Assembly: GCF_000025865.1 (NCBI RefSeq)
Contig: NC_014002.1
Span: forward strand, 744,001 to 808,000
Source: Methanohalophilus mahii DSM 5219
GTDB taxonomy: Archaea; Halobacteriota; Methanosarcinia; Methanosarcinales; Methanosarcinaceae
DNA: 64,000 nt
Reading direction: 5' to 3'
Both the position numbers and the translations under genes were made by a program. This document shows, in pieces, positions 1 to 64,000 of the stretch (positions are counted from its first letter, which is position 1; each line of letters starts with the position of its first letter). Under the pieces are notes generated by a model. That model did not search any database, had not been told where the DNA came from, and was given only the letters and a program-made list of their open reading frames with translations.

Positions 1-795
1 AATACTGGCAAGACAACGTTTGTTTGCAGACTGGCTGAAAAACTTGCTTTGAAGGGCAAAGTTGGCACTGTAAAGATCATGCATGATCATCGTTTTGATT
101 CCCCCGAAAAAGATACGGGTAAACATTTCGATTCTGGCGCCGAAAATGTGACTGCAGTCTCAGATGAAGGTGTGATTTCTATTCAACGTGGAGGAGGCCT
201 TGATGAAGCCCTTGAAGTCCTTGCGGACAGGGGGATGGATTACGCTATCGTGGAAGGTGCGACAAACAGCGATTTGCCCAAAATAATGCTGGGGGAGATG
301 GAAGATGAAGTAGGGAATGTTGTACTCACGCTTGCTCCCTGTTCGGACTGGGGCATGGAAGAAGTTGCAGGAGTTGTACAGCAAACATCCGAAATCGTAA
401 CCCTGAACAGTATGATTAACAAAATACGTCACATGTCTGAATTTCCTCTGACTGGAAGTATCGGTACCTTTACCGGGGTGGTCAGAGGACAGACAGATGA
501 TATCAGCACAAAAATGCTCGAATTTGAGAAATATGAGACAGTTGCTGATGAGCGTATAGAAAAGATATGTAATGACCTCAAACAAAGAGAAGGAATTATC
601 GAAGTATTGATCCATCACAAAAGTGGCCGGCTCATGAGGGGAGAGGATATTGTGTACATTGTTGTAGCATCGGCCCACCGGCAGGAGTTATTCAAAGCCC
701 TCAGTGATGCGATTGAAAGAGTAAAGTCAGAGGTGCCCATCTGGAAAAAAGAAGTCACCATGGAAGGTGATTTCTGGGTACATGATCACGCGTGA
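1..795 (+). CDS. MobB-MoaE fusion (molybdopterin synthase large subunit), 5' end cut by window
   Basis: The reading frame is open from base 1 and begins inside a P-loop (NTGKTT), so the true start lies upstream. The first part matches the MobB GTP-binding domain of molybdenum cofactor biosynthesis. The second, from about residue 135 of the visible frame, is MoaE, which with sulfur-carrying MoaD converts cyclic pyranopterin phosphate to molybdopterin. The MoaE hallmarks are FTGVVRG, the HHKSG segment, SAHR and the lysine-rich VKSEVPIWKKE tail that holds the catalytic lysines. A MobB-MoaE fusion is known in methanogens, where the cofactor serves tungsten or molybdenum formylmethanofuran dehydrogenase. 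The partner moaD is not visible. The call is firm for MoaE and good for MobB, of which only part is seen. Confidence 0.9.
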   Translation, partial: NTGKTTFVCRLAEKLALKGKVGTVKIMHDHRFDSPEKDTGKHFDSGAENVTAVSDEGVISIQRGGGLDEALEVLADRGMDYAIVEGATNSDLPKIMLGEMEDEVGNVVLTLAPCSDWGMEEVAGVVQQTSEIVTLNSMINKIRHMSEFPLTGSIGTFTGVVRGQTDDISTKMLEFEKYETVADERIEKICNDLKQREGIIEVLIHHKSGRLMRGEDIVYIVVASAHRQELFKALSDAIERVKSEVPIWKKEVTMEGDFWVHDHA

Positions 796-815
796 ACCAG
801 CCGAATTTAATTTTT

Positions 816-2051
816 TTATTTTGCAATCGGGAGGGTACTCTGGCCGTGAGGCATGAAATGGATTTTCACGGTCGGATTTTTTGCAATGATTGAATCGATT
901 GCCTGCTGGATGTCTGCTACAGGCTTGAAATACACATCCTGTATATCTTTTTCAGGCATTTCTGAATACATGAGCAAATCATGTTTCATTGCAAGCTGTG
1001 CGATAAATGCCGCTTTATGAGCCCCAAACTCAAAATCTGAGTTGAATTTTTCAATTGTTTCTACAGGACAACTGCATTGTCGGCTCCAGCGCTCAAATAT
1101 TTCATGACCAAACCCTTCCCCACAGGGGGCTGCAAGCAAGATGGTGCCTCCGTCAATAACTGCATTTTTTGCATTGTCCAGCGGTTTGTAGGCCTGATAG
1201 AGGTTCATCCCTTTTGAGACATCGGTTGCTGTAATGACAACATCTGCAGGTTCCACTTCCACCTTGTACATTTTATCCACACATTCAACTCCCTTTCTAT
1301 GGGCAGCTATAATATCACCGGCTACAGCCCGGACGATTTCCTTTTTGCTGTTGAGGACCACATTGAGTAAAAAGTCCGGGCCGAATATTTGAGTCGCTTC
1401 CTCCATATCCTGTCTTACAGGACTGTCGATATTGCCGGTAGTCGCCTCTTCAAGAGTCATCATTTTATGGTTTGTAATAACAGAATTATTGGAACTCACT
1501 CCGGGAAGGATTGCTTTTGCCCCTCCGCTATAACCTGCATAATAGTGGAATTCAATATTACCGGTACACACTATTATATCGGATTCATAAACTTCTTTGA
1601 ATACTTCTACCGGAGTTCCCCTGGAAGTTGTTCCCACCTTTGCACAATTCTCTTTATCGTGTTCAACAAACCTGACTTTTCCATAAAGAGGACCCAGTAT
1701 TTTTTTAATCTCCTCTTCAGTCTGCTGGCGATGAAGTCCCAGGGCACAGACCACCGTTACATTTTCTTCGGTACATCCTCCGGATTTTAATTCTTCAAGA
1801 AGTATTGGGAGCATTGTTGAAGAAGGGGATGGACGGGTTATATCACTGACTATGATGGCTACACTGGATTCTGGTGTTACGATTTCTGAAAGTCGTTTGC
1901 TGTTTACCGGATTTGCAAGAGCATTTTTTACAAGCTCATCGGGGGGAGATTGTACTTCTATTTCAGAGGGCATCAGGATATCACCCATATTGGAATCCGG
2001 AATATTGACATCAATACTTTCGTTACCATAGGGTACAGTGATTACGGTCAT
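816..2051 (-). CDS. larA: LarA-family nickel-dependent lactate (2-hydroxyacid) racemase homologue
   Basis: About 411 residues, close to the roughly 424 of LarA. LarA interconverts 2-hydroxyacid enantiomers with a nickel-pincer nucleotide. Numbered from an upstream in-frame ATG at 2066, the motifs are SDITRP (74-79), GLHR (110-113), EFHYYAGYSGGAK (172-184) and H200. These correspond to the H108, H174, K184 and H200 cofactor and catalytic positions of Lactiplantibacillus LarA. I prefer the ATG at 2051 because GAGG lies 9 bases before it, whereas the ATG at 2066 has no such site. The gene converges on moaE with a T-rich 20-base gap. No larB, larC or larE maturation gene is near, so cofactor supply must come from elsewhere. 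The real substrate may be another 2-hydroxyacid. Confidence 0.85.
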   Translation of the reverse strand: MTVITVPYGNESIDVNIPDSNMGDILMPSEIEVQSPPDELVKNALANPVNSKRLSEIVTPESSVAIIVSDITRPSPSSTMLPILLEELKSGGCTEENVTVVCALGLHRQQTEEEIKKILGPLYGKVRFVEHDKENCAKVGTTSRGTPVEVFKEVYESDIIVCTGNIEFHYYAGYSGGAKAILPGVSSNNSVITNHKMMTLEEATTGNIDSPVRQDMEEATQIFGPDFLLNVVLNSKKEIVRAVAGDIIAAHRKGVECVDKMYKVEVEPADVVITATDVSKGMNLYQAYKPLDNAKNAVIDGGTILLAAPCGEGFGHEIFERWSRQCSCPVETIEKFNSDFEFGAHKAAFIAQLAMKHDLLMYSEMPEKDIQDVYFKPVADIQQAIDSIIAKNPTVKIHFMPHGQSTLPIAK

Positions 2052-2171
2052 TTTGTCGGTCCTCATTTATTTGCAATGAAGACAAAAGTCGCATATGACG
2101 GTAAAATGGAGGGGATGGATATTACTCAGAATAGACCGACTTTTGTCAGGTTGAGGGTTTGAATCGATAAG

Positions 2172-2180
2172 ATATAAATT
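2172..2180 (+). promoter_or_regulatory. TATA box of the DUF2117 gene
   Basis: An A/T-rich archaeal TATA element (ATATAAATT) lies about 44 bases before the ATG at 2220, which predicts a start of transcription near 2200 and a short leader. Confidence 0.5.
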
Positions 2181-2219
2181 TATCTTCACCTATGAGACAT
2201 TAAGTACAAGGATGACAGG

Positions 2220-3347
2220 ATGAAATATGGAATTATAATACACGGCCCGGAAATAATAGACAGTGGCTGGGCCGGGAAAATAATACAACTTCTTTCAGCA
2301 AGAGCAGACGTGTATGCCGTAGCCGCCGGGACTATGTGTAAACTGGCCGTGCTGGATTCCTTTCTTGAAGATTTAATCGACATCTGGAGTTTGAGCAAAC
2401 CCAGTGAGGCGATTACTGAAATTGCAAATGAGTGTGACTGTGTATTCCTGCTAAATCATGGTAAAACCATTGAAAGCGGGACTGTTTTTGGAAATATTGT
2501 AGCTGATAGAGTGGATGTTGAAGTCCCCCTTGTACAGGTTGAAAGACCCGGGAATTCGGACGGGAAAGTTATTCACAGGGGAAAAGATGTAAATCCCGAT
2601 GTATACTGGCTATGCAGGAAATTGGGTATGCCATTGGTGTACCCTGAACCTGCAAAACAGCCATCTATCAGAAAAAACGGTCACAGAACGATACGCAATA
2701 TTTCAGGGATCCTGCCCGAAGAATCCATTATGGTCAACGGGCTTGTAATCGGTTACGCCAATGCTGGGGATGTGGAATTAATATTTGAGGATGGGATTAT
2801 TACTGCCATCAAAGGCGGGCAATTGAAAAAACATGGTGTGGAAAAACTTGCTTCATATATCGGTAAGATTGACCCTGAAACAGCATGGATAAAAAGTGGA
2901 AATTTACGCCGCACTCCTGTTCTGGAATCAATGAACCGGAAAAGAATTGATGTTCATAAGCGTAAGTCCTGTCGGGCTGTACTAATTAATCATGAAGCTG
3001 AAAGGACATTCGAACTGGCAAGAAAAGCGGATCTGGTAATTTCAGTTGGAGATGACACCACGGCTATTGCAGGAAGCATCCTGAAACGTCTGGAAATACC
3101 CTTGATAGGAATTACTGATGGTGACAGGGATAACGTGCTTGCTGAAAATGAATATTGCGAAGGTTCTATGATAATACAGGTTAAAAGCGGTTTTGATGAT
3201 ATAGTGGGAGAGAAAATAAAGGATTTGTTTTTTTCTACATCCCACCCTGAATTTCCCTCAAAATCATTTCTGGAAGAACAAATTCTTGAGCTGGCAAAAT
3301 CTCAAATAAGGCATGTTATTTTCCATCCACTGAAATATAATTATTGA
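2220..3347 (+). CDS. DUF2117 family protein of methanogens
   Basis: 375 residues, soluble, without signal peptide or membrane segment. It resembles DUF2117, a family of unknown function found mainly in methanogens. The N-terminal 130 residues read like an alpha/beta domain (IIIHGPEIIDSGWAGKII, later NHGKTIESGTVFGN). A later part contains SVGDDTTAIAGSILKRL followed by IGITDGDRDNVLAE, which looks like a nucleotide- or phosphate-binding loop with acidic residues. Its own TATA box and the gap on both sides suggest a monocistronic gene. I cannot assign a reaction, and the family name itself rests on overall resemblance. Confidence 0.7.
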   Translation: MKYGIIIHGPEIIDSGWAGKIIQLLSARADVYAVAAGTMCKLAVLDSFLEDLIDIWSLSKPSEAITEIANECDCVFLLNHGKTIESGTVFGNIVADRVDVEVPLVQVERPGNSDGKVIHRGKDVNPDVYWLCRKLGMPLVYPEPAKQPSIRKNGHRTIRNISGILPEESIMVNGLVIGYANAGDVELIFEDGIITAIKGGQLKKHGVEKLASYIGKIDPETAWIKSGNLRRTPVLESMNRKRIDVHKRKSCRAVLINHEAERTFELARKADLVISVGDDTTAIAGSILKRLEIPLIGITDGDRDNVLAENEYCEGSMIIQVKSGFDDIVGEKIKDLFFSTSHPEFPSKSFLEEQILELAKSQIRHVIFHPLKYNY

Positions 3348-3485
3348 TCCCCATCCTTCTGCACATTTCCAGATCGTTACATACACTTATTACTGAAGAT
3401 CTTTTATTTTTATTAGGGAGTTTTGGAATTGCCGGTTTGAAATGACGTAAGTCCGGTGTATAAAATGTCCGTTACAGGTGATACA

Positions 3486-4886
3486 ATGGTGAGGGTTGAA
3501 AAAGACACACTGGGGGAGGTGGAGGTTCCAGATGATGCTTATTATGGTCCCCAGACCGCCCGGGCTGTGAATAATTTCAGGGTTAGTGGCCGGAAACTGC
3601 CTCCTGCTTTTATCAGGGCACAGGCCGCCATCAAAATGGCATCTGCAAAAGCCAATATGAAAGCCGGAAAACTTAGCCGTAAGTCGGGTGAGGCAATCTA
3701 CAAAGCCGCCCGGGAGGTGCGGGATGGAAAATTTGATGACCATTTTGTGCTGGATGCTTTCCAATCAGGTGCCGGTACGTCCCAGAATATGAATGCCAAC
3801 GAGGTTATCGCCAACCGGGCTCTTGAGATATTGGGTTATCATAAAGGTTGTTACGATGTTATCCATCCCAATGATCATGTTAATATGTCCCAGTCCTCCA
3901 ATGACACAACCCATACGGCAATCCATATCGCTGCCACGGAAACAATAACAAATGAACTTTTGCCTGTGCTTAACAATCTGCAGGATGAACTTGATGCAAA
4001 AGCCACGGAGTATATCAGGGTGGTAAAACCCGGCAGGACCCACCTCCAGGATGCCGTGCCTGTGACCCTGGGGCAGGAATTCAGTGGTTATTCAAGGATG
4101 TTGGAGCTGGGGATACTACAACTGGGACGTGTATTGGAGGATTTGAAGGCGCTCAATATGGGAGGTACGGCTACAGGTACTGGTCTCAACAAACCAAACG
4201 GTTTCAGTGAGGTTGCGATTCAGGAAATGAATCATATAACAGGCATTGATTTCAGATTAACAGAAAATCCCTTTGAAGCCACACAGGGAGCCGATACTAT
4301 TTTATCCACATCGTCGGCTTTAAAGGGCATCTCTGTGAGCCTGATAAAGATTGCAAATGATCTAAGGTTGTTATCCAGTGGTCCACGCACAGGTTTCGGG
4401 GAACTCTTATTACCGGCAGTACAGCCGGGTTCATCCATCATGCCCGGTAAGGTCAATCCGGTGATGGCTGAGATGTTGAACATGGTATGTTTCCAGGTGG
4501 TCGGCAATGATACTACTATAATGATGGCAGCTCAGGGGGGACAATGTGAATTGAACGTCTTTACTCCCGTCCTTGCCCATAATATTCTTAATTCGATAAC
4601 AATTCTGGCAGGAGGTGTCGACTCTTTCAATGAACGTTGTCTCAAAGGAATAACTGTCAATGTGGATCACTGCTTTAAACTGGCAGAATCAAGTTTGGCA
4701 CTGGGCACCTCACTGGCACCCAGAATAGGTTATGAAAAGGCTGCGGAAATCATCTATGAAGCTCACAGGACAAACAGTACCATACGTGAAGTGGTAGAAA
4801 GAAAAGATTTCGGCTTTTCAAAAGATGAAATAGAGGAATTATTGAATCCACTTAATATGACGGGGGAAGGACATGATAGAACATGA
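3486..4886 (+). CDS. fumC: Class II fumarase / aspartase family lyase, probably fumarate hydratase
   Basis: 466 residues from the ATG at 3486, chosen because AGGTGA stands a few bases upstream; the in-frame ATGs at 3456 and 3465 lack a ribosome-binding site. Family motifs are SGAGTSQNMNANEV (94-107), SQSSND (135-140), GRTHLQDAVP (183-192, catalytic His186) and the signature GSSIMPGKVN (315-324). The PGKVNP form and the APRIGYEKAAEI tail favour fumarase, while NDLRLLSSGPR and the following NDTT stretch also resemble aspartase. It overlaps the fumarate reductase flavoprotein gene by 14 bases, which supports reversible hydration of fumarate to malate in a partial TCA branch. Aspartate ammonia-lyase activity is not excluded by sequence. 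Confidence 0.8.
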   Translation: MVRVEKDTLGEVEVPDDAYYGPQTARAVNNFRVSGRKLPPAFIRAQAAIKMASAKANMKAGKLSRKSGEAIYKAAREVRDGKFDDHFVLDAFQSGAGTSQNMNANEVIANRALEILGYHKGCYDVIHPNDHVNMSQSSNDTTHTAIHIAATETITNELLPVLNNLQDELDAKATEYIRVVKPGRTHLQDAVPVTLGQEFSGYSRMLELGILQLGRVLEDLKALNMGGTATGTGLNKPNGFSEVAIQEMNHITGIDFRLTENPFEATQGADTILSTSSALKGISVSLIKIANDLRLLSSGPRTGFGELLLPAVQPGSSIMPGKVNPVMAEMLNMVCFQVVGNDTTIMMAAQGGQCELNVFTPVLAHNILNSITILAGGVDSFNERCLKGITVNVDHCFKLAESSLALGTSLAPRIGYEKAAEIIYEAHRTNSTIREVVERKDFGFSKDEIEELLNPLNMTGEGHDRT

Positions 4887-6549
4887 TATTATAGTGATAG
4901 GGGGAGGTTTATCCGGTCTCAGGGCGGCGCTTGAGGCTAAAAGAAATGGAGCTGACGTGGCCGTTATCTCCAAGGTTCCACCTATTCGCAGTCATTCCGT
5001 AGCTGCACAGGGAGGGATAAATGCATCCATAGGTCCTGATGACAGCTGGGACAGTCATGCCTATGATACTGTAAAGGGTAGTGATTACCTTGCGGATCAG
5101 GACACAGTGGAAATCCTGTGCAAGGAAGCTCCTGAAATAGTTTATGAAATGGAGAATTGGGGGACACTGTTTTCCCGTACTGAAGACGGAAAAATAGCCC
5201 AGCGGCCATTCGGAGGCGCCGGTTTTCCCAGGACATGTTATGCAGGGGACAGGACGGGTCACAACTTGTTGCATACCATGTACGAACAGGTATTAAGGGC
5301 CGGGGTCAGGATCTACAATGAATGGATGGTAACCCGACTGGCCACAGATAGCAATAGGTGTACCGGCTTTGTGGCACTCAATTTGCTTAATTCTGAGCTG
5401 GAATCTTTCAGGGCCAAGTCAATTGTAATTGCAACAGGCGGTTACGGACGTATATACCAGCGTTCCACGAACTCCATAATCAATACAGGCTTTGGCATCA
5501 GCCTGGCTTATCGCGCCGGAGTTCCTATTCAGGACATGGAATTTGTACAATTTCATCCAACTACCTTGTGGGGAACCAATATCCTGATCACTGAAGGTGT
5601 AAGGGGAGAAGGTGGTTACCTCTACAACAAAGATCATGAAAGATTCATGGATAAATATGCACCTGAATCCATGGAGTTGGCTCCCAGAGATATCGTTGCA
5701 CGTTCCATCCAGACCGAGATCGATGAAGGATGGGGCTTTTCCGGAGGATATGTACAGCTTGATATAACCCATCTGGGTAAGGAACTGATCAATGAGCGAC
5801 TGAGTGGTATTCGTCAGATATGTATCGATTTTGCCGGAGTTGATCCCATCAAGGAACCTATACCCGTACAGCCGGGACATCATTATTCCATGGGGGGTAT
5901 CTCTTCGGGCAAAGATGGATTGACGCCGCTGGATGGACTGTACGCAATTGGGGAATGTGCCTGTATCAGTGTGCATGGGGCAAACCGGCTGGGAGGCAAT
6001 TCATTACTTGATACAATTGTATTTGGAAAAAGGGCAGGTGAACATGCAGCTAATGCTGTGAAAAGCATTGCTATGCCTTCTGAAGATAGCCTCAATGAAA
6101 GTCTTACTGAAGAAAGGTCCAATATTGATTCTATGATGGGTGACGGCGGGGAAAGCTTTGCCGATGTAAAGGATGAATTAAGACAGACCATGCAGAGGTA
6201 TGTGGGTGTTTATCGTAACCGTGGAGACCTTGAAACCGGGCTTGCAAATGTGAAAGCCCTGGAAAAGAGGGGTGAAAATATCCATGTGAAAAGCAGGGTC
6301 AATGCATTCAATATGGAATTGATGAATGTACTGGAAGTTAAAGGAATGCTGGATATTGCCCGGGTTATCACTGAAGGTGCACTGGTGCGAGAGGAAAGCC
6401 GCGGCGCACATTACAGGACCGACTTTTTGGAAAGGGATGATGAGAAATGGCTCAAACACACTCTTGCTTATCTGAAGGATGGCAATCCTAAACTGGAATA
6501 CAAAGATGTGACGATAACGCAGTTTCAGCCAAAGAGGAGGGAATACTGA
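4873..6549 (+). CDS. tfrA: Fumarate reductase / succinate dehydrogenase flavoprotein subunit (TfrA-like)
   Basis: 558 residues. It carries a Rossmann FAD site (VIGGGLSG, 8-15), the SHSVAAQGGIN segment with His41 at the position that links FAD covalently in many relatives, FVQFHPTTLWG, the LITEGVRGEGG active-site loop, HHYSMGGISSG and GANRLGGNSLLD. In methanogens the related TfrAB uses coenzyme M and coenzyme B thiols to reduce fumarate in the cytoplasm, giving succinate and the heterodisulfide. The gene starts inside the end of the fumarase gene and its stop overlaps the next start by one base, so all three are translationally coupled. There is no signal peptide and no membrane-anchor gene nearby. 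Electron donor identity (thiols, menaquinone-like carrier or ferredoxin) is inference. Confidence 0.88.
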   Translation: MIEHDIIVIGGGLSGLRAALEAKRNGADVAVISKVPPIRSHSVAAQGGINASIGPDDSWDSHAYDTVKGSDYLADQDTVEILCKEAPEIVYEMENWGTLFSRTEDGKIAQRPFGGAGFPRTCYAGDRTGHNLLHTMYEQVLRAGVRIYNEWMVTRLATDSNRCTGFVALNLLNSELESFRAKSIVIATGGYGRIYQRSTNSIINTGFGISLAYRAGVPIQDMEFVQFHPTTLWGTNILITEGVRGEGGYLYNKDHERFMDKYAPESMELAPRDIVARSIQTEIDEGWGFSGGYVQLDITHLGKELINERLSGIRQICIDFAGVDPIKEPIPVQPGHHYSMGGISSGKDGLTPLDGLYAIGECACISVHGANRLGGNSLLDTIVFGKRAGEHAANAVKSIAMPSEDSLNESLTEERSNIDSMMGDGGESFADVKDELRQTMQRYVGVYRNRGDLETGLANVKALEKRGENIHVKSRVNAFNMELMNVLEVKGMLDIARVITEGALVREESRGAHYRTDFLERDDEKWLKHTLAYLKDGNPKLEYKDVTITQFQPKRREY

Positions 6550-7316
6550 TGGTTTACCTGAAAATTAAGCGCCAGGATGAAAGCAGGGAGTGGTATGATA
6601 CTTTCGATATTGAGCAAACTCCCGGTATGACTGTACTGGAAGCTCTCTTTTATGTTCAGGAACACATGGACGGCAGTCTTTGCTTCAGGTACGCCTGCAG
6701 AGGTGCTGTATGTGGAAGTTGTGGCATGCTTATCAACAGGGTTCCCCGGCTTGCCTGCAGGACACAGGTAGGTATCGCTAAAAAAGAAAATACCAGAGAA
6801 GGTTCAGGCGACATATTTGTAGCAGGCCAGAAATCAGAATCAGGAGAAGAAAATGAAGAAATCCTGATAGAACCCTTGCCCAACCTGAAGGTAATTCGTG
6901 ACCTCATTGTGGACATGGATTCCTTCTATAATCTGGTGGATTCTATCAAACCCTGGATAAGCTCTCCTGAAGAACATCCTGAAGGGGGTAACCTGATGGA
7001 TCCGGATATGCGGGGAAAGATTGAGAAGTATACCAACTGCATCCTGTGTGCCTGCTGTCACGGTTCATGTCCGGTGGCTGCAAGGGATGATACATACCTC
7101 AGCCCGGCAACTCTTGCCAAAGCCTGGCGTATGCATCTTGATCCCAGGGAAGATGATGCCAGTCGCCAGGAAAGACTGGATTTTGTTGATTCAGAGTCCG
7201 GTGTGTGGGGTTGTGACCTGGTTTACAAATGTGTGGCAGTCTGTCCGAAAAAAGTTCCGCCTACACTGGGCATTAAGGCACTGAGAGAGCAAATCGAAAA
7301 GAAAAAGGAAAATTAA
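6549..7316 (+). CDS. tfrB: Fumarate reductase iron-sulfur subunit, short form without HdrB domain
   Basis: 255 residues, the usual size of SdhB/FrdB. A plant-type [2Fe-2S] site is formed by C50, C55, C58 and C70. A bacterial-ferredoxin-type region follows with the CILCACCHGSCP cluster (C164, C167, C170, C174) and C222, C228 and C232 near the end. The well-studied TfrB of Methanothermobacter is much longer because it ends in an HdrB-like CCG domain that handles the CoM/CoB thiols. That domain is absent here and is not encoded next door. The protein pairs with the upstream flavoprotein. Without the CCG domain, thiol-dependent catalysis cannot be assumed, so the name denotes family rather than proven donor. 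Confidence 0.85.
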   Translation: MVYLKIKRQDESREWYDTFDIEQTPGMTVLEALFYVQEHMDGSLCFRYACRGAVCGSCGMLINRVPRLACRTQVGIAKKENTREGSGDIFVAGQKSESGEENEEILIEPLPNLKVIRDLIVDMDSFYNLVDSIKPWISSPEEHPEGGNLMDPDMRGKIEKYTNCILCACCHGSCPVAARDDTYLSPATLAKAWRMHLDPREDDASRQERLDFVDSESGVWGCDLVYKCVAVCPKKVPPTLGIKALREQIEKKKEN

Positions 7317-7320
7317 GAGT

Positions 7321-7347
7321 GAAGGGATAATTCAGTCCCTTCTTTTT
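7321..7347 (+). terminator. Stem-loop with T-tract after the fumarate reductase operon
   Basis: GAAGGGA (7321-7327) and TCCCTTC (7336-7342) form a perfect 7-bp stem with an 8-base loop, followed at once by five T. It begins four bases after the stop of the iron-sulfur subunit gene and overlaps the end of the convergent cytochrome gene. Confidence 0.6.
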
Positions 7348-8627
7348 GTTATCCAGAACATAAACATTAGGCCAAAGACTGCAACAATTGCTTCAAAGCC
7401 GGGTTGCTCAACCGGTTCTTCACTTTCGGTTACAGAATTGAATAATTTATCCGATTTGTCCAGGTATTCATTGGCCTTTTCCATGTTGTGAATGCCAAGA
7501 CTTCCGTCCTCTTCAACAAAATGCATGTAAAAGACTGCATTGTTGTAGTTCTCAAGGTTTTTTTCATAGGAAGCTGTACCGTTGAGATTTTCCAGAGCAA
7601 CACTGGCATTGTTCTGTACAGTTTTAACTTCTTCAATCCTTTCCGCAATCAAGCCCTGTTTTGTTTCAATGACCTCTGCAAACTCTTCATCATGGCAATC
7701 ATAACATTCACTGGATGATTCGGAACTGAATAGCAGTTCGGGTTCGTAATCGAAGGTATGCCCGGTCACAGCTGGTTGGTGTGTGGTGTCATTGTATTCT
7801 CGTGAAGCCATATGGCAATCCGAACACCCGGTCTCAGGGTGGTTGCCTGTTCTATAGATAGAATCGTTATACATCTCCCAGTTGGGATGATGAATTTCCG
7901 TTGTCATGCCGTCTGCCGTGGCACCCATACCATTATGGCAGTTCCCACAGAGCAAAGCCCCTTCTATATGGTATTCTGCAGAATGTGGTTCATGGCAGGC
8001 TACACAGGTGACACGCCATTCTTCTACGTCTTCAGGCTGTGGAACATCATTTAGGTTTAGACCATAGATACTTTCATCTTCCAGGGAGGGAATAGCTCCA
8101 TCAGTGCTCTTGCATGAAACACATGAGTTATCCCTGTTCAGAATGAAGGGTTCTGCCACATTGGTGGGTTCGGAATGACTTGCCATTGAATCCATGTCAA
8201 AGCTTTCAGTGCCATATTCATCCCATTCCTCGATGATCGGATGGTGGGAATCCTTGTGGCAGTTCCCACACATTTCAGCAGAAAGGGTCACTTCCGGGAT
8301 ATGGGCGGATGGGGTGTCCAGATGGGCATCATAACCTGCATCAGGTGGATTATGACAGACTTCACAGGTGATTGGTTCAATTGTGGCTTCCACATCATCT
8401 CTACCCCAGGCTTTTTTTATGGAGGATTCAACATGACATTCTGTACATCTTTCAATGTCAACAACCGACCCCCCTGCGGCTTTTAGAGATTCTGCATGGG
8501 CAGAAGCATTCCATATATTATATTTTTCAAGATGACAATCCTTGCACGTTTCCGGTTGCCATGCTCCGGCCATACCTGCTGCTAAGAATAATAACAAAGT
8601 TAGTGTTACAACTACTATTTTGATCAA
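7332..8627 (-). CDS. Surface multihaem c-type cytochrome: eight CXXCH and one CXXCK, PGF-CTERM-like tail
   Basis: 431 residues. A Sec signal peptide (1-22, hydrophobic TLLLFLAAGMAGA) is followed by haem motifs at 28, 61, 88, 120, 208, 227, 268 and 308 (all CXXCH) and a CVSCK motif at 169-173. CXXCK marks the lysine-ligated catalytic haem of NrfA nitrite reductase and of some octahaem tetrathionate/nitrite reductases. After the haem region comes a helical stretch (about 318-395) and then PGFEAIVAVFGLMFMFWITK, a PGF-CTERM-like sorting signal with a membrane helix and basic tail, so the protein should be anchored on the cell surface. It differs from MmcA of Methanosarcina, which has fewer haems. 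The gene converges on the fumarate reductase operon. Catalysis versus simple electron transfer cannot be decided from sequence. Confidence 0.88.
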   Translation of the reverse strand: MIKIVVVTLTLLLFLAAGMAGAWQPETCKDCHLEKYNIWNASAHAESLKAAGGSVVDIERCTECHVESSIKKAWGRDDVEATIEPITCEVCHNPPDAGYDAHLDTPSAHIPEVTLSAEMCGNCHKDSHHPIIEEWDEYGTESFDMDSMASHSEPTNVAEPFILNRDNSCVSCKSTDGAIPSLEDESIYGLNLNDVPQPEDVEEWRVTCVACHEPHSAEYHIEGALLCGNCHNGMGATADGMTTEIHHPNWEMYNDSIYRTGNHPETGCSDCHMASREYNDTTHQPAVTGHTFDYEPELLFSSESSSECYDCHDEEFAEVIETKQGLIAERIEEVKTVQNNASVALENLNGTASYEKNLENYNNAVFYMHFVEEDGSLGIHNMEKANEYLDKSDKLFNSVTESEEPVEQPGFEAIVAVFGLMFMFWITKRRD

Positions 8628-8782
8628 CTAATACCCCCACGTTAATCTTTAGTGTAAATATGGCTATGATTGTATTTAATGCAATTGGATGCAGAAAAGT
8701 TCTTTATCGTGATTCTTAATGTTAGGAAAGAAAATTTGACTATTTTATTGATAGTTCCGATTATCAACTATTAAGTGTATAA

Positions 8783-8790
8783 AAATATAA
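8783..8790. repeat. Target-site duplication, left copy (AAATATAA)
   Basis: Eight bases directly outside the left inverted repeat are repeated exactly at 9532-9539, outside the right one. This is the duplication size expected for IS1-family insertion. Confidence 0.85.
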
Positions 8791-8806
8791 GGCATTGTTA
8801 ATTAAA
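8791..8806. repeat. Left terminal inverted repeat of the IS1-family element
   Basis: GGCATTGTTAATTAAA, the reverse complement of the right end except at one position. Confidence 0.88.
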
Positions 8807-9481
8807 TATTGCTAATTCTTTGTTTCTGTACTTGATTAACAGTAGGACAGAGTATCGTAACATTTCAAGGCTCTTTGTATAACATTTAGACTTTCTTCTC
8901 AACCTTGCCAGAAAATGCCTAAATATACTGTTATATCCTTCTACGGTATATGTTTCAGCTTTGGATCGAGTATGAATCGCCTCTGGAAGAAACTCTGCAT
9001 ATGCTTTCCAGTGATCTGTCATGACTTCTTTTATTTCACTATCCCTTAATTTATCCCAGAGTTGTATCCCAGTTTCCGTGCCTCTGTTACCAAAAGAACA
9101 GTTGATTGAACCTTTTCCCAATTCTATCAATAGCAATCCAGATCCAGCAATATTTTTTTTGTTACCAATATAAGTGTGCATCTCATCCATTTCAACAATC
9201 TTTATCTCATTTTCGCTTTTTAGGTCTTCTAATTCCTGGCCGAATTTTTTAATCCAATTATACACAGAAACATGGCTTACTCCCAAAAATCTCCCGATGG
9301 AACGAAAACCTAATCCTTCAAGATAGAGTTGTAAAGCCTGCCTTTTTACAGAAGCGGAACTAGCAGTTGATTTTATCTCAACAGTATAATTATATCCGCA
9401 ATCGTGACATTTGTAACGTTGACGCCCATCTACTTTACCATTCTTTTTGTGATTGGAACTCTTACATTTAGGACAGTTCAT
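8798..9481 (-). CDS. IS1-family transposase, single-frame archaeal type
   Basis: 227 residues. The N-terminus has a zinc-ribbon (CPKCKSS and YKCHDCGYN) followed by a helix-turn-helix region (GLGFRSIGRFLGVSHVSVYNWIKK). The C-terminal half is the IS1 DDE-type catalytic domain, beginning near EMDEMHTYI and continuing through VMTDHWKAYAEFLP. Bacterial IS1 makes its transposase by a frameshift between insA and insB. Here both parts lie in one frame, as in other archaeal members. The gene appears intact and therefore potentially active. Confidence 0.9.
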   Translation of the reverse strand: MNCPKCKSSNHKKNGKVDGRQRYKCHDCGYNYTVEIKSTASSASVKRQALQLYLEGLGFRSIGRFLGVSHVSVYNWIKKFGQELEDLKSENEIKIVEMDEMHTYIGNKKNIAGSGLLLIELGKGSINCSFGNRGTETGIQLWDKLRDSEIKEVMTDHWKAYAEFLPEAIHTRSKAETYTVEGYNSIFRHFLARLRRKSKCYTKSLEMLRYSVLLLIKYRNKELAIFN

Positions 9482-9515
9482 ATAGGTACATAGATGCTCA
9501 ACCTATATAACTATG

Positions 9516-9531
9516 TTTAATTAACAAAGCC
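9516..9531. repeat. Right terminal inverted repeat of the IS1-family element
   Basis: TTTAATTAACAAAGCC. It is followed at 9532-9539 by the second copy of the 8-bp target duplication. Confidence 0.88.
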
Positions 9532-9573
9532 AAATATAAAAGGATGTAGTCAGGATGTGTCCTTTGAATTTTT

Positions 9574-10359
9574 TCATTTTTTAAGTATATCATTCTTTAT
9601 TGAATAATAATTCTCATCAGTAATTTTCGTAGAACCTGTAAAGTTACGTTTTTTGAAATCAAAGAGAGTGGCGAATTCTTCAACCGTGTCTTCGAAATCC
9701 TTTTCATAGCGCAAACCTGTGTCAACTTTTCCTACATTTTTATATCCGGAATAGTCAAAAACAGTTTTAGTCATTTCAATATTGTTGGGGTCAGGAGTAA
9801 GTCTTGCAAGGACGAGCATTTCCCTCCAGTTAGATGCCTGCATTGGTGTGAGGAAGTAGGTACCTTCTCCTCTCTCATCTCCCTGCATTGCTTCCATGTA
9901 GGATTCCCTGCTGCCAAATGAGGCACAGATACAGTCATCTACTACATTTCCGTAAGAATCCTTGAGAATTCGTACTGGAATATTGAGGTGGGCAAAATCT
10001 TCTTCGAGTGAACCAAGAACATTGCCACACAGACCGTAAAAAACAAGGATACCATCAAAGTATTCCCCGTTTTCCTCAATAGTCCTGTATACTTTATCTT
10101 TGAGAAGTGAAGGATCCGCATCCAGTGCAAATTCCAGAAGATGCAATACAACAATGAAATCTTCCTTTTTGCCTGTATATCTATCAATATTTTCCGGTGA
10201 TAATTTATCGTATTTGATGGAAAGTTCATTTAGTTTTTTTTCGATACCTTCTGTATTTTCGTTTTCAACAATAAGAAGGCTGATATTCTCTTCTTCCTCA
10301 AATATGTGTACCAGTTCATCCTCAAACATACGACAGGAAATAATGTATAGTGCTGGCAT
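9574..10359 (-). CDS. DUF1638 protein partnered with a corrinoid protein
   Basis: 261 residues, soluble. It matches DUF1638, a family of unknown function common in methylotrophic methanogens near corrinoid proteins and methyltransferases. Visible features are an N-terminal ALYIISCRMFEDEL, a central GILVFYGLCGNVLGSL stretch with a conserved-looking cysteine, and CICASFGSRESYMEAM. GGGTGA precedes the ATG at 10359. Only 15 bases separate it from the upstream corrinoid gene, so they form an operon. A role in corrinoid handling or in methyl transfer is inference from that pairing. Confidence 0.75.
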   Translation of the reverse strand: MPALYIISCRMFEDELVHIFEEEENISLLIVENENTEGIEKKLNELSIKYDKLSPENIDRYTGKKEDFIVVLHLLEFALDADPSLLKDKVYRTIEENGEYFDGILVFYGLCGNVLGSLEEDFAHLNIPVRILKDSYGNVVDDCICASFGSRESYMEAMQGDERGEGTYFLTPMQASNWREMLVLARLTPDPNNIEMTKTVFDYSGYKNVGKVDTGLRYEKDFEDTVEEFATLFDFKKRNFTGSTKITDENYYSIKNDILKK

Positions 10360-10374
10360 GGTTTCACCCTCTAT

Positions 10375-11031
10375 TCAATCTTTCTGTTTTATAAAATTCT
10401 CAGCAGTTTCCACGGCTTCTGATGCAGTCCTTACATATGCATCCGCCCCGATGCTGTCAGCGTATTCCTGTGTTACCGGAGCACCGCTGACCATTATTTT
10501 TACATTTTCTCTGTATCCCCTTTCTCTTAACAGATCGACGATTTCCTTGAGGTTATTCATTGTGATGCTTGTCATTGAGGACACTGCAAGTATGTCGGCT
10601 TTATTCTTAATTGTAGCATCAACAATTTCTGATGTATGCAAATCCCTGCCCAGGTCAATTACCCTGAAACCTGTGATCTGCAGCCTGCATGAAGCAATAT
10701 TTTTTCCCAGGTCATGTGTATCGTTTTTTACAGTTCCTATAACTACAGTTCCCCTGTTTTTGAAAGCAATGCCTTCGTTGGCCAATTTTTCAGTGATGAG
10801 CTTGTTGGATTTTTGAAGAATGATGGTTGAATTCATTAAATTGGCAAGGTAACATTCCTCTTCTTCAAATCTTCTGGCAACCTCCTCCTGCGCTTCAATA
10901 AGTTTGAATAGGAGTTGTTTTTCCTCATAGCCTTTTTCAAACCATTTATCGATAGACCTGTATACTTCTTTTTCATTGGTTTCTATAAAATATTTGTATA
11001 GTTCTCCGAGAATTTCTTCTTTTGATGTCAT
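10375..11031 (-). CDS. Corrinoid (methyl-carrier) protein of the MtmC/MtbC/MttC type
   Basis: 218 residues, the normal size of methylamine corrinoid proteins. A helical N-terminal cap (about 1-90) precedes a B12-binding Rossmann domain. The base-off/His-on motif D104-T-H106-D107-L-G109 is present, followed by AVSSMTSITMN (149-159) and GAPVTQEYADSIGADAY (183-199). Such proteins carry a methyl group from a substrate-specific methyltransferase to an MtbA-type CoM methyltransferase. No methyltransferase gene or pyrrolysine codon context is visible next door, so the substrate is unknown. AAGGGAGAT lies just before the ATG. The DUF1638 gene follows 15 bases downstream. Confidence 0.88.
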   Translation of the reverse strand: MTSKEEILGELYKYFIETNEKEVYRSIDKWFEKGYEEKQLLFKLIEAQEEVARRFEEEECYLANLMNSTIILQKSNKLITEKLANEGIAFKNRGTVVIGTVKNDTHDLGKNIASCRLQITGFRVIDLGRDLHTSEIVDATIKNKADILAVSSMTSITMNNLKEIVDLLRERGYRENVKIMVSGAPVTQEYADSIGADAYVRTASEAVETAENFIKQKD

Positions 11032-11218
11032 ACATCTCCCTTACATAACAAATGTCATTGTGACATATAACGCTGTTTACATGTTGTGCAAAAGTACTGT
11101 ATGTTTTTACATAGTCAGAAAACCCGGATATGGATATTTCTCTTTATTCCTGTGTTTTAAATCTAAAATTATCAATACAGCTTTAAATTAAATAACAAGA
11201 AAAAAAAGTATATTGTGA

Positions 11219-11292
11219 TGGGCCCGCTGAGATTCGAACTCAGGATCCTCGCCGTGTAAAGGCGATGTCATGACCGGCTAGACCACGGGCCC
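11219..11292 (-). tRNA. tRNA-Val (anticodon UAC)
   Basis: The 74-base cloverleaf pairs GGGCCCG with CGGGCCC and has an anticodon loop TTTACAC and T-arm GTTCGAATC. The CCA is not encoded. It matches the tRNA-Val(GAC) gene at 21406 at 70 of 74 positions and lies in the opposite orientation. Confidence 0.95.
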
Positions 11293-11327
11293 CTGCCTGC
11301 GTTTGCATCCCCTAGATGTTACAAGTT

Positions 11328-11335
11328 GTATATAG
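11328..11335 (-). promoter_or_regulatory. TATA box of tRNA-Val(UAC)
   Basis: CTATATAC on the minus strand, about 36-43 bases before the mature 5' end, is the usual archaeal tRNA promoter spacing. Confidence 0.55.
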
Positions 11336-11393
11336 CATTTTTGATGCAGGGAATGACATTCTTTTTATAATAGTAACAGTTGATTAGGTTTTG

Positions 11394-12011
11394 ATGGATT
11401 CAGACCCTGAAGATTATGAATATGAAGAAGATATCGAAGCCTATTATCTCGGGGATTATGCAAGTATCGGTTCGATTGTCAGGGAAGTTCTCCCCTTTGA
11501 GCTTCTTGCTACTTTAGGAGGTGTTGTTGCAGGCCTTATTCTTTCCGGTATGACAGAAGAACTTCAGGTAATTCCCGGTCTGTTAGTGATAACTCCGGCA
11601 GTGCTTGGAATGAGGGGTAACATTTCCTCTACTCTGGGGTCCCGTCTGGGTAGTGCAATACATATGGGTCTGATTACAAAAATCGAGCGCAATCCCGAAT
11701 TGCTCAACAATATTGGGGGTTCTCTTTTACTCAGTTTGTTACTCTCTTTTGTACTGGGCTTGCTGGGTCATCTTATGACAATTGCCCTGGGTCTGGAAAG
11801 TGCAGGTGCCTTAACCCTTACATTAATAGCCGTGATGGCAGGTCTGTCTTCAGGTTTAATTCTCTCTGTAATAGCAACGTTTTTTGCTATAGGTATGTTC
11901 AGGTTCGGATTTGACCCGGATAATGTTGTCACGCCCTCTATAGCAACTCTCGGCGACATCGTATCCATGTTCATGCTGTTTCTTTCCGCAAAGGTGGTGT
12001 TGGCAATATGA
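11394..12011 (+). CDS. MgtE/SLC41-type half transporter, first of a pair
   Basis: 205 residues from the ATG at 11394. An acidic N-terminus (DPEDYEYEEDIEAYY) precedes about five membrane segments. The family motif is seen in ITPAVLGMRGNISSTLGSRLGSAIHMG, a form of the GN..S..SRL....H.G pattern that lines the Mg2+ pore of MgtE and SLC41 proteins. A second acidic site, FGFDPDNVVTPSIATLGD, lies near the end. The protein has no CBS or N domain, unlike bacterial MgtE, and is about half the size of a full SLC41 protein. It overlaps the next gene by four bases (ATGA), so the two products probably assemble. The exact divalent cation is unknown. Confidence 0.82.
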   Translation: MDSDPEDYEYEEDIEAYYLGDYASIGSIVREVLPFELLATLGGVVAGLILSGMTEELQVIPGLLVITPAVLGMRGNISSTLGSRLGSAIHMGLITKIERNPELLNNIGGSLLLSLLLSFVLGLLGHLMTIALGLESAGALTLTLIAVMAGLSSGLILSVIATFFAIGMFRFGFDPDNVVTPSIATLGDIVSMFMLFLSAKVVLAI

Positions 12012-12568
12012 GCTATTACACCATTGGAAGTATAGTGAAAAGCAGTGCTCCTATTCTTTTCCTTACTTCTTTCATCGGCCTATTTGCAGGTCAGATCATG
12101 AACTCGAATCTGGATAGTTTGATCTCAAATCCTATCCTTTTACTCCTGATACCCGCATTAATTAAAATAGGAGGAGATACCGGCAGCATGCTTGGAGCAA
12201 GGCTTGCTTCAGCTTTTCATATGGGTCTTGGTACCACACGTATCCATAAGAATCCTGTTGTACGCAATAGCCTTATAGCCGCTTTTATTGTAGGTATTGT
12301 AGCTTCCTGTTTCCTGAGTGTAGTGGTATGGATTGTGGGAATGATTGTTTACAATGGTATAGAGTTTACAACCCTCTTCACCATCTCGGTACTGGCATGC
12401 CTGATAGAACTGGTCATCGTATATACAGTAACAGTAGTTGTGGCAGTTGCATCTCACAAATTCGGGCTTGATCCGGATGATACCGTTATTCCTATAATTG
12501 CAACTATCGGTGATGTTGTAGGTATCTCTGCTATATTTGGAGTTATAGCATTGTTGAAGTTTTTCTGA
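12008..12568 (+). CDS. MgtE/SLC41-type half transporter, second of a pair
   Basis: 186 residues with about five membrane helices. Motifs parallel its neighbour: IPALIKIGGDTGSMLGARLASAFHMG and FGLDPDDTVIPIIATIGDVVG. The two genes look like products of an internal duplication, kept as separate chains instead of the fused repeats of SLC41. The start overlaps the upstream stop. A heterodimeric Mg2+ (or other divalent cation) channel or exporter is the best inference. The PhoU-RCK_C gene follows after 63 bases and may encode its regulator. Confidence 0.82.
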   Translation: MSYYTIGSIVKSSAPILFLTSFIGLFAGQIMNSNLDSLISNPILLLLIPALIKIGGDTGSMLGARLASAFHMGLGTTRIHKNPVVRNSLIAAFIVGIVASCFLSVVVWIVGMIVYNGIEFTTLFTISVLACLIELVIVYTVTVVVAVASHKFGLDPDDTVIPIIATIGDVVGISAIFGVIALLKFF

Positions 12569-12585
12569 ATTAATAATGATTATGC

Positions 12586-12595
12586 TTTTATATTC
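12586..12595 (+). promoter_or_regulatory. Probable TATA box before the PhoU-RCK_C gene
   Basis: The CTTTTATATT stretch is placed about 40 bases before the ATG at 12632. It would allow this gene to be transcribed apart from the mgtE pair. Confidence 0.4.
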
Positions 12596-12631
12596 GCGAA
12601 TTAGTTTAAGTTAACAAAGGTAGAATGAACC

Positions 12632-13834
12632 ATGTGTCCCAAGGAGATCAAATACAGCCCTACTAATCTCAAAGACCTTCTTATTCAAATGAAAGACACG
12701 TCAGAACTGATGGTAGATCTTGCTTACTCTGCTATGGTTTATGACGATGAGGATATTGCTGAGGAAGTCCTCCGTTTAGAAGAGAGGATGGATACTTACT
12801 ATTATCACATGAACATGGCTGCAATGTTGAGCACCCGTCGTGTTGAGGAAGCCGAAGAAATGACAGGTGTGCTTCAGGTAGCTTCATCTTCTGAAAAAAT
12901 TGCAAATGCAGCTGCTGATATCGCCCAAATAGTCCTTATGCAGATGGGTATTCCACTGGAACTAAAAATGGCACTCAGAGAAGCTGAAGAAACCATTCTA
13001 AGGGTGACAGTAAGCGATGATTCCTGCATGAGCGGCTATACACTGGGTGACCTTGAACTGGATACAGAAACCGGGATGTGGCTTATTGCTATCAGACGTC
13101 AGAATGATTGGATATATGATCCGGATCATTCAACCCGCATACGTTCCGGGGATGTCCTGTTTGCACGAGGACATGATGAAGGGGTCCCACTTCTGATCAA
13201 ATTAGCCACCAACAAAGAGTATGTTTTAAAGGATAATTCACACGAGAGGATATTAAGGGACCTGGAAAAGGCTGTGGACATCATCGTAGATATGAAAAAC
13301 ATGGCTGAAATGTCTGTAGGACTTGCTTATTTTGCAATACTCTACGACAATAATGACATAGCAGAAGAGGTACGGGCCATCGAGTCTGAGATGGATGTAA
13401 TGAAATATGATCTTCAGCACTGGGTACTTGAAACCGCAAAACACGTCTCAGATGTTGACGAACTCAAAGGTCTATTACATCTTGCCAATGCTTCTGAAGC
13501 CATCTCTGATGCTGCGTATGGTATTGCTGATACGGTTCTAAGGGATATAGAATTGCACCCCATAATCACTCTTGCTGTCAGGGGTTCGGACGAAGTTATT
13601 ACAAGGGTTGTAGTGGAAGACTGTTCTCCGATTGTAGGTGATACTCTCGGAGAACTGCAGCTTGCCACGGAGACAGGAGTCCACATAATGGCTGTAAAAA
13701 GAGCCGGAAGGTGGCTTTACAGTCCAAGTGCCCGCACCCGTGTTGAGGGTGGGGACATTCTTATAGGAAGAGGTTCCCGCACCGGAGAAGAAGCTCTGCT
13801 TGAAATGTGTGCTTGTCCGGTGAGAGAGGACTGA
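12632..13834 (+). CDS. Tandem PhoU-RCK_C (TrkA_C) regulatory protein
   Basis: 400 residues made of two copies of the same module: PhoU-like helical domain (about 10-105), RCK_C domain (about 115-192), PhoU-like (about 207-305), RCK_C (about 315-392). The repeats are plain from paired stretches such as LMVDLAYSAMVYDDEDIAEEV and MSVGLAYFAILYDNNDIAEEV, and GYTLGDLELDTETGM and GDTLGELQLATETGV. RCK_C domains bind small ligands (c-di-AMP in several K+ systems) and gate transport proteins. There are no membrane helices, so it should be a cytoplasmic partner. Adjacency points to the two MgtE-type proteins as targets. The ligand is not predictable here. Confidence 0.85.
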   Translation: MCPKEIKYSPTNLKDLLIQMKDTSELMVDLAYSAMVYDDEDIAEEVLRLEERMDTYYYHMNMAAMLSTRRVEEAEEMTGVLQVASSSEKIANAAADIAQIVLMQMGIPLELKMALREAEETILRVTVSDDSCMSGYTLGDLELDTETGMWLIAIRRQNDWIYDPDHSTRIRSGDVLFARGHDEGVPLLIKLATNKEYVLKDNSHERILRDLEKAVDIIVDMKNMAEMSVGLAYFAILYDNNDIAEEVRAIESEMDVMKYDLQHWVLETAKHVSDVDELKGLLHLANASEAISDAAYGIADTVLRDIELHPIITLAVRGSDEVITRVVVEDCSPIVGDTLGELQLATETGVHIMAVKRAGRWLYSPSARTRVEGGDILIGRGSRTGEEALLEMCACPVRED

Positions 13835-13835
13835 G

Positions 13836-14075
13836 TTATTTTGGCTGGTGTTTTTGCATTTCCCTTTTTGCCAACATGTTGGAGCCGAACGTGTACAGAA
13901 GGATTACAATTCCCAGCCATATAAAATTCTCACCGAGATCAGACCTGCCCACATACTTTAGTATAAGTCCTGTACCCAGGATAAACATGTTTGCCAGGCC
14001 AATTTTCTTGTTTCTTTTAACGGTACTTTGATACATCTGCTTGTGTACAAGATATTCTTTTTTCTCATCCTTCAT
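13836..14075 (-). CDS. Small two-helix membrane protein, unknown
   Basis: 79 residues. A highly charged N-terminus (MKDEKKEYLVHKQMYQSTVK) is followed by two hydrophobic segments (about 26-42 and 50-66) and a basic tail (AKREMQKHQPK). I do not recognise a family. It starts 15 bases after the sua5 gene, on the same strand, so it is probably cotranscribed with it. The stop is one base from the end of the PhoU-RCK_C gene. Confidence 0.6.
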   Translation of the reverse strand: MKDEKKEYLVHKQMYQSTVKRNKKIGLANMFILGTGLILKYVGRSDLGENFIWLGIVILLYTFGSNMLAKREMQKHQPK

Positions 14076-14090
14076 AGGTGTTCACATCCA

Positions 14091-15158
14091 TTATGTAGTT
14101 ATAATCATATCAGCTGCTTTTTGCAGCCTCTCAAGGACTGCAGCTCCAATTCCTTTTTCAGTAAAGGAACCGTCTACAATTATCAAATCCATACCTTTTG
14201 AGTCCATCTCTCTTAATCCTGCAAAAATACGTTTTGCTGCCTCTCTGGGTTTGGTTCCCTGGCCTATAGATAATTTCTTTTCCAACGGGAATTCTTTTTG
14301 GATTTCTACTGTAAGTAACAATCCTGCCTTTTTCTGGTCATCATTGGTTTTTCCAATAATGTCTGCAATTTTTGCAGCTACATCTTTTGCTTTTCCCTGC
14401 ACAAGTATAACTCTTGCAGAAGGGGAGTAATGGGTATATTTCATGCCGGGTGAAAGAGGTTTTTCCATATTATCCTTTCTTGCATATCCAATACATACTT
14501 CTGTTTTTGTGCACTGCTGTATATCTTTGGCGGAGATTTTTCCCGGGCGTAATATCACCGGAACCTCTCTGCGTGCATCGACAACTGTGGATTCCACACC
14601 AATTTCTACTTCCCCCCCGTCCACAATTGCGTCTATTCGGCCTTGCAGGTCTTCCTCGACATGGGATGCAGTTGTAGGGCTGGGTCTGCCGGAAATGTTT
14701 GCGCTGGGGGCAGCAATCGGTTTGCAGGCTGCTTCGATAATCTTCCGGGCAATCTGGTTTGCAGGCATGCGGATTGCTACGGTTTCAAGTCTTCCTGTAG
14801 TTATATAAGGCACCCTATCTGTTTTTTCGAGAATTATTGTTAGGGGTCCTGGCCAGAAGCATTCTGCAAGTTTTTCAGCAAGGGGGGTGAAAGTGATCAC
14901 CAGCTGGTTGCATTGTTCCTGATTTGATACATGGACTATAAGGGGATTATCAGCAGGCCTTCCCTTTGCTTTAAATATCTGCTCTACAGCTTGTGGGTTA
15001 AGGGCATCGGCTCCCAGTCCATAAACTGTTTCTGTAGGGAATGCAACCGTTTTGCCTTCTCGCAACAGCTTTCCTGCTTTTTTGAATATATCTTCTGCTG
15101 TCTCTTCAGCAATCCTCATAATCTCTGTTTTTTTTTGCATATGGGGTACTTGATCCAT
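14091..15158 (-). CDS. sua5: Sua5: L-threonylcarbamoyladenylate synthase
   Basis: 355 residues, the long two-domain Sua5 form. The YrdC-like domain (about 15-210) has PTETVYGLGADA (41-52), KGRPADNPL (65-73) and the APSANISGRPSPT loop. It makes threonylcarbamoyl-AMP from threonine, bicarbonate and ATP for t6A37 modification of ANN-decoding tRNAs. After a linker, the Sua5 domain covers about 230-355. The ATG at 15158 is supported by AGGGA a few bases upstream. The gene stands between the small membrane protein and the mrp operon, on the same strand as both, with no functional link to either. Confidence 0.92.
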   Translation of the reverse strand: MDQVPHMQKKTEIMRIAEETAEDIFKKAGKLLREGKTVAFPTETVYGLGADALNPQAVEQIFKAKGRPADNPLIVHVSNQEQCNQLVITFTPLAEKLAECFWPGPLTIILEKTDRVPYITTGRLETVAIRMPANQIARKIIEAACKPIAAPSANISGRPSPTTASHVEEDLQGRIDAIVDGGEVEIGVESTVVDARREVPVILRPGKISAKDIQQCTKTEVCIGYARKDNMEKPLSPGMKYTHYSPSARVILVQGKAKDVAAKIADIIGKTNDDQKKAGLLLTVEIQKEFPLEKKLSIGQGTKPREAAKRIFAGLREMDSKGMDLIIVDGSFTEKGIGAAVLERLQKAADMIITT

Positions 15159-15201
15159 TTCTTCCCTATCTCAAGACAGACTAACCTTATATCTTTAACT
15201 T

Positions 15202-15609
15202 TCACATCTTCTCATTGTCATTTTCAATAGTCTCTTCCTGTTTAACCGGGCAGCTGGAATTTATTAGACAATAGGTTTTACCGTAGTCATCTACCGTTGA
15301 TTCTTCGCAAAGTCCAACTCCGTGCCGGTGAGCAGCCCGGCTGATCATGTGAGCTGCTACGGGAGCTGTTAACAGAAGGAAAAGACCAACTGTAATTGCT
15401 TTGATTCCCATGGGTCCGAACCCAAGTTTTACAACGATTCCCATCATTACTCCAAAGGCTCCCAGTGTTCCGATCTTGGTTGTTGCGTGAAGCCGGTTGT
15501 ATACATCAGGGAGCCGGTAAAGTCCCAGCATTCCCAGAAATACAAAGACCATCCCTGCGAAAAAAAAGAAATTGCTAAGAATATCCTGTATAAATGTTAT
15601 ATTGCTCAG
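15202..15609 (-). CDS. mrpG: Mrp Na+/H+ antiporter subunit G, non-ATG start
   Basis: The conserved core GLYRLPDVYNRLHATTKIGTLG identifies MrpG/MnhG, a small three-helix subunit. The first ATG, at 15552, would remove most of the first membrane helix. The frame stays open upstream and reads NITFIQDILSNFFFFAGM, as expected for that helix. I therefore start at CTG 15609 (ATT at 15612 is equally possible), where GGAG lies about eight bases upstream and the start overlaps the mrpF stop, as elsewhere in this operon. The long soluble tail with CEES and SSCPV is unusual. It is the last gene of mrpABCDEFG. Confidence 0.85.
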   Translation of the reverse strand: MSNITFIQDILSNFFFFAGMVFVFLGMLGLYRLPDVYNRLHATTKIGTLGAFGVMMGIVVKLGFGPMGIKAITVGLFLLLTAPVAAHMISRAAHRHGVGLCEESTVDDYGKTYCLINSSCPVKQEETIENDNEKM

Positions 15610-15875
15610 AATACCACTCCCTCATCCAGGTATTTTGCGATTGTGACTGTCCCTACGAATGCTATTATAGAAATTACAAGGGCGACATCCATGAAGAACA
15701 CAGATCCCTGCACAAAAGAATAAACACCCAGCATAACCACAATTACTGTTGCAAGGGAATCAACTGCGATCACTCTGTCCGGAATTGTGGGGCCTTTAAT
15801 TATCCGATAAATACAGGGAATTATTGATAATACCATAAATACAAGTGCTATGTCAAGAAGATTTACTGTATTCAT
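15606..15875 (-). CDS. mrpF: Mrp Na+/H+ antiporter subunit F
   Basis: 89 residues and three membrane helices. The MrpF pattern is RIIKGPTIPDRVIAVDSLAT, in which the Pro-Asp-Arg loop is conserved, followed by FFMDVALVISIIAFVGTVTIAKYL. It overlaps mrpE by four bases. MrpF is a core small subunit of the membrane antiporter complex. Confidence 0.92.
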   Translation of the reverse strand: MNTVNLLDIALVFMVLSIIPCIYRIIKGPTIPDRVIAVDSLATVIVVMLGVYSFVQGSVFFMDVALVISIIAFVGTVTIAKYLDEGVVF

Positions 15876-16366
15876 TCAAATGCCTCCAATACATATTCTT
15901 CAAGGTCATCCTTTATTGAATCGCGTATTTTTTTCACGTTGTCTATGTCCAGGCAATGCACATATAATGTGGACCTATCATCAGATACATCAATCGTAAG
16001 GGTCCCGGGAGTCAGACTGATAGTGTTTGAAATAGCTGTTATACCAACATCTGTTTTTGCTCTTATCGGAACTGCTATTATGCCGGGCTTTATGTTGATT
16101 TTTGGTTGGAGTACAGTTTTTGCTACTACTATACTTGCTTTTACAATATTGACCATGAGTATGGCAAAATAATGTATCTGTTTTGGAATACGTTTCAATG
16201 TTTCTGTATAAGATACTTCTTCCTTGAAATCGTATAGGTCTTTAAAAGCTTTGATCACAAAAGGTCCTATCAATGCACCAATGAGGAAATTACTCAGATT
16301 TACAACACCGTGAACAAAACACCACACAAAACCCAGTGCAATGGCATATAGCACATACCTTTTCAT
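15872..16366 (-). CDS. mrpE: Mrp Na+/H+ antiporter subunit E
   Basis: 164 residues. The N-terminal hydrophobic region (1-35) is followed by the typical YFAILMVNIVKASIVVAKTVL segment and a cytoplasmic domain with ISNTISLTPGTLTIDVSDD, the best conserved MrpE stretch. It overlaps mrpD and mrpF by four bases each. MrpE belongs to the peripheral part of the Mrp complex and is needed for assembly in bacteria. Confidence 0.92.
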   Translation of the reverse strand: MKRYVLYAIALGFVWCFVHGVVNLSNFLIGALIGPFVIKAFKDLYDFKEEVSYTETLKRIPKQIHYFAILMVNIVKASIVVAKTVLQPKINIKPGIIAVPIRAKTDVGITAISNTISLTPGTLTIDVSDDRSTLYVHCLDIDNVKKIRDSIKDDLEEYVLEAFE

Positions 16367-17901
16367 CGTACTTCTCCTCCCAGGACTGCGTTGATATATG
16401 GTTGTGGATCAAGTAGCTGATTTGCAATCTCACTGGAAAGGGCTATCAATGGTTCTGAATACACACCAAGGGTAAGTACAGCGACTGCAAGTACAACTAT
16501 TGGTACTGTTATCATGGGTGAAAGACCATGTGATGAATAAGGCCCATATTTTTCTACGTCCCTGGCTTCACCCCAGAACATAAGTAACCATGCTCTGAAC
16601 ATATAGAATATTGTAAATACTGCGAATGCAAATCCTATAAGGACCGGTAAATAATATTCCCCTAATATAGCAGCATCAAAGAGGACAAACTTTGCTATAA
16701 AACCTCCCAATGGTGGCAGTCCTGCAATGGACATTGCTCCTATAAGGAACATGCTACTCATAAGGGGTGCACTTTTCACCATTCCTCCCATTTTATCCAT
16801 ATCTCTTGTTCCCGCGTGATGGATGATTCCGCCAGATGTCAGGAAAAGCATTGATTTGGCAATTGCATGATTAACAAGATATACCAGGGATGCTGCAAGG
16901 GCATACGCGGTTCCCATACCAATTCCCAAGAATACATACCCTATCTGGCTGACACTGGAATATGCAAGCAGACGTTTGACATCTTTCTGGCCGACAGCAG
17001 CAATTGCCCCGATTGCTATGGTAATCAATGCAAGCAGGATGATAATTGGTTGTAGTAAAAACAATGCATCTTTAAAGACCAGGAAATATACCCGGAGAAT
17101 TCCGTATGCCCCCACCTTGATCATCACACCACTAAGCATGGCACTTATGGGTGACGGGGCTGTAGGGTGGACATCCGGCAGCCAGTAATGAAGGGGGAAT
17201 ATGGCTGCTTTGTTGCCAAAAACGATGATAAACAGTAAAGCAATGAAATAGATATGCCAGGGTAAGGTTCCTGCATCACTCATTGCGGCTATTTTGACAG
17301 ACATGTCTGCCATATTGAGGGTGCCCACAGTTGCATAGAGGCAAGCAATTGCGATCAACATCACCATTGAACTTATTATGTTCAACATGAGATACTTGAA
17401 CGTCGCCTCCATCTTGTCAGAAACTTTTGTAACACCTCCGTATTCGGACGCTACGACAAGTCCACATGATGAAAGTAGCAGTACCTCAAAAAACACGAAC
17501 ATGTTGAAGATATCCCCGGTGAGGAATGTCCCATTCAGGCCTGCCATAAGCAAATTGAAAAGGGAAAAATATGTAGTATTAAGGGATTTATCTTCGATAT
17601 AGTCAAGGGAATAGATAAGTGCAAGCAAGGATATTCCGCAACTGAGCACAACCATTCCTGATCCAAGCAGATCGGCCACGAGTACAATTCCGTATTTGCC
17701 CCATTCCCCAACTTCGTAAACCTGTATTCCGCTGTTCCATACTTGCAAGAGGAGAATAATACTCATTAATAATATGGATGCTGATACAATTATGTTGAGT
17801 ATTTTCTGGAAAGTTGGTCTGGAACGCAGCATAATCATTAATGCTGACATAAGAATAGGTATTGCGACAACCAGTATCGGTAGATGATCCAGATAGTTCA
17901 T
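16363..17901 (-). CDS. mrpD: Mrp Na+/H+ antiporter subunit D
   Basis: 512 residues with about 14 membrane helices, a member of the NuoL/M/N-like proton-translocating family. Key features are Glu139 in the FFEV helix, the lysine-bearing GNKAAIFPLHYWLPDVHPTAPSP stretch and the KRLLAYSSVSQIGY motif. Together with MrpA it forms the ion-translocating pair of the antiporter. It overlaps both neighbours by four bases. Confidence 0.95.
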   Translation of the reverse strand: MNYLDHLPILVVAIPILMSALMIMLRSRPTFQKILNIIVSASILLMSIILLLQVWNSGIQVYEVGEWGKYGIVLVADLLGSGMVVLSCGISLLALIYSLDYIEDKSLNTTYFSLFNLLMAGLNGTFLTGDIFNMFVFFEVLLLSSCGLVVASEYGGVTKVSDKMEATFKYLMLNIISSMVMLIAIACLYATVGTLNMADMSVKIAAMSDAGTLPWHIYFIALLFIIVFGNKAAIFPLHYWLPDVHPTAPSPISAMLSGVMIKVGAYGILRVYFLVFKDALFLLQPIIILLALITIAIGAIAAVGQKDVKRLLAYSSVSQIGYVFLGIGMGTAYALAASLVYLVNHAIAKSMLFLTSGGIIHHAGTRDMDKMGGMVKSAPLMSSMFLIGAMSIAGLPPLGGFIAKFVLFDAAILGEYYLPVLIGFAFAVFTIFYMFRAWLLMFWGEARDVEKYGPYSSHGLSPMITVPIVVLAVAVLTLGVYSEPLIALSSEIANQLLDPQPYINAVLGGEVR

Positions 17902-18317
17902 CCCCGCAGCCTCCGGAGTTCCCTGATATCCGTGGTACCATATTCCTCGTGGATGCGGTAGGCCAATATAAGTATAAATGCAGTTATTGCAAGACTGATT
18001 ACAATAGCTGTCAGTACAAGGGCCTGGACAAGTGGATCTACGAATTGGGTTTCCATGCCGGAAGGTACGATAGGTGCAAGCATGCCGTCTGGCAATTTAT
18101 CCGTGAAAATGATTCCGCTTCCAGAATCATGATGACCGTTTGTTATAATGGGAGCTTTTTCACCATCAAACAAGCCGGTTGAAACGATTAGCATGTTTAC
18201 TGCATGAGAAATGAGGGACAATCCAATAATAACCTTTATAATGTCCCTGCGGAGGATTAGAAATGTCCCAATGCCAAAAATTAGGGCTATTGTAATCGAT
18301 AATATTGTATTGTTCAT
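17898..18317 (-). CDS. mrpC: Mrp Na+/H+ antiporter subunit C
   Basis: 139 residues and three membrane helices, homologous to NuoK. It contains the KVIIGLSLISHAVNMLI helix and the DPLVQALVLTAIVISLAITAFILILAYR segment typical of MrpC/MnhC. A 35-residue polar insertion (about 55-88) between helices 2 and 3 is on the long side. It overlaps mrpB and mrpD by four bases. Confidence 0.93.
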   Translation of the reverse strand: MNNTILSITIALIFGIGTFLILRRDIIKVIIGLSLISHAVNMLIVSTGLFDGEKAPIITNGHHDSGSGIIFTDKLPDGMLAPIVPSGMETQFVDPLVQALVLTAIVISLAITAFILILAYRIHEEYGTTDIRELRRLRG

Positions 18318-18730
18318 TTGTCTTCACCCACGTTTTTGAATATATGTAGCAGAGTGCCTATTACGACAAAATATACACCAATATCAAAGAGGCTGGCTGA
18401 TGCCAACTCTATTTCGCCGTAGAATGGTATTTCGATAAATTCAACCGCACTTCTAAAAAAATTATGTCCAAATACGATTGCTCCAAAAGCAGTCAATGAA
18501 GCAAGAAGTAATCCTATCCCGAATAATTTGTCCCAGGAAGGGTTAAAGAATGATTTGGTATATTTTAAACCAAATACTACATAGGTCAGGGAAATTACAG
18601 AGGCAAACATTACACCTCCGATAAATCCCCCTCCGGGATTATTGTGCCCTGCCAGTAAAAGGGATATGGAAAATAAACTTACAAGAGGGATACAGATTTT
18701 TGTAATTGTTTTTGTGATTAATGTAGTCAT
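18314..18730 (-). CDS. mrpB: Mrp Na+/H+ antiporter subunit B
   Basis: 138 residues and four membrane helices. The typical MrpB/MnhB core HNNPGGGFIGGVMFASVISLTYV is present, and the end has FDIGVYFVVIGTLLHIF. It overlaps mrpA by four bases. In some organisms this domain is fused to the end of MrpA; here it is separate. Confidence 0.93.
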   Translation of the reverse strand: MTTLITKTITKICIPLVSLFSISLLLAGHNNPGGGFIGGVMFASVISLTYVVFGLKYTKSFFNPSWDKLFGIGLLLASLTAFGAIVFGHNFFRSAVEFIEIPFYGEIELASASLFDIGVYFVVIGTLLHIFKNVGEDK

Positions 18731-21096
18731 TCTCCTTCACCTCTGCTTTTTATCAGATTATAGACGCCAAGTGCTGCCAGACATAATACTGATATTTCCC
18801 CCAGGGTGTCATAACCACGGAAATCTACAAGAATCACATTTACAACATTATGTCCTCCTGCAAGTTTAACGCTGTTCTCAAGGAAATAGTGGGACAAGGA
18901 TTCAAATGGTGGCACTATGCCCTGTGTTGCATTAAGTAATAGAATCAACACAGTTGAAGCAACAGCAAGTGAAATCATTATATCTCTTAGCAAGATGTTT
19001 TTTGGTATTTTTTCCTTGAATGTCTGGGGGACCCTTGCTATCACAAGCAGAAATATTATTGTTGCGAGGGTTTCTACAAGAAACTGTGTTAGGGCAAGAT
19101 CCGGTGCTTTGAGATATATGAACATCAGGCTGACCAGATAACCAACAGCAGAAATAGCTATTACAGCAGAAAGATATCGATGTAGGGTTGCTGCTGCAAT
19201 TGCTGCTACAACCATTAATATCATTATGACAGATTCATAAAAGGGGATATCAAAATTAAGGTTAACAGAGAATACCTGTGTTGTCATCATGAATAAGGGT
19301 ATTGTAAAGAGTATGACCATTAAAACTAGTATTGCATAGATGTAGAGTTTTATGCTTCCAGGCTGGGCAAAGCCTGCAAATCCCTTTGCACTTCCCTTTG
19401 CTCCATCAACGATCCTGTCATAGTAATAGTTCACACTTACCCATGGGTATCTTGCATTAAATCTGTCCTGCCAGGCCGCTATGTTGTCGTAGCGTGTGTA
19501 GATTGCCAGCCCCGCGATGAAAGTGATTATTGTCATGAAAAGGGCCGGTGTAAAACCATGCCAGAGTTTCACATGCAGATGTACTTCCTCGAGCACAATT
19601 CCTGCGGTTGTGGGTTCAATTATGTTGTGGATCGGAATCGAAGGGACAAGGCCAAACAGGATAACAAGACCTGCAAGGAATGCTGCAGGAACAAGCATTG
19701 TGTAAGGTGGTTCATGTATATGTTCCGGAAGGTGGTCATGGTGTTTTTCTCCCAGGAATATCCCGTCGATAAGTTTGATGGAATAAGCAAAGGTAAACAC
19801 ACCTCCCAGCACTGCTGCTGCAGGTATCAGGAATGTGAAAGGTCCTCCTATGATGTGCCCCATCTCAACCGAGGTTTCATAGAACATTTCCTTACTCAGG
19901 AAACCGTTAAGTGGGGGAATTCCCGCCATTGCAAGGGCTGCTATGGATGCAATAATAAAGGTAATAGGCATGTCCTTTCGCAAGCCTCCGAGTTTACGTA
20001 TGTCCCGGGTTGCTGCTTCGTGTGCAACAATACCTGCTACCAGGAAAAGACATGCTTTGAAGGTCGCGTGATTGAGAAGATGGAAAGTTGCTGCTGCCAC
20101 CCCTAAACCAGGTTCATGGTAGGATGTGTAACCATACATTGTCATCATGTATGCCAGCTGGCTGATAGTTGAATAGGCCAGGATTGCTTTGATGTCTGTC
20201 TGACGGAAGGCCAGGAATCCTGCCAGAAGCATTGTGAATATGCCAATTCCACTTACCAGGATAAACCAGGCTTCTGTACCTGAGAATATGGGATGGACCC
20301 TGGCCACCAGATATATTCCTGCCTTAACCATCGTTGCAGAATGCAAAAAAGCACTAACAGGGGTTGGAGCCTCCATTGCATTTGGAAGCCATATATAAAA
20401 AGGCCCCTGTGCGGATTTGGCAGCTGCACCTATCAGGATAAGGATCAGTGTTATTAAGAAGAAAGGATGAGCTTTGATGTTTTCAATTATAGCGGGGTTC
20501 TGGAGCATGGTAGCAATGTCATAAGAACCTGTAATAGCATGTAGCAGGATGAATCCTGCAAGCATGAAAAGGCCACCACCAGCTGTGAGCAGCAGGGATT
20601 TTGTGGCTCCGTAGACGGAAGCGGGTTTCCCTCTCCAGTAACCGATGAGCATGAATGATGTGATACTGGTAAGTTCCCAGAAAATGAATAGTTGAAGTGT
20701 ATTCCCTGCAAAGACCATACCGATCATGGACCCCATGAATAAGAGCAAGTACTGGTAATAACGGGGGAGGTCTTCCTTGTGGGACATGTACCCATTGGAA
20801 TAGGACATTATAATTACACCGATGCCGGATGCTATGAATCCGATCATCATAGCCAGCCCGTCGGCATAAATGCTGAATTCTGCACCGATACTCGGCATCC
20901 ATTCAATTGAGTGCTGTATTATATGTCCATGAATTATTTCAGGAGCTACTATACCTATTAATGCAAAACTCAGGAAGGCAATTCCTGCTGCAAACCAACC
21001 GATCCTGTGTTTCAGGAACTTTTCCAGCAGCGGTATGAATATCGCTGCGGCAAAAGGTAAAAATATAGCCAGTATGATTGCCGTAAAGGAGTCCAT
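18727..21096 (-). CDS. mrpA: Mrp Na+/H+ antiporter subunit A
   Basis: 789 residues. The first about 500 residues are a NuoL-like antiporter domain with Glu141 (FWELTS), the lysines in AAAKSAQGPFYIWLPNAMEAP and in SATMVKAGIYLVARVHP, and KAILAYSTISQLAYM. The C-terminal region (about 620-789) is the NuoJ-like MrpA extension with LKAPDLALTQFLVETL and DFRGYDTLGEISVLCLAALG. AAGGAGAGG stands directly before the ATG. It is the first gene of an unbroken seven-gene, four-base-overlap operon ordered A to G. In Methanosarcina, Mrp exchanges Na+ for H+ and is linked to growth on acetate and to Na+/H+ ratio control. Confidence 0.95.
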   Translation of the reverse strand: MDSFTAIILAIFLPFAAAIFIPLLEKFLKHRIGWFAAGIAFLSFALIGIVAPEIIHGHIIQHSIEWMPSIGAEFSIYADGLAMMIGFIASGIGVIIMSYSNGYMSHKEDLPRYYQYLLLFMGSMIGMVFAGNTLQLFIFWELTSITSFMLIGYWRGKPASVYGATKSLLLTAGGGLFMLAGFILLHAITGSYDIATMLQNPAIIENIKAHPFFLITLILILIGAAAKSAQGPFYIWLPNAMEAPTPVSAFLHSATMVKAGIYLVARVHPIFSGTEAWFILVSGIGIFTMLLAGFLAFRQTDIKAILAYSTISQLAYMMTMYGYTSYHEPGLGVAAATFHLLNHATFKACLFLVAGIVAHEAATRDIRKLGGLRKDMPITFIIASIAALAMAGIPPLNGFLSKEMFYETSVEMGHIIGGPFTFLIPAAAVLGGVFTFAYSIKLIDGIFLGEKHHDHLPEHIHEPPYTMLVPAAFLAGLVILFGLVPSIPIHNIIEPTTAGIVLEEVHLHVKLWHGFTPALFMTIITFIAGLAIYTRYDNIAAWQDRFNARYPWVSVNYYYDRIVDGAKGSAKGFAGFAQPGSIKLYIYAILVLMVILFTIPLFMMTTQVFSVNLNFDIPFYESVIMILMVVAAIAAATLHRYLSAVIAISAVGYLVSLMFIYLKAPDLALTQFLVETLATIIFLLVIARVPQTFKEKIPKNILLRDIMISLAVASTVLILLLNATQGIVPPFESLSHYFLENSVKLAGGHNVVNVILVDFRGYDTLGEISVLCLAALGVYNLIKSRGEGE

Positions 21097-21405
21097 GCCT
21101 CTCCTTAATTAAATTCAAATATATAACTGTTGTTCATGATCAATAAATATTTTTATTAAGTTAATTTGATTATATTTATTTATTGTTCTTTTTTACTTGT
21201 TTTTTGTTTAAGCCAGACTGCGATTCTTAATCATTATTCATTTTACTTTCCCGGATTTTATGGCCTGACAATGCTGTCGGCTTTATATAGATCTCTGGGG
21301 CAAGCAACAAAATATATATAGGTTAAATCTGTATAGGGAGAGTGCTTCAGGGCGGCCCTGAAGTACAGGGCGTCTGCGTTTTTGTAGATGTCTGATAAAC
21401 AAAAC
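21097..21405. promoter_or_regulatory. Divergent promoter region between mrp operon and tRNA cluster
   Basis: No gene is seen in this 309-base stretch. For the mrp operon (minus strand), A/T-rich TATA candidates lie around 21121-21128 and 21145-21158. For the tRNA cluster (plus strand), two TATA-like elements occur, at 21283-21290 and 21311-21320. A perfect 19-base odd palindrome sits at 21345-21363, where it would fall at or just after the predicted tRNA transcription start. Confidence 0.5.
21345..21363. repeat. Perfect palindrome in the leader of the tRNA cluster
   Basis: Two 9-base arms, CTTCAGGGC and GCCCTGAAG, are separated by one G. The element lies about 25-35 bases after the TATA element at 21311 and 42 bases before tRNA-Val. 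It could be an operator or a hairpin in the 5' trailer removed during tRNA maturation. Confidence 0.55.
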
Positions 21406-21479
21406 GGGCCCGTGGTCTAGCCGGTTATGACATCGCCTTGACATGGCGGGGATCCTGAGTTCGAATCTCAGCGGGCCCA
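21406..21479 (+). tRNA. tRNA-Val (anticodon GAC)
   Basis: The cloverleaf of 74 bases has GGGCCCG paired with CGGGCCC, anticodon loop TTGACAT and T-arm GTTCGAATC. The CCA is not encoded. It is the first of three closely spaced tRNA genes. Confidence 0.95.
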
Positions 21480-21536
21480 CTTTCGAAATTGCGATATGTT
21501 TAAATAAAGAAACCACATTTATGTGGTGCTCCCAAT

Positions 21537-21613
21537 GCCCAGGTAGCTCAGTTTGGGAGAGCGCTGCCCTGAAGAGGCAGTTGTCCCCGGTTCGAGTCCG
21601 GGTCTGGGCACCA
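21537..21613 (+). tRNA. tRNA-Phe (anticodon GAA), CCA encoded
   Basis: GCCCAGG pairs with TCTGGGC, the U8-A9 dinucleotide is in place, the anticodon stem CTGCC/GGCAG encloses CTGAAGA, and the T-arm is CCCGG/CCGGG. The discriminator A is followed by an encoded CCA, unlike the two valine genes. Confidence 0.95.
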
Positions 21614-21624
21614 ATTCAGTATGA

Positions 21625-21696
21625 ACATCAGTAGTGTAGTGGTTATCACCGGGCGTTGCCAACGCTCGAACCCGGGTTCGAATCCCGGCTGATGTA
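21625..21696 (+). tRNA. tRNA-Gly (anticodon GCC)
   Basis: The acceptor stem ACATCAG/CTGATGT, anticodon stem GGGCG/CGCTC around loop TTGCCAA and T-arm CCGGG/CCCGG are all present. The gene begins 11 bases after the tRNA-Phe CCA. The first pair is A1:U72, which is uncommon for glycine tRNA, and no CCA is encoded. Confidence 0.88.
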
Positions 21697-21886
21697 TAAC
21701 GATTTTGTTATTTTTATCTGTAAATTCGGTCTGTAATATTATCCTTTAAAATTTCTTATGTAATTTTATTTTCTGCTGTAATGTCTTTTAGTATACTTTT
21801 TGTTTTCTTTGAATTTGTACAACGGGATTTGCTATTAAGTCACCCATACAAGGGCAAAAATCTACTTCAGGACGATTCCTTTCTCA

Positions 21887-21899
21887 TAAAAAATATAAA
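21887..21899 (+). promoter_or_regulatory. TATA box of the cupredoxin-like lipoprotein gene
   Basis: An AAAAAATATAAAG element lies about 60 bases before the ATG at 21957. Confidence 0.45.
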
Positions 21900-21956
21900 G
21901 GTTAAAGATCTAGATTTTATATGTGTAAAGGACCAGATGGTAAAAAGGTTGTAGAT

Positions 21957-22376
21957 ATGAAATATAATTGGTTGATACTGTTTGCATTAATGGTAATCTC
22001 TTTGGTAGTTGCTAGCGGTTGTGCTGGCAATTCGGATAATTCCTCAAGTCCAGAGGGGTCAGAAGAAGAAACGCCTGCAGGAAATGATTCATCGGAGGTT
22101 ACTGAAATAGTCGATGATGGCGACCATCATGGTGTAAGAATGGAATACTATGGTGTAATGAAGCCTTCTGAAATAGAATTAGAAATCGGGGATACTATAG
22201 CCTGGAGAAACTACAAACCACAGGGTACCTATGTACTTGTAAGCGAAGATAACCTCTTTGGGAAGCAGGAAATAAGTTCCAAAGACGTTTATGTCTACAC
22301 TTTTAAAGAAAAAGGCACCTACACCTTCGGTGTGGAAGATGTCCCTGAAATGACACTTAAAGTCACAGTAAAATAA
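21957..22376 (+). CDS. Cupredoxin-like lipoprotein lacking copper ligands
   Basis: 139 residues from the ATG at 21957, chosen because it starts directly with a signal sequence. The signal ends in VVASGC with Cys22 as the probable lipidation site. An acidic Ser/Asn-rich linker (about 25-60) precedes a cupredoxin-type beta domain with IELEIGDTIAWRNYKPQGTY and a closing KEKGTYTFGVEDVPEMTLKV. Type I copper proteins of this shape have Cys and His just after GTYTY. Here that stretch reads FGVEDVPEM, with no Cys or His, so a copper site is unlikely. It is probably a membrane-anchored exported domain with a structural or binding role. The upstream in-frame ATG at 21921 would place charged residues before the signal. 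Confidence 0.75.
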   Translation: MKYNWLILFALMVISLVVASGCAGNSDNSSSPEGSEEETPAGNDSSEVTEIVDDGDHHGVRMEYYGVMKPSEIELEIGDTIAWRNYKPQGTYVLVSEDNLFGKQEISSKDVYVYTFKEKGTYTFGVEDVPEMTLKVTVK

Positions 22377-22397
22377 TGTTTAATATCTCCATCATAA

Positions 22398-25187
22398 TCA
22401 GCCAATTGCACCCTTGCGCGCTTTTCCAAGCAACTCTTGAAGCCGCTTTACATCATCTTTATTTTTCGGGTGCAATCCAAGTGCCTGTTTGTACATCTGC
22501 ATGGCCATCCCGTAATTGTGCATTCCATGAAAAGCCCGTCCCTTCATTTCCCATATTATCGGTTTTTTCATGCCTTGCTGCACAAGGGTATCAAAACATC
22601 TGTTTGCCTGAGGATATTTGCCAAGCTGTATGCAGGCCACTCCTTTATTGAAAAGGGCATTCTTGTTGGAAGGTTCCATTTCCAGAGCCTTACTGAACAA
22701 TTCATAGGCCTTTTTGTGGTCTGTCCTACATTCCTGGCCCTGTATTATCAGTTCTTCAGCACTTGCTTTTTTCTTATTCCGTAATTTGCTTCGGGCGCGG
22801 TTTAATGCATCTTTGTTGCTTGTATTATTTGTCGAAAGTTTGCCCTGTGATTTCGAGACGGTTTTTCTTTGCCTCTTTGCAGGTGGGATGTATTTCTCCA
22901 ATCCAAGTATTTCATGCATTATCATTATAGCCGCATGCTTATCCAGTGGTTCATTATTATTGCCACATTTCGGGGACTGTATGCATGCAGGACATCCCTC
23001 TTCACAGGGGCATCCTTTGATTGCTTTTAATGTAACATCAAGCATTTCTTCAATCTTATCAAAACCGTTCTCTGCAAAACCAACCCCTCCTTCATGACCA
23101 TCATAGATGAATATCCCGCTTCTTCCCTCCAGGTCTCCATGCGATGGTGTGGACACTCCTCCTACATCATTGCGGTCTGCAAGAAGATGCACCGGATACA
23201 TTGCTATCATTGCATGTTCAATTGCATGCAGACCGCCCGCAAAATCCCGCTTCTGTTTATTCACCATTTCCTCATAGCCTGCAGGCAGGTCTATCCACAG
23301 ACTTTCGGTTTCAAGGGATGATGGGGGCATTTCTATCTCCTTTCTGCCCATCTCCTCATTCGATCCGTGCCTTATTCTACGGAAACCAGTCACCTGCTCG
23401 ACAACTTCGACCCTTCCCAAACCGACGGTGATATCATCCAGTTTTCCGGGTTTCTTTTCCTCGTATTTTTCCCTCAGGAAAATCTCAGAGGCAACCATTG
23501 GTTTGGTATAATAATCAGCTTTACCTTTCTCAACAAGGATCTCTTTCTTGCTGTGGTTCATTTTTTGCACAACATAGGGATTTCCCATATGGATGTAGAT
23601 AGCTCCTTCAAATGCTTCCCTGAAAGCCATTGAGCGTTCCAGGTCTTTTTCAATAATTTTTCTCTTGCCACCTGTGGTATCTATAAGGGAATATCCATTC
23701 TTTCCCGCTCCCCTTATGTTCACCTGTCCATGAGGATGGCTATCAATGCAGATTGTACCCTTTTCATTTTCTGCAAGCAATTTTTCTTCCTTCAGGATGT
23801 CAACGACATCCTGCATTCCACTGCCGAAATACTTCTTATCCTCTTGTTGCAGGGGTAATTCTTTTGCCGCACACAGGATATGTCCTGTTTGGATGTAGGT
23901 ATTTTCAGGATTGATAACAGCGTCCTCGCAAGATTTTGCAAAAAATTTCTCTGGATTGCGCATGTAATACTGGTCCAGGGCATCCTGGCCGGCCACAAGT
24001 ACCACCATGCTTTCGTTATCTCCTCTGCCGGCCCTTCCGGCCTGCTGTAGGGTACTCATTATAGTGCCGGGAAACCCATCAAGGATGCAACCGTCAAGGC
24101 CTCCGATATCAATGCCGAGTTCCAGGGCGTTTGTTGAAAGGACACCTTTAAGGGTGCCATTCTTCAATTGTTTTTCTATGAGAATCCTGTCTTCTGGACT
24201 ATATCCGCCTCGATAAGGAGCTATACTTTCTTTCAAACCCCGGTTTTGCAGTTCATTTTTTGATTGGAGGTACATTCTCTCCATTTTCTGGCGGGAACGG
24301 GTGAAAAGAATAGTTTGTAATCCTTCCTGTATTAACGTGGTAAACAACCGGTTTGAGTCTGCAAAACTGCTTTTGCGCAGGAAATAACCCTTTTTGTTAT
24401 AGTATGCCGGAGGGTTCCAGAATACAAACTTCTGTGCTCCCCTGCCTGAACCATCCCTTTCAATGACCTCCACTTTTTTTCCAGTCAGGTCGGATGCATG
24501 TTTCCCGGGATTCCCGATGGTGGCACTGCAGCATATGTATTGGGGACTGGATCCGTAGTGTTCACATATTCTCTGCAGTCGGCGCAAAAGATTTGCCATG
24601 TTGCTGCCGGTGACTCCGGTGTAATAATGACTTTCATCGAGGATTATGTATTTCAGGTTGGATAATACCCTGTACCACTGCTGTTTCCAGCCCAGTACAC
24701 TCATATGCAGCATTTCGGGATTGGTAAAAATTATATTTGCATCGGCTTTTACTTGCCATCTCTCTTCTTTTGAGGACGATCCCACAAAACGGGCAATGTC
24801 AATATTTTCTCCCAGTACATCCCTCAATTTCACAAAATTTGAATGCTGATCATTGGCAAGGGCATTTAAGGGTGATATGTAAAGGACAGTGGAGTCAGGA
24901 TGGTCCATTATTTCTTCAAAAACAGGTATTGTATACGCCAGGGATTTCCCGCTGGCCGTACTGGTTGCCAGTACAATGTCTTTACCACTTCTGATCTTTT
25001 CAATGGCTTCTGCCTGATGGGAATATAGCTTTTTAATTCCTCTTTCATGCAGGGCAAACCTGAGCAATGGTTTGATATTAACATTATCATACTTTCCATG
25101 TCTTACTTTTATGGATTCACTGTGTACGATTTGTCCTTCGTAGCCCCTGGATGATGTTATTTTGGAAAGTATTTTTTCGATATCCAT
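22398..25187 (-). CDS. MrfA/YprA (Hrq1-like) DEAD/H helicase with C-terminal TPR repeats
   Basis: 929 residues from the ATG at 25187, which has GAGGGG six bases upstream. Positions below are counted from the upstream in-frame ATG at 25205. An SF2 helicase core has Walker A TSTASGKS (81-88), DESH (190-193), CSATIGNP and a C-terminal lobe with LGIDIGGLDG and QQAGRAGRG. A DUF1998-type cysteine cluster, CPCEEGCPACIQSPKC (732-747), follows, as in Bacillus MrfA, a DNA-damage helicase that clears mitomycin adducts. Uncommonly, a basic linker and tetratricopeptide repeats (about 816-925, such as KAYELFSKALEMEPSNKNAL) form the tail. The TPR part suggests docking to a partner protein. No nuclease gene is adjacent. 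Role in repair is inferred from the family. Confidence 0.88.
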   Translation of the reverse strand: MDIEKILSKITSSRGYEGQIVHSESIKVRHGKYDNVNIKPLLRFALHERGIKKLYSHQAEAIEKIRSGKDIVLATSTASGKSLAYTIPVFEEIMDHPDSTVLYISPLNALANDQHSNFVKLRDVLGENIDIARFVGSSSKEERWQVKADANIIFTNPEMLHMSVLGWKQQWYRVLSNLKYIILDESHYYTGVTGSNMANLLRRLQRICEHYGSSPQYICCSATIGNPGKHASDLTGKKVEVIERDGSGRGAQKFVFWNPPAYYNKKGYFLRKSSFADSNRLFTTLIQEGLQTILFTRSRQKMERMYLQSKNELQNRGLKESIAPYRGGYSPEDRILIEKQLKNGTLKGVLSTNALELGIDIGGLDGCILDGFPGTIMSTLQQAGRAGRGDNESMVVLVAGQDALDQYYMRNPEKFFAKSCEDAVINPENTYIQTGHILCAAKELPLQQEDKKYFGSGMQDVVDILKEEKLLAENEKGTICIDSHPHGQVNIRGAGKNGYSLIDTTGGKRKIIEKDLERSMAFREAFEGAIYIHMGNPYVVQKMNHSKKEILVEKGKADYYTKPMVASEIFLREKYEEKKPGKLDDITVGLGRVEVVEQVTGFRRIRHGSNEEMGRKEIEMPPSSLETESLWIDLPAGYEEMVNKQKRDFAGGLHAIEHAMIAMYPVHLLADRNDVGGVSTPSHGDLEGRSGIFIYDGHEGGVGFAENGFDKIEEMLDVTLKAIKGCPCEEGCPACIQSPKCGNNNEPLDKHAAIMIMHEILGLEKYIPPAKRQRKTVSKSQGKLSTNNTSNKDALNRARSKLRNKKKASAEELIIQGQECRTDHKKAYELFSKALEMEPSNKNALFNKGVACIQLGKYPQANRCFDTLVQQGMKKPIIWEMKGRAFHGMHNYGMAMQMYKQALGLHPKNKDDVKRLQELLGKARKGAIG

Positions 25188-25282
25188 TGTTTGCCCCTCT
25201 TCCATGCATGCCCCTGAATAAATATGTATATCCGGACAGCAAGCTGGTTGAGAGGGATATAGAGGATTGTTTATTCTTATGT

Positions 25283-27208
25283 TTATCCGATGTTTGGGGT
25301 TCCCACTCCCATTACTATCAGGCGTGTTTCCATTGGTGGATGATGCCAGCCGTCCGGGATCACGGTTTTCTTTTCAAATGTGATTTTCACCCTGTCAGAA
25401 TCTATACGGCATTTGTTCATGTATCCTTTTACGATATCTTCTCCGGTCTTTCTTGCAAAATCCAGGGCGTCCACATATTTTTTGAATTGCTTTCTTTGTC
25501 CGGGTGCAAAAACAAGAAAATCCTCTTCAGGCCGTTGCAGGGAATGCGGTCTGATCATGATATCCACGCGTTTGATCCCTTTTCCCATAAGTGCTCCTAC
25601 CGCATTACCAACTTCGAAACTTTCAGGTACCTTTATGTCTGCGATCAATATTTTTTGTATTTCATCCACGTAAGCCTTAACAGGTCCCCCGACCAGGACC
25701 ACAGGAATGTCCAGATTCAAACGTGCCGGATATTTGCCGTTAAGTATGTCCATGATCACTTTTTCTTCAACATCCGGCAGAAGGAAGCGAATAAGTTCCC
25801 TTGACATATTTTTTGCAAACATTTCCTTGATATTTTCACAAAACTCCACCTTATTCTTCCTGAGAAGTTTTGAAAGCATCTCTGCCCCTTTTTCAGAAGC
25901 TTCCACGTTCCACTCTGTATAATCTCCCAGTACATGCAGGGCATCTGTCGGAGTGAACCCGATTACCTGGACAAGTCTTTTCTGTATCAGGGAATCCAAT
26001 ACATTTGCAGACGGCATTCCATTTAATTGATGAGAAATAGTTTGTATGGGAACAGGCTGTTCATCCAGTAGGTCCAGTATTTCTTTCTCTTGTGGATCAA
26101 TATATTGGTTGTCCGGTTGGCTCTTCATAAAAAAACGGGTTGGCTGAAAATTTTCATTTTCCATTACGCGGAAAGTAGGTGCCTGTTCGTTAAGGATTTC
26201 CATGAGTTGTGGGTGATGTGTAGCAGCCACGCATAGGGGTATTACTCTTCTGGGTCCGATATTTACTCTCTTTTTGGTAACCCATATGTGACTATCTCCT
26301 CCCATAGCAGAAGTTTCCATGTCGATTGCTTTGACCCTTGTCTTCCAGCCACCAACTGTGGCTCCCTCTGCTTTTAATTCCGGTAATCCTTTGTAGATAG
26401 CAGAAACATCCGTGCTTGTGCCTCCAACGTCCATAACGGCACAGGTGTTCAGGTCTGCCAGGTAAGAAGCACCCACAAGACTTGCTGCTGGGCCGGAAAA
26501 AATAGTTTCAATTGGCCGATGCAGGGCATCTTCAATATTGACCACAGACCCATCACAACGCAACATCAGCATTTTTTCCTGTATTCCGAGTTTTTCGATT
26601 TCATGGATGACTGACCGGATGAATTTTGTAGTAACAGGAATAAGCTGGGCATTGAGAAGGGCAGTGACAGCTCTTTCATAGGCTCCAAGCTCCTGCGAGA
26701 GCTCATGGCCGCATACAACTGGTTTGCCTGTAAGTTCGAGGATTTTGTCTTTTACTTTAAGTTCATGTTCCGGGTTACGGGTTCCAAAATAGGCAGAAAC
26801 TGCGAATACCGAAACATTGTCCTGTACTTCTTTTATATATTCTTCCACTTTATTCAGGTCCAGAGGTGTCGACTCTTCACCATTTTGGTCGTGTCCTCCG
26901 GCTATGAATATATAATTCTCTGCAGCAAGTTCTCTTTCCAGGGGATGGTCACCGATCAGGATTAGGGAGGCGGATGCGCCGGTTTTTTCCAGGAGGGTAT
27001 TTGTGGAAAGTGTTGTGGATACGGACACTAGGTTTATGTTTTCCATATATTCCCTGTTCAGCAATCCCAGGACATTATGTATGCCTATAATGAGGTTCGG
27101 ATAGGTAGTAAGGGATTTAGCGCTGTCTACGACTTTGCCATCACGGTTGCGGATAAGAACTGCATCCGTGTATGTCCCGCCAGCATCAATTCCCAGGCTG
27201 TATTGCAT
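25283..27208 (-). CDS. Hydantoinase/oxoprolinase family protein (HyuA-like)
   Basis: 641 residues with the actin-like ATPase fold. Features are GIDAGGTYTDAVL near the N-terminus, STTLSTNTLLE, AVMDVGGTSTDVSAI, and GDSHIWVTKKRVNIGPRR. The ATP-dependent hydantoinase/5-oxoprolinase family opens cyclic imides and lactams, and the related acetone and acetophenone carboxylases share the fold. No HyuB-type partner subunit is present, and methanogens often carry this gene alone, so the substrate is unknown. The gene lies 77 bases upstream of the helicase start, on the same strand. Confidence 0.8.
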   Translation of the reverse strand: MQYSLGIDAGGTYTDAVLIRNRDGKVVDSAKSLTTYPNLIIGIHNVLGLLNREYMENINLVSVSTTLSTNTLLEKTGASASLILIGDHPLERELAAENYIFIAGGHDQNGEESTPLDLNKVEEYIKEVQDNVSVFAVSAYFGTRNPEHELKVKDKILELTGKPVVCGHELSQELGAYERAVTALLNAQLIPVTTKFIRSVIHEIEKLGIQEKMLMLRCDGSVVNIEDALHRPIETIFSGPAASLVGASYLADLNTCAVMDVGGTSTDVSAIYKGLPELKAEGATVGGWKTRVKAIDMETSAMGGDSHIWVTKKRVNIGPRRVIPLCVAATHHPQLMEILNEQAPTFRVMENENFQPTRFFMKSQPDNQYIDPQEKEILDLLDEQPVPIQTISHQLNGMPSANVLDSLIQKRLVQVIGFTPTDALHVLGDYTEWNVEASEKGAEMLSKLLRKNKVEFCENIKEMFAKNMSRELIRFLLPDVEEKVIMDILNGKYPARLNLDIPVVLVGGPVKAYVDEIQKILIADIKVPESFEVGNAVGALMGKGIKRVDIMIRPHSLQRPEEDFLVFAPGQRKQFKKYVDALDFARKTGEDIVKGYMNKCRIDSDRVKITFEKKTVIPDGWHHPPMETRLIVMGVGTPNIG

Positions 27209-27336
27209 TTTCCTTTCACTCCAATAGGAGATTTTCCGGTAGGTATAAATGCTTTTACATTTGAATTCAGGGGTCGATGCTTTTTTTATATCCGGGATGG
27301 GTGTATTTCAATGATTATTCTTATGGGTGTCTGGAT

Positions 27337-27795
27337 TCAGTTTTCTACTTTCTTCTTGAAAAATAACCAGCCCTTATCGTTGTTGCCATACTTTGTTTTA
27401 ACAAGAACATAGTCACCGGTCAATTGCTTCCCTTTTAGTGTGACGATAATTTCCTTTTCTTCAATCTTTATTGCTTCATAGTTTCCCCTGTCCCATATTT
27501 CAACTTTGCCGGCTCCGTATTGTCCTTCAGGTATCTCTCCCTCAAAATCGGCATATTCCATTGGGTGATCTTCTGTCTGTATGGCAAGTCTCTTGATTCC
27601 GGCTTTTTTTGGAGGTTGTTTGGGAACTGCCCAGCTTTTCAGTACGCCATTCATCTCTAGCCTGAGATCGTAATGAAGGTTGCTGGCGTCATGTTTCTGT
27701 ATTACAAAAATAGGCTCACCAGATCTGGAAGTTCCTTTGGCTTCAGGTTCAGATGTCCTGTCAAAATCTCTTTTTTTCCTGTATTCTTCTAGCAT
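27337..27795 (-). CDS. Stand-alone LigD-type 3'-phosphoesterase
   Basis: 152 residues, equal to the PE domain of bacterial LigD without ligase or polymerase. The active-site signature KHDASNLHYDLRLEMNG provides the two histidines and the aspartate, and EDHPMEYADFEGEIPEGQYG provides the third histidine and following conserved loop. PE enzymes trim 3'-phosphates and 3'-ribonucleotides at DNA ends during repair; archaeal versions are known to occur alone. The ATG follows a T-rich stretch with no ribosome-binding site, so a leaderless transcript is possible. It is divergent from the PPK2 gene with a 45-base gap. Confidence 0.9.
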   Translation of the reverse strand: MLEEYRKKRDFDRTSEPEAKGTSRSGEPIFVIQKHDASNLHYDLRLEMNGVLKSWAVPKQPPKKAGIKRLAIQTEDHPMEYADFEGEIPEGQYGAGKVEIWDRGNYEAIKIEEKEIIVTLKGKQLTGDYVLVKTKYGNNDKGWLFFKKKVEN

Positions 27796-27840
27796 AAATA
27801 AAAATATGAGTAAAGAGCTATAATAGGATATTGCAATTAT

Positions 27841-29352
27841 ATGGGGCTTTCAATGCTGGAAAAAGTTGATCTCTCAAAAAGAATAGATGATGGGGAGTAC
27901 AAGGATTTAGTCGATAAACTTGAGATCAAAATGGGGGAATTACAGCGCAAAAGCTGGAAAATGCAGCTGCCCATAATTGTTGTTTTTGAAGGCTGGCATG
28001 CTTCGGGTATGAGTGATATAATAAACCGCTTCATTCTTCCCATGGACCCCAGGGGCTTCCGTTTCCATACAGCTACCAGTCCCACAGATGAGGAAAAACT
28101 CCGACCCCTTTTGTGGCGCTTCTGGACCAAAGTTCCTGCCCGAGGCCAGGTGGCAATCTTCGATCGCAGCTGGTACAGGCGAGCGATTATAGAACATATT
28201 GAAAAAAACAATGGAAAAGGACTTGAAAGATGCCTGCAGGGAATCAGGAGTTTTGAGAGGCAACTTGCAGACGATGGTTACCTTATAATCAAGTTCTTCC
28301 TGCACATAAGCAAGGAAAAACAGCAACAACGATTTAAGGAACTGGAAAAGAATAATGGGGATCTTTTTATCGTGGGTGAAGATGAGGTGGATTATGCAAA
28401 TGAGTACGAAACCTATCTTTACACTGTAGAAAAAATTCTGGAAAACACGGACTCTTTCAGGGCTCCATGGACAATTGTAGAAGCAAATAACAGGAATTTT
28501 GCCACTGTCAAGATAATGACGGCTTTTATAAGTGCCATGGAAGATAAACTCAAAGAGGTAGATCACAAATCTGTGACTGAAACTACTGTGGATCTCTTTC
28601 CTAAAGAGGATTTACCGGGAATACCATCCCTTAAAACTTCTATACTGGCACGCACCGATATGGAAAAAACTATCGATAAAAAAGAATATAAAAAGAAGAA
28701 AAAAGACTACCAGGAACGTTTGAGGCATTTGCAATATGAATTGCTGAAGCGCCAGATTCCTGTAGTTATTATTTATGAAGGCTGGGATGCATCAGGTAAA
28801 GGGGGTAATATCCGAAGGCTTGCTCACCGGCTCAATCCACGTCTCTATTCGGTAATTCCTATCGGCGCTCCCAACGATTATGAAATCTCACGTCATTATC
28901 TCTGGAGGTTCTTAAAGGAAATTCCACCTGCCGGCAGAATTGCTATTTTTGACCGTAGCTGGTATGGCAGGGTCATGGTAGAGAGGGTAGAACAGCTATG
29001 CACGGAAAACGAGTGGAAACGTGCTTATCGGGAGATTAATGAATTTGAAGCTATGCTTACCGACTGGAATGCTGTAGTCGTCAAATTCTGGTTGCATATA
29101 GATCAGGATACCCAGTTCGAAAGGTTCCAGAAAAGAAGTGCAACTCCACATAAACAATGGAAAATCACTCAGGAGGATTGGCGAAACCGGGAAAATTGGG
29201 ATGCCTATCGTGAAGCTGTAGATGAGATGCTTGAAAAGACAAGCACTACTTATGCCCCCTGGACAATTGTGGAAGCTAACGATAAAAAGTATGCCCGTAT
29301 AAAAGCCATGAAAACCGTCACGGAAGCAATCGAAGAAAAACTAAAAAATTGA
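27841..29352 (+). CDS. pap: Tandem PPK2 protein: polyphosphate:AMP phosphotransferase type
   Basis: 503 residues containing two PPK2 domains. The C-terminal one (about 295-500) has an intact Walker A GWDASGKGG (314-322) and the DRSWYGRVMVERV lid (371-383). The N-terminal one (about 35-240) keeps DRSWYRRAIIEHI but its P-loop reads GWHASGMSD (51-59), with His for Asp and Met for Lys. Two-domain PPK2 enzymes use polyphosphate to phosphorylate AMP to ADP, and in them the N-terminal domain is normally the degenerate one. Either ATG (27841 or 27853) could be used. The gene faces the ppk-ppx operon and ends one base before ppx ends, so it belongs to the polyphosphate island. Confidence 0.9.
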   Translation: MGLSMLEKVDLSKRIDDGEYKDLVDKLEIKMGELQRKSWKMQLPIIVVFEGWHASGMSDIINRFILPMDPRGFRFHTATSPTDEEKLRPLLWRFWTKVPARGQVAIFDRSWYRRAIIEHIEKNNGKGLERCLQGIRSFERQLADDGYLIIKFFLHISKEKQQQRFKELEKNNGDLFIVGEDEVDYANEYETYLYTVEKILENTDSFRAPWTIVEANNRNFATVKIMTAFISAMEDKLKEVDHKSVTETTVDLFPKEDLPGIPSLKTSILARTDMEKTIDKKEYKKKKKDYQERLRHLQYELLKRQIPVVIIYEGWDASGKGGNIRRLAHRLNPRLYSVIPIGAPNDYEISRHYLWRFLKEIPPAGRIAIFDRSWYGRVMVERVEQLCTENEWKRAYREINEFEAMLTDWNAVVVKFWLHIDQDTQFERFQKRSATPHKQWKITQEDWRNRENWDAYREAVDEMLEKTSTTYAPWTIVEANDKKYARIKAMKTVTEAIEEKLKN

Positions 29353-30240
29353 TCAGACAAATTTTTCTTTGTGTTTTTTGTACATTACATGAACCATGCC
29401 ATCAGCAAGACCAATATTTGGGACATAGATTTTATTGATATTTCCCCACTTCATAGCTGATAGGTAAACCTTTGACGCCGGTATGATTACGTCAGCCCGG
29501 TCCGGTTTCATATTGAATTTGATTATGCGCTCTTCAACAGTAAACTTGCCCAGGTAGTTTGCCGTTCTTTTAAGTTTTTTATATTTCAGGGGTTTGCCTT
29601 CCTTTTTCCCGGCATGTTTGAATAACTTGTTTATATTTCCCCCTGTACCGATTGCACAAACTTCTTCTTCCCCTTCAAGAGTGTCTTTTATCCATTTTTT
29701 CATTCTCTTCCAGTTCCTCTTTGGCACCAACCCTTCTTTTATGCGGATTGTTCCAATATTAAAAGAGCGGGACCTGATCGCATGTTTTCCCTTGAAAAAA
29801 GTAATTTCGGTACTTCCGCCGCCTACATCTATGTATAGGTAGGACCCATTCCTGTCCAGCATTTTTTCTATGTGATTGGAATAAATTATTTTTGCTTCCT
29901 TTTTTCCTTCAATGACCTGCAGGTCGATATCACATTCTTTTTTGATCCTGTTTACTATTTTTTTGTGATTTTTAGACTCGCGCATTGCTGATGTTGCATA
30001 CGCCATGTATTCTATGGGCTGGTAGACATTTATGAGGTGCCTGAAAGCCTGCATTAATTCTACAAGTTTGTCGGCTTTTTCTTCGGATATCTTCTTGTTT
30101 ATGAATGCATCATCTCCCAGCCTCAGGGGTATCCTGAGTAAGGACACCTTTTCAAAATAAGGCTGGCCTGTTTCGTCCTCCACTCGTGAAAACAGGAGTC
30201 TGATAGCATTGGACCCTACGTCAATAGCAGCAAATTTCAT
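29353..30240 (-). CDS. ppx: Ppx/GppA exopolyphosphatase, short form
   Basis: 295 residues, only the two actin-like subdomains of the Ppx/GppA family; the HD-type C-terminal part of the 500-residue bacterial enzyme is absent. Motifs are AAIDVGSNAIRLLF (3-16), the SAMRESKN loop and LYIDVGGGSTEITFFKG, which bind phosphate and metal. It releases orthophosphate from the ends of polyphosphate, or dephosphorylates pppGpp-like nucleotides. The start overlaps the ppk1 stop by four bases, so synthesis and breakdown enzymes are translationally coupled. Confidence 0.9.
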   Translation of the reverse strand: MKFAAIDVGSNAIRLLFSRVEDETGQPYFEKVSLLRIPLRLGDDAFINKKISEEKADKLVELMQAFRHLINVYQPIEYMAYATSAMRESKNHKKIVNRIKKECDIDLQVIEGKKEAKIIYSNHIEKMLDRNGSYLYIDVGGGSTEITFFKGKHAIRSRSFNIGTIRIKEGLVPKRNWKRMKKWIKDTLEGEEEVCAIGTGGNINKLFKHAGKKEGKPLKYKKLKRTANYLGKFTVEERIIKFNMKPDRADVIIPASKVYLSAMKWGNINKIYVPNIGLADGMVHVMYKKHKEKFV

Positions 30241-32309
30241 TCATTAGCCTGCCCTGTCTTTCTGGCCAGATATTCATATATTTCGTCCTGGCATCTGATT
30301 TCTTTATCATCAACACTTATCAGGTAAGGATTATCCTGTTTCTCATTGATGATCCTTGCTTTTTTCCTGTCGTTGAACTGTATTTTCATAAAGTCCCGGA
30401 GTTCTTTCTGTATATTCGGATCATATATGGGTATAGCAACTTCTACCCGTTTGTTAAGATTGCGTACCATCCAGTCAGCAGATGAGATGTAGTATTTAGT
30501 GTCCCCTTCATTGCAGAATATAAAAATCCTTGAATGTTCAAGATATTTATCTACAATACTAATGACATTGATGTTTTCACTCTGTCCTTCAACACCGGGC
30601 ACAAGGGAGCAGATACCTCTGATTATCAAATCGATCTTAACGCCTGCATTGTTTGCTTCATAAAGCGCATCTATCATTTCCTTGTCCACAAGGCTATTCA
30701 TTTTTGCACAGATGAACGCCTCTTTTCCCATGGATGCGTTTTCTGTTTCCTTTTGAATCAGGTTCAGATACTTCTTTCTAAGCTGGTGGGGAGCTACAAG
30801 CAAATGCTGGTAATCATAAACTTTGTAGTTATGTTCAAAAAATTCAAATAAGTTACTAATTTCTTCATTTATCTGGCTGTTAAATGTAAAGAGGCAGTGG
30901 TCACTGTACAATCTAGCGGTTGATTCATTGAAATTACCGGTTGCCACGGCACTATAAAAAACAGATTCATCCCCTTCTTTGCGTTCTATCTGGCAGAGTT
31001 TGGCATGGACCTTCAACCCCGGGACACCGTCAATTAAGATAGCTCCGGCATCTTCCAGCAGTTGTGTCCAGTAAATATTGGCTTTTTCATCGAACCTGGC
31101 CTGTAATTCCATTACCACTGTTACATTTTTGCCGTTTTTGATGGCGTTTGTCAGCGCATTGATTACTTTTGAGTTCTTTGCAACCCTGTACAGGGTAATT
31201 TTAATCGAGGTGACCATCGGGTCAATAGCCGCTTCCCTGAGCAGGTCTATCATATAGTCAAAAGACTGGTATGGATAGTGGAGAAGAATATCTTTTTTTT
31301 TGATTGCTTTTAAGATGCTTGTATGTGCCTCTATGGAGGGGTGTGACAATGGAGGTGAATTCTGGTATTCAAGTTCTTTCATTCCCATGCGCGGGAAACC
31401 CATGAAATCTCTGGCGTTATGGTAGCGACTTCCGGGAATCAGGTTCTCAAAATTATTCATTTTGCTTTTCCTGAGGATAAAGTTAAGCAAGTGTTCGGGA
31501 ATTTCCCTGTCATATACAAACCTCACAGGTAGTCCACGTTTTCTTTCTTCCAGACTCTTCATCACTTTTTCAAAGAAACTTTTTGTTACATCTTCCTCAA
31601 AATCGAGTTCAGCATCCCTTGTGAGTTTTATTGTATAGGCATCGATCCTGTCATAATTAAATATTGCAAAAATATCTTTCAGGCCAAACCTTATGATATC
31701 ATCCAGGATTATAACATATTTCTTATCATCTTTTGAAGGCAGGCTGATATATCTGGATAAAATATCAGCAGGGACCTCTATTAAGGCATATTTATAATCT
31801 GCAGGGTCCTCCTCCCTGTACATGTGAATTGCAAGATATATTACATGATTTTTCAGGTAGGGGAACTTTTTGTTTTCATCCAGCATTAAGGGAACAAGCG
31901 AAGAGTGTACCTTTTGCTCGAAGTATTCTGAAATGTATTCTTTATGGTAATCCTTGAGGTTTTTTTCATTAAGTATGTATATTTTATTTACCTCAAGTTC
32001 CTTACTAATTTCCTTAAATACATCATCAAAATCATTTTGCAAAGCAAGAACTGTACTCTGTATTTTTTGCAATACCTCTCTGGGAGATCCCCCGAACATC
32101 ACTTTTCCTTTAATGTCGGCGTCAATCATTCTTCTGATTGTTCCCACGCGTACACTGAAAAATTCGTCAAGATTTGATGAGAAAATGCCCAGAAACTTCA
32201 GCCTCTCCATCAGGGGTACACGGGTGTCGGCAGCTTCTTGCAATACTCTTTCATTAAAGGATAGCCAGCTAATTTCCCGATTGATATATTTAAGTGATTC
32301 TTTTTTCAT
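30237..32309 (-). CDS. ppk1: Polyphosphate kinase 1
   Basis: 690 residues, full length for PPK1, which polymerises the gamma phosphate of ATP. The N-terminal domain begins with YINREISWLSFNERVLQEA, followed by the NLDEFFSVRVG stretch. The catalytic core has MELQARFDEKANIYW (400-414) and LKVHAKL, whose His435 aligns with the phosphorylated His435 of the E. coli enzyme, then SADWMVRNLNKRVEV near the end. It forms an operon with ppx downstream and probably with the CHAD gene 105 bases upstream. Confidence 0.95.
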   Translation of the reverse strand: MKKESLKYINREISWLSFNERVLQEAADTRVPLMERLKFLGIFSSNLDEFFSVRVGTIRRMIDADIKGKVMFGGSPREVLQKIQSTVLALQNDFDDVFKEISKELEVNKIYILNEKNLKDYHKEYISEYFEQKVHSSLVPLMLDENKKFPYLKNHVIYLAIHMYREEDPADYKYALIEVPADILSRYISLPSKDDKKYVIILDDIIRFGLKDIFAIFNYDRIDAYTIKLTRDAELDFEEDVTKSFFEKVMKSLEERKRGLPVRFVYDREIPEHLLNFILRKSKMNNFENLIPGSRYHNARDFMGFPRMGMKELEYQNSPPLSHPSIEAHTSILKAIKKKDILLHYPYQSFDYMIDLLREAAIDPMVTSIKITLYRVAKNSKVINALTNAIKNGKNVTVVMELQARFDEKANIYWTQLLEDAGAILIDGVPGLKVHAKLCQIERKEGDESVFYSAVATGNFNESTARLYSDHCLFTFNSQINEEISNLFEFFEHNYKVYDYQHLLVAPHQLRKKYLNLIQKETENASMGKEAFICAKMNSLVDKEMIDALYEANNAGVKIDLIIRGICSLVPGVEGQSENINVISIVDKYLEHSRIFIFCNEGDTKYYISSADWMVRNLNKRVEVAIPIYDPNIQKELRDFMKIQFNDRKKARIINEKQDNPYLISVDDKEIRCQDEIYEYLARKTGQANE

Positions 32310-32414
32310 GGTATCCCATTGTATACGATTCTGGATGTATCTACTTGTGGCATTTTAGTGGTCGGAGAATATATATTAATTTTGTATGTATTCTATATAT
32401 TACTATTAAAAATA

Positions 32415-34022
32415 TCACTCAGATTTTTTTGAATACATCCCTGCAATTGACTCAGCAAACATCTTGCCAAACTCCGGTCCGGTAATACTTTCCCATTCAG
32501 CAGGGAATTCATCCCGCAGTTTTTTAATTTCTTCTTCCTTGTAATGGATGAATGCATCGATATGACCGTCAACAGGATTGGTTTTTTCTTCCTCCTGAAA
32601 GGTACTTTTATCTCCCCAGTGTCCACTTTCCTTGAACCCGTTCAGTAACTCTATAGCAACGGCTGCATCGTGCATATCTCCCAAATTATCCTGGAGACTT
32701 TTCAGCCGCTTTATTGTCGGTTTGGCTTCGTCTCCCAGTACTTCCTGGAAGAATTCAAATGTATAACGCAGGATTTTCACGTCTATGCGCAATCTGTGCA
32801 GTACTTCCAGAGGTGCTTCATGGGAGTCCGGTCCTACTCTGTCTTCATAGGCCAGTACATTTGCATATTGACCATAAACAAGGGTGGGAAATACTTCTCT
32901 TACACTGGTAGGGCGGGGAATCCCTTTATTGTTTTCATTTTCCATTTTCCAGTACTTATTTTTCCCCAGGGCTTCCTCAAATTTTTTCTTGAACCTGTTG
33001 TACCGTTTGCCATCCAGGTACTCCAGCATATTTCCTCTTTCTTTGGCCCTTTCTATCTCGATGTTATCTTTCAGGAAATCGAGTTCCCCTTTACGTTCTT
33101 CTGGCAACTCATTGCAATAGTGGTCGATACGTTCAAGGAATACATCCATGTCCCTAACATTGCCGAGTGCTTTTCGGGTGCGTTTTATTCCTTTTAGGAA
33201 TCCGCCAAGTTCTTTCATGTCAAGGTAGGGATTGAGGACTTCGAAACCGGCTTTGATACGCATGGCAGCCACACGCATGTCATGTAACTCTTCTATGTCC
33301 CTTCCAACCTTTGTTCCCATTTCATGCTTTTGCATTTTCTTGAAATGTTTCTGGAAGATCTTCCGGGCGGCTTCAGCCATGGTGTCATCGGTTTGGATTT
33401 CATTCTTATTTTTTGACTTTATATTATCGTCTTTTTCTTCTTCAGGAGCTATTTCTACTTGTTTTTCTTTCAGCTCCTCTGTAATTTTTAGTTCTTCTTC
33501 ATCTTGATTTATCATGTGTTCTCCCCCAATCTCGCTCTGGTCTTCTTCCTCTTGATTACCTGTAAGTTCCATCATTATAAGCTGGGCAAGGGCAATGAAA
33601 AATGAATTATTCTTAGAGTTGTTTTTCAATTTATGTTGCTTGATCTCTAAAAGATGAGTAAGCATTTCTTTGAATATCCTTGTTACAAGAAAGAGTGTGG
33701 TGGCGAGATATCCCAGTGCGATATAGGACACGTTCGGATATATCCATTTTTCAGGATAGAGATAAATAAATCCGCCTATAATGATTGCATATAGGATGGA
33801 ACTTATCAGGGTATGACCGATCTCCTGTTTTATTAAAAGATTCAATCCCATCATTATGAGTGCGAGCCCCGTTGCAAATGCGCCCATGGTCACAAGGATC
33901 TCCCCTGCCGGAGAATAACGATTCAATTCCATCAGTATAAGAGCCACGGCGCCCCCGATTCCCAGTGTTGCGCCTGCTATTACTGCAAAAAGACCAATTA
34001 TCAAAGATTTGCCCGAGCCCAT
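32415..34022 (-). CDS. Membrane-anchored CHAD-domain (polyphosphate-binding) protein
   Basis: 535 residues. Four membrane helices (about 5-33, 42-64, 70-89 and 99-116) are followed by a very acidic linker (about 157-212) and a CHAD domain (about 215-525). CHAD is a histidine- and basic-residue-rich helical bundle; here ELHDMRVAAMRIKAGF and VLHRLRIDVKILRYTFEFF are the two repeat halves. CHAD domains bind polyphosphate and target polyphosphate granules. The N-terminal membrane part is unusual and would tether a granule to the membrane, which is inference. It is located upstream of ppk1-ppx, on the same strand. Confidence 0.88.
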   Translation of the reverse strand: MGSGKSLIIGLFAVIAGATLGIGGAVALILMELNRYSPAGEILVTMGAFATGLALIMMGLNLLIKQEIGHTLISSILYAIIIGGFIYLYPEKWIYPNVSYIALGYLATTLFLVTRIFKEMLTHLLEIKQHKLKNNSKNNSFFIALAQLIMMELTGNQEEEDQSEIGGEHMINQDEEELKITEELKEKQVEIAPEEEKDDNIKSKNKNEIQTDDTMAEAARKIFQKHFKKMQKHEMGTKVGRDIEELHDMRVAAMRIKAGFEVLNPYLDMKELGGFLKGIKRTRKALGNVRDMDVFLERIDHYCNELPEERKGELDFLKDNIEIERAKERGNMLEYLDGKRYNRFKKKFEEALGKNKYWKMENENNKGIPRPTSVREVFPTLVYGQYANVLAYEDRVGPDSHEAPLEVLHRLRIDVKILRYTFEFFQEVLGDEAKPTIKRLKSLQDNLGDMHDAAVAIELLNGFKESGHWGDKSTFQEEEKTNPVDGHIDAFIHYKEEEIKKLRDEFPAEWESITGPEFGKMFAESIAGMYSKKSE

Positions 34023-34228
34023 GATGCCCTATATATAATTAATAATTTTAAGCCCTTCCCATCGTGGACAGAACTATTTTCAGATGAATGTCTAGACTTC
34101 ATGGCCTTTATGTATGGCTATACGTGTGTGCTCAATTGTTTTTATGGTTTTTGATGTAATATTTATGAACATTTTTATTTAATATGTGGACATCAAGTTA
34201 ATACTGATGTACATACACACTTTCATTT

Positions 34229-34603
34229 ATGGAATTCCCGGATTCATCTACCGTCGAGTATTCAGGAAAGGATTTGTTTGTTTTCCTTTCTGACATCAAA
34301 TACATTATCCTATTCTATGTCTTCGGGGACTTCCTGACCACCATGGGAGCCTTGAACTTTGGGGTTGAGCAAAACGGATTTATAGCATTTGTACTGGCGG
34401 AGTTTGGTCCCGGGGCCTTTTTGTTTTTGAAACTTCTCTTTATTGTGATAGTTTATTTGAACTACAAACTCATCAGTCAATCCGGCTTATCCTGGAGCTC
34501 ACTTCTGTGGAATTCGTCCAAATTTGCGATTGCTTTTTTGGGTATTGTACTTGTAGTAAACAACTTGATGGTTATGCTTACCCAAACCAGTTTGATCGTT
34601 TAA
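34229..34603 (+). CDS. Small membrane protein, possibly DUF5658-like
   Basis: 124 residues with three to four hydrophobic segments (about 25-42, 50-64, 65-80 and 93-118). The FGDFLTTMGALNFGVEQNGFIAF stretch, with Asp and Thr-Thr in the first helix and a following Glu-Gln-Asn, resembles the DUF5658 pattern, but I hold that loosely. The gene converges on the AbrB-PhoU gene with a 16-base gap. No function can be proposed. Confidence 0.6.
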   Translation: MEFPDSSTVEYSGKDLFVFLSDIKYIILFYVFGDFLTTMGALNFGVEQNGFIAFVLAEFGPGAFLFLKLLFIVIVYLNYKLISQSGLSWSSLLWNSSKFAIAFLGIVLVVNNLMVMLTQTSLIV

Positions 34604-34619
34604 TTGCTAAAAAAGTAAA

Positions 34620-35663
34620 TTATATGTTCAAATCCGTTGTACTCATATTAATGGAAATTTCTGCGATATCTCCACTGTATTCAGCAATCCTTTGCAGGCT
34701 TTCCACAATGAAGCCAAATTGATGTGAGTTGGTGTCTGTATTTTTGTTTTTGTATAATGCATTACCTTCCCGGGAAATATTCTTTGCATTCTTTATGACC
34801 ATGTTTGCTTCCATGGGATCGAGATTTGAAAGCAGGGCTATGGATTGCTTGAAGATAGTCTGGACATCTTCTGCCATCTTGAATATGGGGTCATCGGGCT
34901 CCACTTCATTTTCCATTTCAATCATATTCTTTGCAATCCTGACCACATGATCTCCGATTCTTTCCATGCTTTTAGTAACAAGCCGATAGCCCAGGCACTC
35001 CCGGGGTCTTTCGATACCAATCTTTTCTGAAAGGTTGCGGTCTTCAATGGCTGCTTTCAACTGTCTTACAGTTAAAAGGTAAAACCTGTCGACCTCATTA
35101 TCCCTGAGTATTATATCCTGGGCGATTTCTTTATCATTTTTCTCAATTGCTTCCATTATGTCACGTAACATTGATGTTAGTAGGCCGGACATATTTTGCA
35201 GAGCTCTATGAAGGGAAAGATCTCTGTAGTTGAGCAGGCTTTGCAGTACAAGTTCATGATGGCTTTCCTCCACAACTTCAAGGCCTACAAGCCTTTTGCG
35301 GGACGCATCTTTTATGAATTTACGATCTGCTGCACTGAATCCTTCTTTTGACTCCATCTTGATTATATCATAACCAGCAAGGTAATGGGATACAAGTATC
35401 CTGAAAATGTCTTCCGGTTCGGCTACAGGAGGCTGGTTATACATTTTTCCTTTTTTGGGGATCAGACGATTAATTTCAATTTTAGTTTCGTATCTTTTAT
35501 TCTTGTTGAGTGTATCAGAGGATATCAGGAGTGAGCTATTATTCTGTGGTGCAAGGATTACGCTATCTCCAGCTTCAAGGCCGGCTCCTCTCACCCAGTT
35601 TATGGGCAGCGATACTATGAAGGTGGAGCCTCCCGTCAGTTGTACTTTTCTTCTTTCAGACAT
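34620..35663 (-). CDS. AbrB-PhoU phosphate-type regulator
   Basis: 347 residues. The N-terminal 45 residues form a SpoVT/AbrB-like DNA-binding fold (RKVQLTGGSTFIVSLPINWVRGAGLEAGDSVIL). The rest holds two PhoU-like three-helix repeats (about 125-220 and 230-335), with RDNEVDRFYLLTVRQL and ERIGDHVVRIAKNM as the acidic metal-binding motifs. Archaeal proteins with this layout are considered regulators of phosphate uptake. Unlike bacterial PhoU it could bind DNA directly. There is no pst transporter next door; the polyphosphate island lies 600 bases away on the same strand. Confidence 0.87.
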   Translation of the reverse strand: MSERRKVQLTGGSTFIVSLPINWVRGAGLEAGDSVILAPQNNSSLLISSDTLNKNKRYETKIEINRLIPKKGKMYNQPPVAEPEDIFRILVSHYLAGYDIIKMESKEGFSAADRKFIKDASRKRLVGLEVVEESHHELVLQSLLNYRDLSLHRALQNMSGLLTSMLRDIMEAIEKNDKEIAQDIILRDNEVDRFYLLTVRQLKAAIEDRNLSEKIGIERPRECLGYRLVTKSMERIGDHVVRIAKNMIEMENEVEPDDPIFKMAEDVQTIFKQSIALLSNLDPMEANMVIKNAKNISREGNALYKNKNTDTNSHQFGFIVESLQRIAEYSGDIAEISINMSTTDLNI

Positions 35664-36063
35664 AATTTTCCTTTAAGTTTCATGAATATGGTTTGTCTAG
35701 TTTACAGAAGTAGATGTTTCTTGTATAATGGTTGATTTGCCCGTGTGTTGTTAGTGTTGGTTAGAAATATTTCAATGTCTTATTCATATGGTTAGTGAAT
35801 TATATATTTTATCAATATATACTATATACGGATATTTTGTTTATGTATTTTCATTAATAAAAATAAAAGCTGCATTTATGGGAACCTAGTCGTTGTTGAT
35901 AAATAACAATGGCTTTTTCTTTATATAATGAACTTAATTAATTGTCCAATATCTTCTCAACAGAAACCCTTATATAGCTAAATTGCCAATCATCTACTGT
36001 ATTACCCTATACCATAGGTGTGTTTTTACAAATTGATTTCTCGTTTTTTGCTGAGGTATACTG
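35664..36063. promoter_or_regulatory. Divergent region between the AbrB-PhoU gene and psmB
   Basis: No gene is seen in 400 bases. A clear TATA box for psmB (TTATATAG, about 35970-35977) predicts transcription from near 35998 and a leader of about 65 bases. The middle, about 35808-35835, is very A/T-rich with nested TATA-like sequence suited to the minus-strand gene. Confidence 0.5.
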
Positions 36064-36696
36064 ATGGATAATGACAAGCATTTAAAAGGCACAACCACTG
36101 TAGGCATAGTTTGCAGTGATGGAGTTGTTCTTGCCACTGAAAAAAGGGCAACTATGGGCAACTTCATAGCCAGCAAAACCGCAAAGAAGATTTACCAGAT
36201 CGATGACCTGGTCGGGATGACCACTGCTGGCTCGGTAGGTGATGCCCAGCAGCTTGTGCGGATGATTAGTGTGGAATCCAAACTCTATAAAATGAGGAGA
36301 CAGGAATCAATAACCATCAAAGGCCTCACAACTTTACTCTCCAATATCCTTGGTGGGCAACGCTATTTCCCTTTAATGGTACAACTCCTTGTAGGTGGCG
36401 TGGATAAGAATGGACCTGCCATATTCTCACTCGATGCGATGGGTGGAAATATTGAGGAAACAAAGGCCGTTGCTACGGGCTCTGGTTCACCGATGGCTTA
36501 TGGTGTTCTTGAAGACCGCTATCATGAGGGCATCAATGTCGATGAGGGTATGGAACTTGCAGTCCGTGCTCTTTACAATGCCATGAAAAGGGATTCAGCT
36601 TCTGGTAATGGTATCGATGTAGTCAAAATAACCGCGGATGGCTACAAAAGAATTGAGACTGGAGAGGTGGACAAAATACTTGAAAACCTGAAATAA
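36064..36696 (+). CDS. psmB: Proteasome beta subunit
   Basis: 210 residues. The nine-residue propeptide MDNDKHLKG precedes catalytic Thr10 ([11 protein letters not shown]), followed by [20 protein letters not shown] with the catalytic lysine and [15 protein letters not shown] near the end. Autocleavage exposes the N-terminal threonine nucleophile of the 20S core, which degrades unfolded proteins in the cytoplasm. GAGGT six bases before the ATG supports the start. The aCPSF1 gene follows after 78 bases. Confidence 0.97.
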
Positions 36697-36774
36697 GCTA
36701 TCCTATTCATCTTATTTTTTAAAACACTATTACCCATATTTCCTACTTTTTTATAATACAGGAAGGCATTTTTA

Positions 36775-38688
36775 ATGGTCATAGAAGATATCCTAGAAGG
36801 ATTAAAGAAAAAAATCGAGAAGAATCTTCCGGCTGGCACTACGATTTCAAATGTAGAATTTGAGGGTCCTCAACTTGTAGTATATACAGAAGAGCCCCGT
36901 AAGTTTGCTGATAACGGAAATATTGTACGAACCCTGGCCAAAAGTCTAAGGACCAGAATAGTTGTTCGTCCTGATCCAAAAGTACTTTTGGCACCAGAAG
37001 AATCTATCGACCTTATTAACCAAACTGTTCCCGAGGATTCGGGAGTTACAAATTATGATTTTGCTCCGGATGTCGGGGAAGTGATAATTGAGGCGGAAAA
37101 ACCCGGCCTTGTAATAGGCAAACATGGGGAAACCCTTCGTGAAATTACCAAGAAGGTAGGCTGGACCCCTAAAGTTGTCAGGACTCCCCCGATAAAGTCC
37201 CGTACTGTGAAAAATATACGGGAATTCATGAAAAAGAACCATTCCGATAGAAAGGATATCCTTAAAACAATCGGAAGGAAGATTCACAGGGAATGTACTT
37301 CCAAGGACCAATGGGTACGTCTTACATCTCTTGGTGGCTGTCGTGAAGTTGGTAGAAGTTGTTTCCTGCTCTCCACTCCGGAATCCAAGATTATGATCGA
37401 TTGTGGTGTCAATGTAGGTTCTGACGATGACATGACTCCTTATCTTTACATTCCTGAAGTACAGCCACTAAATCAGATTGATGCGGTAGTTATTACCCAT
37501 GCACACCTTGACCACCAGGGTCTGGTGCCTCTTCTCTATAAATATGGTTATGATGGACCAATTTATTGTACCCATCCGACCAGGGACCTGATGGTTCTGC
37601 TTGAACTGGACTTTATCGATGTGGCCGCCAAAGATGGAAAACGAATCCCATACGAATCTGCTGATGTGCGTAATGCACTAAAGCACAGTATCGTGCTGGA
37701 ATATGAAGAAGTGACTGATATTGCACCTGACATCAAACTTACCTTCCACAATGCAGGCCATATTATTGGATCTGCAGTATCCCATTTCCATATAGGGGAT
37801 GGTTTGCATAATGTAGTAATAACCGGCGATTTCAAGTATGGCCCTACACGCCTTTTCAATCCTGCAGTAAACAAGTTCCCCCGTGTTGAGACCGTTATTA
37901 CAGAATCAACTTATGGTGCCTCCAATTCTATGCAGCCTGCATTGAAAGATGCCGAAAAGAACCTGCAAAGAATTATCAAGGAAACTATAGATAGGCAGGG
38001 TGTTGTGCTTATTCCTGCATTTGCTGTGGGAAGAAGCCAGGAGGTTATGATTGTCATAGAGGAAGCTATCAGGAAAGGTATTATTGATGAAGTGCCGGTT
38101 TATCTCGATGGTATGATATGGGAGGCAACTGCAATCCATGCTACATACCCGGAATACCTGAACAATGACCTGAGACGCCTGATTTTCCAGAAAGGACAGA
38201 ATCCATTCCTCTCTGAATGTTTCAAACCCGTGGATTCTAATGAACTCAGGAGAAATATTATTGAAAATCCACATCCATGTGTGATCCTGTCTACTTCCGG
38301 TATGATGAGTGGTGGACCGGTTATGGAATATTTCAAAGCCTTTGCACCTAATGAAAGGAATACTTTAGTGTTTGTTGGCTATCAGGCCGATGGGACTCTG
38401 GGTCGCCGTATCCAGAAAGGCTGGAAGGAAATCCCTCTGTCTTCCGGAGGTAAGGGTTCAGAAACCGTGCTAATGAACATGGATGTTGAAATTGTGGATG
38501 GTTTCTCCGGCCACTCTGACCGCAAGCAACTCATGGAATTCTTCAAGCGCATGAAGCCACAACCAGAACGTGTTTTCACAGAGCACGGTGATGAAAGGTC
38601 GTGCATAGATCTTGCAAGTTCTATCCATAAAAGAAAGAAAATTGAAACAAGAGCTCTTACCAATCTGGAAACAATAAGACTGGTATAA
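36775..38688 (+). CDS. aCPSF1 / FttA: KH-domain beta-CASP ribonuclease and transcription terminator
   Basis: 637 residues. Two N-terminal KH domains (about 1-70 and 75-145, with the GxxG loop GKHG at 115-118) precede a metallo-beta-lactamase core with HAHLDH (242-247), ITGDFKYGPTRL and the beta-CASP region, ending in SGHSDR and TEHGDE. This is the archaeal homologue of CPSF73, which cleaves U-rich 3' ends and ends transcription genome-wide. AGGAAGG stands eight bases before the ATG. It lies directly after psmB, and the two may share transcripts. Confidence 0.97.
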   Translation: MVIEDILEGLKKKIEKNLPAGTTISNVEFEGPQLVVYTEEPRKFADNGNIVRTLAKSLRTRIVVRPDPKVLLAPEESIDLINQTVPEDSGVTNYDFAPDVGEVIIEAEKPGLVIGKHGETLREITKKVGWTPKVVRTPPIKSRTVKNIREFMKKNHSDRKDILKTIGRKIHRECTSKDQWVRLTSLGGCREVGRSCFLLSTPESKIMIDCGVNVGSDDDMTPYLYIPEVQPLNQIDAVVITHAHLDHQGLVPLLYKYGYDGPIYCTHPTRDLMVLLELDFIDVAAKDGKRIPYESADVRNALKHSIVLEYEEVTDIAPDIKLTFHNAGHIIGSAVSHFHIGDGLHNVVITGDFKYGPTRLFNPAVNKFPRVETVITESTYGASNSMQPALKDAEKNLQRIIKETIDRQGVVLIPAFAVGRSQEVMIVIEEAIRKGIIDEVPVYLDGMIWEATAIHATYPEYLNNDLRRLIFQKGQNPFLSECFKPVDSNELRRNIIENPHPCVILSTSGMMSGGPVMEYFKAFAPNERNTLVFVGYQADGTLGRRIQKGWKEIPLSSGGKGSETVLMNMDVEIVDGFSGHSDRKQLMEFFKRMKPQPERVFTEHGDERSCIDLASSIHKRKKIETRALTNLETIRLV

Positions 38689-38692
38689 AGCT

Positions 38693-39361
38693 TTAATCAA
38701 GGAGGCTGCAGAGGTATTCTACAAGTTCTCTGTGGTCTCTTACAACAATATCTGCCTTTTTGAGAAGATCAGCACTTACATAGGTTGGAACTGCAATGCA
38801 AAACAATCCTGCATTCTTTGCAGCTTCAACTCCTAAGGGTGCATTTTCCAGGACAATGCATTTATCTTTTTGTACTGCAAGCTTTTCCACAGCAGTCAAA
38901 TAAGGTTCTGGATCAGGTTTGCCTTTCTCTACATCTGTTCCTGCAATAATTGTATTGAATATTTTGGGGTAGAATTTTCCCATCAGCGTTTCTACAATGG
39001 CACGGTCAGAACCTGAGACGACTGCAAGTTTGAACTTTGTTTGAAGGGATTTGAAAGTTTCATCCATTCCATCAAATACATATGCTTTCTGGTTCTTAAA
39101 AAAAAGTTCTTTTTTCCGTTTATGTATCTGCTCAATATCCTCTTCATCAGGCACCATTCCTTGCTTTTCAAATATTTTTTCTATAATTCCTCTGTGATTT
39201 GATCCTTCGAGAATGTATATTTCTTCTTTTTCGATATCTATCCCTGCTTCTTTGAATGAAGTTTTCCAGGCTTGTGCATGGAATGACATCGAATCTACCA
39301 GTACTCCATCGACATCTGATATGATCGCCTCTATATTTTCAGGTATTGCAGTTTTATCCAT
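38693..39361 (-). CDS. HAD-superfamily phosphatase / beta-phosphoglucomutase-like
   Basis: 222 residues. Motif I is DVDGVLVDS with nucleophile Asp16 and acid Asp18. A helical cap (about 30-95) follows, then motif II VVSGSD, motif III lysine in KGKPDPEPY, and ENAPLGVEAAKNAG as motif IV. The layout fits subfamily I phosphatases and beta-phosphoglucomutases acting on sugar phosphates. The Glu-Asn in motif IV, where many have Glu-Asp, is a small deviation. It converges on the aCPSF1 gene with a four-base gap. Confidence 0.85.
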   Translation of the reverse strand: MDKTAIPENIEAIISDVDGVLVDSMSFHAQAWKTSFKEAGIDIEKEEIYILEGSNHRGIIEKIFEKQGMVPDEEDIEQIHKRKKELFFKNQKAYVFDGMDETFKSLQTKFKLAVVSGSDRAIVETLMGKFYPKIFNTIIAGTDVEKGKPDPEPYLTAVEKLAVQKDKCIVLENAPLGVEAAKNAGLFCIAVPTYVSADLLKKADIVVRDHRELVEYLCSLLD

Positions 39362-39447
39362 CAGGTTTGAGTACTATTTTAGCTTATTAAAAGGTTGTTC
39401 GAAAAGATTATAACGATACAGGTCACATGTTATTATGGTGAATTCGC

Positions 39448-39573
39448 ATGTCTAAGTTCAACAAAAGGGATACAGAGAGAAAGGGTGCGAAAAAAAATGA
39501 AAATCTTGAGGAAAAACTCATTCAGGAAAATCTGGATGACCTTAAAACGGAAGGTGATGAATTTCCGGAATAA
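39448..39573 (+). CDS. Small highly charged protein (41 aa), unknown
   Basis: The ATG at 39448 follows GGTGA by seven bases, a good ribosome-binding site. The product is 41 residues, very polar, with a basic first half (MSKFNKRDTERKGAKKNEN) and an acidic second half (LEEKLIQENLDDLKTEGDE), probably helical. Codons are normal and no alternative long frame covers the stretch. I recognise no family. A TATA-like stretch around 39382 lies upstream. Confidence 0.5.
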   Translation: MSKFNKRDTERKGAKKNENLEEKLIQENLDDLKTEGDEFPE

Positions 39574-39684
39574 AATCTTTTTTGATGTGAGGTTATCCCT
39601 TTTGCAGTCTGTTTTCTGCATTTCAGGATGGCCTGGAAAAGTAGTTGAACATTCTTGACAGATATCAAGAAAAATTATTGATTC

Positions 39685-39719
39685 AAAAAAGGTCCAACCG
39701 GCCACCAATAGGCCGGTTG
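39685..39719 (-). terminator. Stem-loop with T6 after the HTH regulator gene
   Basis: CAACCGGCC (39695-39703) and GGCCGGTTG (39711-39719) form a perfect 9-bp stem with a 7-base loop. Read on the minus strand, the stem is followed four bases later by six T. It lies 21 bases after the regulator stop and looks like an intrinsic terminator. Confidence 0.65.
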
Positions 39720-39740
39720 CCTATCTATTAAATAAAAAAA

Positions 39741-40109
39741 TCACTCTTTGGAAAGCGATCTCAGCCTATTGACGAGGGTGAGCCTTGCATCGTTCTCTTC
39801 TTTCACTTTCTCTTCAAAATGTCTGACGATCTTGTTGAGAGGAGCTGCAAGACTGTAAATCTTTGTAGGCCTTCCTTTGCCGTTTAGTTTTTTGCTGCTT
39901 TCTTCTATCCAGTTATTCTTTCTCATAGAGCGCATTGCAACACTTACTTCAGGTTGTCTCAATCCTGTATTCATCTCAATATCCAGAGATGAAGCTTCGT
40001 CAACATTTTTTAAGTAAGCAATAGTAGTTGCCAGGTTTCGTGAAACTCCAAGGCCTCTAAATGCTTCAATCATCTCTTCGTCTGACTCGTTTATTCTTGT
40101 CATATACAT
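39741..40109 (-). CDS. Winged-helix transcriptional regulator
   Basis: 122 residues from the ATG at 40109, chosen because AGGAAGGAT precedes it; the frame is open further upstream, but that part (from 40214) reads like leader sequence. A helix-turn-helix domain is visible in LGVSRNLATTIAYLKNVDEASSLDIEMNTGLRQPEVSVAMRSMRKNNWIEE, a MarR/TrmB-like arrangement, followed by a GKGRPTKIY wing and a coiled-coil tail (about 90-122). Similar small regulators are common in Methanosarcinales. A TATA box (AAATATATAAA, about 40222-40232) lies upstream. Target genes are unknown. Confidence 0.78.
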   Translation of the reverse strand: MYMTRINESDEEMIEAFRGLGVSRNLATTIAYLKNVDEASSLDIEMNTGLRQPEVSVAMRSMRKNNWIEESSKKLNGKGRPTKIYSLAAPLNKIVRHFEEKVKEENDARLTLVNRLRSLSKE

Positions 40110-40284
40110 CTTAATCCTTCCTTTCATACCGTTTGTCGAAGAATCATACCCAAAGGTAATTGGAATATTTTTCTTCGATACCACCACTAGTATAGAAGTT
40201 ACTATATTACACATGGTTTATATATTTTTCGTAAAATTGGTATTCATGAATCCAGTTTAATGATAAAATAATTTTGAATGAAGA

Positions 40285-40546
40285 TTTGTCGCCATGACCA
40301 TTACGAAAGTAAGTGGGAAAGGGCCCAAAAAGACATTCATCTCCAGTACAGGGGTAAGAAAACAGAAGTGGATCTTATCTCTAAGATACAGATTGATATG
40401 GTCCTGGATGAAAATGATGTTTTGAGAGTGATATCTACGATAAAAAAGCAGGCAGGACCGGTAAAGCAGGAGACGGGAAAATATTCGTCTCTCCTATCGA
40501 GATGATAGCAGATGTAAGGGACGAGGAAGATATGGTATTCGGTTAA
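40285..40546 (+). pseudogene. PII (GlnB/GlnK) pseudogene with two frameshifts and lost N-terminus
   Basis: Three frames read in succession give PII sequence. The first, from 40285, reads FVAMTITKVSGKG. A one-base loss near 40324-40330 moves to QKDIHLQYRGKKTEVDLI and on to VLRVISTIKK. A second loss near the A-run at 40441-40448 moves to GRTGKAGDGKIFVSPIEM and ends with TAA at 40544. These are the T-loop (with its conserved Tyr) and the C-terminal signature of nitrogen-regulatory PII proteins. The first 30 or so residues are absent or eroded, with a TGA in frame just upstream, and no ammonium transporter is adjacent. The gene is therefore dead unless assembly errors explain both indels. Confidence 0.85.
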
Positions 40547-40567
40547 TGCCCGGATACTTTTTTTCTT

Positions 40568-41167
40568 TTAAAGTCGGATTATCTGAGTATCTGGAATTTT
40601 TTCATTAATCAGTTTTTCCAATTCATCAATTTTGTCTTCTGCAACAGCAACTACTATTTCCACCACATCAGAATAATGTTCATCCAGGATTGTGGCACAA
40701 TTTTCAAGCATATGTTTTACAAATTGCATATTACCGTAGTCCACTACAACTTTCATTTCTTTTGTGGAGCTCTGCTCAACAATACCGGCATCATCTATAG
40801 CCTCAATAGCAGTTTGTTTGTAAGCACGGGATAGTCCGCCAAATCCAAGTTTGATTCCGCCAAAATACCGGCTGATTATCACTACAACATTATCAAGTCC
40901 TTTCAGTTCAAGGACTCTGAAAACAGGTTTGCCAGAGCTTCCTGAAGGCTCTCCGTCATCATCATATTTCATGATCAGGTTTCCGTCACCTGTGATACGG
41001 TATGCAAACACATTATGGTTTGCATCGGGATACCTTTGTCGGATGTCTTCCACAAAACTTTTTGCTTCAGTTTCGTCTGCAACCGGAAATACATTGCCTA
41101 TAAATCTGGATTTTTTAAATTCTTTTAACGCTAATCCATTGCCATGTATCGTTTTTATAATAGACAT
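40568..41167 (-). CDS. YigZ/IMPACT family protein
   Basis: 199 residues. The UPF0029/IMPACT N-terminal domain (about 1-125) carries NHNVFAYRI, DDDGEPSGSSGKP and VVVIISRYFGGIKLGFGGLSRAYKQ, all family hallmarks. A ferredoxin-fold C-terminal domain of about 60 residues follows. The eukaryotic relative IMPACT restrains the Gcn2 kinase and YigZ may contact RNA or ribosomes, but the biochemical role in archaea is not established. It converges on the PII pseudogene. Confidence 0.88.
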   Translation of the reverse strand: MSIIKTIHGNGLALKEFKKSRFIGNVFPVADETEAKSFVEDIRQRYPDANHNVFAYRITGDGNLIMKYDDDGEPSGSSGKPVFRVLELKGLDNVVVIISRYFGGIKLGFGGLSRAYKQTAIEAIDDAGIVEQSSTKEMKVVVDYGNMQFVKHMLENCATILDEHYSDVVEIVVAVAEDKIDELEKLINEKIPDTQIIRL

Positions 41168-41283
41168 TAAATCACTTGGGTTTGCTCTTTCATTGCATTC
41201 TTCCCCTATAAACCATAATCGATTAGTGGTTTTTGTTCATATGTAATTAATGATTCAATAAATATTGAATCTGCAACAAGAGA

Positions 41284-42633
41284 TCAATTTTCCAGTTTGT
41301 TTGATTCCCTGTGAAGGAAGACCACAGCCACCACGAATGCAAGAAAATCTGAAACTGGAAGAGATAGCCATATACCGGTCAGGCCGAAAAACATGGGTAG
41401 TATGATCAATAGGGGTGGGAGGAATATAACCTGTCGTGAAAGAGTCACAAACAGGGATTCCTTGGATTTGCCCAGCGATTGTAGAAGGGCTGTTGCTACA
41501 ATCTGTGCTCCGATAAAAGGCATCATTATGTAACATATCTTGATTGCAGGCACGCCCATCTCTATAAGGGCGGGGTCATTGCTGAAAACACCTATGATTT
41601 GTTCGGGTATGATAAAAACGACTATTGCAAAAATCAGACTGAGCCCTGTGGCCAGGTAGGTAGAAAGGGAAATTGTCCTCCTCACACGCTGCATCTGGTT
41701 TGCTCCGTAGTTGAAACCAAAGATTGGTTGTATCCCCTGTTTAATACCTATAACCGGCATCAGGGTTAACATGAATACCTTGATTATAATGCCAAATACG
41801 GCAATTGCAACATCGCCGCCATAGTAGAGCAAGCTCTGGTTGAAAATGAGGAAAAGACCGCTTTCCACCACGTTGAAAAGGAATTCTGACATGCCGATGT
41901 ACGTTGATTCGTTTACTATTGACATGTCAGGGCGCAGGGAGGCTAAACTGAATGGAACTGTGGCTTTTCCGGAGGCATAATAGTAGAATACCATTATAGT
42001 GCCTATTATCTGCGAGATAACCGTTGCAATAGCAGCACCTTTTATGCCCATTCCAAATTCAAAGATAAAAAGAGGATCTAGCAAAATGTTGGCAACACTG
42101 GATATGACCATAATAAGCATTGCAAACGAAGTGTTTCCTTCGGCACGGATCGAGTTGTTCATGGCAGCTGAAAAGGTGAAAAAAACCGTTCCAAGCAGGA
42201 TATAATACGTATAGTCTGCGGCATAGGGCATCACTTCGGCAGAGGCACCAAAGAGGGTGAGCAACTCTTCCATAAAGACCAGGCTTACAACCGTGAATAG
42301 CAGGCTTGCAACTGTTACCATGGTGGCCATGTTGCCCACAGTTTTTTCTGCAACTTGCTGCTTTCCACTACCCAGGGACCTGGAGATAATTGATGCTCCT
42401 CCAACTCCCACTCCAAGTGCAATTGCCAGCATCAGCATTTGTACCGGGAATGCCACTGAAATACCGGCAATTCCCAGAACACTATCTTCGCCAAGCCCTC
42501 GGCCGATGAAAATAGTATCGACCAGATTATACATGGCCTGCACTACAAGACCGACTATGGCCGGAGCTGCCAGTTTTACAATCAGGCTGCCAATATTTTC
42601 CTGTGCCAGCATTATGTTGCGTTCATGGGGCAT
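41284..42633 (-). CDS. MATE-family efflux transporter
   Basis: 449 residues with 12 membrane helices. The MATE pattern is visible in IVKLAAPAIVGLVVQAMYNLVDTIFIGRG, VGGASIISRSLGSGKQQVAE, and IKQGIQPIFGFNYGANQMQRV in the second half. MATE proteins export organic cations or drugs in exchange for Na+ or H+. It is preceded by a 130-base gap from the aldo/keto reductase gene, on the same strand. Substrate unknown. Confidence 0.92.
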   Translation of the reverse strand: MPHERNIMLAQENIGSLIVKLAAPAIVGLVVQAMYNLVDTIFIGRGLGEDSVLGIAGISVAFPVQMLMLAIALGVGVGGASIISRSLGSGKQQVAEKTVGNMATMVTVASLLFTVVSLVFMEELLTLFGASAEVMPYAADYTYYILLGTVFFTFSAAMNNSIRAEGNTSFAMLIMVISSVANILLDPLFIFEFGMGIKGAAIATVISQIIGTIMVFYYYASGKATVPFSLASLRPDMSIVNESTYIGMSEFLFNVVESGLFLIFNQSLLYYGGDVAIAVFGIIIKVFMLTLMPVIGIKQGIQPIFGFNYGANQMQRVRRTISLSTYLATGLSLIFAIVVFIIPEQIIGVFSNDPALIEMGVPAIKICYIMMPFIGAQIVATALLQSLGKSKESLFVTLSRQVIFLPPLLIILPMFFGLTGIWLSLPVSDFLAFVVAVVFLHRESNKLEN

Positions 42634-42763
42634 TATCTATTACCTTTCAATTCGTCTCTTTTGCCAATGTATTCCTGGCAACTGTATAATCATTATCAGG
42701 AAGGAAAAGCAATAGGTTCGCAACTTTTATATCAAATTTGTCCCTGCCCTAAAAGAATAGAAT

Positions 42764-43900
42764 TTATTTTTCCAGTAACCTTGTAACCTCTGCAAGCATT
42801 TCCGGTATGGGTATTTCCTGTGGGCAGCGCTCTGCACATTGTCCACAATCTATGCAGTTGGATGCCTTACGTTCCTCTCCTACGTGGGATGCGTAAGCCC
42901 TTCTGGCATCTTCTATATTTTCATAAAGCATAGCATTATTGAGGTATTTGAAGTTGAGGGGAATCTGCACACCTGCAGGACAGGGCAGACAATACCTGCA
43001 ACCAGTGCAATCAACAACAAGTTTGTCGCAGTAGATTTCCCGTACCTCTCGTATCAGTGCGTGGTCTTTTTCAGTCAGGGAATTTGGCAATGCCTTATTT
43101 GCTGTTGCTAGATTTTCCTTTAACTGCTCTAGATTGCTCATGCCGCTTAAGACCATGCTTACCTGGTCCAGGTCCCAGATATAGCGTAATCCCCATTCTG
43201 CTGGTGTACGTTTGATTTCACTTTTGTCCCATATTTTCATAATATCGTCTGGTACCATATCGGCCAGGCATCCTCCCCTTAAAGGTTCCATTATTATCAC
43301 TCCAAGGTTTTGTGACGCTGCATAAAGTAAACCTTCGTAGCCGGCCTGATAATCGATGTCAAGGTAGTTGTACTGGATCTGACAGACATCCCAGGAGTAG
43401 GCATCAACGATTTCCCTGAACAAAGAGACTTCATCGTGAAAAGAAAATCCTACATAACGGGATCTGCCATCTTTTTTAATCTGATCAAGGAAATCAAACA
43501 AGCCAAGTTCCACAAGTTTTGGCCAAAAGTCCCGGTTGAGAGTATGAATTAAATAAAAATCAACGTAATCCGTACCAAGTCTTTCAAGTTGTTCATCAAA
43601 GTAGCTATCCATGTCCTCACGGCTCTCAATGTTCCATGATGGCATTTTTGTGGCGAGATTTACTTTATCCCTGTAACCATTTTGCAGCGCTTTAGCCAGC
43701 ATGGGTTCACTTTTACCTTCATGGTAGGGATATGCTGTATCAAGATAATTTATGCCCTGGTCGATGGCATGGTGGATTATCTCGCAAGCTCTTTGCTCAT
43801 CAATGTGTCCGGAATCACCGTCTATTATGGGCAGCCGCATACAACCCAGCCCAAGGGATGAAACTTTTTCACCTGTTTTTCCAAGTGTACGGTATAACAT
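42764..43900 (-). CDS. Aldo/keto reductase with C-terminal 2[4Fe-4S] ferredoxin domain
   Basis: 378 residues. The TIM-barrel reductase (1-280) has GCMRLP, DTAYPYHEGKSE with the catalytic Asp and Tyr, and FYLIHTL with the catalytic His. The tail has two cysteine clusters, CTGCRYCLPCPAGVQIP and CIDCGQCAERCPQEIPIP, typical of ferredoxin-type domains. Such fused reductases are widespread in anaerobes and probably pass electrons between ferredoxin and a carbonyl substrate. The substrate is unknown. Confidence 0.9.
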   Translation of the reverse strand: MLYRTLGKTGEKVSSLGLGCMRLPIIDGDSGHIDEQRACEIIHHAIDQGINYLDTAYPYHEGKSEPMLAKALQNGYRDKVNLATKMPSWNIESREDMDSYFDEQLERLGTDYVDFYLIHTLNRDFWPKLVELGLFDFLDQIKKDGRSRYVGFSFHDEVSLFREIVDAYSWDVCQIQYNYLDIDYQAGYEGLLYAASQNLGVIIMEPLRGGCLADMVPDDIMKIWDKSEIKRTPAEWGLRYIWDLDQVSMVLSGMSNLEQLKENLATANKALPNSLTEKDHALIREVREIYCDKLVVDCTGCRYCLPCPAGVQIPLNFKYLNNAMLYENIEDARRAYASHVGEERKASNCIDCGQCAERCPQEIPIPEMLAEVTRLLEK

Positions 43901-43980
43901 GCCAGAATGTGGTATTTAGTTGATAATAAGCTTTGGTATTCTGACTAATACGTTCTGATGATTATTACTAACCTCTAGTT

Positions 43981-44085
43981 CATACTAATGATGAGTATGA
44001 CATTTGTAAGAATTCACAAGTTATTTATAGTAATTTTGCACAGATAGTATATTGCAAGCAATTTCATATTCATTATGAATTGCAA
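43981..44085 (+). promoter_or_regulatory. Promoter with two inverted repeats before the winged-helix gene
   Basis: TCATAC at 43981-43986 and GTATGA at 43996-44001 form a 6-bp inverted repeat with a 9-base spacer. A TATA-like TTATTTATAG lies near 44026-44035. After the predicted start, 44052-44085 is an imperfect palindrome beginning and ending in TTGCAA. The next gene encodes a winged-helix protein, so self-regulation at one of these sites is plausible. The two sites are about 50 bases apart. Confidence 0.45.
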
Positions 44086-44097
44086 GTGGTGGTACAC

Positions 44098-44346
44098 ATG
44101 AGACGTGGTAAACTCGAAATTATGATAGACATACTTAAAGTTGTACAGAGAACAGAAGCAACAAAAACTTCTATCGTCTATAAAGCAAATCTGAATTTTA
44201 ATCGTGCTGATAATTATCTTGAAGCCCTGATAGACCAGGGATTAATTGCAAAAGCATCAAACAGGTATATAATTACAAACCTGGGGGCAGGTTATCTTCA
44301 GAAAATGAGTGATGTCAGAGAGGTGTTAGAAGCACCAACCTGCTGA
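44098..44346 (+). CDS. Small winged-helix DNA-binding protein (HTH_45-like)
   Basis: 82 residues from the ATG at 44098, which has GGTGG five bases upstream; the in-frame ATG at 44080 lacks one. The whole protein is a single winged helix (MRRGKLEIMIDILKVVQRTEATKTSIVYKANLNFNRADNYLEALIDQGLI), closely resembling the archaeal HTH_45 family of dimeric regulators. There is no ligand domain. The promoter contains two inverted repeats. The DUF1699 gene follows on the same strand. Confidence 0.82.
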   Translation: MRRGKLEIMIDILKVVQRTEATKTSIVYKANLNFNRADNYLEALIDQGLIAKASNRYIITNLGAGYLQKMSDVREVLEAPTC

Positions 44347-44535
44347 AATGACTTCAGATACAAAATCTTACAATTATTGAATTTATTAATCATTACCGTC
44401 TTATTGATGGTAATGTGAACTATTTTTTTACTAGTTCCTCAATACAATTATTTATAAAAAGTAACTTTGTTTTCAGAAATTGTAATAATAAAGTTTATAA
44501 TCTATGCTGTAAAATTGTATGTGGGGGTATATTAT

Positions 44536-44808
44536 TTGAAAATAAGAATGTTGAATTCAAGAAATGAAATTAACAGACTGGGCGAAGATGAAAAATTCAT
44601 ACACTTTTCGTTCAGGCCGAGTGACATAGATATTCTGGAAATACTCAAAAATTGTCCAAATCTCAAAGCAGCCCAGATTCCTCCTTCTTACATGAAATCC
44701 CTTTCGGGAAACGTGCCAAAAATACTGAAAATGCAGGGAGTGGAATTACTTAAAGGGGATTTGAAGGGAACTAAGGTCATTAAATATATGGAAGTTATCG
44801 AGAAATAA
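44536..44808 (+). CDS. DUF1699 family protein, TTG start
   Basis: 90 residues. Homologues begin MKIRV..S..EI, which matches LKIRMLNSRNEI here, so the TTG at 44536 is the likely start; GGGGG stands ten bases upstream and no in-frame ATG fits as well. The DUF1699 core is FIHFSFRPSDIDILEILKNCPNLKAAQIPPSYMKSL, followed by MQGVELLKGD. The family is restricted to Methanosarcinales relatives and has no known function. The protein is small and soluble. Confidence 0.75.
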   Translation: MKIRMLNSRNEINRLGEDEKFIHFSFRPSDIDILEILKNCPNLKAAQIPPSYMKSLSGNVPKILKMQGVELLKGDLKGTKVIKYMEVIEK

Positions 44809-44971
44809 TCTTCACTTTCATTTAAATTGGAAGCAACACAAATTGCAGTTATCCATCTTTTAATTTCTGTATAATCTACAGAGATTTATTTTTTAATGAA
44901 TTTAATTTTTCCAATTTAACATATTGTCAGCTTATTTAAATACTTGGATTCTTCCATTATTCTATTCGTTT

Positions 44972-46933
44972 TCAGGGAGGAGTTCCCGTCGTAACTTCCG
45001 CATATGCCCGTAATATTTCCGCTACACTCCATGCCTGCGAAATACAACCACCGGGATTATGTGGAGAGTCGCCATCAAAAACTTCAGAAACGGTATCTAT
45101 ACCTGCTTCATTAAAATGCCCGGTAAATCGAAGTATAAGAGTGCGACAATATTGTCTGCTATTCTCAGAGTTTCCATGTACTTTCAAATAACCACTGATG
45201 AAAAACCCAAACAGCCATGGCCACACTGTCCCATTATGATAGGCCTTATCCCTACTTACTGCATCTCCTTCATATTTTCCCACATATTTACTGTCAGCCT
45301 TTGAAAGGGTGCGCAGGCCATAAGGTGTTAATAAATCCTCTGCTACCTTTTGGAGTACATAGAATGCTTTATCTTCAGAAAGTACGGGAAATGGCAGGGA
45401 AATTGCAAATATCTGGTTTGGTCTTACAGATGCATCTTTTATTTCTGGATCCTCTGGGAAAATACAATCATAAAGGCATAATTTATCGGCATTCCAGTAT
45501 TTTTTGGCAAAGTTTTCCTTTATTTGATGAGCTAACTGTTTATAGTCTGAAGAAGGAACATCAATTGATTTCGCAAGCCAGGTAACTGTACAGAGAGCAT
45601 TGTACCATAAAGCATTAATTTCACAGGCTTTACCTTCCCGGGGAGTCACATTTAAACTACCAATTTTTGCATCCATCCACGTAAGCTGAGGTCCATGGCT
45701 AATCAACCCGTCAGAATCCATATGAATATTGTTTATAGTTCCTTTCATGTAATTTTCAATAATATCAGAAATTACAGGCCAGATATTGCTGACAAAAGCC
45801 TGATCTTTTGTGTAGGCAAAATATCTACCAACTGCATGGACAAACCATAAGGAAGCATCAACTGTATTATAACCTGCATCCCCATCTTGTCTATCCGGGA
45901 AATAGTTGGGAATCAAACCCTTGAAACAATATTTTGAAAAAGTTAAAAGTATCTGACGGGCTTTGTCATATCTACCTGTAACAAGTGTAAGCCCTTCAAG
46001 GGAGATCATTGCATCCCTGCCCCAGTCAGCAAACCAGTGATAACCTGCAATCACTGAAGCTGACAATGTGGTCTGCCTTTTCACAATAAAAGAATCAGCA
46101 GATAATCCAAGAGTTTTCATGAATGTATCAGTAACGTCTAATGCTGGGCAAACCTTTTTTCTTCTTGAAATTTCTCTCCTGAATTCTTCCTCAGCATTGA
46201 AATTTTCAGTAATTGCGGAAGTTGTTACAACAACATAAAAAACCTGTCCTGAATCTTTATCCATCCGGCCCTCGAAATAGCCGGGATTGTAAAGGTCTTC
46301 CTGATAATCCAGTCCTCTTTTCCTATCTGTTTCATATTCAAAATTGTAATACCAGTATGGTTTTGGATTATATTCCATGTTGGAATTCAATTCAAAACTG
46401 TCTTTACCATTGTAAATCATCACCTTATAAGCTTTGACTGATTGCCCAAAAGTAATATCATCCGATCTTTTTAATTGGTGAAAATTCCTGTATGTAACTA
46501 ACGGGAAAAGTCTCATTGTGATATTATCTGTTTCCCCGTTTATACTGTATCTGATAACGGTGGAATTTGTTCCATAAACCATGAAAATCTGTTTTTCCAG
46601 ACTTACATTATCGACGGAATAATTAAAGGTAGGTACCGGTTCCGTTGTATATCCTTTAAGATAGTGGAATCCTTTCGGATGAATTGTTTGTGGATATTTG
46701 TGGCTGGCAAGACGGTATATCTTTCCTCCAACTTCCAGTTCTTCATCCAGGCTGGAAAGAATTACTTTGCGCTCCACAGGTGCGTCTAAGGCTGCTATAA
46801 GCAATCCATGATATTTCCTGGTATTGGCACCGATAACAGTGGATGATGCATAGCCACCAAGACCATTTGTTACTATCCATTCCCTGGAAGCAAATTTTTC
46901 GTAACTTTTCTCATCTTCAGGAATATCCGGCAT
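44972..46933 (-). CDS. Archaeal glycogen debranching enzyme (amylo-alpha-1,6-glucosidase)
   Basis: 653 residues. The N-terminal beta domain (about 1-250) begins with REWIVTNGLGGYASSTVIGANTRKYHGLL, typical of the archaeal/bacterial GDE family. The (alpha/alpha)6 catalytic domain has ADWGRDAMISLEGLTLVTGRY, NTVDASLWFVHAVG, and YHNGTVWPWLFGFFISGYLK. It hydrolyses alpha-1,6 branches of glycogen. It is the last gene of the seven-gene glucan operon, ten bases after the GH15 gene. Confidence 0.92.
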   Translation of the reverse strand: MPDIPEDEKSYEKFASREWIVTNGLGGYASSTVIGANTRKYHGLLIAALDAPVERKVILSSLDEELEVGGKIYRLASHKYPQTIHPKGFHYLKGYTTEPVPTFNYSVDNVSLEKQIFMVYGTNSTVIRYSINGETDNITMRLFPLVTYRNFHQLKRSDDITFGQSVKAYKVMIYNGKDSFELNSNMEYNPKPYWYYNFEYETDRKRGLDYQEDLYNPGYFEGRMDKDSGQVFYVVVTTSAITENFNAEEEFRREISRRKKVCPALDVTDTFMKTLGLSADSFIVKRQTTLSASVIAGYHWFADWGRDAMISLEGLTLVTGRYDKARQILLTFSKYCFKGLIPNYFPDRQDGDAGYNTVDASLWFVHAVGRYFAYTKDQAFVSNIWPVISDIIENYMKGTINNIHMDSDGLISHGPQLTWMDAKIGSLNVTPREGKACEINALWYNALCTVTWLAKSIDVPSSDYKQLAHQIKENFAKKYWNADKLCLYDCIFPEDPEIKDASVRPNQIFAISLPFPVLSEDKAFYVLQKVAEDLLTPYGLRTLSKADSKYVGKYEGDAVSRDKAYHNGTVWPWLFGFFISGYLKVHGNSENSRQYCRTLILRFTGHFNEAGIDTVSEVFDGDSPHNPGGCISQAWSVAEILRAYAEVTTGTPP

Positions 46934-46943
46934 ACCTTAAACC

Positions 46944-48902
46944 TTATTCTTGAATGGTTTCGCTGTTCTCATAGTCATTTAGCAGGAGAATATTTGATAT
47001 CATAAGGGCACAGCTCCAGCTTAATGGGATGGCCCATGCAGGTCTGCCTGTATGCTTATCTACCTGTTCCGGTAACATTCCTGTACAGGTTGTTCCCCTA
47101 ATAGACCATTTAATGTATTCCAGGGCTGATTCTACGAGTTTGGTTTTCTCCTGAGTCCCAATCTTCTCTGAAACCGCCAGGGTAAGCATGGCACGGGAAA
47201 GCCAAAGAGTTGTTACTACCCAGGGATTACCTCCTATATAGTGGTCATCTTCGAAGCGCTTTATGCCGAAGTGGCCGTTAACCGGGATTTTCAGTTTTTC
47301 CGCCACATTATTTATCATTGAGATTATCATTTCCCTTTCCTGTTCATCTTCTGCTGACAGCATCCCGAAGGGGACAAATGTACCGATCATACTTGCATCC
47401 ACAGTAATATCAAGGGAATCATCTATTATACCCCGCCCAAAATAGCCTTCTGCAATCCACATTTTTTCGATTGTTGTATCTTTAACCAGAAAAGCCCGCT
47501 CACTCCAGCGTTGGGCAAGTTCTGGTTCCCTGTAATCCTCTGCCATGACAGCAGCGCTTTTCAGGCCTGCATAGATGGATGCATTGGTATAAATGAAAAT
47601 ACCCTGGTAGGTCTCCCATAAACCCCGGCAGGGTTCGTGTAGACCTTCAGGTGTTCTTTTCATTAGATATTCTGCTGCACTCAACACGGTAACCCACATC
47701 TCATCCAAAAACTCGAGTTTTTCGATTCCTTCCAGGGTCTGGTAATATCTTTCGATCGCAAATAATGTGGAGCCAGTCTCATCAATCTGGGTAGAACTCT
47801 TAAAATTACCCCAGGAAGGAGCTTCTTTTCCATCCAACCAGTATCTCTGGAACCAGGAACCGTCGGGAAGCTGGGTTTGTTTGCACCACCTGAAGAATCT
47901 GTCACAGTAGTCCGGATATGAAGCGTCCAGGAATGCAATTACCACTTCTGCGCAATCCCTGTTCCAGCAAAAACCATAACCTCCGCACATCTCAAAATCA
48001 TGATCGAATTCAGGAGCTGCAACAAAAGAACCATTTGAATCGTCGCTTAACAGATTCAGGCAGAGAAGGCACCGGTCATACATATCATAGAGTGATTCAC
48101 GGAATTTGGGTTCATTTTCGAGTTTTGGTAATTGGAGCACTTTTTTCCTTGAGAGCCATTTAGCCCAATGTTCCTGTGATTTATTCATCAGGTTTTCAAC
48201 TGGAATACTTGAAATAAACCGCATCCTTTTATAAAGTTTAGTCCTGTCAGAAGCCGCTCCCAGAAAGACGCTAATCGTCTTTTTTTCACCGGCTTTAAGA
48301 TCCAGGTCCCACCCGATTGCATTGTTGAGGTTGCCGATGTCTTCAGGATTGTTCTGAAGCTGTCCATCTTCCATATCATATTTTGCGTTTGTCCACCATA
48401 TCCTGTCTGAAGCTTTGCCTACCTGCCACTGGCTGAAGCGGGGAACAGATGTAAGTCCCAGGTGACAGGAATGACGGTACTGTACCAGCAGATCGGCATC
48501 TTCGTCACAGAATGCCGAATTTTTCTCATGGGTATCTCCCACTCGCAGGTCTGAGTAATAGAATAACTTGCCATGAAACTCCTGTCGGGAACATATCTCA
48601 TACTTTCGAATAAGAACAGGCAGATCAGGATGCACAAAATCCCTGATTTTTAATTTTATGCCAGATGGATGGGTAAGCTCGGTATTCACAATATTTGTTT
48701 CATCCATATAATCCTGTTTTACAGTCCACTCATGATTATTGGACCAGATCAGTTTTCCATCTGCATATATGCAGGCCTGGGAATCAACTACATGCTGTGC
48801 CCAATCCCTGCCGGGATAGAAGAAAGTTACAAGTTCTCCCTTCTTACCCATTGTTACCAGCAATTTATTATTACCGACTATGACGTTGGGCTGTTTTATC
48901 AA
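46944..48902 (-). CDS. GH15 glucoamylase-type glucosidase
   Basis: 652 residues. The N-terminal beta super-sandwich (about 1-260) begins KQPNVIVGNNKLLVTMGKKGE. The (alpha/alpha)6 barrel has APEFDHDFEMCGGYGFCWNRDCAEV, STQIDETGSTLFAIERYY and ARAMLTL-type helices, with EPCRGLWE near the region of the catalytic glutamate. Such archaeal enzymes release glucose from malto-oligosaccharides. There is no signal peptide, so it acts on internal glycogen. Thirty bases separate it from the GH57 gene upstream. Confidence 0.88.
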   Translation of the reverse strand: MIKQPNVIVGNNKLLVTMGKKGELVTFFYPGRDWAQHVVDSQACIYADGKLIWSNNHEWTVKQDYMDETNIVNTELTHPSGIKLKIRDFVHPDLPVLIRKYEICSRQEFHGKLFYYSDLRVGDTHEKNSAFCDEDADLLVQYRHSCHLGLTSVPRFSQWQVGKASDRIWWTNAKYDMEDGQLQNNPEDIGNLNNAIGWDLDLKAGEKKTISVFLGAASDRTKLYKRMRFISSIPVENLMNKSQEHWAKWLSRKKVLQLPKLENEPKFRESLYDMYDRCLLCLNLLSDDSNGSFVAAPEFDHDFEMCGGYGFCWNRDCAEVVIAFLDASYPDYCDRFFRWCKQTQLPDGSWFQRYWLDGKEAPSWGNFKSSTQIDETGSTLFAIERYYQTLEGIEKLEFLDEMWVTVLSAAEYLMKRTPEGLHEPCRGLWETYQGIFIYTNASIYAGLKSAAVMAEDYREPELAQRWSERAFLVKDTTIEKMWIAEGYFGRGIIDDSLDITVDASMIGTFVPFGMLSAEDEQEREMIISMINNVAEKLKIPVNGHFGIKRFEDDHYIGGNPWVVTTLWLSRAMLTLAVSEKIGTQEKTKLVESALEYIKWSIRGTTCTGMLPEQVDKHTGRPAWAIPLSWSCALMISNILLLNDYENSETIQE

Positions 48903-48932
48903 TCTGGTTCCTCCAGGACCTTAATATACACA

Positions 48933-50138
48933 TTAGCGGTAGATATTTTTATCTTTGCCGGTAAGTTTTTTGAAGACTTGTGACTTGAAATCATTAATTA
49001 TTGCCATAAAATTTATGGCTGCGTCATAAGGGGATGTATGAATGCTGAAATAGGAATGAACATCCCCATCTCCAAGCCATTTAGTGCACATATAGTAATA
49101 ATGGTCTGATGTGAGAAAATGTTTCCAGATGTTTATGAGGTTCCTGTCACCTGTTTTTTTTACATAGGGTTCCAGTAGTCTCACCTCCTCGAAACACCTC
49201 CTTTGCATATCATTACCCAGCCATGCACTGGTGTCCCTTTCAATGTCGGCCCAGGAAATCGTATTAAAATCACCCACGTCAACTTCCCCTATTGTCTCAT
49301 AATTTCTTATTATTTCTGAGGGAGTGCTGAATACCAGATCCCTTTTGAGAACTTCCTGTGGAAGTGCACGAAGAAAATCAAATATCCCGGTGTCTGACCA
49401 TTGGTGTTCCCCGAAGGTCTCGTAATCCATGAATATATTCAGGATGTCGCCTTTTTCATGTGATGCCCAATCTGCCCATTTTTCGGCCGTCAGTGGATAC
49501 CCACTCCACCAGCGTGCAGAAAATCGGTATCCTATATCGTCGGTCAGCTTGTAGTTACGCAGCAGGACTTTCAGGTCACAATCTTTCGCTTTATACACAT
49601 GGTTGGGAGAAGCCACAAGTCCGTCAACACCCTCGGCAAGTATACCTCTGTATCCCATTTCCATGACATTTCTTGCGATACTGTTGTTGTAAAGCAACTC
49701 TGTATTCCTGAAGAAATGTGGTTTCACACCCACCAGTTCTGAAATGAGTTTATGATGCTCACGTACCTGTTCAGCAAATTCTGTCCTGTCATCAAAAAGG
49801 CCTGCTAGGGAATGGTAATTCGTCTCATCCAAAAACTCTACACAGCCGGTGTCGGCAAGTGCGCGGAACAAGTCGATGATCTCGGGATTCCACTGTTTGC
49901 ACTGGCTCAAAAGTGTGCCGGTGATCGAGACACTGAAACGGAAATCACCTTCGTATTGTTCAGCCAGCTGAAGCAGGGTCTTTGTTGCCGGCAGGTAGCA
50001 CTTATCAGCCACTTTCTCAAATATTTCCCGGTTTATAGCGCTATCGAAATACCTCTCAAACCCTTCCGAAAGGTCCGGCCAGAACCATTTCATGCGGTAG
50101 GGTTGGTGGAGCTGGAAGTACATGCAAATTGATTTCAT
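48933..50138 (-). CDS. GH57 alpha-amylase / glucanotransferase, catalytic residues intact
   Basis: 401 residues, the short GH57 form. The N-terminal MYFQLHQPYRMKWFWP holds the first family histidine. The nucleophile Glu147 lies in FFRNTELLYNN, and the acid Asp238 in FMDYETFGEHQW. GH57 enzymes retain configuration and either hydrolyse alpha-1,4 glucan or transfer maltodextrin segments; the short, domain-poor form does not tell which. It overlaps the next gene by four bases and its product is about 35 percent similar by eye to that neighbour. Confidence 0.88.
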   Translation of the reverse strand: MKSICMYFQLHQPYRMKWFWPDLSEGFERYFDSAINREIFEKVADKCYLPATKTLLQLAEQYEGDFRFSVSITGTLLSQCKQWNPEIIDLFRALADTGCVEFLDETNYHSLAGLFDDRTEFAEQVREHHKLISELVGVKPHFFRNTELLYNNSIARNVMEMGYRGILAEGVDGLVASPNHVYKAKDCDLKVLLRNYKLTDDIGYRFSARWWSGYPLTAEKWADWASHEKGDILNIFMDYETFGEHQWSDTGIFDFLRALPQEVLKRDLVFSTPSEIIRNYETIGEVDVGDFNTISWADIERDTSAWLGNDMQRRCFEEVRLLEPYVKKTGDRNLINIWKHFLTSDHYYYMCTKWLGDGDVHSYFSIHTSPYDAAINFMAIINDFKSQVFKKLTGKDKNIYR

Positions 50139-51277
50139 TTGCCCGCCTCCAGTATTGCACGTTTGAGGTCAGAAATAATGGAGAAAATATTTACCGCCCG
50201 CTCGGCACCAAGATTTGTATTTTCGTTTCCCATCTCAAGTAGGATTTCACTTTGCTGAAGACAGCGGTATATGTAGTTTAGGTTGCTATAATCAGGGCTA
50301 TCCCTGATATCCTTCAACATTTTGCTGATAATAGTAAGTTCATGAATATAGAGGTGCTGTATATGATTGCCTACCAGATTATGTAATCCGTAGCGTGCTG
50401 TGGAATTGGTTTTCAGGGTTTCCAGATGTTCGTGTTCGAAAACGTTGACTGCTGTCTGTGGTGATATTATGTCAATACCGTGTTTACCCAGACTCTCCGG
50501 TAGCTCGGCCAAAAACTGGCTTATATTACTTTGCTTCTTATGGTGTCTAATCAGAGAGTCGAAACTGAAATACAGGGTTACAACATCACCTTCCATATTT
50601 GCTATCCAGGATGCAAATTTATCAGCAATAAGTGGGTAGCACACCCAGCCTCTGTCCGAAAATCGTGTATCTATATCCTCACTTAGATTTATGTGGCGCA
50701 TTAATGTTGGCATATCACCCCTGTACACGTGTAGGGGACCTCCCTCATGTATCATGTTGTCCGATCCTTCACAAATATAACAACTAAATCCCATATCTCT
50801 GATGGCTGGAACAATATTTTTGGCGATTAGCAATTCCGAATTAATGAAGGTTTTAGGTTCATACTTGAAAAGTTCCTCTATTTTAGTCCTATGCATTTTG
50901 ACCTGTTCCCTGAATTCTGTGCTGTCAGGGAACAGGGCTGCAACTGAGTGGAAATAGGGGGAACATGCAAAGCCTGCTCCCCTGTTTTTGAGCTCTCGGA
51001 AGGAATCAATTACAGCAGGATGCCAACGACATTGATCCAGAAATATCCCGGAGACATTAAAAGTGTAGGAGGCTCCCCTGTCGATGGATTCCAGCAGTGC
51101 CTCATTCATGGAAAGAATATCAGGTACAACTTTTTCAAATCTGGAATATATTCGGTGCTGGTCAAAAAATCTTTCGAATTCTACTGTAGAATAACTTTCG
51201 TCCGGCCAGTACCATTTTACATCATAGGGTATATGGACCTCGCAACAGATGCATACAGCTTTCATCTCGTTCACCAC
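50135..51277 (-). CDS. Degenerate GH57 paralogue lacking the catalytic acid
   Basis: 380 residues, plainly a copy of the gene downstream of it: VHIPYDVKWYWPDES, SGIFLDQC, YFHSVAALFPDSTEFREQV and FLAELPESLG match in order and spacing. The nucleophile region is kept (INSELLI, Glu148). The acid motif MDYETFGEH of the paralogue is FSFDSLIRH here, with Ser238 at the position of Asp238 and the Glu-x-Phe-Gly lost. The enzyme is probably inactive as a hydrolase, yet the frame is intact and translationally coupled to its active sister. A regulatory or carbohydrate-binding subunit is the simplest idea. Confidence 0.85.
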   Translation of the reverse strand: MVNEMKAVCICCEVHIPYDVKWYWPDESYSTVEFERFFDQHRIYSRFEKVVPDILSMNEALLESIDRGASYTFNVSGIFLDQCRWHPAVIDSFRELKNRGAGFACSPYFHSVAALFPDSTEFREQVKMHRTKIEELFKYEPKTFINSELLIAKNIVPAIRDMGFSCYICEGSDNMIHEGGPLHVYRGDMPTLMRHINLSEDIDTRFSDRGWVCYPLIADKFASWIANMEGDVVTLYFSFDSLIRHHKKQSNISQFLAELPESLGKHGIDIISPQTAVNVFEHEHLETLKTNSTARYGLHNLVGNHIQHLYIHELTIISKMLKDIRDSPDYSNLNYIYRCLQQSEILLEMGNENTNLGAERAVNIFSIISDLKRAILEAGK

Positions 51278-51289
51278 TTATCAGTATAA

Positions 51290-52483
51290 TTATGCAAAAA
51301 TGCTACAATTTTCTTTATTTTTCCCGGTCACATCTTTATAGACTTCTGTTGTCTGTTTTGCGATATTTTTCCAATTATACTTGCTCCGGATTAACTGGTG
51401 ACCGTTAATGCCCATTTCATTGTTGTGCACATTATCAAGCACATAATTTATTCCCCAGGCAATTGATTCCGGATTCTGGTACACAAGCACACCATTTTCG
51501 AAATTATCTATGATATTCACAGCATTTGTGGCCACTATATTCTTACAGGCATCCCAGCCTTCCAGCACCACAATGCCGAAGGGTTCGTTGCGGCTGGGTA
51601 CACAAAGGATATCACAGGCATTGATCCAGTTTTGGCGAACCTCATCGGTTGCATAACCTGAAAAGAAGCAGTATTCAGAAACCCCATGCTCTTTTACCAG
51701 AGCCTCACAATCAGGTCGCATATCTCCTTCTCCAATGAACATAAATCTCGCGTTCCAGTGTTTATCAAGTATATACGGGATTGCTCTGGCCAGCATATCC
51801 GGCCCCTTCTGGTAACTCATACGGCCTACAAACAAAACTACGGGTGCAAAAGGGTGGAAACCGAAATCGTGTTTTACCTTGCCCTGGTTTACCTCCTTTT
51901 TAATCCTGCCCGGTAAAATTCCATTGGGAATTATAGATATCTTATAATCGGGTATTTGGTAGAGATGCTGGACCTCTTTTTTGAGTTGCAGGGATGTAAC
52001 GATAACATGTGTGGATTCATAGCCACCCAGCCATTCCCTGTGAGAGATTTCCTCAAACTGGTAGCCTCCCCTGTATATGCTGCCGTTGCGTCCCCATTCG
52101 GTGCTGTGATAGGTGATTACAAAAGGGGTTCCGTCTTCATTTTTTAGCCGGGTAAGAACATTGATAGGATGCCAATCGTGCATGTGAACCACATCAAATT
52201 TTCCATACTGTTCTGAAACGTCCTTAAAAATGGAATACATGGAATCACACATGCTATCCATCTGGTGCAGAATATCCTCTGAGAGATCATGGTCAACACG
52301 ATGATAATGAACCCCGTTTATTGTTTCATGAGTACCAAGGCCACAGTTACGAGTGAATATATGGACCTCATGTCCAAGTTCTACAAGATTTTCAGATAGT
52401 TCAGAAACATGTGGTGCCAATCCTCCAACTTTTACAGAATGCAGACTCTCCCAGGAAAACATTCCGATTCTTAAATATGTCAT
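51290..52483 (-). CDS. GT4 glycosyltransferase, glycogen-synthase-like
   Basis: 397 residues from the ATG at 52483, chosen because the N-terminus then begins directly with the GT4 strand TYLRIGMFSWESLHSVKVGGLAPH, and AAGGTGGG is upstream. Two Rossmann domains are visible: the donor site has VLFVGRMSYQKGPDMLARAI, and NEPFGIVVLEGWDACKNIVAT carries the conserved E-x7-E. It probably transfers glucose from UDP- or ADP-glucose to a glucan. Twelve bases separate it from the degenerate GH57 gene. The operon also carries a GT3-type synthase, so this one could serve priming or maltose-phosphate-like steps. Confidence 0.85.
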   Translation of the reverse strand: MTYLRIGMFSWESLHSVKVGGLAPHVSELSENLVELGHEVHIFTRNCGLGTHETINGVHYHRVDHDLSEDILHQMDSMCDSMYSIFKDVSEQYGKFDVVHMHDWHPINVLTRLKNEDGTPFVITYHSTEWGRNGSIYRGGYQFEEISHREWLGGYESTHVIVTSLQLKKEVQHLYQIPDYKISIIPNGILPGRIKKEVNQGKVKHDFGFHPFAPVVLFVGRMSYQKGPDMLARAIPYILDKHWNARFMFIGEGDMRPDCEALVKEHGVSEYCFFSGYATDEVRQNWINACDILCVPSRNEPFGIVVLEGWDACKNIVATNAVNIIDNFENGVLVYQNPESIAWGINYVLDNVHNNEMGINGHQLIRSKYNWKNIAKQTTEVYKDVTGKNKENCSIFA

Positions 52484-52503
52484 AAATGCACAACCCACCT
52501 TTG

Positions 52504-53499
52504 TTAAAGTAAATTTGTCTTCAATTGCTCTACTGCTTTTTCCGGGGCCATTGTATTGATGTAAATCCCTGTATTCTTTTCAAAGCCTGCTGCTATGGAT
52601 GTAACCGGTTGTATCTTTACATTGAAATGATATTCCGGGTCATCATTAAGCTGGTAAAACATGTAATTATAAGGCAAATCACCGATTGAGTTGCTTAATA
52701 CCGAAAGAGAGACTTGAATCGCATCACCCAGAAATCTCAACAGGTCGTCCGTGAAATCAGATATATGATGAATGTGTCGCTGTGGCAGAATCCATAATTC
52801 ATAGGGGACCTTAGAACAATAAGGAGCAATGACTATGAATTCCTCATTGCGGTACAAAAGCCGATTACTTCCGTATTCTTTTACCAGGATATTGCAGTAA
52901 GGACAGGTTTCAGAAGATTTTATTGTCTGGATTTCTCTTTTCAGTGTTGGAGGCATAACCGGAAGTGCAAGTAACTGGGAATGGGTATGTGCAATAGATG
53001 CACCTGCCCTTTCGCCTTTGTTTTTGAATAGTGAAACGTATTTGATCTTTTCCAGTGATTGATAATAATTCACTTGTTCTTTGTAGGCTTTCATTAGAAG
53101 CAGGATTTCATTATCCGAAAAATCAGGGATTTGCCTCGAATGTTTTGGAGTTTCTACAATAACTTCATGGAAACCATAGCCTTCCATTGCCTGGAATTCG
53201 GTATTGGATACTTTTGCGGGATTCTGTATTAATGCCGGATAAAGGTTGGGAAAACACCTTATATCCCAATCTTTGATCCTGAATTTTTCCGAATCCTGAA
53301 GAATTTGCCCCTCCTTATAAACAGCTGTAGCAGGAGGCGTTTTTTCTTCATGACCTTTGCAGAAGACACAATCAGATGTCTCCTTTTCCAATACATCTCC
53401 CAGGTAATCAGACGGACGCTTGCCTCTGCCTGGTGCTATTATGCAATACTCATCCAAAAAATAGTGTTTGCGTATTTGTGACATGTACCCACTACCCAT
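52504..53499 (-). CDS. galT: Galactose-1-phosphate uridylyltransferase family protein
   Basis: 331 residues, a member of the HIT superfamily. Zinc-type cysteine pairs are CVFCKG and CPYCNIL, and the active site is ASIAHTHSQLLALP, whose histidine forms the uridylyl intermediate. The start may be the ATG at 53499 or that at 53484. GalT moves UMP between glucose-1-phosphate and galactose-1-phosphate; archaeal and bacterial relatives with this length may also act as UDP-glucose or ADP-glucose-type nucleotidyl transferases or phosphorylases. Its place between two glucan synthase genes suggests supply or recovery of the sugar nucleotide. Confidence 0.87.
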   Translation of the reverse strand: MGSGYMSQIRKHYFLDEYCIIAPGRGKRPSDYLGDVLEKETSDCVFCKGHEEKTPPATAVYKEGQILQDSEKFRIKDWDIRCFPNLYPALIQNPAKVSNTEFQAMEGYGFHEVIVETPKHSRQIPDFSDNEILLLMKAYKEQVNYYQSLEKIKYVSLFKNKGERAGASIAHTHSQLLALPVMPPTLKREIQTIKSSETCPYCNILVKEYGSNRLLYRNEEFIVIAPYCSKVPYELWILPQRHIHHISDFTDDLLRFLGDAIQVSLSVLSNSIGDLPYNYMFYQLNDDPEYHFNVKIQPVTSIAAGFEKNTGIYINTMAPEKAVEQLKTNLL

Positions 53500-53559
53500 A
53501 TTCCAATTAACGTTTTCTCCTATATATTTTTATATGAATGCCTGATCAGTGTGGTGAGC

Positions 53560-55365
53560 TTATTCCATTCTTTTTCCTGTCAGCATTTCATAATATTTCT
53601 TAACCGGATCCCGCCAGTTCATATCATATGCAAGAAGATTTGCTTCCCGGCACAGGAGGTTGTACTTAATCCGGTCATCAGTATAGGTCTCAATAAAATA
53701 ATCCATTGTCAATGCGTAATCTGCTATAGTCTCAATGTAGGGCAAAGTGATATTATCGACGACTATGACTCCGCCCATACCCATAACCAGACGCTTGAGG
53801 GTTTTCAGAGCGTCACTAAAGCCACAAACCTTACTGACAATACTCGGAGTTGCCTCCTTACCTGCTTCCAGTCCGGTTAGCAGGAAAGGCTCATACTTGG
53901 AGGGAAAGATTCCCGCAATGCAACCTGACATTACTTCATCTACTTCCATATTCAGGCCACCATCATTGCCTGACAGCCACTGAGGATAAAATACTGCGCC
54001 TACGTGCCGATTCCCGCTGACCAGCCTAGCTGCATCAAGGCCACGTTCAAGGATCATATTTTGAAGCCTGAGCTCAGACCCTATCAAAATCTCTTCAGGC
54101 AATTCTATAGGGAAATTTTCGGGTGGATTGGTTTTTGGTCCATGAGCTGTAATTATAAAACATACTACCCTGTAACCTTCATCCAGGCGGGAAGATTCGA
54201 TTTCTATTCGTATCATCCTGTCAAGAAGCACAAGCGAATCAAGGAGATCCGGATAACCCTTGTTATCAATTTCTATACGCGATAAACTAAAAATCGGGAT
54301 TATTTTCTCAGGATCGATGGGAACCCCATCATACACCTTGTGCAGCTTTTCAGACAGGAATTTCTGAATTTGCTTCCTGCACTGATTTTTCTTGTCCCAT
54401 GAGATCTCTTCACTTTCAGTATCGAGCTCAATACCATTGCGCACCACAATTGAATCGATGCCATAGAAAAGCGATATCTCTTTTTTGGTTGAATCTCCTA
54501 CAGCTGTGACAACATCGGCATAGGAGGCGAGAGATTCCAGCTTTGCCATATTTATGGGTACACCTGCATCCCAGGTGCTGTCATTGTCCCGAATCTTTTG
54601 GATTGAACGATGCCCTGCTGCCCTGCCCGGAATAGTGGCATGGCAGGTGGCAACTGAATTCACCCTTACTCCCAATTTTTCGAGCCGGGCTATTGCGTAA
54701 AAGAGGCCGAATTCGTGGCAATGCAGCGATACGTAGAGTGTGGGCATAAGGGATGTCACGAATTCCGAGATTGCCCTGTCTGAATACTTTTCGCTTTCTT
54801 CCTTTTTTATTGAGACCAAAGCACGGACAAATTCAGAAACTGCATACGATATATTGAGGTAGTGGGTATACTCATTACCATTACCCATACTTTCATAGGT
54901 CCTGGAATCCAACCCTATCAAGTCATAAGCTTCTGCTTTGATCTTATTCTCGAGGCAGACGTGCTTTCCTTTGTACTCAATTGTTTTCCGGCAGTAATCA
55001 TTTGTCTTGAACATAAGGTATATGATTTCTATGCCTCTTATATTGCGTGACCTGGCAACCAGGTCAACTCCTTCTTCACTTAGCTTTGTAAAGACACTTT
55101 TGAGTTCTTCGTCAGGTTCAAACTCATCCAATTCGCTCAGGTCAGTTATCCTGTTAAGACTCTTGTTCCAGTCAACTCCGCTGTGATCAAAATAAGGACT
55201 TGCGACAAATATCCTGGTTTTTGGTTCCTCATCAATTGTACCGTCCTCAAACAGTGCTGCAAGCGTCTTAACTTCAGCATCGATAACATTCCATATGCCC
55301 CCCATCTTATTGGATTTAGGCCCGGCTTCTTCGCCGGCTATTATTATGCATTTGCGTTCAAGCAT
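53560..55365 (-). CDS. GT3-type glycogen synthase (eukaryote-like)
   Basis: 601 residues. It starts with AGEEAGPKSNKMGGIWNVI, the donor-binding strand and glycine loop of glycogen synthases. YVSLHCHEFGLFYAIARLEKLG and ATCHATIPGRAAGHRS follow, and the catalytic acid region is FPSKYEPFLLTGLEAGKEATPSIVS. The last fits the GT3 family of yeast and animals, which uses UDP-glucose, more than bacterial GT5. It is the first gene of the operon. GGTGG is four bases before the ATG, and a TATA element lies about 70 bases upstream. Confidence 0.87.
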   Translation of the reverse strand: MLERKCIIIAGEEAGPKSNKMGGIWNVIDAEVKTLAALFEDGTIDEEPKTRIFVASPYFDHSGVDWNKSLNRITDLSELDEFEPDEELKSVFTKLSEEGVDLVARSRNIRGIEIIYLMFKTNDYCRKTIEYKGKHVCLENKIKAEAYDLIGLDSRTYESMGNGNEYTHYLNISYAVSEFVRALVSIKKEESEKYSDRAISEFVTSLMPTLYVSLHCHEFGLFYAIARLEKLGVRVNSVATCHATIPGRAAGHRSIQKIRDNDSTWDAGVPINMAKLESLASYADVVTAVGDSTKKEISLFYGIDSIVVRNGIELDTESEEISWDKKNQCRKQIQKFLSEKLHKVYDGVPIDPEKIIPIFSLSRIEIDNKGYPDLLDSLVLLDRMIRIEIESSRLDEGYRVVCFIITAHGPKTNPPENFPIELPEEILIGSELRLQNMILERGLDAARLVSGNRHVGAVFYPQWLSGNDGGLNMEVDEVMSGCIAGIFPSKYEPFLLTGLEAGKEATPSIVSKVCGFSDALKTLKRLVMGMGGVIVVDNITLPYIETIADYALTMDYFIETYTDDRIKYNLLCREANLLAYDMNWRDPVKKYYEMLTGKRME

Positions 55366-55430
55366 GAATCCACCCCATTTATAGTAGTTATCTGTTTTTT
55401 TGGGATAAATGTTTGCTGAAAAGGTTTGGC

Positions 55431-55440
55431 TATACTATAA
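55431..55440 (-). promoter_or_regulatory. TATA box of the glycogen operon
   Basis: TTATAGTATA on the minus strand predicts transcription from near 55410, giving a leader of about 45 bases before the GT3 gene. All seven downstream genes are spaced by 30 bases or less, apart from the 60-75-base gap before galT, so one transcript is likely. Confidence 0.5.
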
Positions 55441-55594
55441 TGTACTCGAACACATTATTAATAAAGGAATTTAATATATTCTGTACATAATTTTTGAAAT
55501 ATTCAATCTCAATAATGTTGCATTATTTATTGGTGATCTGAATGGCAATTAAAGGAAACTGAAAAATGAAGTCTGAAATAACAGGAGGGATAAT

Positions 55595-55792
55595 ATGGCT
55601 GACAGCATGATTTTAAGAGTAGGTGAAACTGCGCAGGGGGTTGTTTGCAATGAATTATTGCAGGCAGAATTCAATATGGCTCACTTAAAAAACACCATCT
55701 TTCAAGCGGCTATGATAACAACACCTATATGGTGGCATTGGATGGTTGCAAAGGAGAATAAAATAAACATTCATAAAGATATAAAGTGGTAA
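55595..55792 (+). CDS. Small protein (65 aa), possibly frameshifted near its middle
   Basis: GGAGGG seven bases before the ATG is one of the best ribosome-binding sites in the window. The first about 33 residues (MADSMILRVGETAQGVVCNE onward) look like a normal protein. After an A6 run at 55686-55691 the frame turns unusual, with three tryptophans in five positions (WWHWM). One base more in that run would give SSGYDNNTYMVALDGCKGE and a stop at 55761, which looks more natural. Either the gene carries a frameshift or it truly encodes the odd tail. No family recognised. Confidence 0.5.
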   Translation: MADSMILRVGETAQGVVCNELLQAEFNMAHLKNTIFQAAMITTPIWWHWMVAKENKINIHKDIKW

Positions 55793-55864
55793 AAAGGTCT
55801 CTGATAAAGCAACTTTTGTTTTGAATCATATATTTTGTGGATTGTATATGTTTTTAGTTTAACA

Positions 55865-56812
55865 TTATTTATTCCTCTCAATTGAACGTAGACAACCTTC
55901 GGCTTCTCTCAGGAGATATTTTCTGTGTCCTTCGTTTTTTTCTCCTCTTGCAATCCTCAATAAACCGTAACTCATATAGAATGGTAAAATACGTGTAATC
56001 CTATGGAATTCTTCCAAATTTTTACTGTATTCCCAGAGAAAATGACCTATGTAAGGTTCACCCCTACGGTCTTCTCCCTTTAGTGCAAAAAAATTCTTAA
56101 TCTCGGCAGAAAGTATTCCAGGATCATGTATCGGGTTTGCGTGGTCTACTGACAGTTCAAAGTCAATAGCATAAGCCCAGCCTCTGTGCAGGAGATAATT
56201 TGCAGGGGTAGCGTCATGATGGATCTGACAACCATAACCCAAATCAAGAAAAGAGCAGTACCACCATTTTCCCATTAATTCCTCGTATATTTTTCTTGTA
56301 TGGTGGTCAGGATTGAGGTAGTTTAGATTTTTGCTGTACATAACGAATTCTTTTTCCTTATCATAATGCATTCTTGTCTTATCATGTAGTGTCCTTAACA
56401 GTCGGGCAACGGCTGTCAGGCTTTCATAGAGTCCGTATTCTTCCTCAAAATATTTGTATAAAGGTTTTCCTGAGATATATTCTGTTATCAGTACACAATC
56501 AAAATCCCTGTTTATGGCAATGGTTTCCGGTATATCGATGATCCTGGAGATCTCTTTGAGTTTGTAATATTCATTGACCATCGCCCTGTCCGGGTCATAT
56601 TCCCTGATAAAACCCAGTGGCCTGTTAAAGAACTTGCCCATGACACTGAAGCCTTCTCCCTTGAATTCATACCTGCGAACCATGTGGGAGGCTGCAAACT
56701 GGAATACACGGACAGAACATTCCTTGTTTTTGATCCTTTTGCCAAGTATGTGGATAAGCCAATCCCGAAAGGGATCACCAGGTTTAATCTTTCCAAGGTA
56801 TTTTCCAGACAT
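55865..56812 (-). CDS. Protein-kinase-like / aminoglycoside-phosphotransferase fold protein
   Basis: 315 residues. The catalytic loop IHHDATPANYLL (H-x-D-x4-N) and metal motif YAIDFELSVDHANP are clear, as in APH, RIO and lipopolysaccharide kinases. The N-lobe (about 40-125) has EFKGEGFSVMGKFFNRPLGF with a lysine after the glycine-rich turn, and LITEYISGKPLY as the hinge. Substrate could be a small molecule or a protein. It lies next to the glucan operon and a HAD phosphatase gene, which hints at a sugar phosphate kinase/phosphatase pair but does not show it. Confidence 0.8.
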   Translation of the reverse strand: MSGKYLGKIKPGDPFRDWLIHILGKRIKNKECSVRVFQFAASHMVRRYEFKGEGFSVMGKFFNRPLGFIREYDPDRAMVNEYYKLKEISRIIDIPETIAINRDFDCVLITEYISGKPLYKYFEEEYGLYESLTAVARLLRTLHDKTRMHYDKEKEFVMYSKNLNYLNPDHHTRKIYEELMGKWWYCSFLDLGYGCQIHHDATPANYLLHRGWAYAIDFELSVDHANPIHDPGILSAEIKNFFALKGEDRRGEPYIGHFLWEYSKNLEEFHRITRILPFYMSYGLLRIARGEKNEGHRKYLLREAEGCLRSIERNK

Positions 56813-56909
56813 CAGGAATCCCTACTATAGAGATGGGCTGAAACAGGATTATTTGGTTTGATATTAGAAGATGACAAAGCATTGTTTTGAGATCAGATAT
56901 TGTCGTATT

Positions 56910-57578
56910 TCAGACAAATATGTCACAAAATTTCCATGCCTCTTCTATTTCCAGGGCCTGCATACCAAGTTCCCTGGGTGGGATGATATCGTTGCGGACG
57001 GTGTCTCCGATAGAGAGAACTTGTTCTGGCTCTAATCCAAATCTATCCAGAGCTGTTTGGAAAAGACGTTTGTCGGGTTTTTTGTAGCCGTAATCGGAGG
57101 AAAAAATTACAAAATCAAACTTTTCATACATCTTCAGATAACGAAGCTCAAGTTCTGAAAATACCCGCTGGCCGTTGGATATTATGCATCTTTTTGGAAT
57201 ATGATCACAGATTTCGAGCAGTTTGATACTTTCCGGATAGGTTCTGAATCTCCTGATAGAGGATGCTCTGAAAACACGTGCTGCTGAAATTCCGACCATT
57301 TCTTCATCAATGGTCCAGAGTTTGTAGTCATAGCATATGTCGGAGAATATTTCTTCCACCTTTACTTCCGGGTATTCCTGCCCGGAAAGGTTCATCTTTT
57401 CAAGAATCCTTTTTTTATATTCATCCCTCAATACATCAGGCTTGATTTTTACCCCGTTGTACCTCAGCCAGACACTCAGCATTTCATAGGTCTGTTCAGC
57501 GTCTTCGTCGGTATCGATATCTATGAGGGTTTTGTAACAATCAAATATCACGCCCTTGATTTTCCCACTTTCAAACAA
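56910..57578 (-). CDS. HAD-superfamily hydrolase, TTG start
   Basis: 222 residues. Motif I FDCYKTLID has nucleophile Asp13 and Tyr in place of the second Asp, as in haloacid-dehalogenase-type members. Motif II is IISNGQ, motif III YKKPDKRLF and motif IV IGDTVRNDIIPP. A helical cap domain spans about 25-105. The start is TTG at 57578, with AAAGGGGAAG six to ten bases before it; no in-frame ATG precedes motif I. The gap to the kinase-fold gene is 97 bases. Substrate unknown. Confidence 0.82.
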   Translation of the reverse strand: MFESGKIKGVIFDCYKTLIDIDTDEDAEQTYEMLSVWLRYNGVKIKPDVLRDEYKKRILEKMNLSGQEYPEVKVEEIFSDICYDYKLWTIDEEMVGISAARVFRASSIRRFRTYPESIKLLEICDHIPKRCIISNGQRVFSELELRYLKMYEKFDFVIFSSDYGYKKPDKRLFQTALDRFGLEPEQVLSIGDTVRNDIIPPRELGMQALEIEEAWKFCDIFV

Positions 57579-58236
57579 ACTATCTTCCCCTTTTAGATCT
57601 AATCAGATTGGGCAGTCCTTTTGGATGTAATTTCCCTTGTCTCCCGAATATAAGTTGTTATTCTTCTTATAAAAACTATAATCTGATAGGCTGGATAGAA
57701 TATCTCTATTCAACTAGTGTTCGACGTTCCCAGAAATACAAGAAATAGGTGATGAAGAAAATTGTTGAATAGGAGTACATTTCGGAGGGTACTCAATGAG
57801 TCGAGTACAGATATTCACAGGTACAGGGATATTGGGGGCAGCCTTTGTGCTTCCCTGGGGATATCCGGACCTGCTAAACTGATATGGTCTATATCCAACC
57901 TGCCTTAGTATGGCATAACTACCAGAATGGCCAGAAAGAGCAGGCAATAATGTTCAAATTGATTTTGCATATACTCAGGAATCAGTGATTTTTCTCCTAA
58001 ATGATCTTCCCACTTAATCGAATTACTCAATACCAAATTGATACACTTCATTAGTTAGACCCTATTCATCAAATATAATGCTTTAGCATCATGATTTTCC
58101 TTTCTGTCTTGCAATTTCTCCGTGTCTGTATGTAACTAAAGTACGATAAATCCCATATTGTACATTTTTGTCAATTTTTAATATAAACGACACAAAAAAA
58201 CAAGTTTAAATATTTTACACTCTGACAAACAATTAT
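57579..58236. other. Long intergenic region with a possible 28-residue frame
   Basis: In 658 bases I see no convincing conserved gene. One short frame, 57796-57882 (+), has GGAGGG six bases before ATG and encodes a hydrophobic 28-residue peptide (MSRVQIFTGTGILGAAFVLP onward) which might be the remnant of a membrane protein. The rest is A/T-rich with many stops in all frames. TATA-like elements near 57660-57680 and 58184-58212 suit the flanking small genes. Confidence 0.4.
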
Positions 58237-58392
58237 GTGTGCAAAGAAAAAATCCAACGTCAAAGAAAAACCTCTCAATACAAAACCAAAGATGCACTTG
58301 CTATAGGTGCATTTGCACTTATCGCAAGTCCTGCATCGGTAGGGGTCACCCTCTCATTCAGTGATCTGAATATGGTAGACAGCAAGGAATAA
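58237..58392 (+). CDS. Small single-helix membrane protein (51 aa), GTG start
   Basis: The frame opens with GTG at 58237 and runs to TAA at 58390. It encodes a basic N-terminus (MCKEKIQRQRKTSQYKTK), one hydrophobic helix (DALAIGAFALIASPASVGVT) and a short acidic tail. A TATA element (TTTAAATATTTT, about 58205-58216) is about 25-30 bases upstream, which would make this a leaderless message. The overlapping ATG at 58235 opens another frame that ends after 23 residues. No family is recognised; the support is organisation rather than homology. Confidence 0.45.
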   Translation: MCKEKIQRQRKTSQYKTKDALAIGAFALIASPASVGVTLSFSDLNMVDSKE

Positions 58393-58521
58393 GAAATATA
58401 CCAGATGTCTGAAAACTCATCAACCTAATTATCATGAATTAATTATCCTTCGCAAAAATGGAAGATCATCTATTAGGTTTGTTGTATATACAGAAAAGAG
58501 AGAATTAGAGGTAATGAGAAG

Positions 58522-58596
58522 TGCTCCGATCGGGATTCGAACCCGAGTCTTCGGCTCGAAAGGCCGGAATGATTGGCCGGACTACACTATCGGAGC
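58522..58596 (-). tRNA. tRNA-Glu (anticodon UUC)
   Basis: GCTCCGA pairs with TCGGAGC, the anticodon loop is CTTTCGA, and the T-arm is CTCGGGTTCGAATCCCGA. The CCA is not encoded. The outermost anticodon-stem pair is C27 opposite A43, a mismatch. Confidence 0.94.
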
Positions 58597-58655
58597 ACGG
58601 TTGGCCGCTATCTAAAAGCGACCCTACTATACGTTACTAGTATATATAGTTTTTG

Positions 58656-59000
58656 TCAGACCTGGTTTTGTTTTTCTTTAACTAGCCTTAATATCCATTC
58701 TGTAAGCGCTTCGCAATGTTCGGGGTGGCACGCAAGCCTGCAACCTGTGCACGGAGAGAACATGCCTGCTGCAAGCATAAGTTCATAGGATTTCTCATCC
58801 GGTGTTGTTGCCTTTATGAGATAGGTGCGTGACCCGTTGGCTACAGCTGGTTCTCTTATGACTTTCCCTTCTTTCATCAGACGGGAAATCAGACGGGAGC
58901 ATTTACGACTATCAATGTCGAGGTCTTTCCATAGCTCATTCTGATAAACACCGTCATGATGCTTGCGAATTAGACTCAATGCCTCTTCTTCAATTCCCAT
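58656..59000 (-). CDS. Winged-helix regulator with a four-cysteine (Fe-S type) motif
   Basis: 114 residues. A winged helix (about 1-65, LIRKHHDGVYQNELWKDLDIDSRKCSRLISRLMKEGKVIRE) precedes a C-terminal segment with Cys84, Cys87, Cys91 and Cys96 (C-x2-C-x3-C-x4-C). That spacing suits an iron-sulfur cluster or zinc. A redox- or oxygen-sensing transcriptional regulator is the likely role. It follows the LSm gene by 14 bases, so the two are cotranscribed. Confidence 0.78.
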   Translation of the reverse strand: MGIEEEALSLIRKHHDGVYQNELWKDLDIDSRKCSRLISRLMKEGKVIREPAVANGSRTYLIKATTPDEKSYELMLAAGMFSPCTGCRLACHPEHCEALTEWILRLVKEKQNQV

Positions 59001-59014
59001 GAATAACCCGTTAA

Positions 59015-59242
59015 TTATTGTTTTTCAGCCGGTACGATTAAGATAATGTTGTTTCCTCTCAATACTACCGAGCCCAGTGAACGCTGACGCTCTCCTTCAA
59101 CCATCTCAAAGGTATCCTCCAGATGGAGATTCATATAATCATCGGCACTTTTCAGAATACCGTCAAGTAAACTGTGGTCACCTTTCATTTCAACCTGAAT
59201 TCTGGATCCAACAAGTTTCTGTACCTTCTTATTCGGGAACAA
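59015..59242 (-). CDS. Archaeal LSm (Sm-like) RNA-binding protein
   Basis: 75 residues from a TTG at 59242, which has GAGGAT seven bases upstream. The Sm1 motif is LVGSRIQVEMKGDHSLLDGILKSADDYMNLHLED, and Sm2 is SLGSVVLRGNNIILIVPA. LSm proteins form ring heptamers that bind U-rich RNA in tRNA and mRNA processing. The expected N-terminal helix of classical archaeal LSm is short here. The gene is upstream of the Fe-S-type regulator and downstream of DUF3467. Confidence 0.88.
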   Translation of the reverse strand: MFPNKKVQKLVGSRIQVEMKGDHSLLDGILKSADDYMNLHLEDTFEMVEGERQRSLGSVVLRGNNIILIVPAEKQ

Positions 59243-59370
59243 AATAAAATCCTCACACAAATATCATTTTTAAATATAGATTAAGTTAAAATACGCGAAT
59301 GTAAACTGTAGTCTCCCTATTTATGCCTAACGATTATAACCCTGCAGGTTTAAATATATTTGCTCCCTGT

Positions 59371-59769
59371 TCAGATATATCCCTGAAGATGTGAACTGTC
59401 ATCATCTACCTGCTTTTTAGTAGAAGTATTCTGTGCACTCTTTCTGGCAATCGGGCCAAACGCAGCTTCATATTCCCTGATGTGTTGGCCGAGCCATTTG
59501 GAGAGTTCCATTGCGGCCAGAGGGGACAGGATTACTTCTGATTCGAGGTTACGTTCGATTACCTGTTCATTGTCATTTGAAACTCCGCGAGGAGTATCAT
59601 TATAAAAACATATCCTGAAATCATAGGGGCTGTGTCCACCCATTGCCCCGATGGCATATACCTGATTGAAATGATCTGGTTTATGCAACTTGATTTTCAT
59701 ATTCTTTTTTTGGGTTTGCCCTTCCTTTTGTTCCTCTGTCATAACCTTGTCCTCGTTTCCAGATTTCAT
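59371..59769 (-). CDS. DUF3467 family protein
   Basis: 132 residues. The DUF3467 core spans about 25-110 with FNQVYAIGAMGGHSPYDFRICFYND, and then EVILSPLAAMELSKWLGQHIREYE. Both ends are charged and probably disordered. The start could be the ATG at 59769 or that at 59742; each has a purine-rich site. It is 29 bases after the helicase gene, on the same strand. The function of the family is unknown. Confidence 0.75.
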   Translation of the reverse strand: MKSGNEDKVMTEEQKEGQTQKKNMKIKLHKPDHFNQVYAIGAMGGHSPYDFRICFYNDTPRGVSNDNEQVIERNLESEVILSPLAAMELSKWLGQHIREYEAAFGPIARKSAQNTSTKKQVDDDSSHLQGYI

Positions 59770-59798
59770 AAACCTTATGCCTTAATATGTTTTGCATT

Positions 59799-62282
59799 TC
59801 ATCTGCCGGCTTCTACACTCTTTTTCAGATCCTTTGCCTGTTTTGCGATATCCGTTTTTGAATGGGCACTTGCCATCATTTCAATAGCATCAAGGTTGCG
59901 GATAACGCCATCAAGGTAGCCGTAAAGATCACCAACATATGCACTTATGCCATACTTTTCATTCAGCCTGGCTGCAATCTTCTCGGGATCGCGGCCACTA
60001 GCGCGCATCCTGATAATCATTTCGGAAAAATTCTTTTCAGCACATCCACAATACGGGCTCTCTTTACATCCGCATGTCAAAAAATCAGTAGCAAATTCGA
60101 AGAGTTGATCTCTGATCTTCTCTTCCAGCTGGGACAGGTTATCTCCCTCAAATACAATATCCAGAGCAGCTCCCTGAAAAACCCGCGATGGCATATTCAC
60201 GTTCAGAGCTGCTGATATCTGGGGTGCAAACTTAAAGTAAACCGCATCGAAAAACTCCAGATTGGCTGCAATCTCGATTGGGTCCTGGCCTGCAAGTACT
60301 GCATCCCTGATAAGGAACGCGCGTGAAGCAGAGAGGAAATGTCGGGCTGCAATACTGCCCATTCGGGTCAATTTGATGCCATCGCCTTTCTGTGTCAGGA
60401 ATCGGTATTTTTTCAATTTATTTACAATGGAATTAAGGTCAATATCCTCCACCATCTTGGTGCATATATAGTTCAGGTCAGCTTTTGAATTTGTGACTGC
60501 AACCGAAGCCAGGACTTCCTCTTCCTGTTCTTCCTGACCATATTTCAAATTCATTTCCTCCATCTGGCCTTTGAGCAGTTTCACTGCCATCTCGTCTTCT
60601 GTCATGGCCTGTCCGCCCCCGTAAGTCTTATCAGGACTTGCAAGTAAAACGACCACACCTCTATCATGATAATCCGGCCTTCCTGCTCTTCCTAGCATTT
60701 GTAAGAATTCTTGCAGGTTTATCCAGTCAATTCCCATTGCAAGGGATTCAAATATAACCTGTGAGGCAGGGAAATCAACACCTGCTGCCAGGGCTGCTGT
60801 TGTCACTACTACAGGAAGTTTTCCGGAGGCAAATCTCTCCTCCACTTTCTTACGTTCCGGATTGGCCAGGCCAGCATGATAGGCAGATGCTGTGATTGGC
60901 AGGGCATTTGCAAGACGATGACAGTTTCTACGCGAATTTGTAAAGACAATGGTCTGGCCCTTATGCCCCTTTGAAGATACCTGATTGTATTCCTCACGTA
61001 TGAGCCGGGTCATTATCCTCAATTTGCTTTGTTGGGGGCAAAATATAAGATGTCTCTCTATAGGTACCGGACGATGTTCATACTCCACAAGTTCAGCATC
61101 CAGATGTTTTGCAAGAGCGTGGGGACTTCCTACTGTTGCAGAAAGATAAATGAACTGTGCCCCTGGTGATGCATATTTGAGACGTCCAATAACACCATCA
61201 AGACGATGTCCTCGTTCTTCATCTTCCAGCATGTGGACTTCATCTATTACCACTGTGCCAATTCTACCCAGCATATCTGCTTTTGAAGAACGCATAATAT
61301 GGTCGACCCCCTCGTAGGTCCCGACAATAATGTCCGTATCAAGAGAACGGGACATATTTTCCGTTTTGCGCGTTTTTATACGAGAGCTTCCTATGCGTAT
61401 TGAAGTCTGGAGTCCAAAATCTTTGTACTTTCCATTGAACTGGCTATATTTCTGGTTTGCAAGAGCAACCAGGGGCACAAGATAAAGCATCTTGCCCTTT
61501 TTTTTCAGGATATTTTCAATACCTGCCATTTCCCCTATCAATGTTTTACCGGTAGCTGTTGCCGAGGTAACAAGAAGATCATTTCCTTTTAGTAAACCCT
61601 TGCGTACAGCAATACTCTGTACAGGTAATAGGTTTTTAGATTTTTTCAACAATGATTTCTTGAATTGGCCGGATATTGGAAGTTTACTTATTGGATATGG
61701 GTTCTGATCTTCTTTTGAAGCAATTGTATCGTATCTTGTAACTTCCGAATCAATCTCTTCAGGATTTAGCATGCCGATTGTGCGGTCAAGGTCTTTTGTC
61801 TTGTTTAAAACATCAAATATGCGCTGTATGGCCTCGTCAGAATAATGGCATTGGGAATTACGCAGCGCTCGCTTCAGTTCCTCCTGCGCACATGTTTCAC
61901 AGATACGCTCTCCCTGATGAGAAATAGATTTCTTGTTCACAAAATTGAATTCCTTGTTGAGCAGACAAAAACGGCATACATCTACCATTTCACCAGTAAG
62001 GTGGAAACCTCCGAGCATTTCAATGATCTTTTTGTGGTTTTTGGCGTCTCCCTGCCTGGTAATCAGTATTCTCTCCGAACGTCTGAGTAGCTCGATAAAT
62101 TCCTCAGGTGAGCGGTAATCCTGCTTCTTATCTTTCGATACTAGAAATCGTAAGGGTCGCGGTCCTGCGTTGGTACTTCGCAGGGTCAGTTCACCTACTA
62201 TTGCAGGAGTTTTTTTTCGGTCTTTAATCAGCATTACTGTGACCTTACCTTTTAGAGGATAGAGAAGAGTCCAGAGGGTCAT
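59799..62282 (-). CDS. Ski2-like SF2 helicase with zinc-finger regions
   Basis: 827 residues. The N-terminal region (about 1-190) holds a zinc-finger-like CRFCLLN ... CETCAQEE pair. The helicase core has Walker A TSATATGKT, DEVH, YLSATVGSP and the second lobe TTAALAAGVDFPASQVI with QMLGRAGRPDYHDRG. A winged-helix/ratchet part follows, and near the end stands a second cysteine set, CGCKESPYCGC. The layout fits euryarchaeal ASH-Ski2-type helicases, which associate with RNA decay factors, though Hel308-like DNA helicases share the core. The neighbourhood with LSm supports an RNA role. Confidence 0.85.
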   Translation of the reverse strand: MTLWTLLYPLKGKVTVMLIKDRKKTPAIVGELTLRSTNAGPRPLRFLVSKDKKQDYRSPEEFIELLRRSERILITRQGDAKNHKKIIEMLGGFHLTGEMVDVCRFCLLNKEFNFVNKKSISHQGERICETCAQEELKRALRNSQCHYSDEAIQRIFDVLNKTKDLDRTIGMLNPEEIDSEVTRYDTIASKEDQNPYPISKLPISGQFKKSLLKKSKNLLPVQSIAVRKGLLKGNDLLVTSATATGKTLIGEMAGIENILKKKGKMLYLVPLVALANQKYSQFNGKYKDFGLQTSIRIGSSRIKTRKTENMSRSLDTDIIVGTYEGVDHIMRSSKADMLGRIGTVVIDEVHMLEDEERGHRLDGVIGRLKYASPGAQFIYLSATVGSPHALAKHLDAELVEYEHRPVPIERHLIFCPQQSKLRIMTRLIREEYNQVSSKGHKGQTIVFTNSRRNCHRLANALPITASAYHAGLANPERKKVEERFASGKLPVVVTTAALAAGVDFPASQVIFESLAMGIDWINLQEFLQMLGRAGRPDYHDRGVVVLLASPDKTYGGGQAMTEDEMAVKLLKGQMEEMNLKYGQEEQEEEVLASVAVTNSKADLNYICTKMVEDIDLNSIVNKLKKYRFLTQKGDGIKLTRMGSIAARHFLSASRAFLIRDAVLAGQDPIEIAANLEFFDAVYFKFAPQISAALNVNMPSRVFQGAALDIVFEGDNLSQLEEKIRDQLFEFATDFLTCGCKESPYCGCAEKNFSEMIIRMRASGRDPEKIAARLNEKYGISAYVGDLYGYLDGVIRNLDAIEMMASAHSKTDIAKQAKDLKKSVEAGR

Positions 62283-62382
62283 ATTCTGTGATAGACGTAT
62301 TTCCCTTTTATAAAGTAAGCGTCTTCTTCGTATAATACTATATATTTCATCAAATATTATTCAGTATATTTTAGCGTAAAGT

Positions 62383-62391
62383 TTTATAAAT
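62383..62391 (+). promoter_or_regulatory. TATA box of the RecA-fold gene
   Basis: TTTATAAAT lies about 40 bases before the ATG at 62430, predicting a leader of about 18 bases. Confidence 0.5.
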
Positions 62392-62429
62392 ATGCTCTAT
62401 ATACTAATCGTTAGTAGTGAAGGGTAGCT

Positions 62430-63254
62430 ATGCAGAATAACAATAATGAATATCTTGAATTTCAGCAAATGGTACAACCGCCAAAAAACAAGAATGTTTT
62501 GGGCAATTCTAACAACTATTCTGGTAGTGCATCTACTGATGAATCAAAACCCCATGTTATGCCCACAGGCATATCTTTACTTGATGACAGTCTCAGTGGT
62601 GGTCTCCCGTCAAGTTCATTGATCTATTTTTCTGCCGATCCTCTATCGATGTCCGAGGTTTTCCTGTACCAGTTTTCTCAGACACGGAAAACTTACTATT
62701 TTGCCACAGGTCGGCGCCCTAAATATATCCATCAGGACATCGTAAACTTAGGCTTTGATCCCTCCAATATTATTTTTGTTGATGTTTATGGAGAATACTA
62801 CTTTACACAAACCGGAGAAATGGTTAGCAGTGTGGGCAATGAGTTTGTTGATTCGAAGATAATAGAATTCACCGAATACAATCTACAGAATATTGCCCTG
62901 GATGCGGAAGGCGATGAGGTGAATGTAATATTTGATACTTTTTCCTTTTATATCAATCTTAATGTCAATACGGGCCTGATCAAACGTCTATTAAACATGC
63001 TTTATGAAACAACAAAACAGATGGTTTCACAAACCTATCTTTACAGTCTGAAAAGAAGCAGTCCGGAAGCACTTGAAAGTGACCTCTTCAATTCCGCAGA
63101 TGTGATATTTGACGTAATCGTTGAAAGATCATCGGATCAAATAATAAACAAACTCTCAATCCCGAAAATCAGGGGTATGATACCTACTTCTGATGTTATC
63201 AAGTTCAATGTGGCAGATGGGGTCCATATTGATACATCAAAGGATGTTGTCTGA
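62430..63254 (+). CDS. RecA-superfamily (KaiC/RAD55-like) protein with degenerate P-loop
   Basis: 274 residues. A polar, probably disordered N-terminus (1-42) precedes PTGISLLDDSLSGGLPSSSLIYF, the classical entry of KaiC/RadA-like ATPases. The Walker A that should come next (GxPGSGKT) reads SADPLSMSEVF (68-78), with no glycines, Lys or Thr. Walker B remains as NVIFDTFSFYI. ATP binding is therefore unlikely and a scaffold or regulatory role is more probable, as in several archaeal RAD55-like paralogues. GGG-rich AAGGGTAGCT lies before the ATG. It converges on the phosphorylase gene with a two-base gap. Confidence 0.8.
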   Translation: MQNNNNEYLEFQQMVQPPKNKNVLGNSNNYSGSASTDESKPHVMPTGISLLDDSLSGGLPSSSLIYFSADPLSMSEVFLYQFSQTRKTYYFATGRRPKYIHQDIVNLGFDPSNIIFVDVYGEYYFTQTGEMVSSVGNEFVDSKIIEFTEYNLQNIALDAEGDEVNVIFDTFSFYINLNVNTGLIKRLLNMLYETTKQMVSQTYLYSLKRSSPEALESDLFNSADVIFDVIVERSSDQIINKLSIPKIRGMIPTSDVIKFNVADGVHIDTSKDVV

Positions 63255-63256
63255 TT

Positions 63257-64000
63257 TCAAAGACATGCCTGGTCTTTTGCCAGCCTGCATATACATGTCT
63301 TTTTCTCATCCATACAAAGGAATGCGTTGACAATAAGATCAAACAGTACCTTTTCCCGTTTTTTAAGTACGCTAACCACTTCATCTGCGGTCAATCTTTC
63401 ATTACTCATGCCACATGCAGGGTTGGTAACGGTACATATTGAGGCATAACAGATTTTCATTTCACGGGCAAGTATCACTTCCGGCAGGCCGGTCATACCT
63501 ACAACATCTCCAAATGAAGCCATCATTTTTATCTCTGCTTTAGTCTCAAAACGTGGCCCTTCGGTACATATGTATGTTCCTTCAAAGAATTCTTCTTTCT
63601 TTTCCTGCAAAGCACTCATGAGGGATTGTCTGAGTTGTGGGCAGTATGGTTGGCTCATGTCCACATGTACGGTCTGGTCATGATAATATGTGGATTCGCG
63701 CCCTTTTGTAAAATCAATGAAATCATCAGGGATAAAAAATGAGCCAGTAGGGTGGCCTTTCATGGAACCTACAGAATTTGTGGCGATTACGTGTTTGACG
63801 CCAAGTTTTTTTACTGCACATATTATGGCATGATAGTTGATCATGTGGGGAGGAATATGCGGGCCTGATATCGAATGTCTGGGTATGAAGGCAAAGTTAA
63901 TACCACTGGTTTTACCAATAAAACATTCCACATCCCCGTAGGTACTTGAAATGGTCATTTTTTCATAACCATTATTTTTGAGCAAACCTACGCCTCCAAT
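63257..64000 (-). CDS. mtnP: S-methyl-5'-thioinosine phosphorylase / MTAP family, 5' end cut by window
   Basis: The frame continues past base 64000 and there reads IGGVGLLKNNGYEK, the usual N-terminus, so only the first few residues are missing. Motifs are IPRHSISGPHIPPHMINYHA with the phosphate-binding RH, IATNSVGSM, EGPRFETKAEI and MTGLPEVILAREM. The base-recognition loop reads CTVTNPACGM. Asn in this loop suits 6-oxopurines, and methanogens deaminate methylthioadenosine to methylthioinosine first, so the inosine form is the likelier substrate. It releases hypoxanthine and methylthioribose-1-phosphate in methionine salvage. Confidence 0.85.
   Translation of the reverse strand: MGGVGLLKNNGYEKMTISSTYGDVECFIGKTSGINFAFIPRHSISGPHIPPHMINYHAIICAVKKLGVKHVIATNSVGSMKGHPTGSFFIPDDFIDFTKGRESTYYHDQTVHVDMSQPYCPQLRQSLMSALQEKKEEFFEGTYICTEGPRFETKAEIKMMASFGDVVGMTGLPEVILAREMKICYASICTVTNPACGMSNERLTADEVVSVLKKREKVLFDLIVNAFLCMDEKKTCICRLAKDQACL

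Follow-up and report, generated by a model that had tools for sequence, protein, structure and literature searches.

In GH57 enzymes, the nucleophile is the Glu of CSR-3 and the proton donor is the Asp of CSR-4 (PMC6037648). GH57 proteins that resemble α-amylases (AAMY-like proteins) were described by Janecek and Blesak, and 60 of the 126 in that study were archaeal; that text mentions neither gene pairs nor a junction, clade or partner for them (PMC6037648), unlike the pair of the type found in the halophilic methanogen Methanohalophilus mahii. The published glg operon of Sulfolobus acidocaldarius, like that of M. mahii, combines GH57 with a glucoamylase and a debranching enzyme and has no GlgB, but only one GH57 gene (amyA) is named in it and no degenerate partner is listed; deletion of this single GH57 gene abolishes glycogen accumulation (PMC8158581). 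How archaea that lack a classical branching enzyme produce branched glycogen remains an open question (PMC11046441). The comparisons below suggest that the two adjoining GH57 genes of M. mahii, the upstream one degenerate at its active site, act as one unit building or trimming glycogen.

Glycogen operon and GH57 junction of M. mahii

The genome of M. mahii is a single contig of 2,012,424 bp, the size published for strain SLP (PMC3017947). The window, i.e., the whole stretch analyzed, is 64,000 nt long, and its minus strand carries a glycogen operon. In order, this consists of a GT3-type glycogen synthase (53560–55365; PF05693), a GalT-like nucleotidyltransferase (52504–53499; PF01087), a GT4 glycosyltransferase (51290–52498; PF00534/PF13439 and synteny), the degenerate GH57 (50135–51265), an active-site-complete GH57 of 401 aa (48933–50138), a GH15 glucoamylase-type gene (46944–48902; PF00723, TIGR01577 and synteny), and a GH133 archaeal-type glycogen debranching enzyme (44972–46933; TIGR01561, PF06202). 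The GH57 genes of the genome are only the two of the pair, and a search of the genome for a GH13 protein found none; M. mahii thus lacks a GlgB-type branching enzyme, and the GH57 pair is its only visible branching-enzyme candidate.

Both GH57 genes are intact and overlap by four bases (ATGA, 50135–50138), in agreement with a previous sequence-only reading of the window. A separate GGAGG for the active gene (50146–50150) lies 7 nt before its ATG, inside the end of the upstream degenerate gene. Because loci overlap partly between collections, distinct proteins or junctions were counted where relevant. The spacing between the two genes was −4 in 53 of 56 named loci, whereas all other junctions of the operon varied widely in spacing. 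ATGA was the overlap in each of the 77 distinct −4 junctions, and a motif of the Shine-Dalgarno type was present in 76 (GGAGG in 65, GAGG or GGAG in 11). The degenerate GH57 would be translated just ahead of the active GH57 and coupled to it, most likely for matched amounts.

The sequence-only reading had given the degenerate gene as 50135–51277, from the GTG of the listed ORF (380 aa), and these bounds required revision. The ATG at 51265 (376 aa) is more likely the start, since a GGTGA motif lies 5 nt upstream of it and all homologues, in an alignment of 30, align to its Met.

Degeneration pattern and history of the upstream copy

The degenerate protein matched PF03065 (E = 2e-45, residues 12–285) and is a member of the GH57 fold family; the active protein matched the same profile with E = 1.8e-79. 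The two were 30% identical over 399 columns, and the NCBIfam profile search returned no name for either. Modelled as single chains with AlphaFold2, the degenerate protein gave a pLDDT of 82 and a pTM of 0.85, and the active protein gave the weaker of the two models (pLDDT 77, pTM 0.79). By fold comparison, both models were nearest to solved GH57 enzymes (7e1y, 1k1x, 1ufa and 3p0b); a sequence search of solved structures with each single protein returned no match, GH57 being reached only by fold.

Around the acid motif the two proteins align without a gap (MDYETFGEH in the active copy, FSFDSLIRH in the degenerate copy). Asp238 (codon 49425–49427) is replaced by Ser and the ExFG is lost, whereas the nucleophile Glu within EG is kept, all as the sequence-only reading had it, except that the Ser is residue 234 counted from the ATG (codon 50564–50566). 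The retained nucleophile is Glu166 (50768–50770), equivalent to Glu169 of the active copy (49632–49634). Changes beyond those noted earlier were found in CSR-5 (SDHYYYM in the active copy, SEILLEM in the degenerate copy), in the SWADxERDxSAW loop, which has a five-residue deletion in degenerate copies, and at Glu105, replaced by Ser. The two tyrosines of CSR-5 typical of the α-amylase type are absent from all degenerate members, which have a segment of the SEILLEM type.

Among 84 distinct degenerate homologues, the nucleophile Glu was kept in all 84, as were Arg190 and Asp197, and Trp207 was kept in 82. The Glu is missing solely in the divergent degenerate copy of one genome (G080), which still adjoins an active partner. 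The acid site, in turn, was occupied by Asn in 36 homologues, Lys in 31, Asp in 13, Arg in three and Ser in one. Glu105 of the active copy was replaced by Ser in 80 of 84, Asn195 by His in 83 of 84, and His346 of CSR-5 by Ile in 78 of 84. The active partners, by comparison, showed essentially no variation at Glu169, Asp238, the SWAD loop and the Asp-His of CSR-5 (Glu169 and Asp238 were invariant in about 80 homologues). Conservation within the degenerate clade was 0.81–0.85 in the pocket segments (105–110, 143–148, 194–206, 211–224 and 293–312) and 0.61 in the remainder; CSR-4 was the least conserved signature segment (0.58), indicating that one half of the pocket is strongly constrained, whereas the acid side is relaxed. 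At fifteen positions, the degenerate clade is fixed for a residue other than that conserved in the active clade, which points to a pocket that is remodelled rather than decaying. The Ser, whose conservation as a clade the sequence-only reading had set as a check, was found only in M. mahii and was dropped as a clade marker; taken literally, the check fails, but the broader idea of a degenerate clade survives.

In four Methanosarcina-like loci (L029, L092, L109 and L110), the degenerate protein has a C-terminal tail of 36–60 aa, which in L092 is a charged repeat (VVPENRAIQEEN-like).

In a tree of 94 GH57 proteins, all degenerate copies formed one clade (support 100) and all paired active copies formed another (support 98), and both clades fell within the single-copy GH57 amylases from the same phylum; the genes of the pair are duplicates. 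The degenerate clade evolved faster and had a long stem branch (1.1). Its basal copies (lineages f2 and f4) retain the acid-site Asp together with a partial CSR-4 (LYIDCATFGGHH, LYMDYASFG), and those of Methanomethylovorans and Methanosalsum natronophilum also keep the Asp, which leaves total inactivity of the entire clade uncertain. Other Methanosarcinaceae have Asn, Lys, Arg or Ser, and parsimony required three changes between Asp and not-Asp. The losses in CSR-5 and the loop are common to the whole clade, so that, on the simplest reading, they would predate the loss of the acid; the defining event would then be the early loss of the CSR-5/loop machinery rather than D238S, with the acid lost later.

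Selection, co-inheritance and gene neighborhood

The median dN/dS was 0.078 for the degenerate copy and 0.071 for the active copy (59 close pairs, some redundant), and the degenerate copy is under purifying selection about as strong as that on the active copy. Reading frames were intact in the complete degenerate copies examined. Among Methanosarcinaceae genomes at least 90% complete, 68 had both GH57 genes, none had only one, and at least seven had neither. Within Methanohalophilus, the pair, the GT3 synthase and the debranching enzyme were all absent from five genomes and all present in three, which agrees with a report that, of the Methanohalophilus strains compared, only M. mahii and M. 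halophilus have glycogen enzymes (PMC6491703). Conservation across dozens of genomes excludes chance as the explanation. The sequence-only view of a degenerate, selectively kept paralogue whose translation is coupled to that of its active sister is upheld by the single clade, the dN/dS and the constant ATGA, and the pairing, whose conservation as a clade it had set as a check, is so conserved.

The order degenerate-active-GH15 was kept in Methanosarcina, in which the synthase genes are located elsewhere, and in nearly all loci with the pair GH15 was the next gene downstream. The idea that the pair exclusively tracks GH15 was abandoned, since genomes that have only one GH57 also carry GH15 at other places. 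No natural fusion or same-frame join of the two GH57 genes was found among 118 neighboring pairs. In a mirror-tree test on 21 complete operons, the degenerate GH57 correlated with GT3 at 0.955, with GalT at 0.953 and with the active GH57 at 0.915; the active GH57 was not singled out as its partner.

Several variants of the neighborhood were observed. In G051 (L155:6966–7778) and G080 (L154:8482–9318), which are two sister lineages, a gene for a V4R-domain protein (PF02830) of approximately 270 aa separates the active GH57 from GH15 (gene order degenerate-active-V4R-GH15); this protein may sense a small molecule for the module. The active GH57, V4R and GH15 genes of G080, which are consecutive (L154:7237–11174), contain in-frame TAG codons, and their frames remain open if these are translated as a residue, which suggests that TAG serves as a sense codon (pyrrolysine) in this lineage. 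Most single-copy GH57 proteins (loci L130–L141, L149–L152, L158–L159 and L162–L163) have a C-terminal tail of approximately 90–100 aa that resembles DUF5752 (weak match); this tail was found in none of 81 paired active copies. One congener of M. mahii has, outside its glycogen operon, a second GT3 synthase (G007:C1:1865027–1866829) that is 94% identical to the M. mahii GT3, whereas its operon copy is only 81% identical; the second gene looks like a transfer or an extra copy.

Proposed function and comparison with known systems

We tentatively favor, at somewhat less than an even chance, the reading in which the degenerate GH57 is a tandem-duplicate pseudoenzyme that forms a heteromer with the active GH57 and binds or orients the glucan in glycogen synthesis or trimming. 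The sequence-only reading had suggested such a heteromer, and the role in sensing glycogen that it mentioned is likewise only a proposal. The pseudoenzyme would have arisen when the GH57 amylase gene of the glycogen operon was duplicated in tandem long ago. With the acid/base and the CSR-5 and loop residues gone, the normal two-step GH57 reaction should no longer be possible for the degenerate copy, which is probably inactive. Its Glu-lined half of the pocket is kept, so that it probably still holds an α-glucan chain, and the degenerate subunit would bind or orient this chain for the active subunit. Against a heteromer count the mirror-tree values, the lack of a natural fusion among the 118 neighboring pairs and the observation that a single GH57 suffices in many relatives (lineages f7 and f3). 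A decaying duplicate, or pseudogene in the making, could account for the faster evolution and the long stem branch, but we give it almost no credence: a dN/dS of about 0.08, intact frames, sites invariant in 84 of 84 homologues and the constant junction rule it out.

In a competing reading that is less likely than the heteromer but still serious, the degenerate GH57 works on its own as a glucan-binding or regulatory protein whose partner is, for example, the glycogen particle or the GT3 synthase, and the coupling sets only its dose. The kept half of the pocket fits such a protein, and both the top distance-matrix correlation (0.955) and the partial correlation (0.49) were with GT3 and not with the active GH57; however, Methanosarcina and several other lineages keep the pair together with GT3 elsewhere, f4 genomes have the pair and no GT3 match, and it is the junction to the active GH57 that is constrained. 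Myrosinases keep the nucleophile and have lost the acid, and an enzyme of altered chemistry, acting on an activated donor or via another acid, would explain why the Glu is invariant while the acid drifts and why basal members retain the Asp. We consider such an enzyme unlikely, given that CSR-5 and the SWADxERD loop are lost too, that no acidic residue consistently replaces Asp238, and that the G080 orthologue, still beside its active partner, has no nucleophile. Distinctly improbable, finally, is that the degenerate copy has nothing to do with glucan and only helps the active GH57 to fold or stay stable. Its upstream position and coupled translation would suit that task, as would the reported failure to express AmyA, the single GH57 of S. 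acidocaldarius, in all systems attempted (PMC8158581), but conservation is concentrated in the pocket segments, which a pure scaffold would not need.

As M. mahii has no GH13 and no further GH57, the pair may perhaps form branches. The specific version, in which two GH57 subunits together make up the branching enzyme missing from Methanosarcinales, the active copy cutting and carrying the chain and the acid-less copy, by means of its kept Glu pocket, presenting the acceptor for the α-1,6 join, is in our estimation quite unlikely. The strictly paired, widely conserved active and inactive GH57 proteins are nevertheless a concrete branching candidate that can be tested in the genetically tractable Methanosarcina. 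The solved GH57 glycogen branching enzymes (3p0b, 3n8t and 5wu7) have the same fold as the M. mahii pair but are longer (chains of about 510–550 residues); the active copy, at 401 aa, contains PF03065 only and has no extra C-terminal domain of the long branching-enzyme architecture.

The earlier description of the module as undescribed was too strong, since a class of GH57 amylase-like proteins that lack catalytic residues has already been published, and the degenerate clade is likely to be among its 60 archaeal AAMY-like proteins (PMC6037648). For the obligate pairing of an active and a degenerate GH57, we found no description in the texts compared, although the clade itself may already be on record. 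The asymmetric degeneration, with the nucleophile fixed and the acid variable, offers a natural experiment on why a dead glycosidase site is kept.

The plant isoamylases ISA1 and ISA2 are likewise active and noncatalytic paralogues of one α-glucan enzyme that are selectively kept together, and ISA2 changes glucan structure without catalysis (PMC12510319). They are isoamylase-type GH13 proteins rather than GH57, and ISA2 varies at the nucleophile, whereas the degenerate GH57 keeps it; the ISA1/ISA2 complex is physically proven, whereas the GH57 pair is known from its genes and its heteromer is only inferred. A paralogue that is noncatalytic, as judged from its residues, is conserved beside an active one in both systems, and the GH57 pair would parallel, in prokaryotes, the ISA1/ISA2 pair of enzyme and pseudoenzyme.
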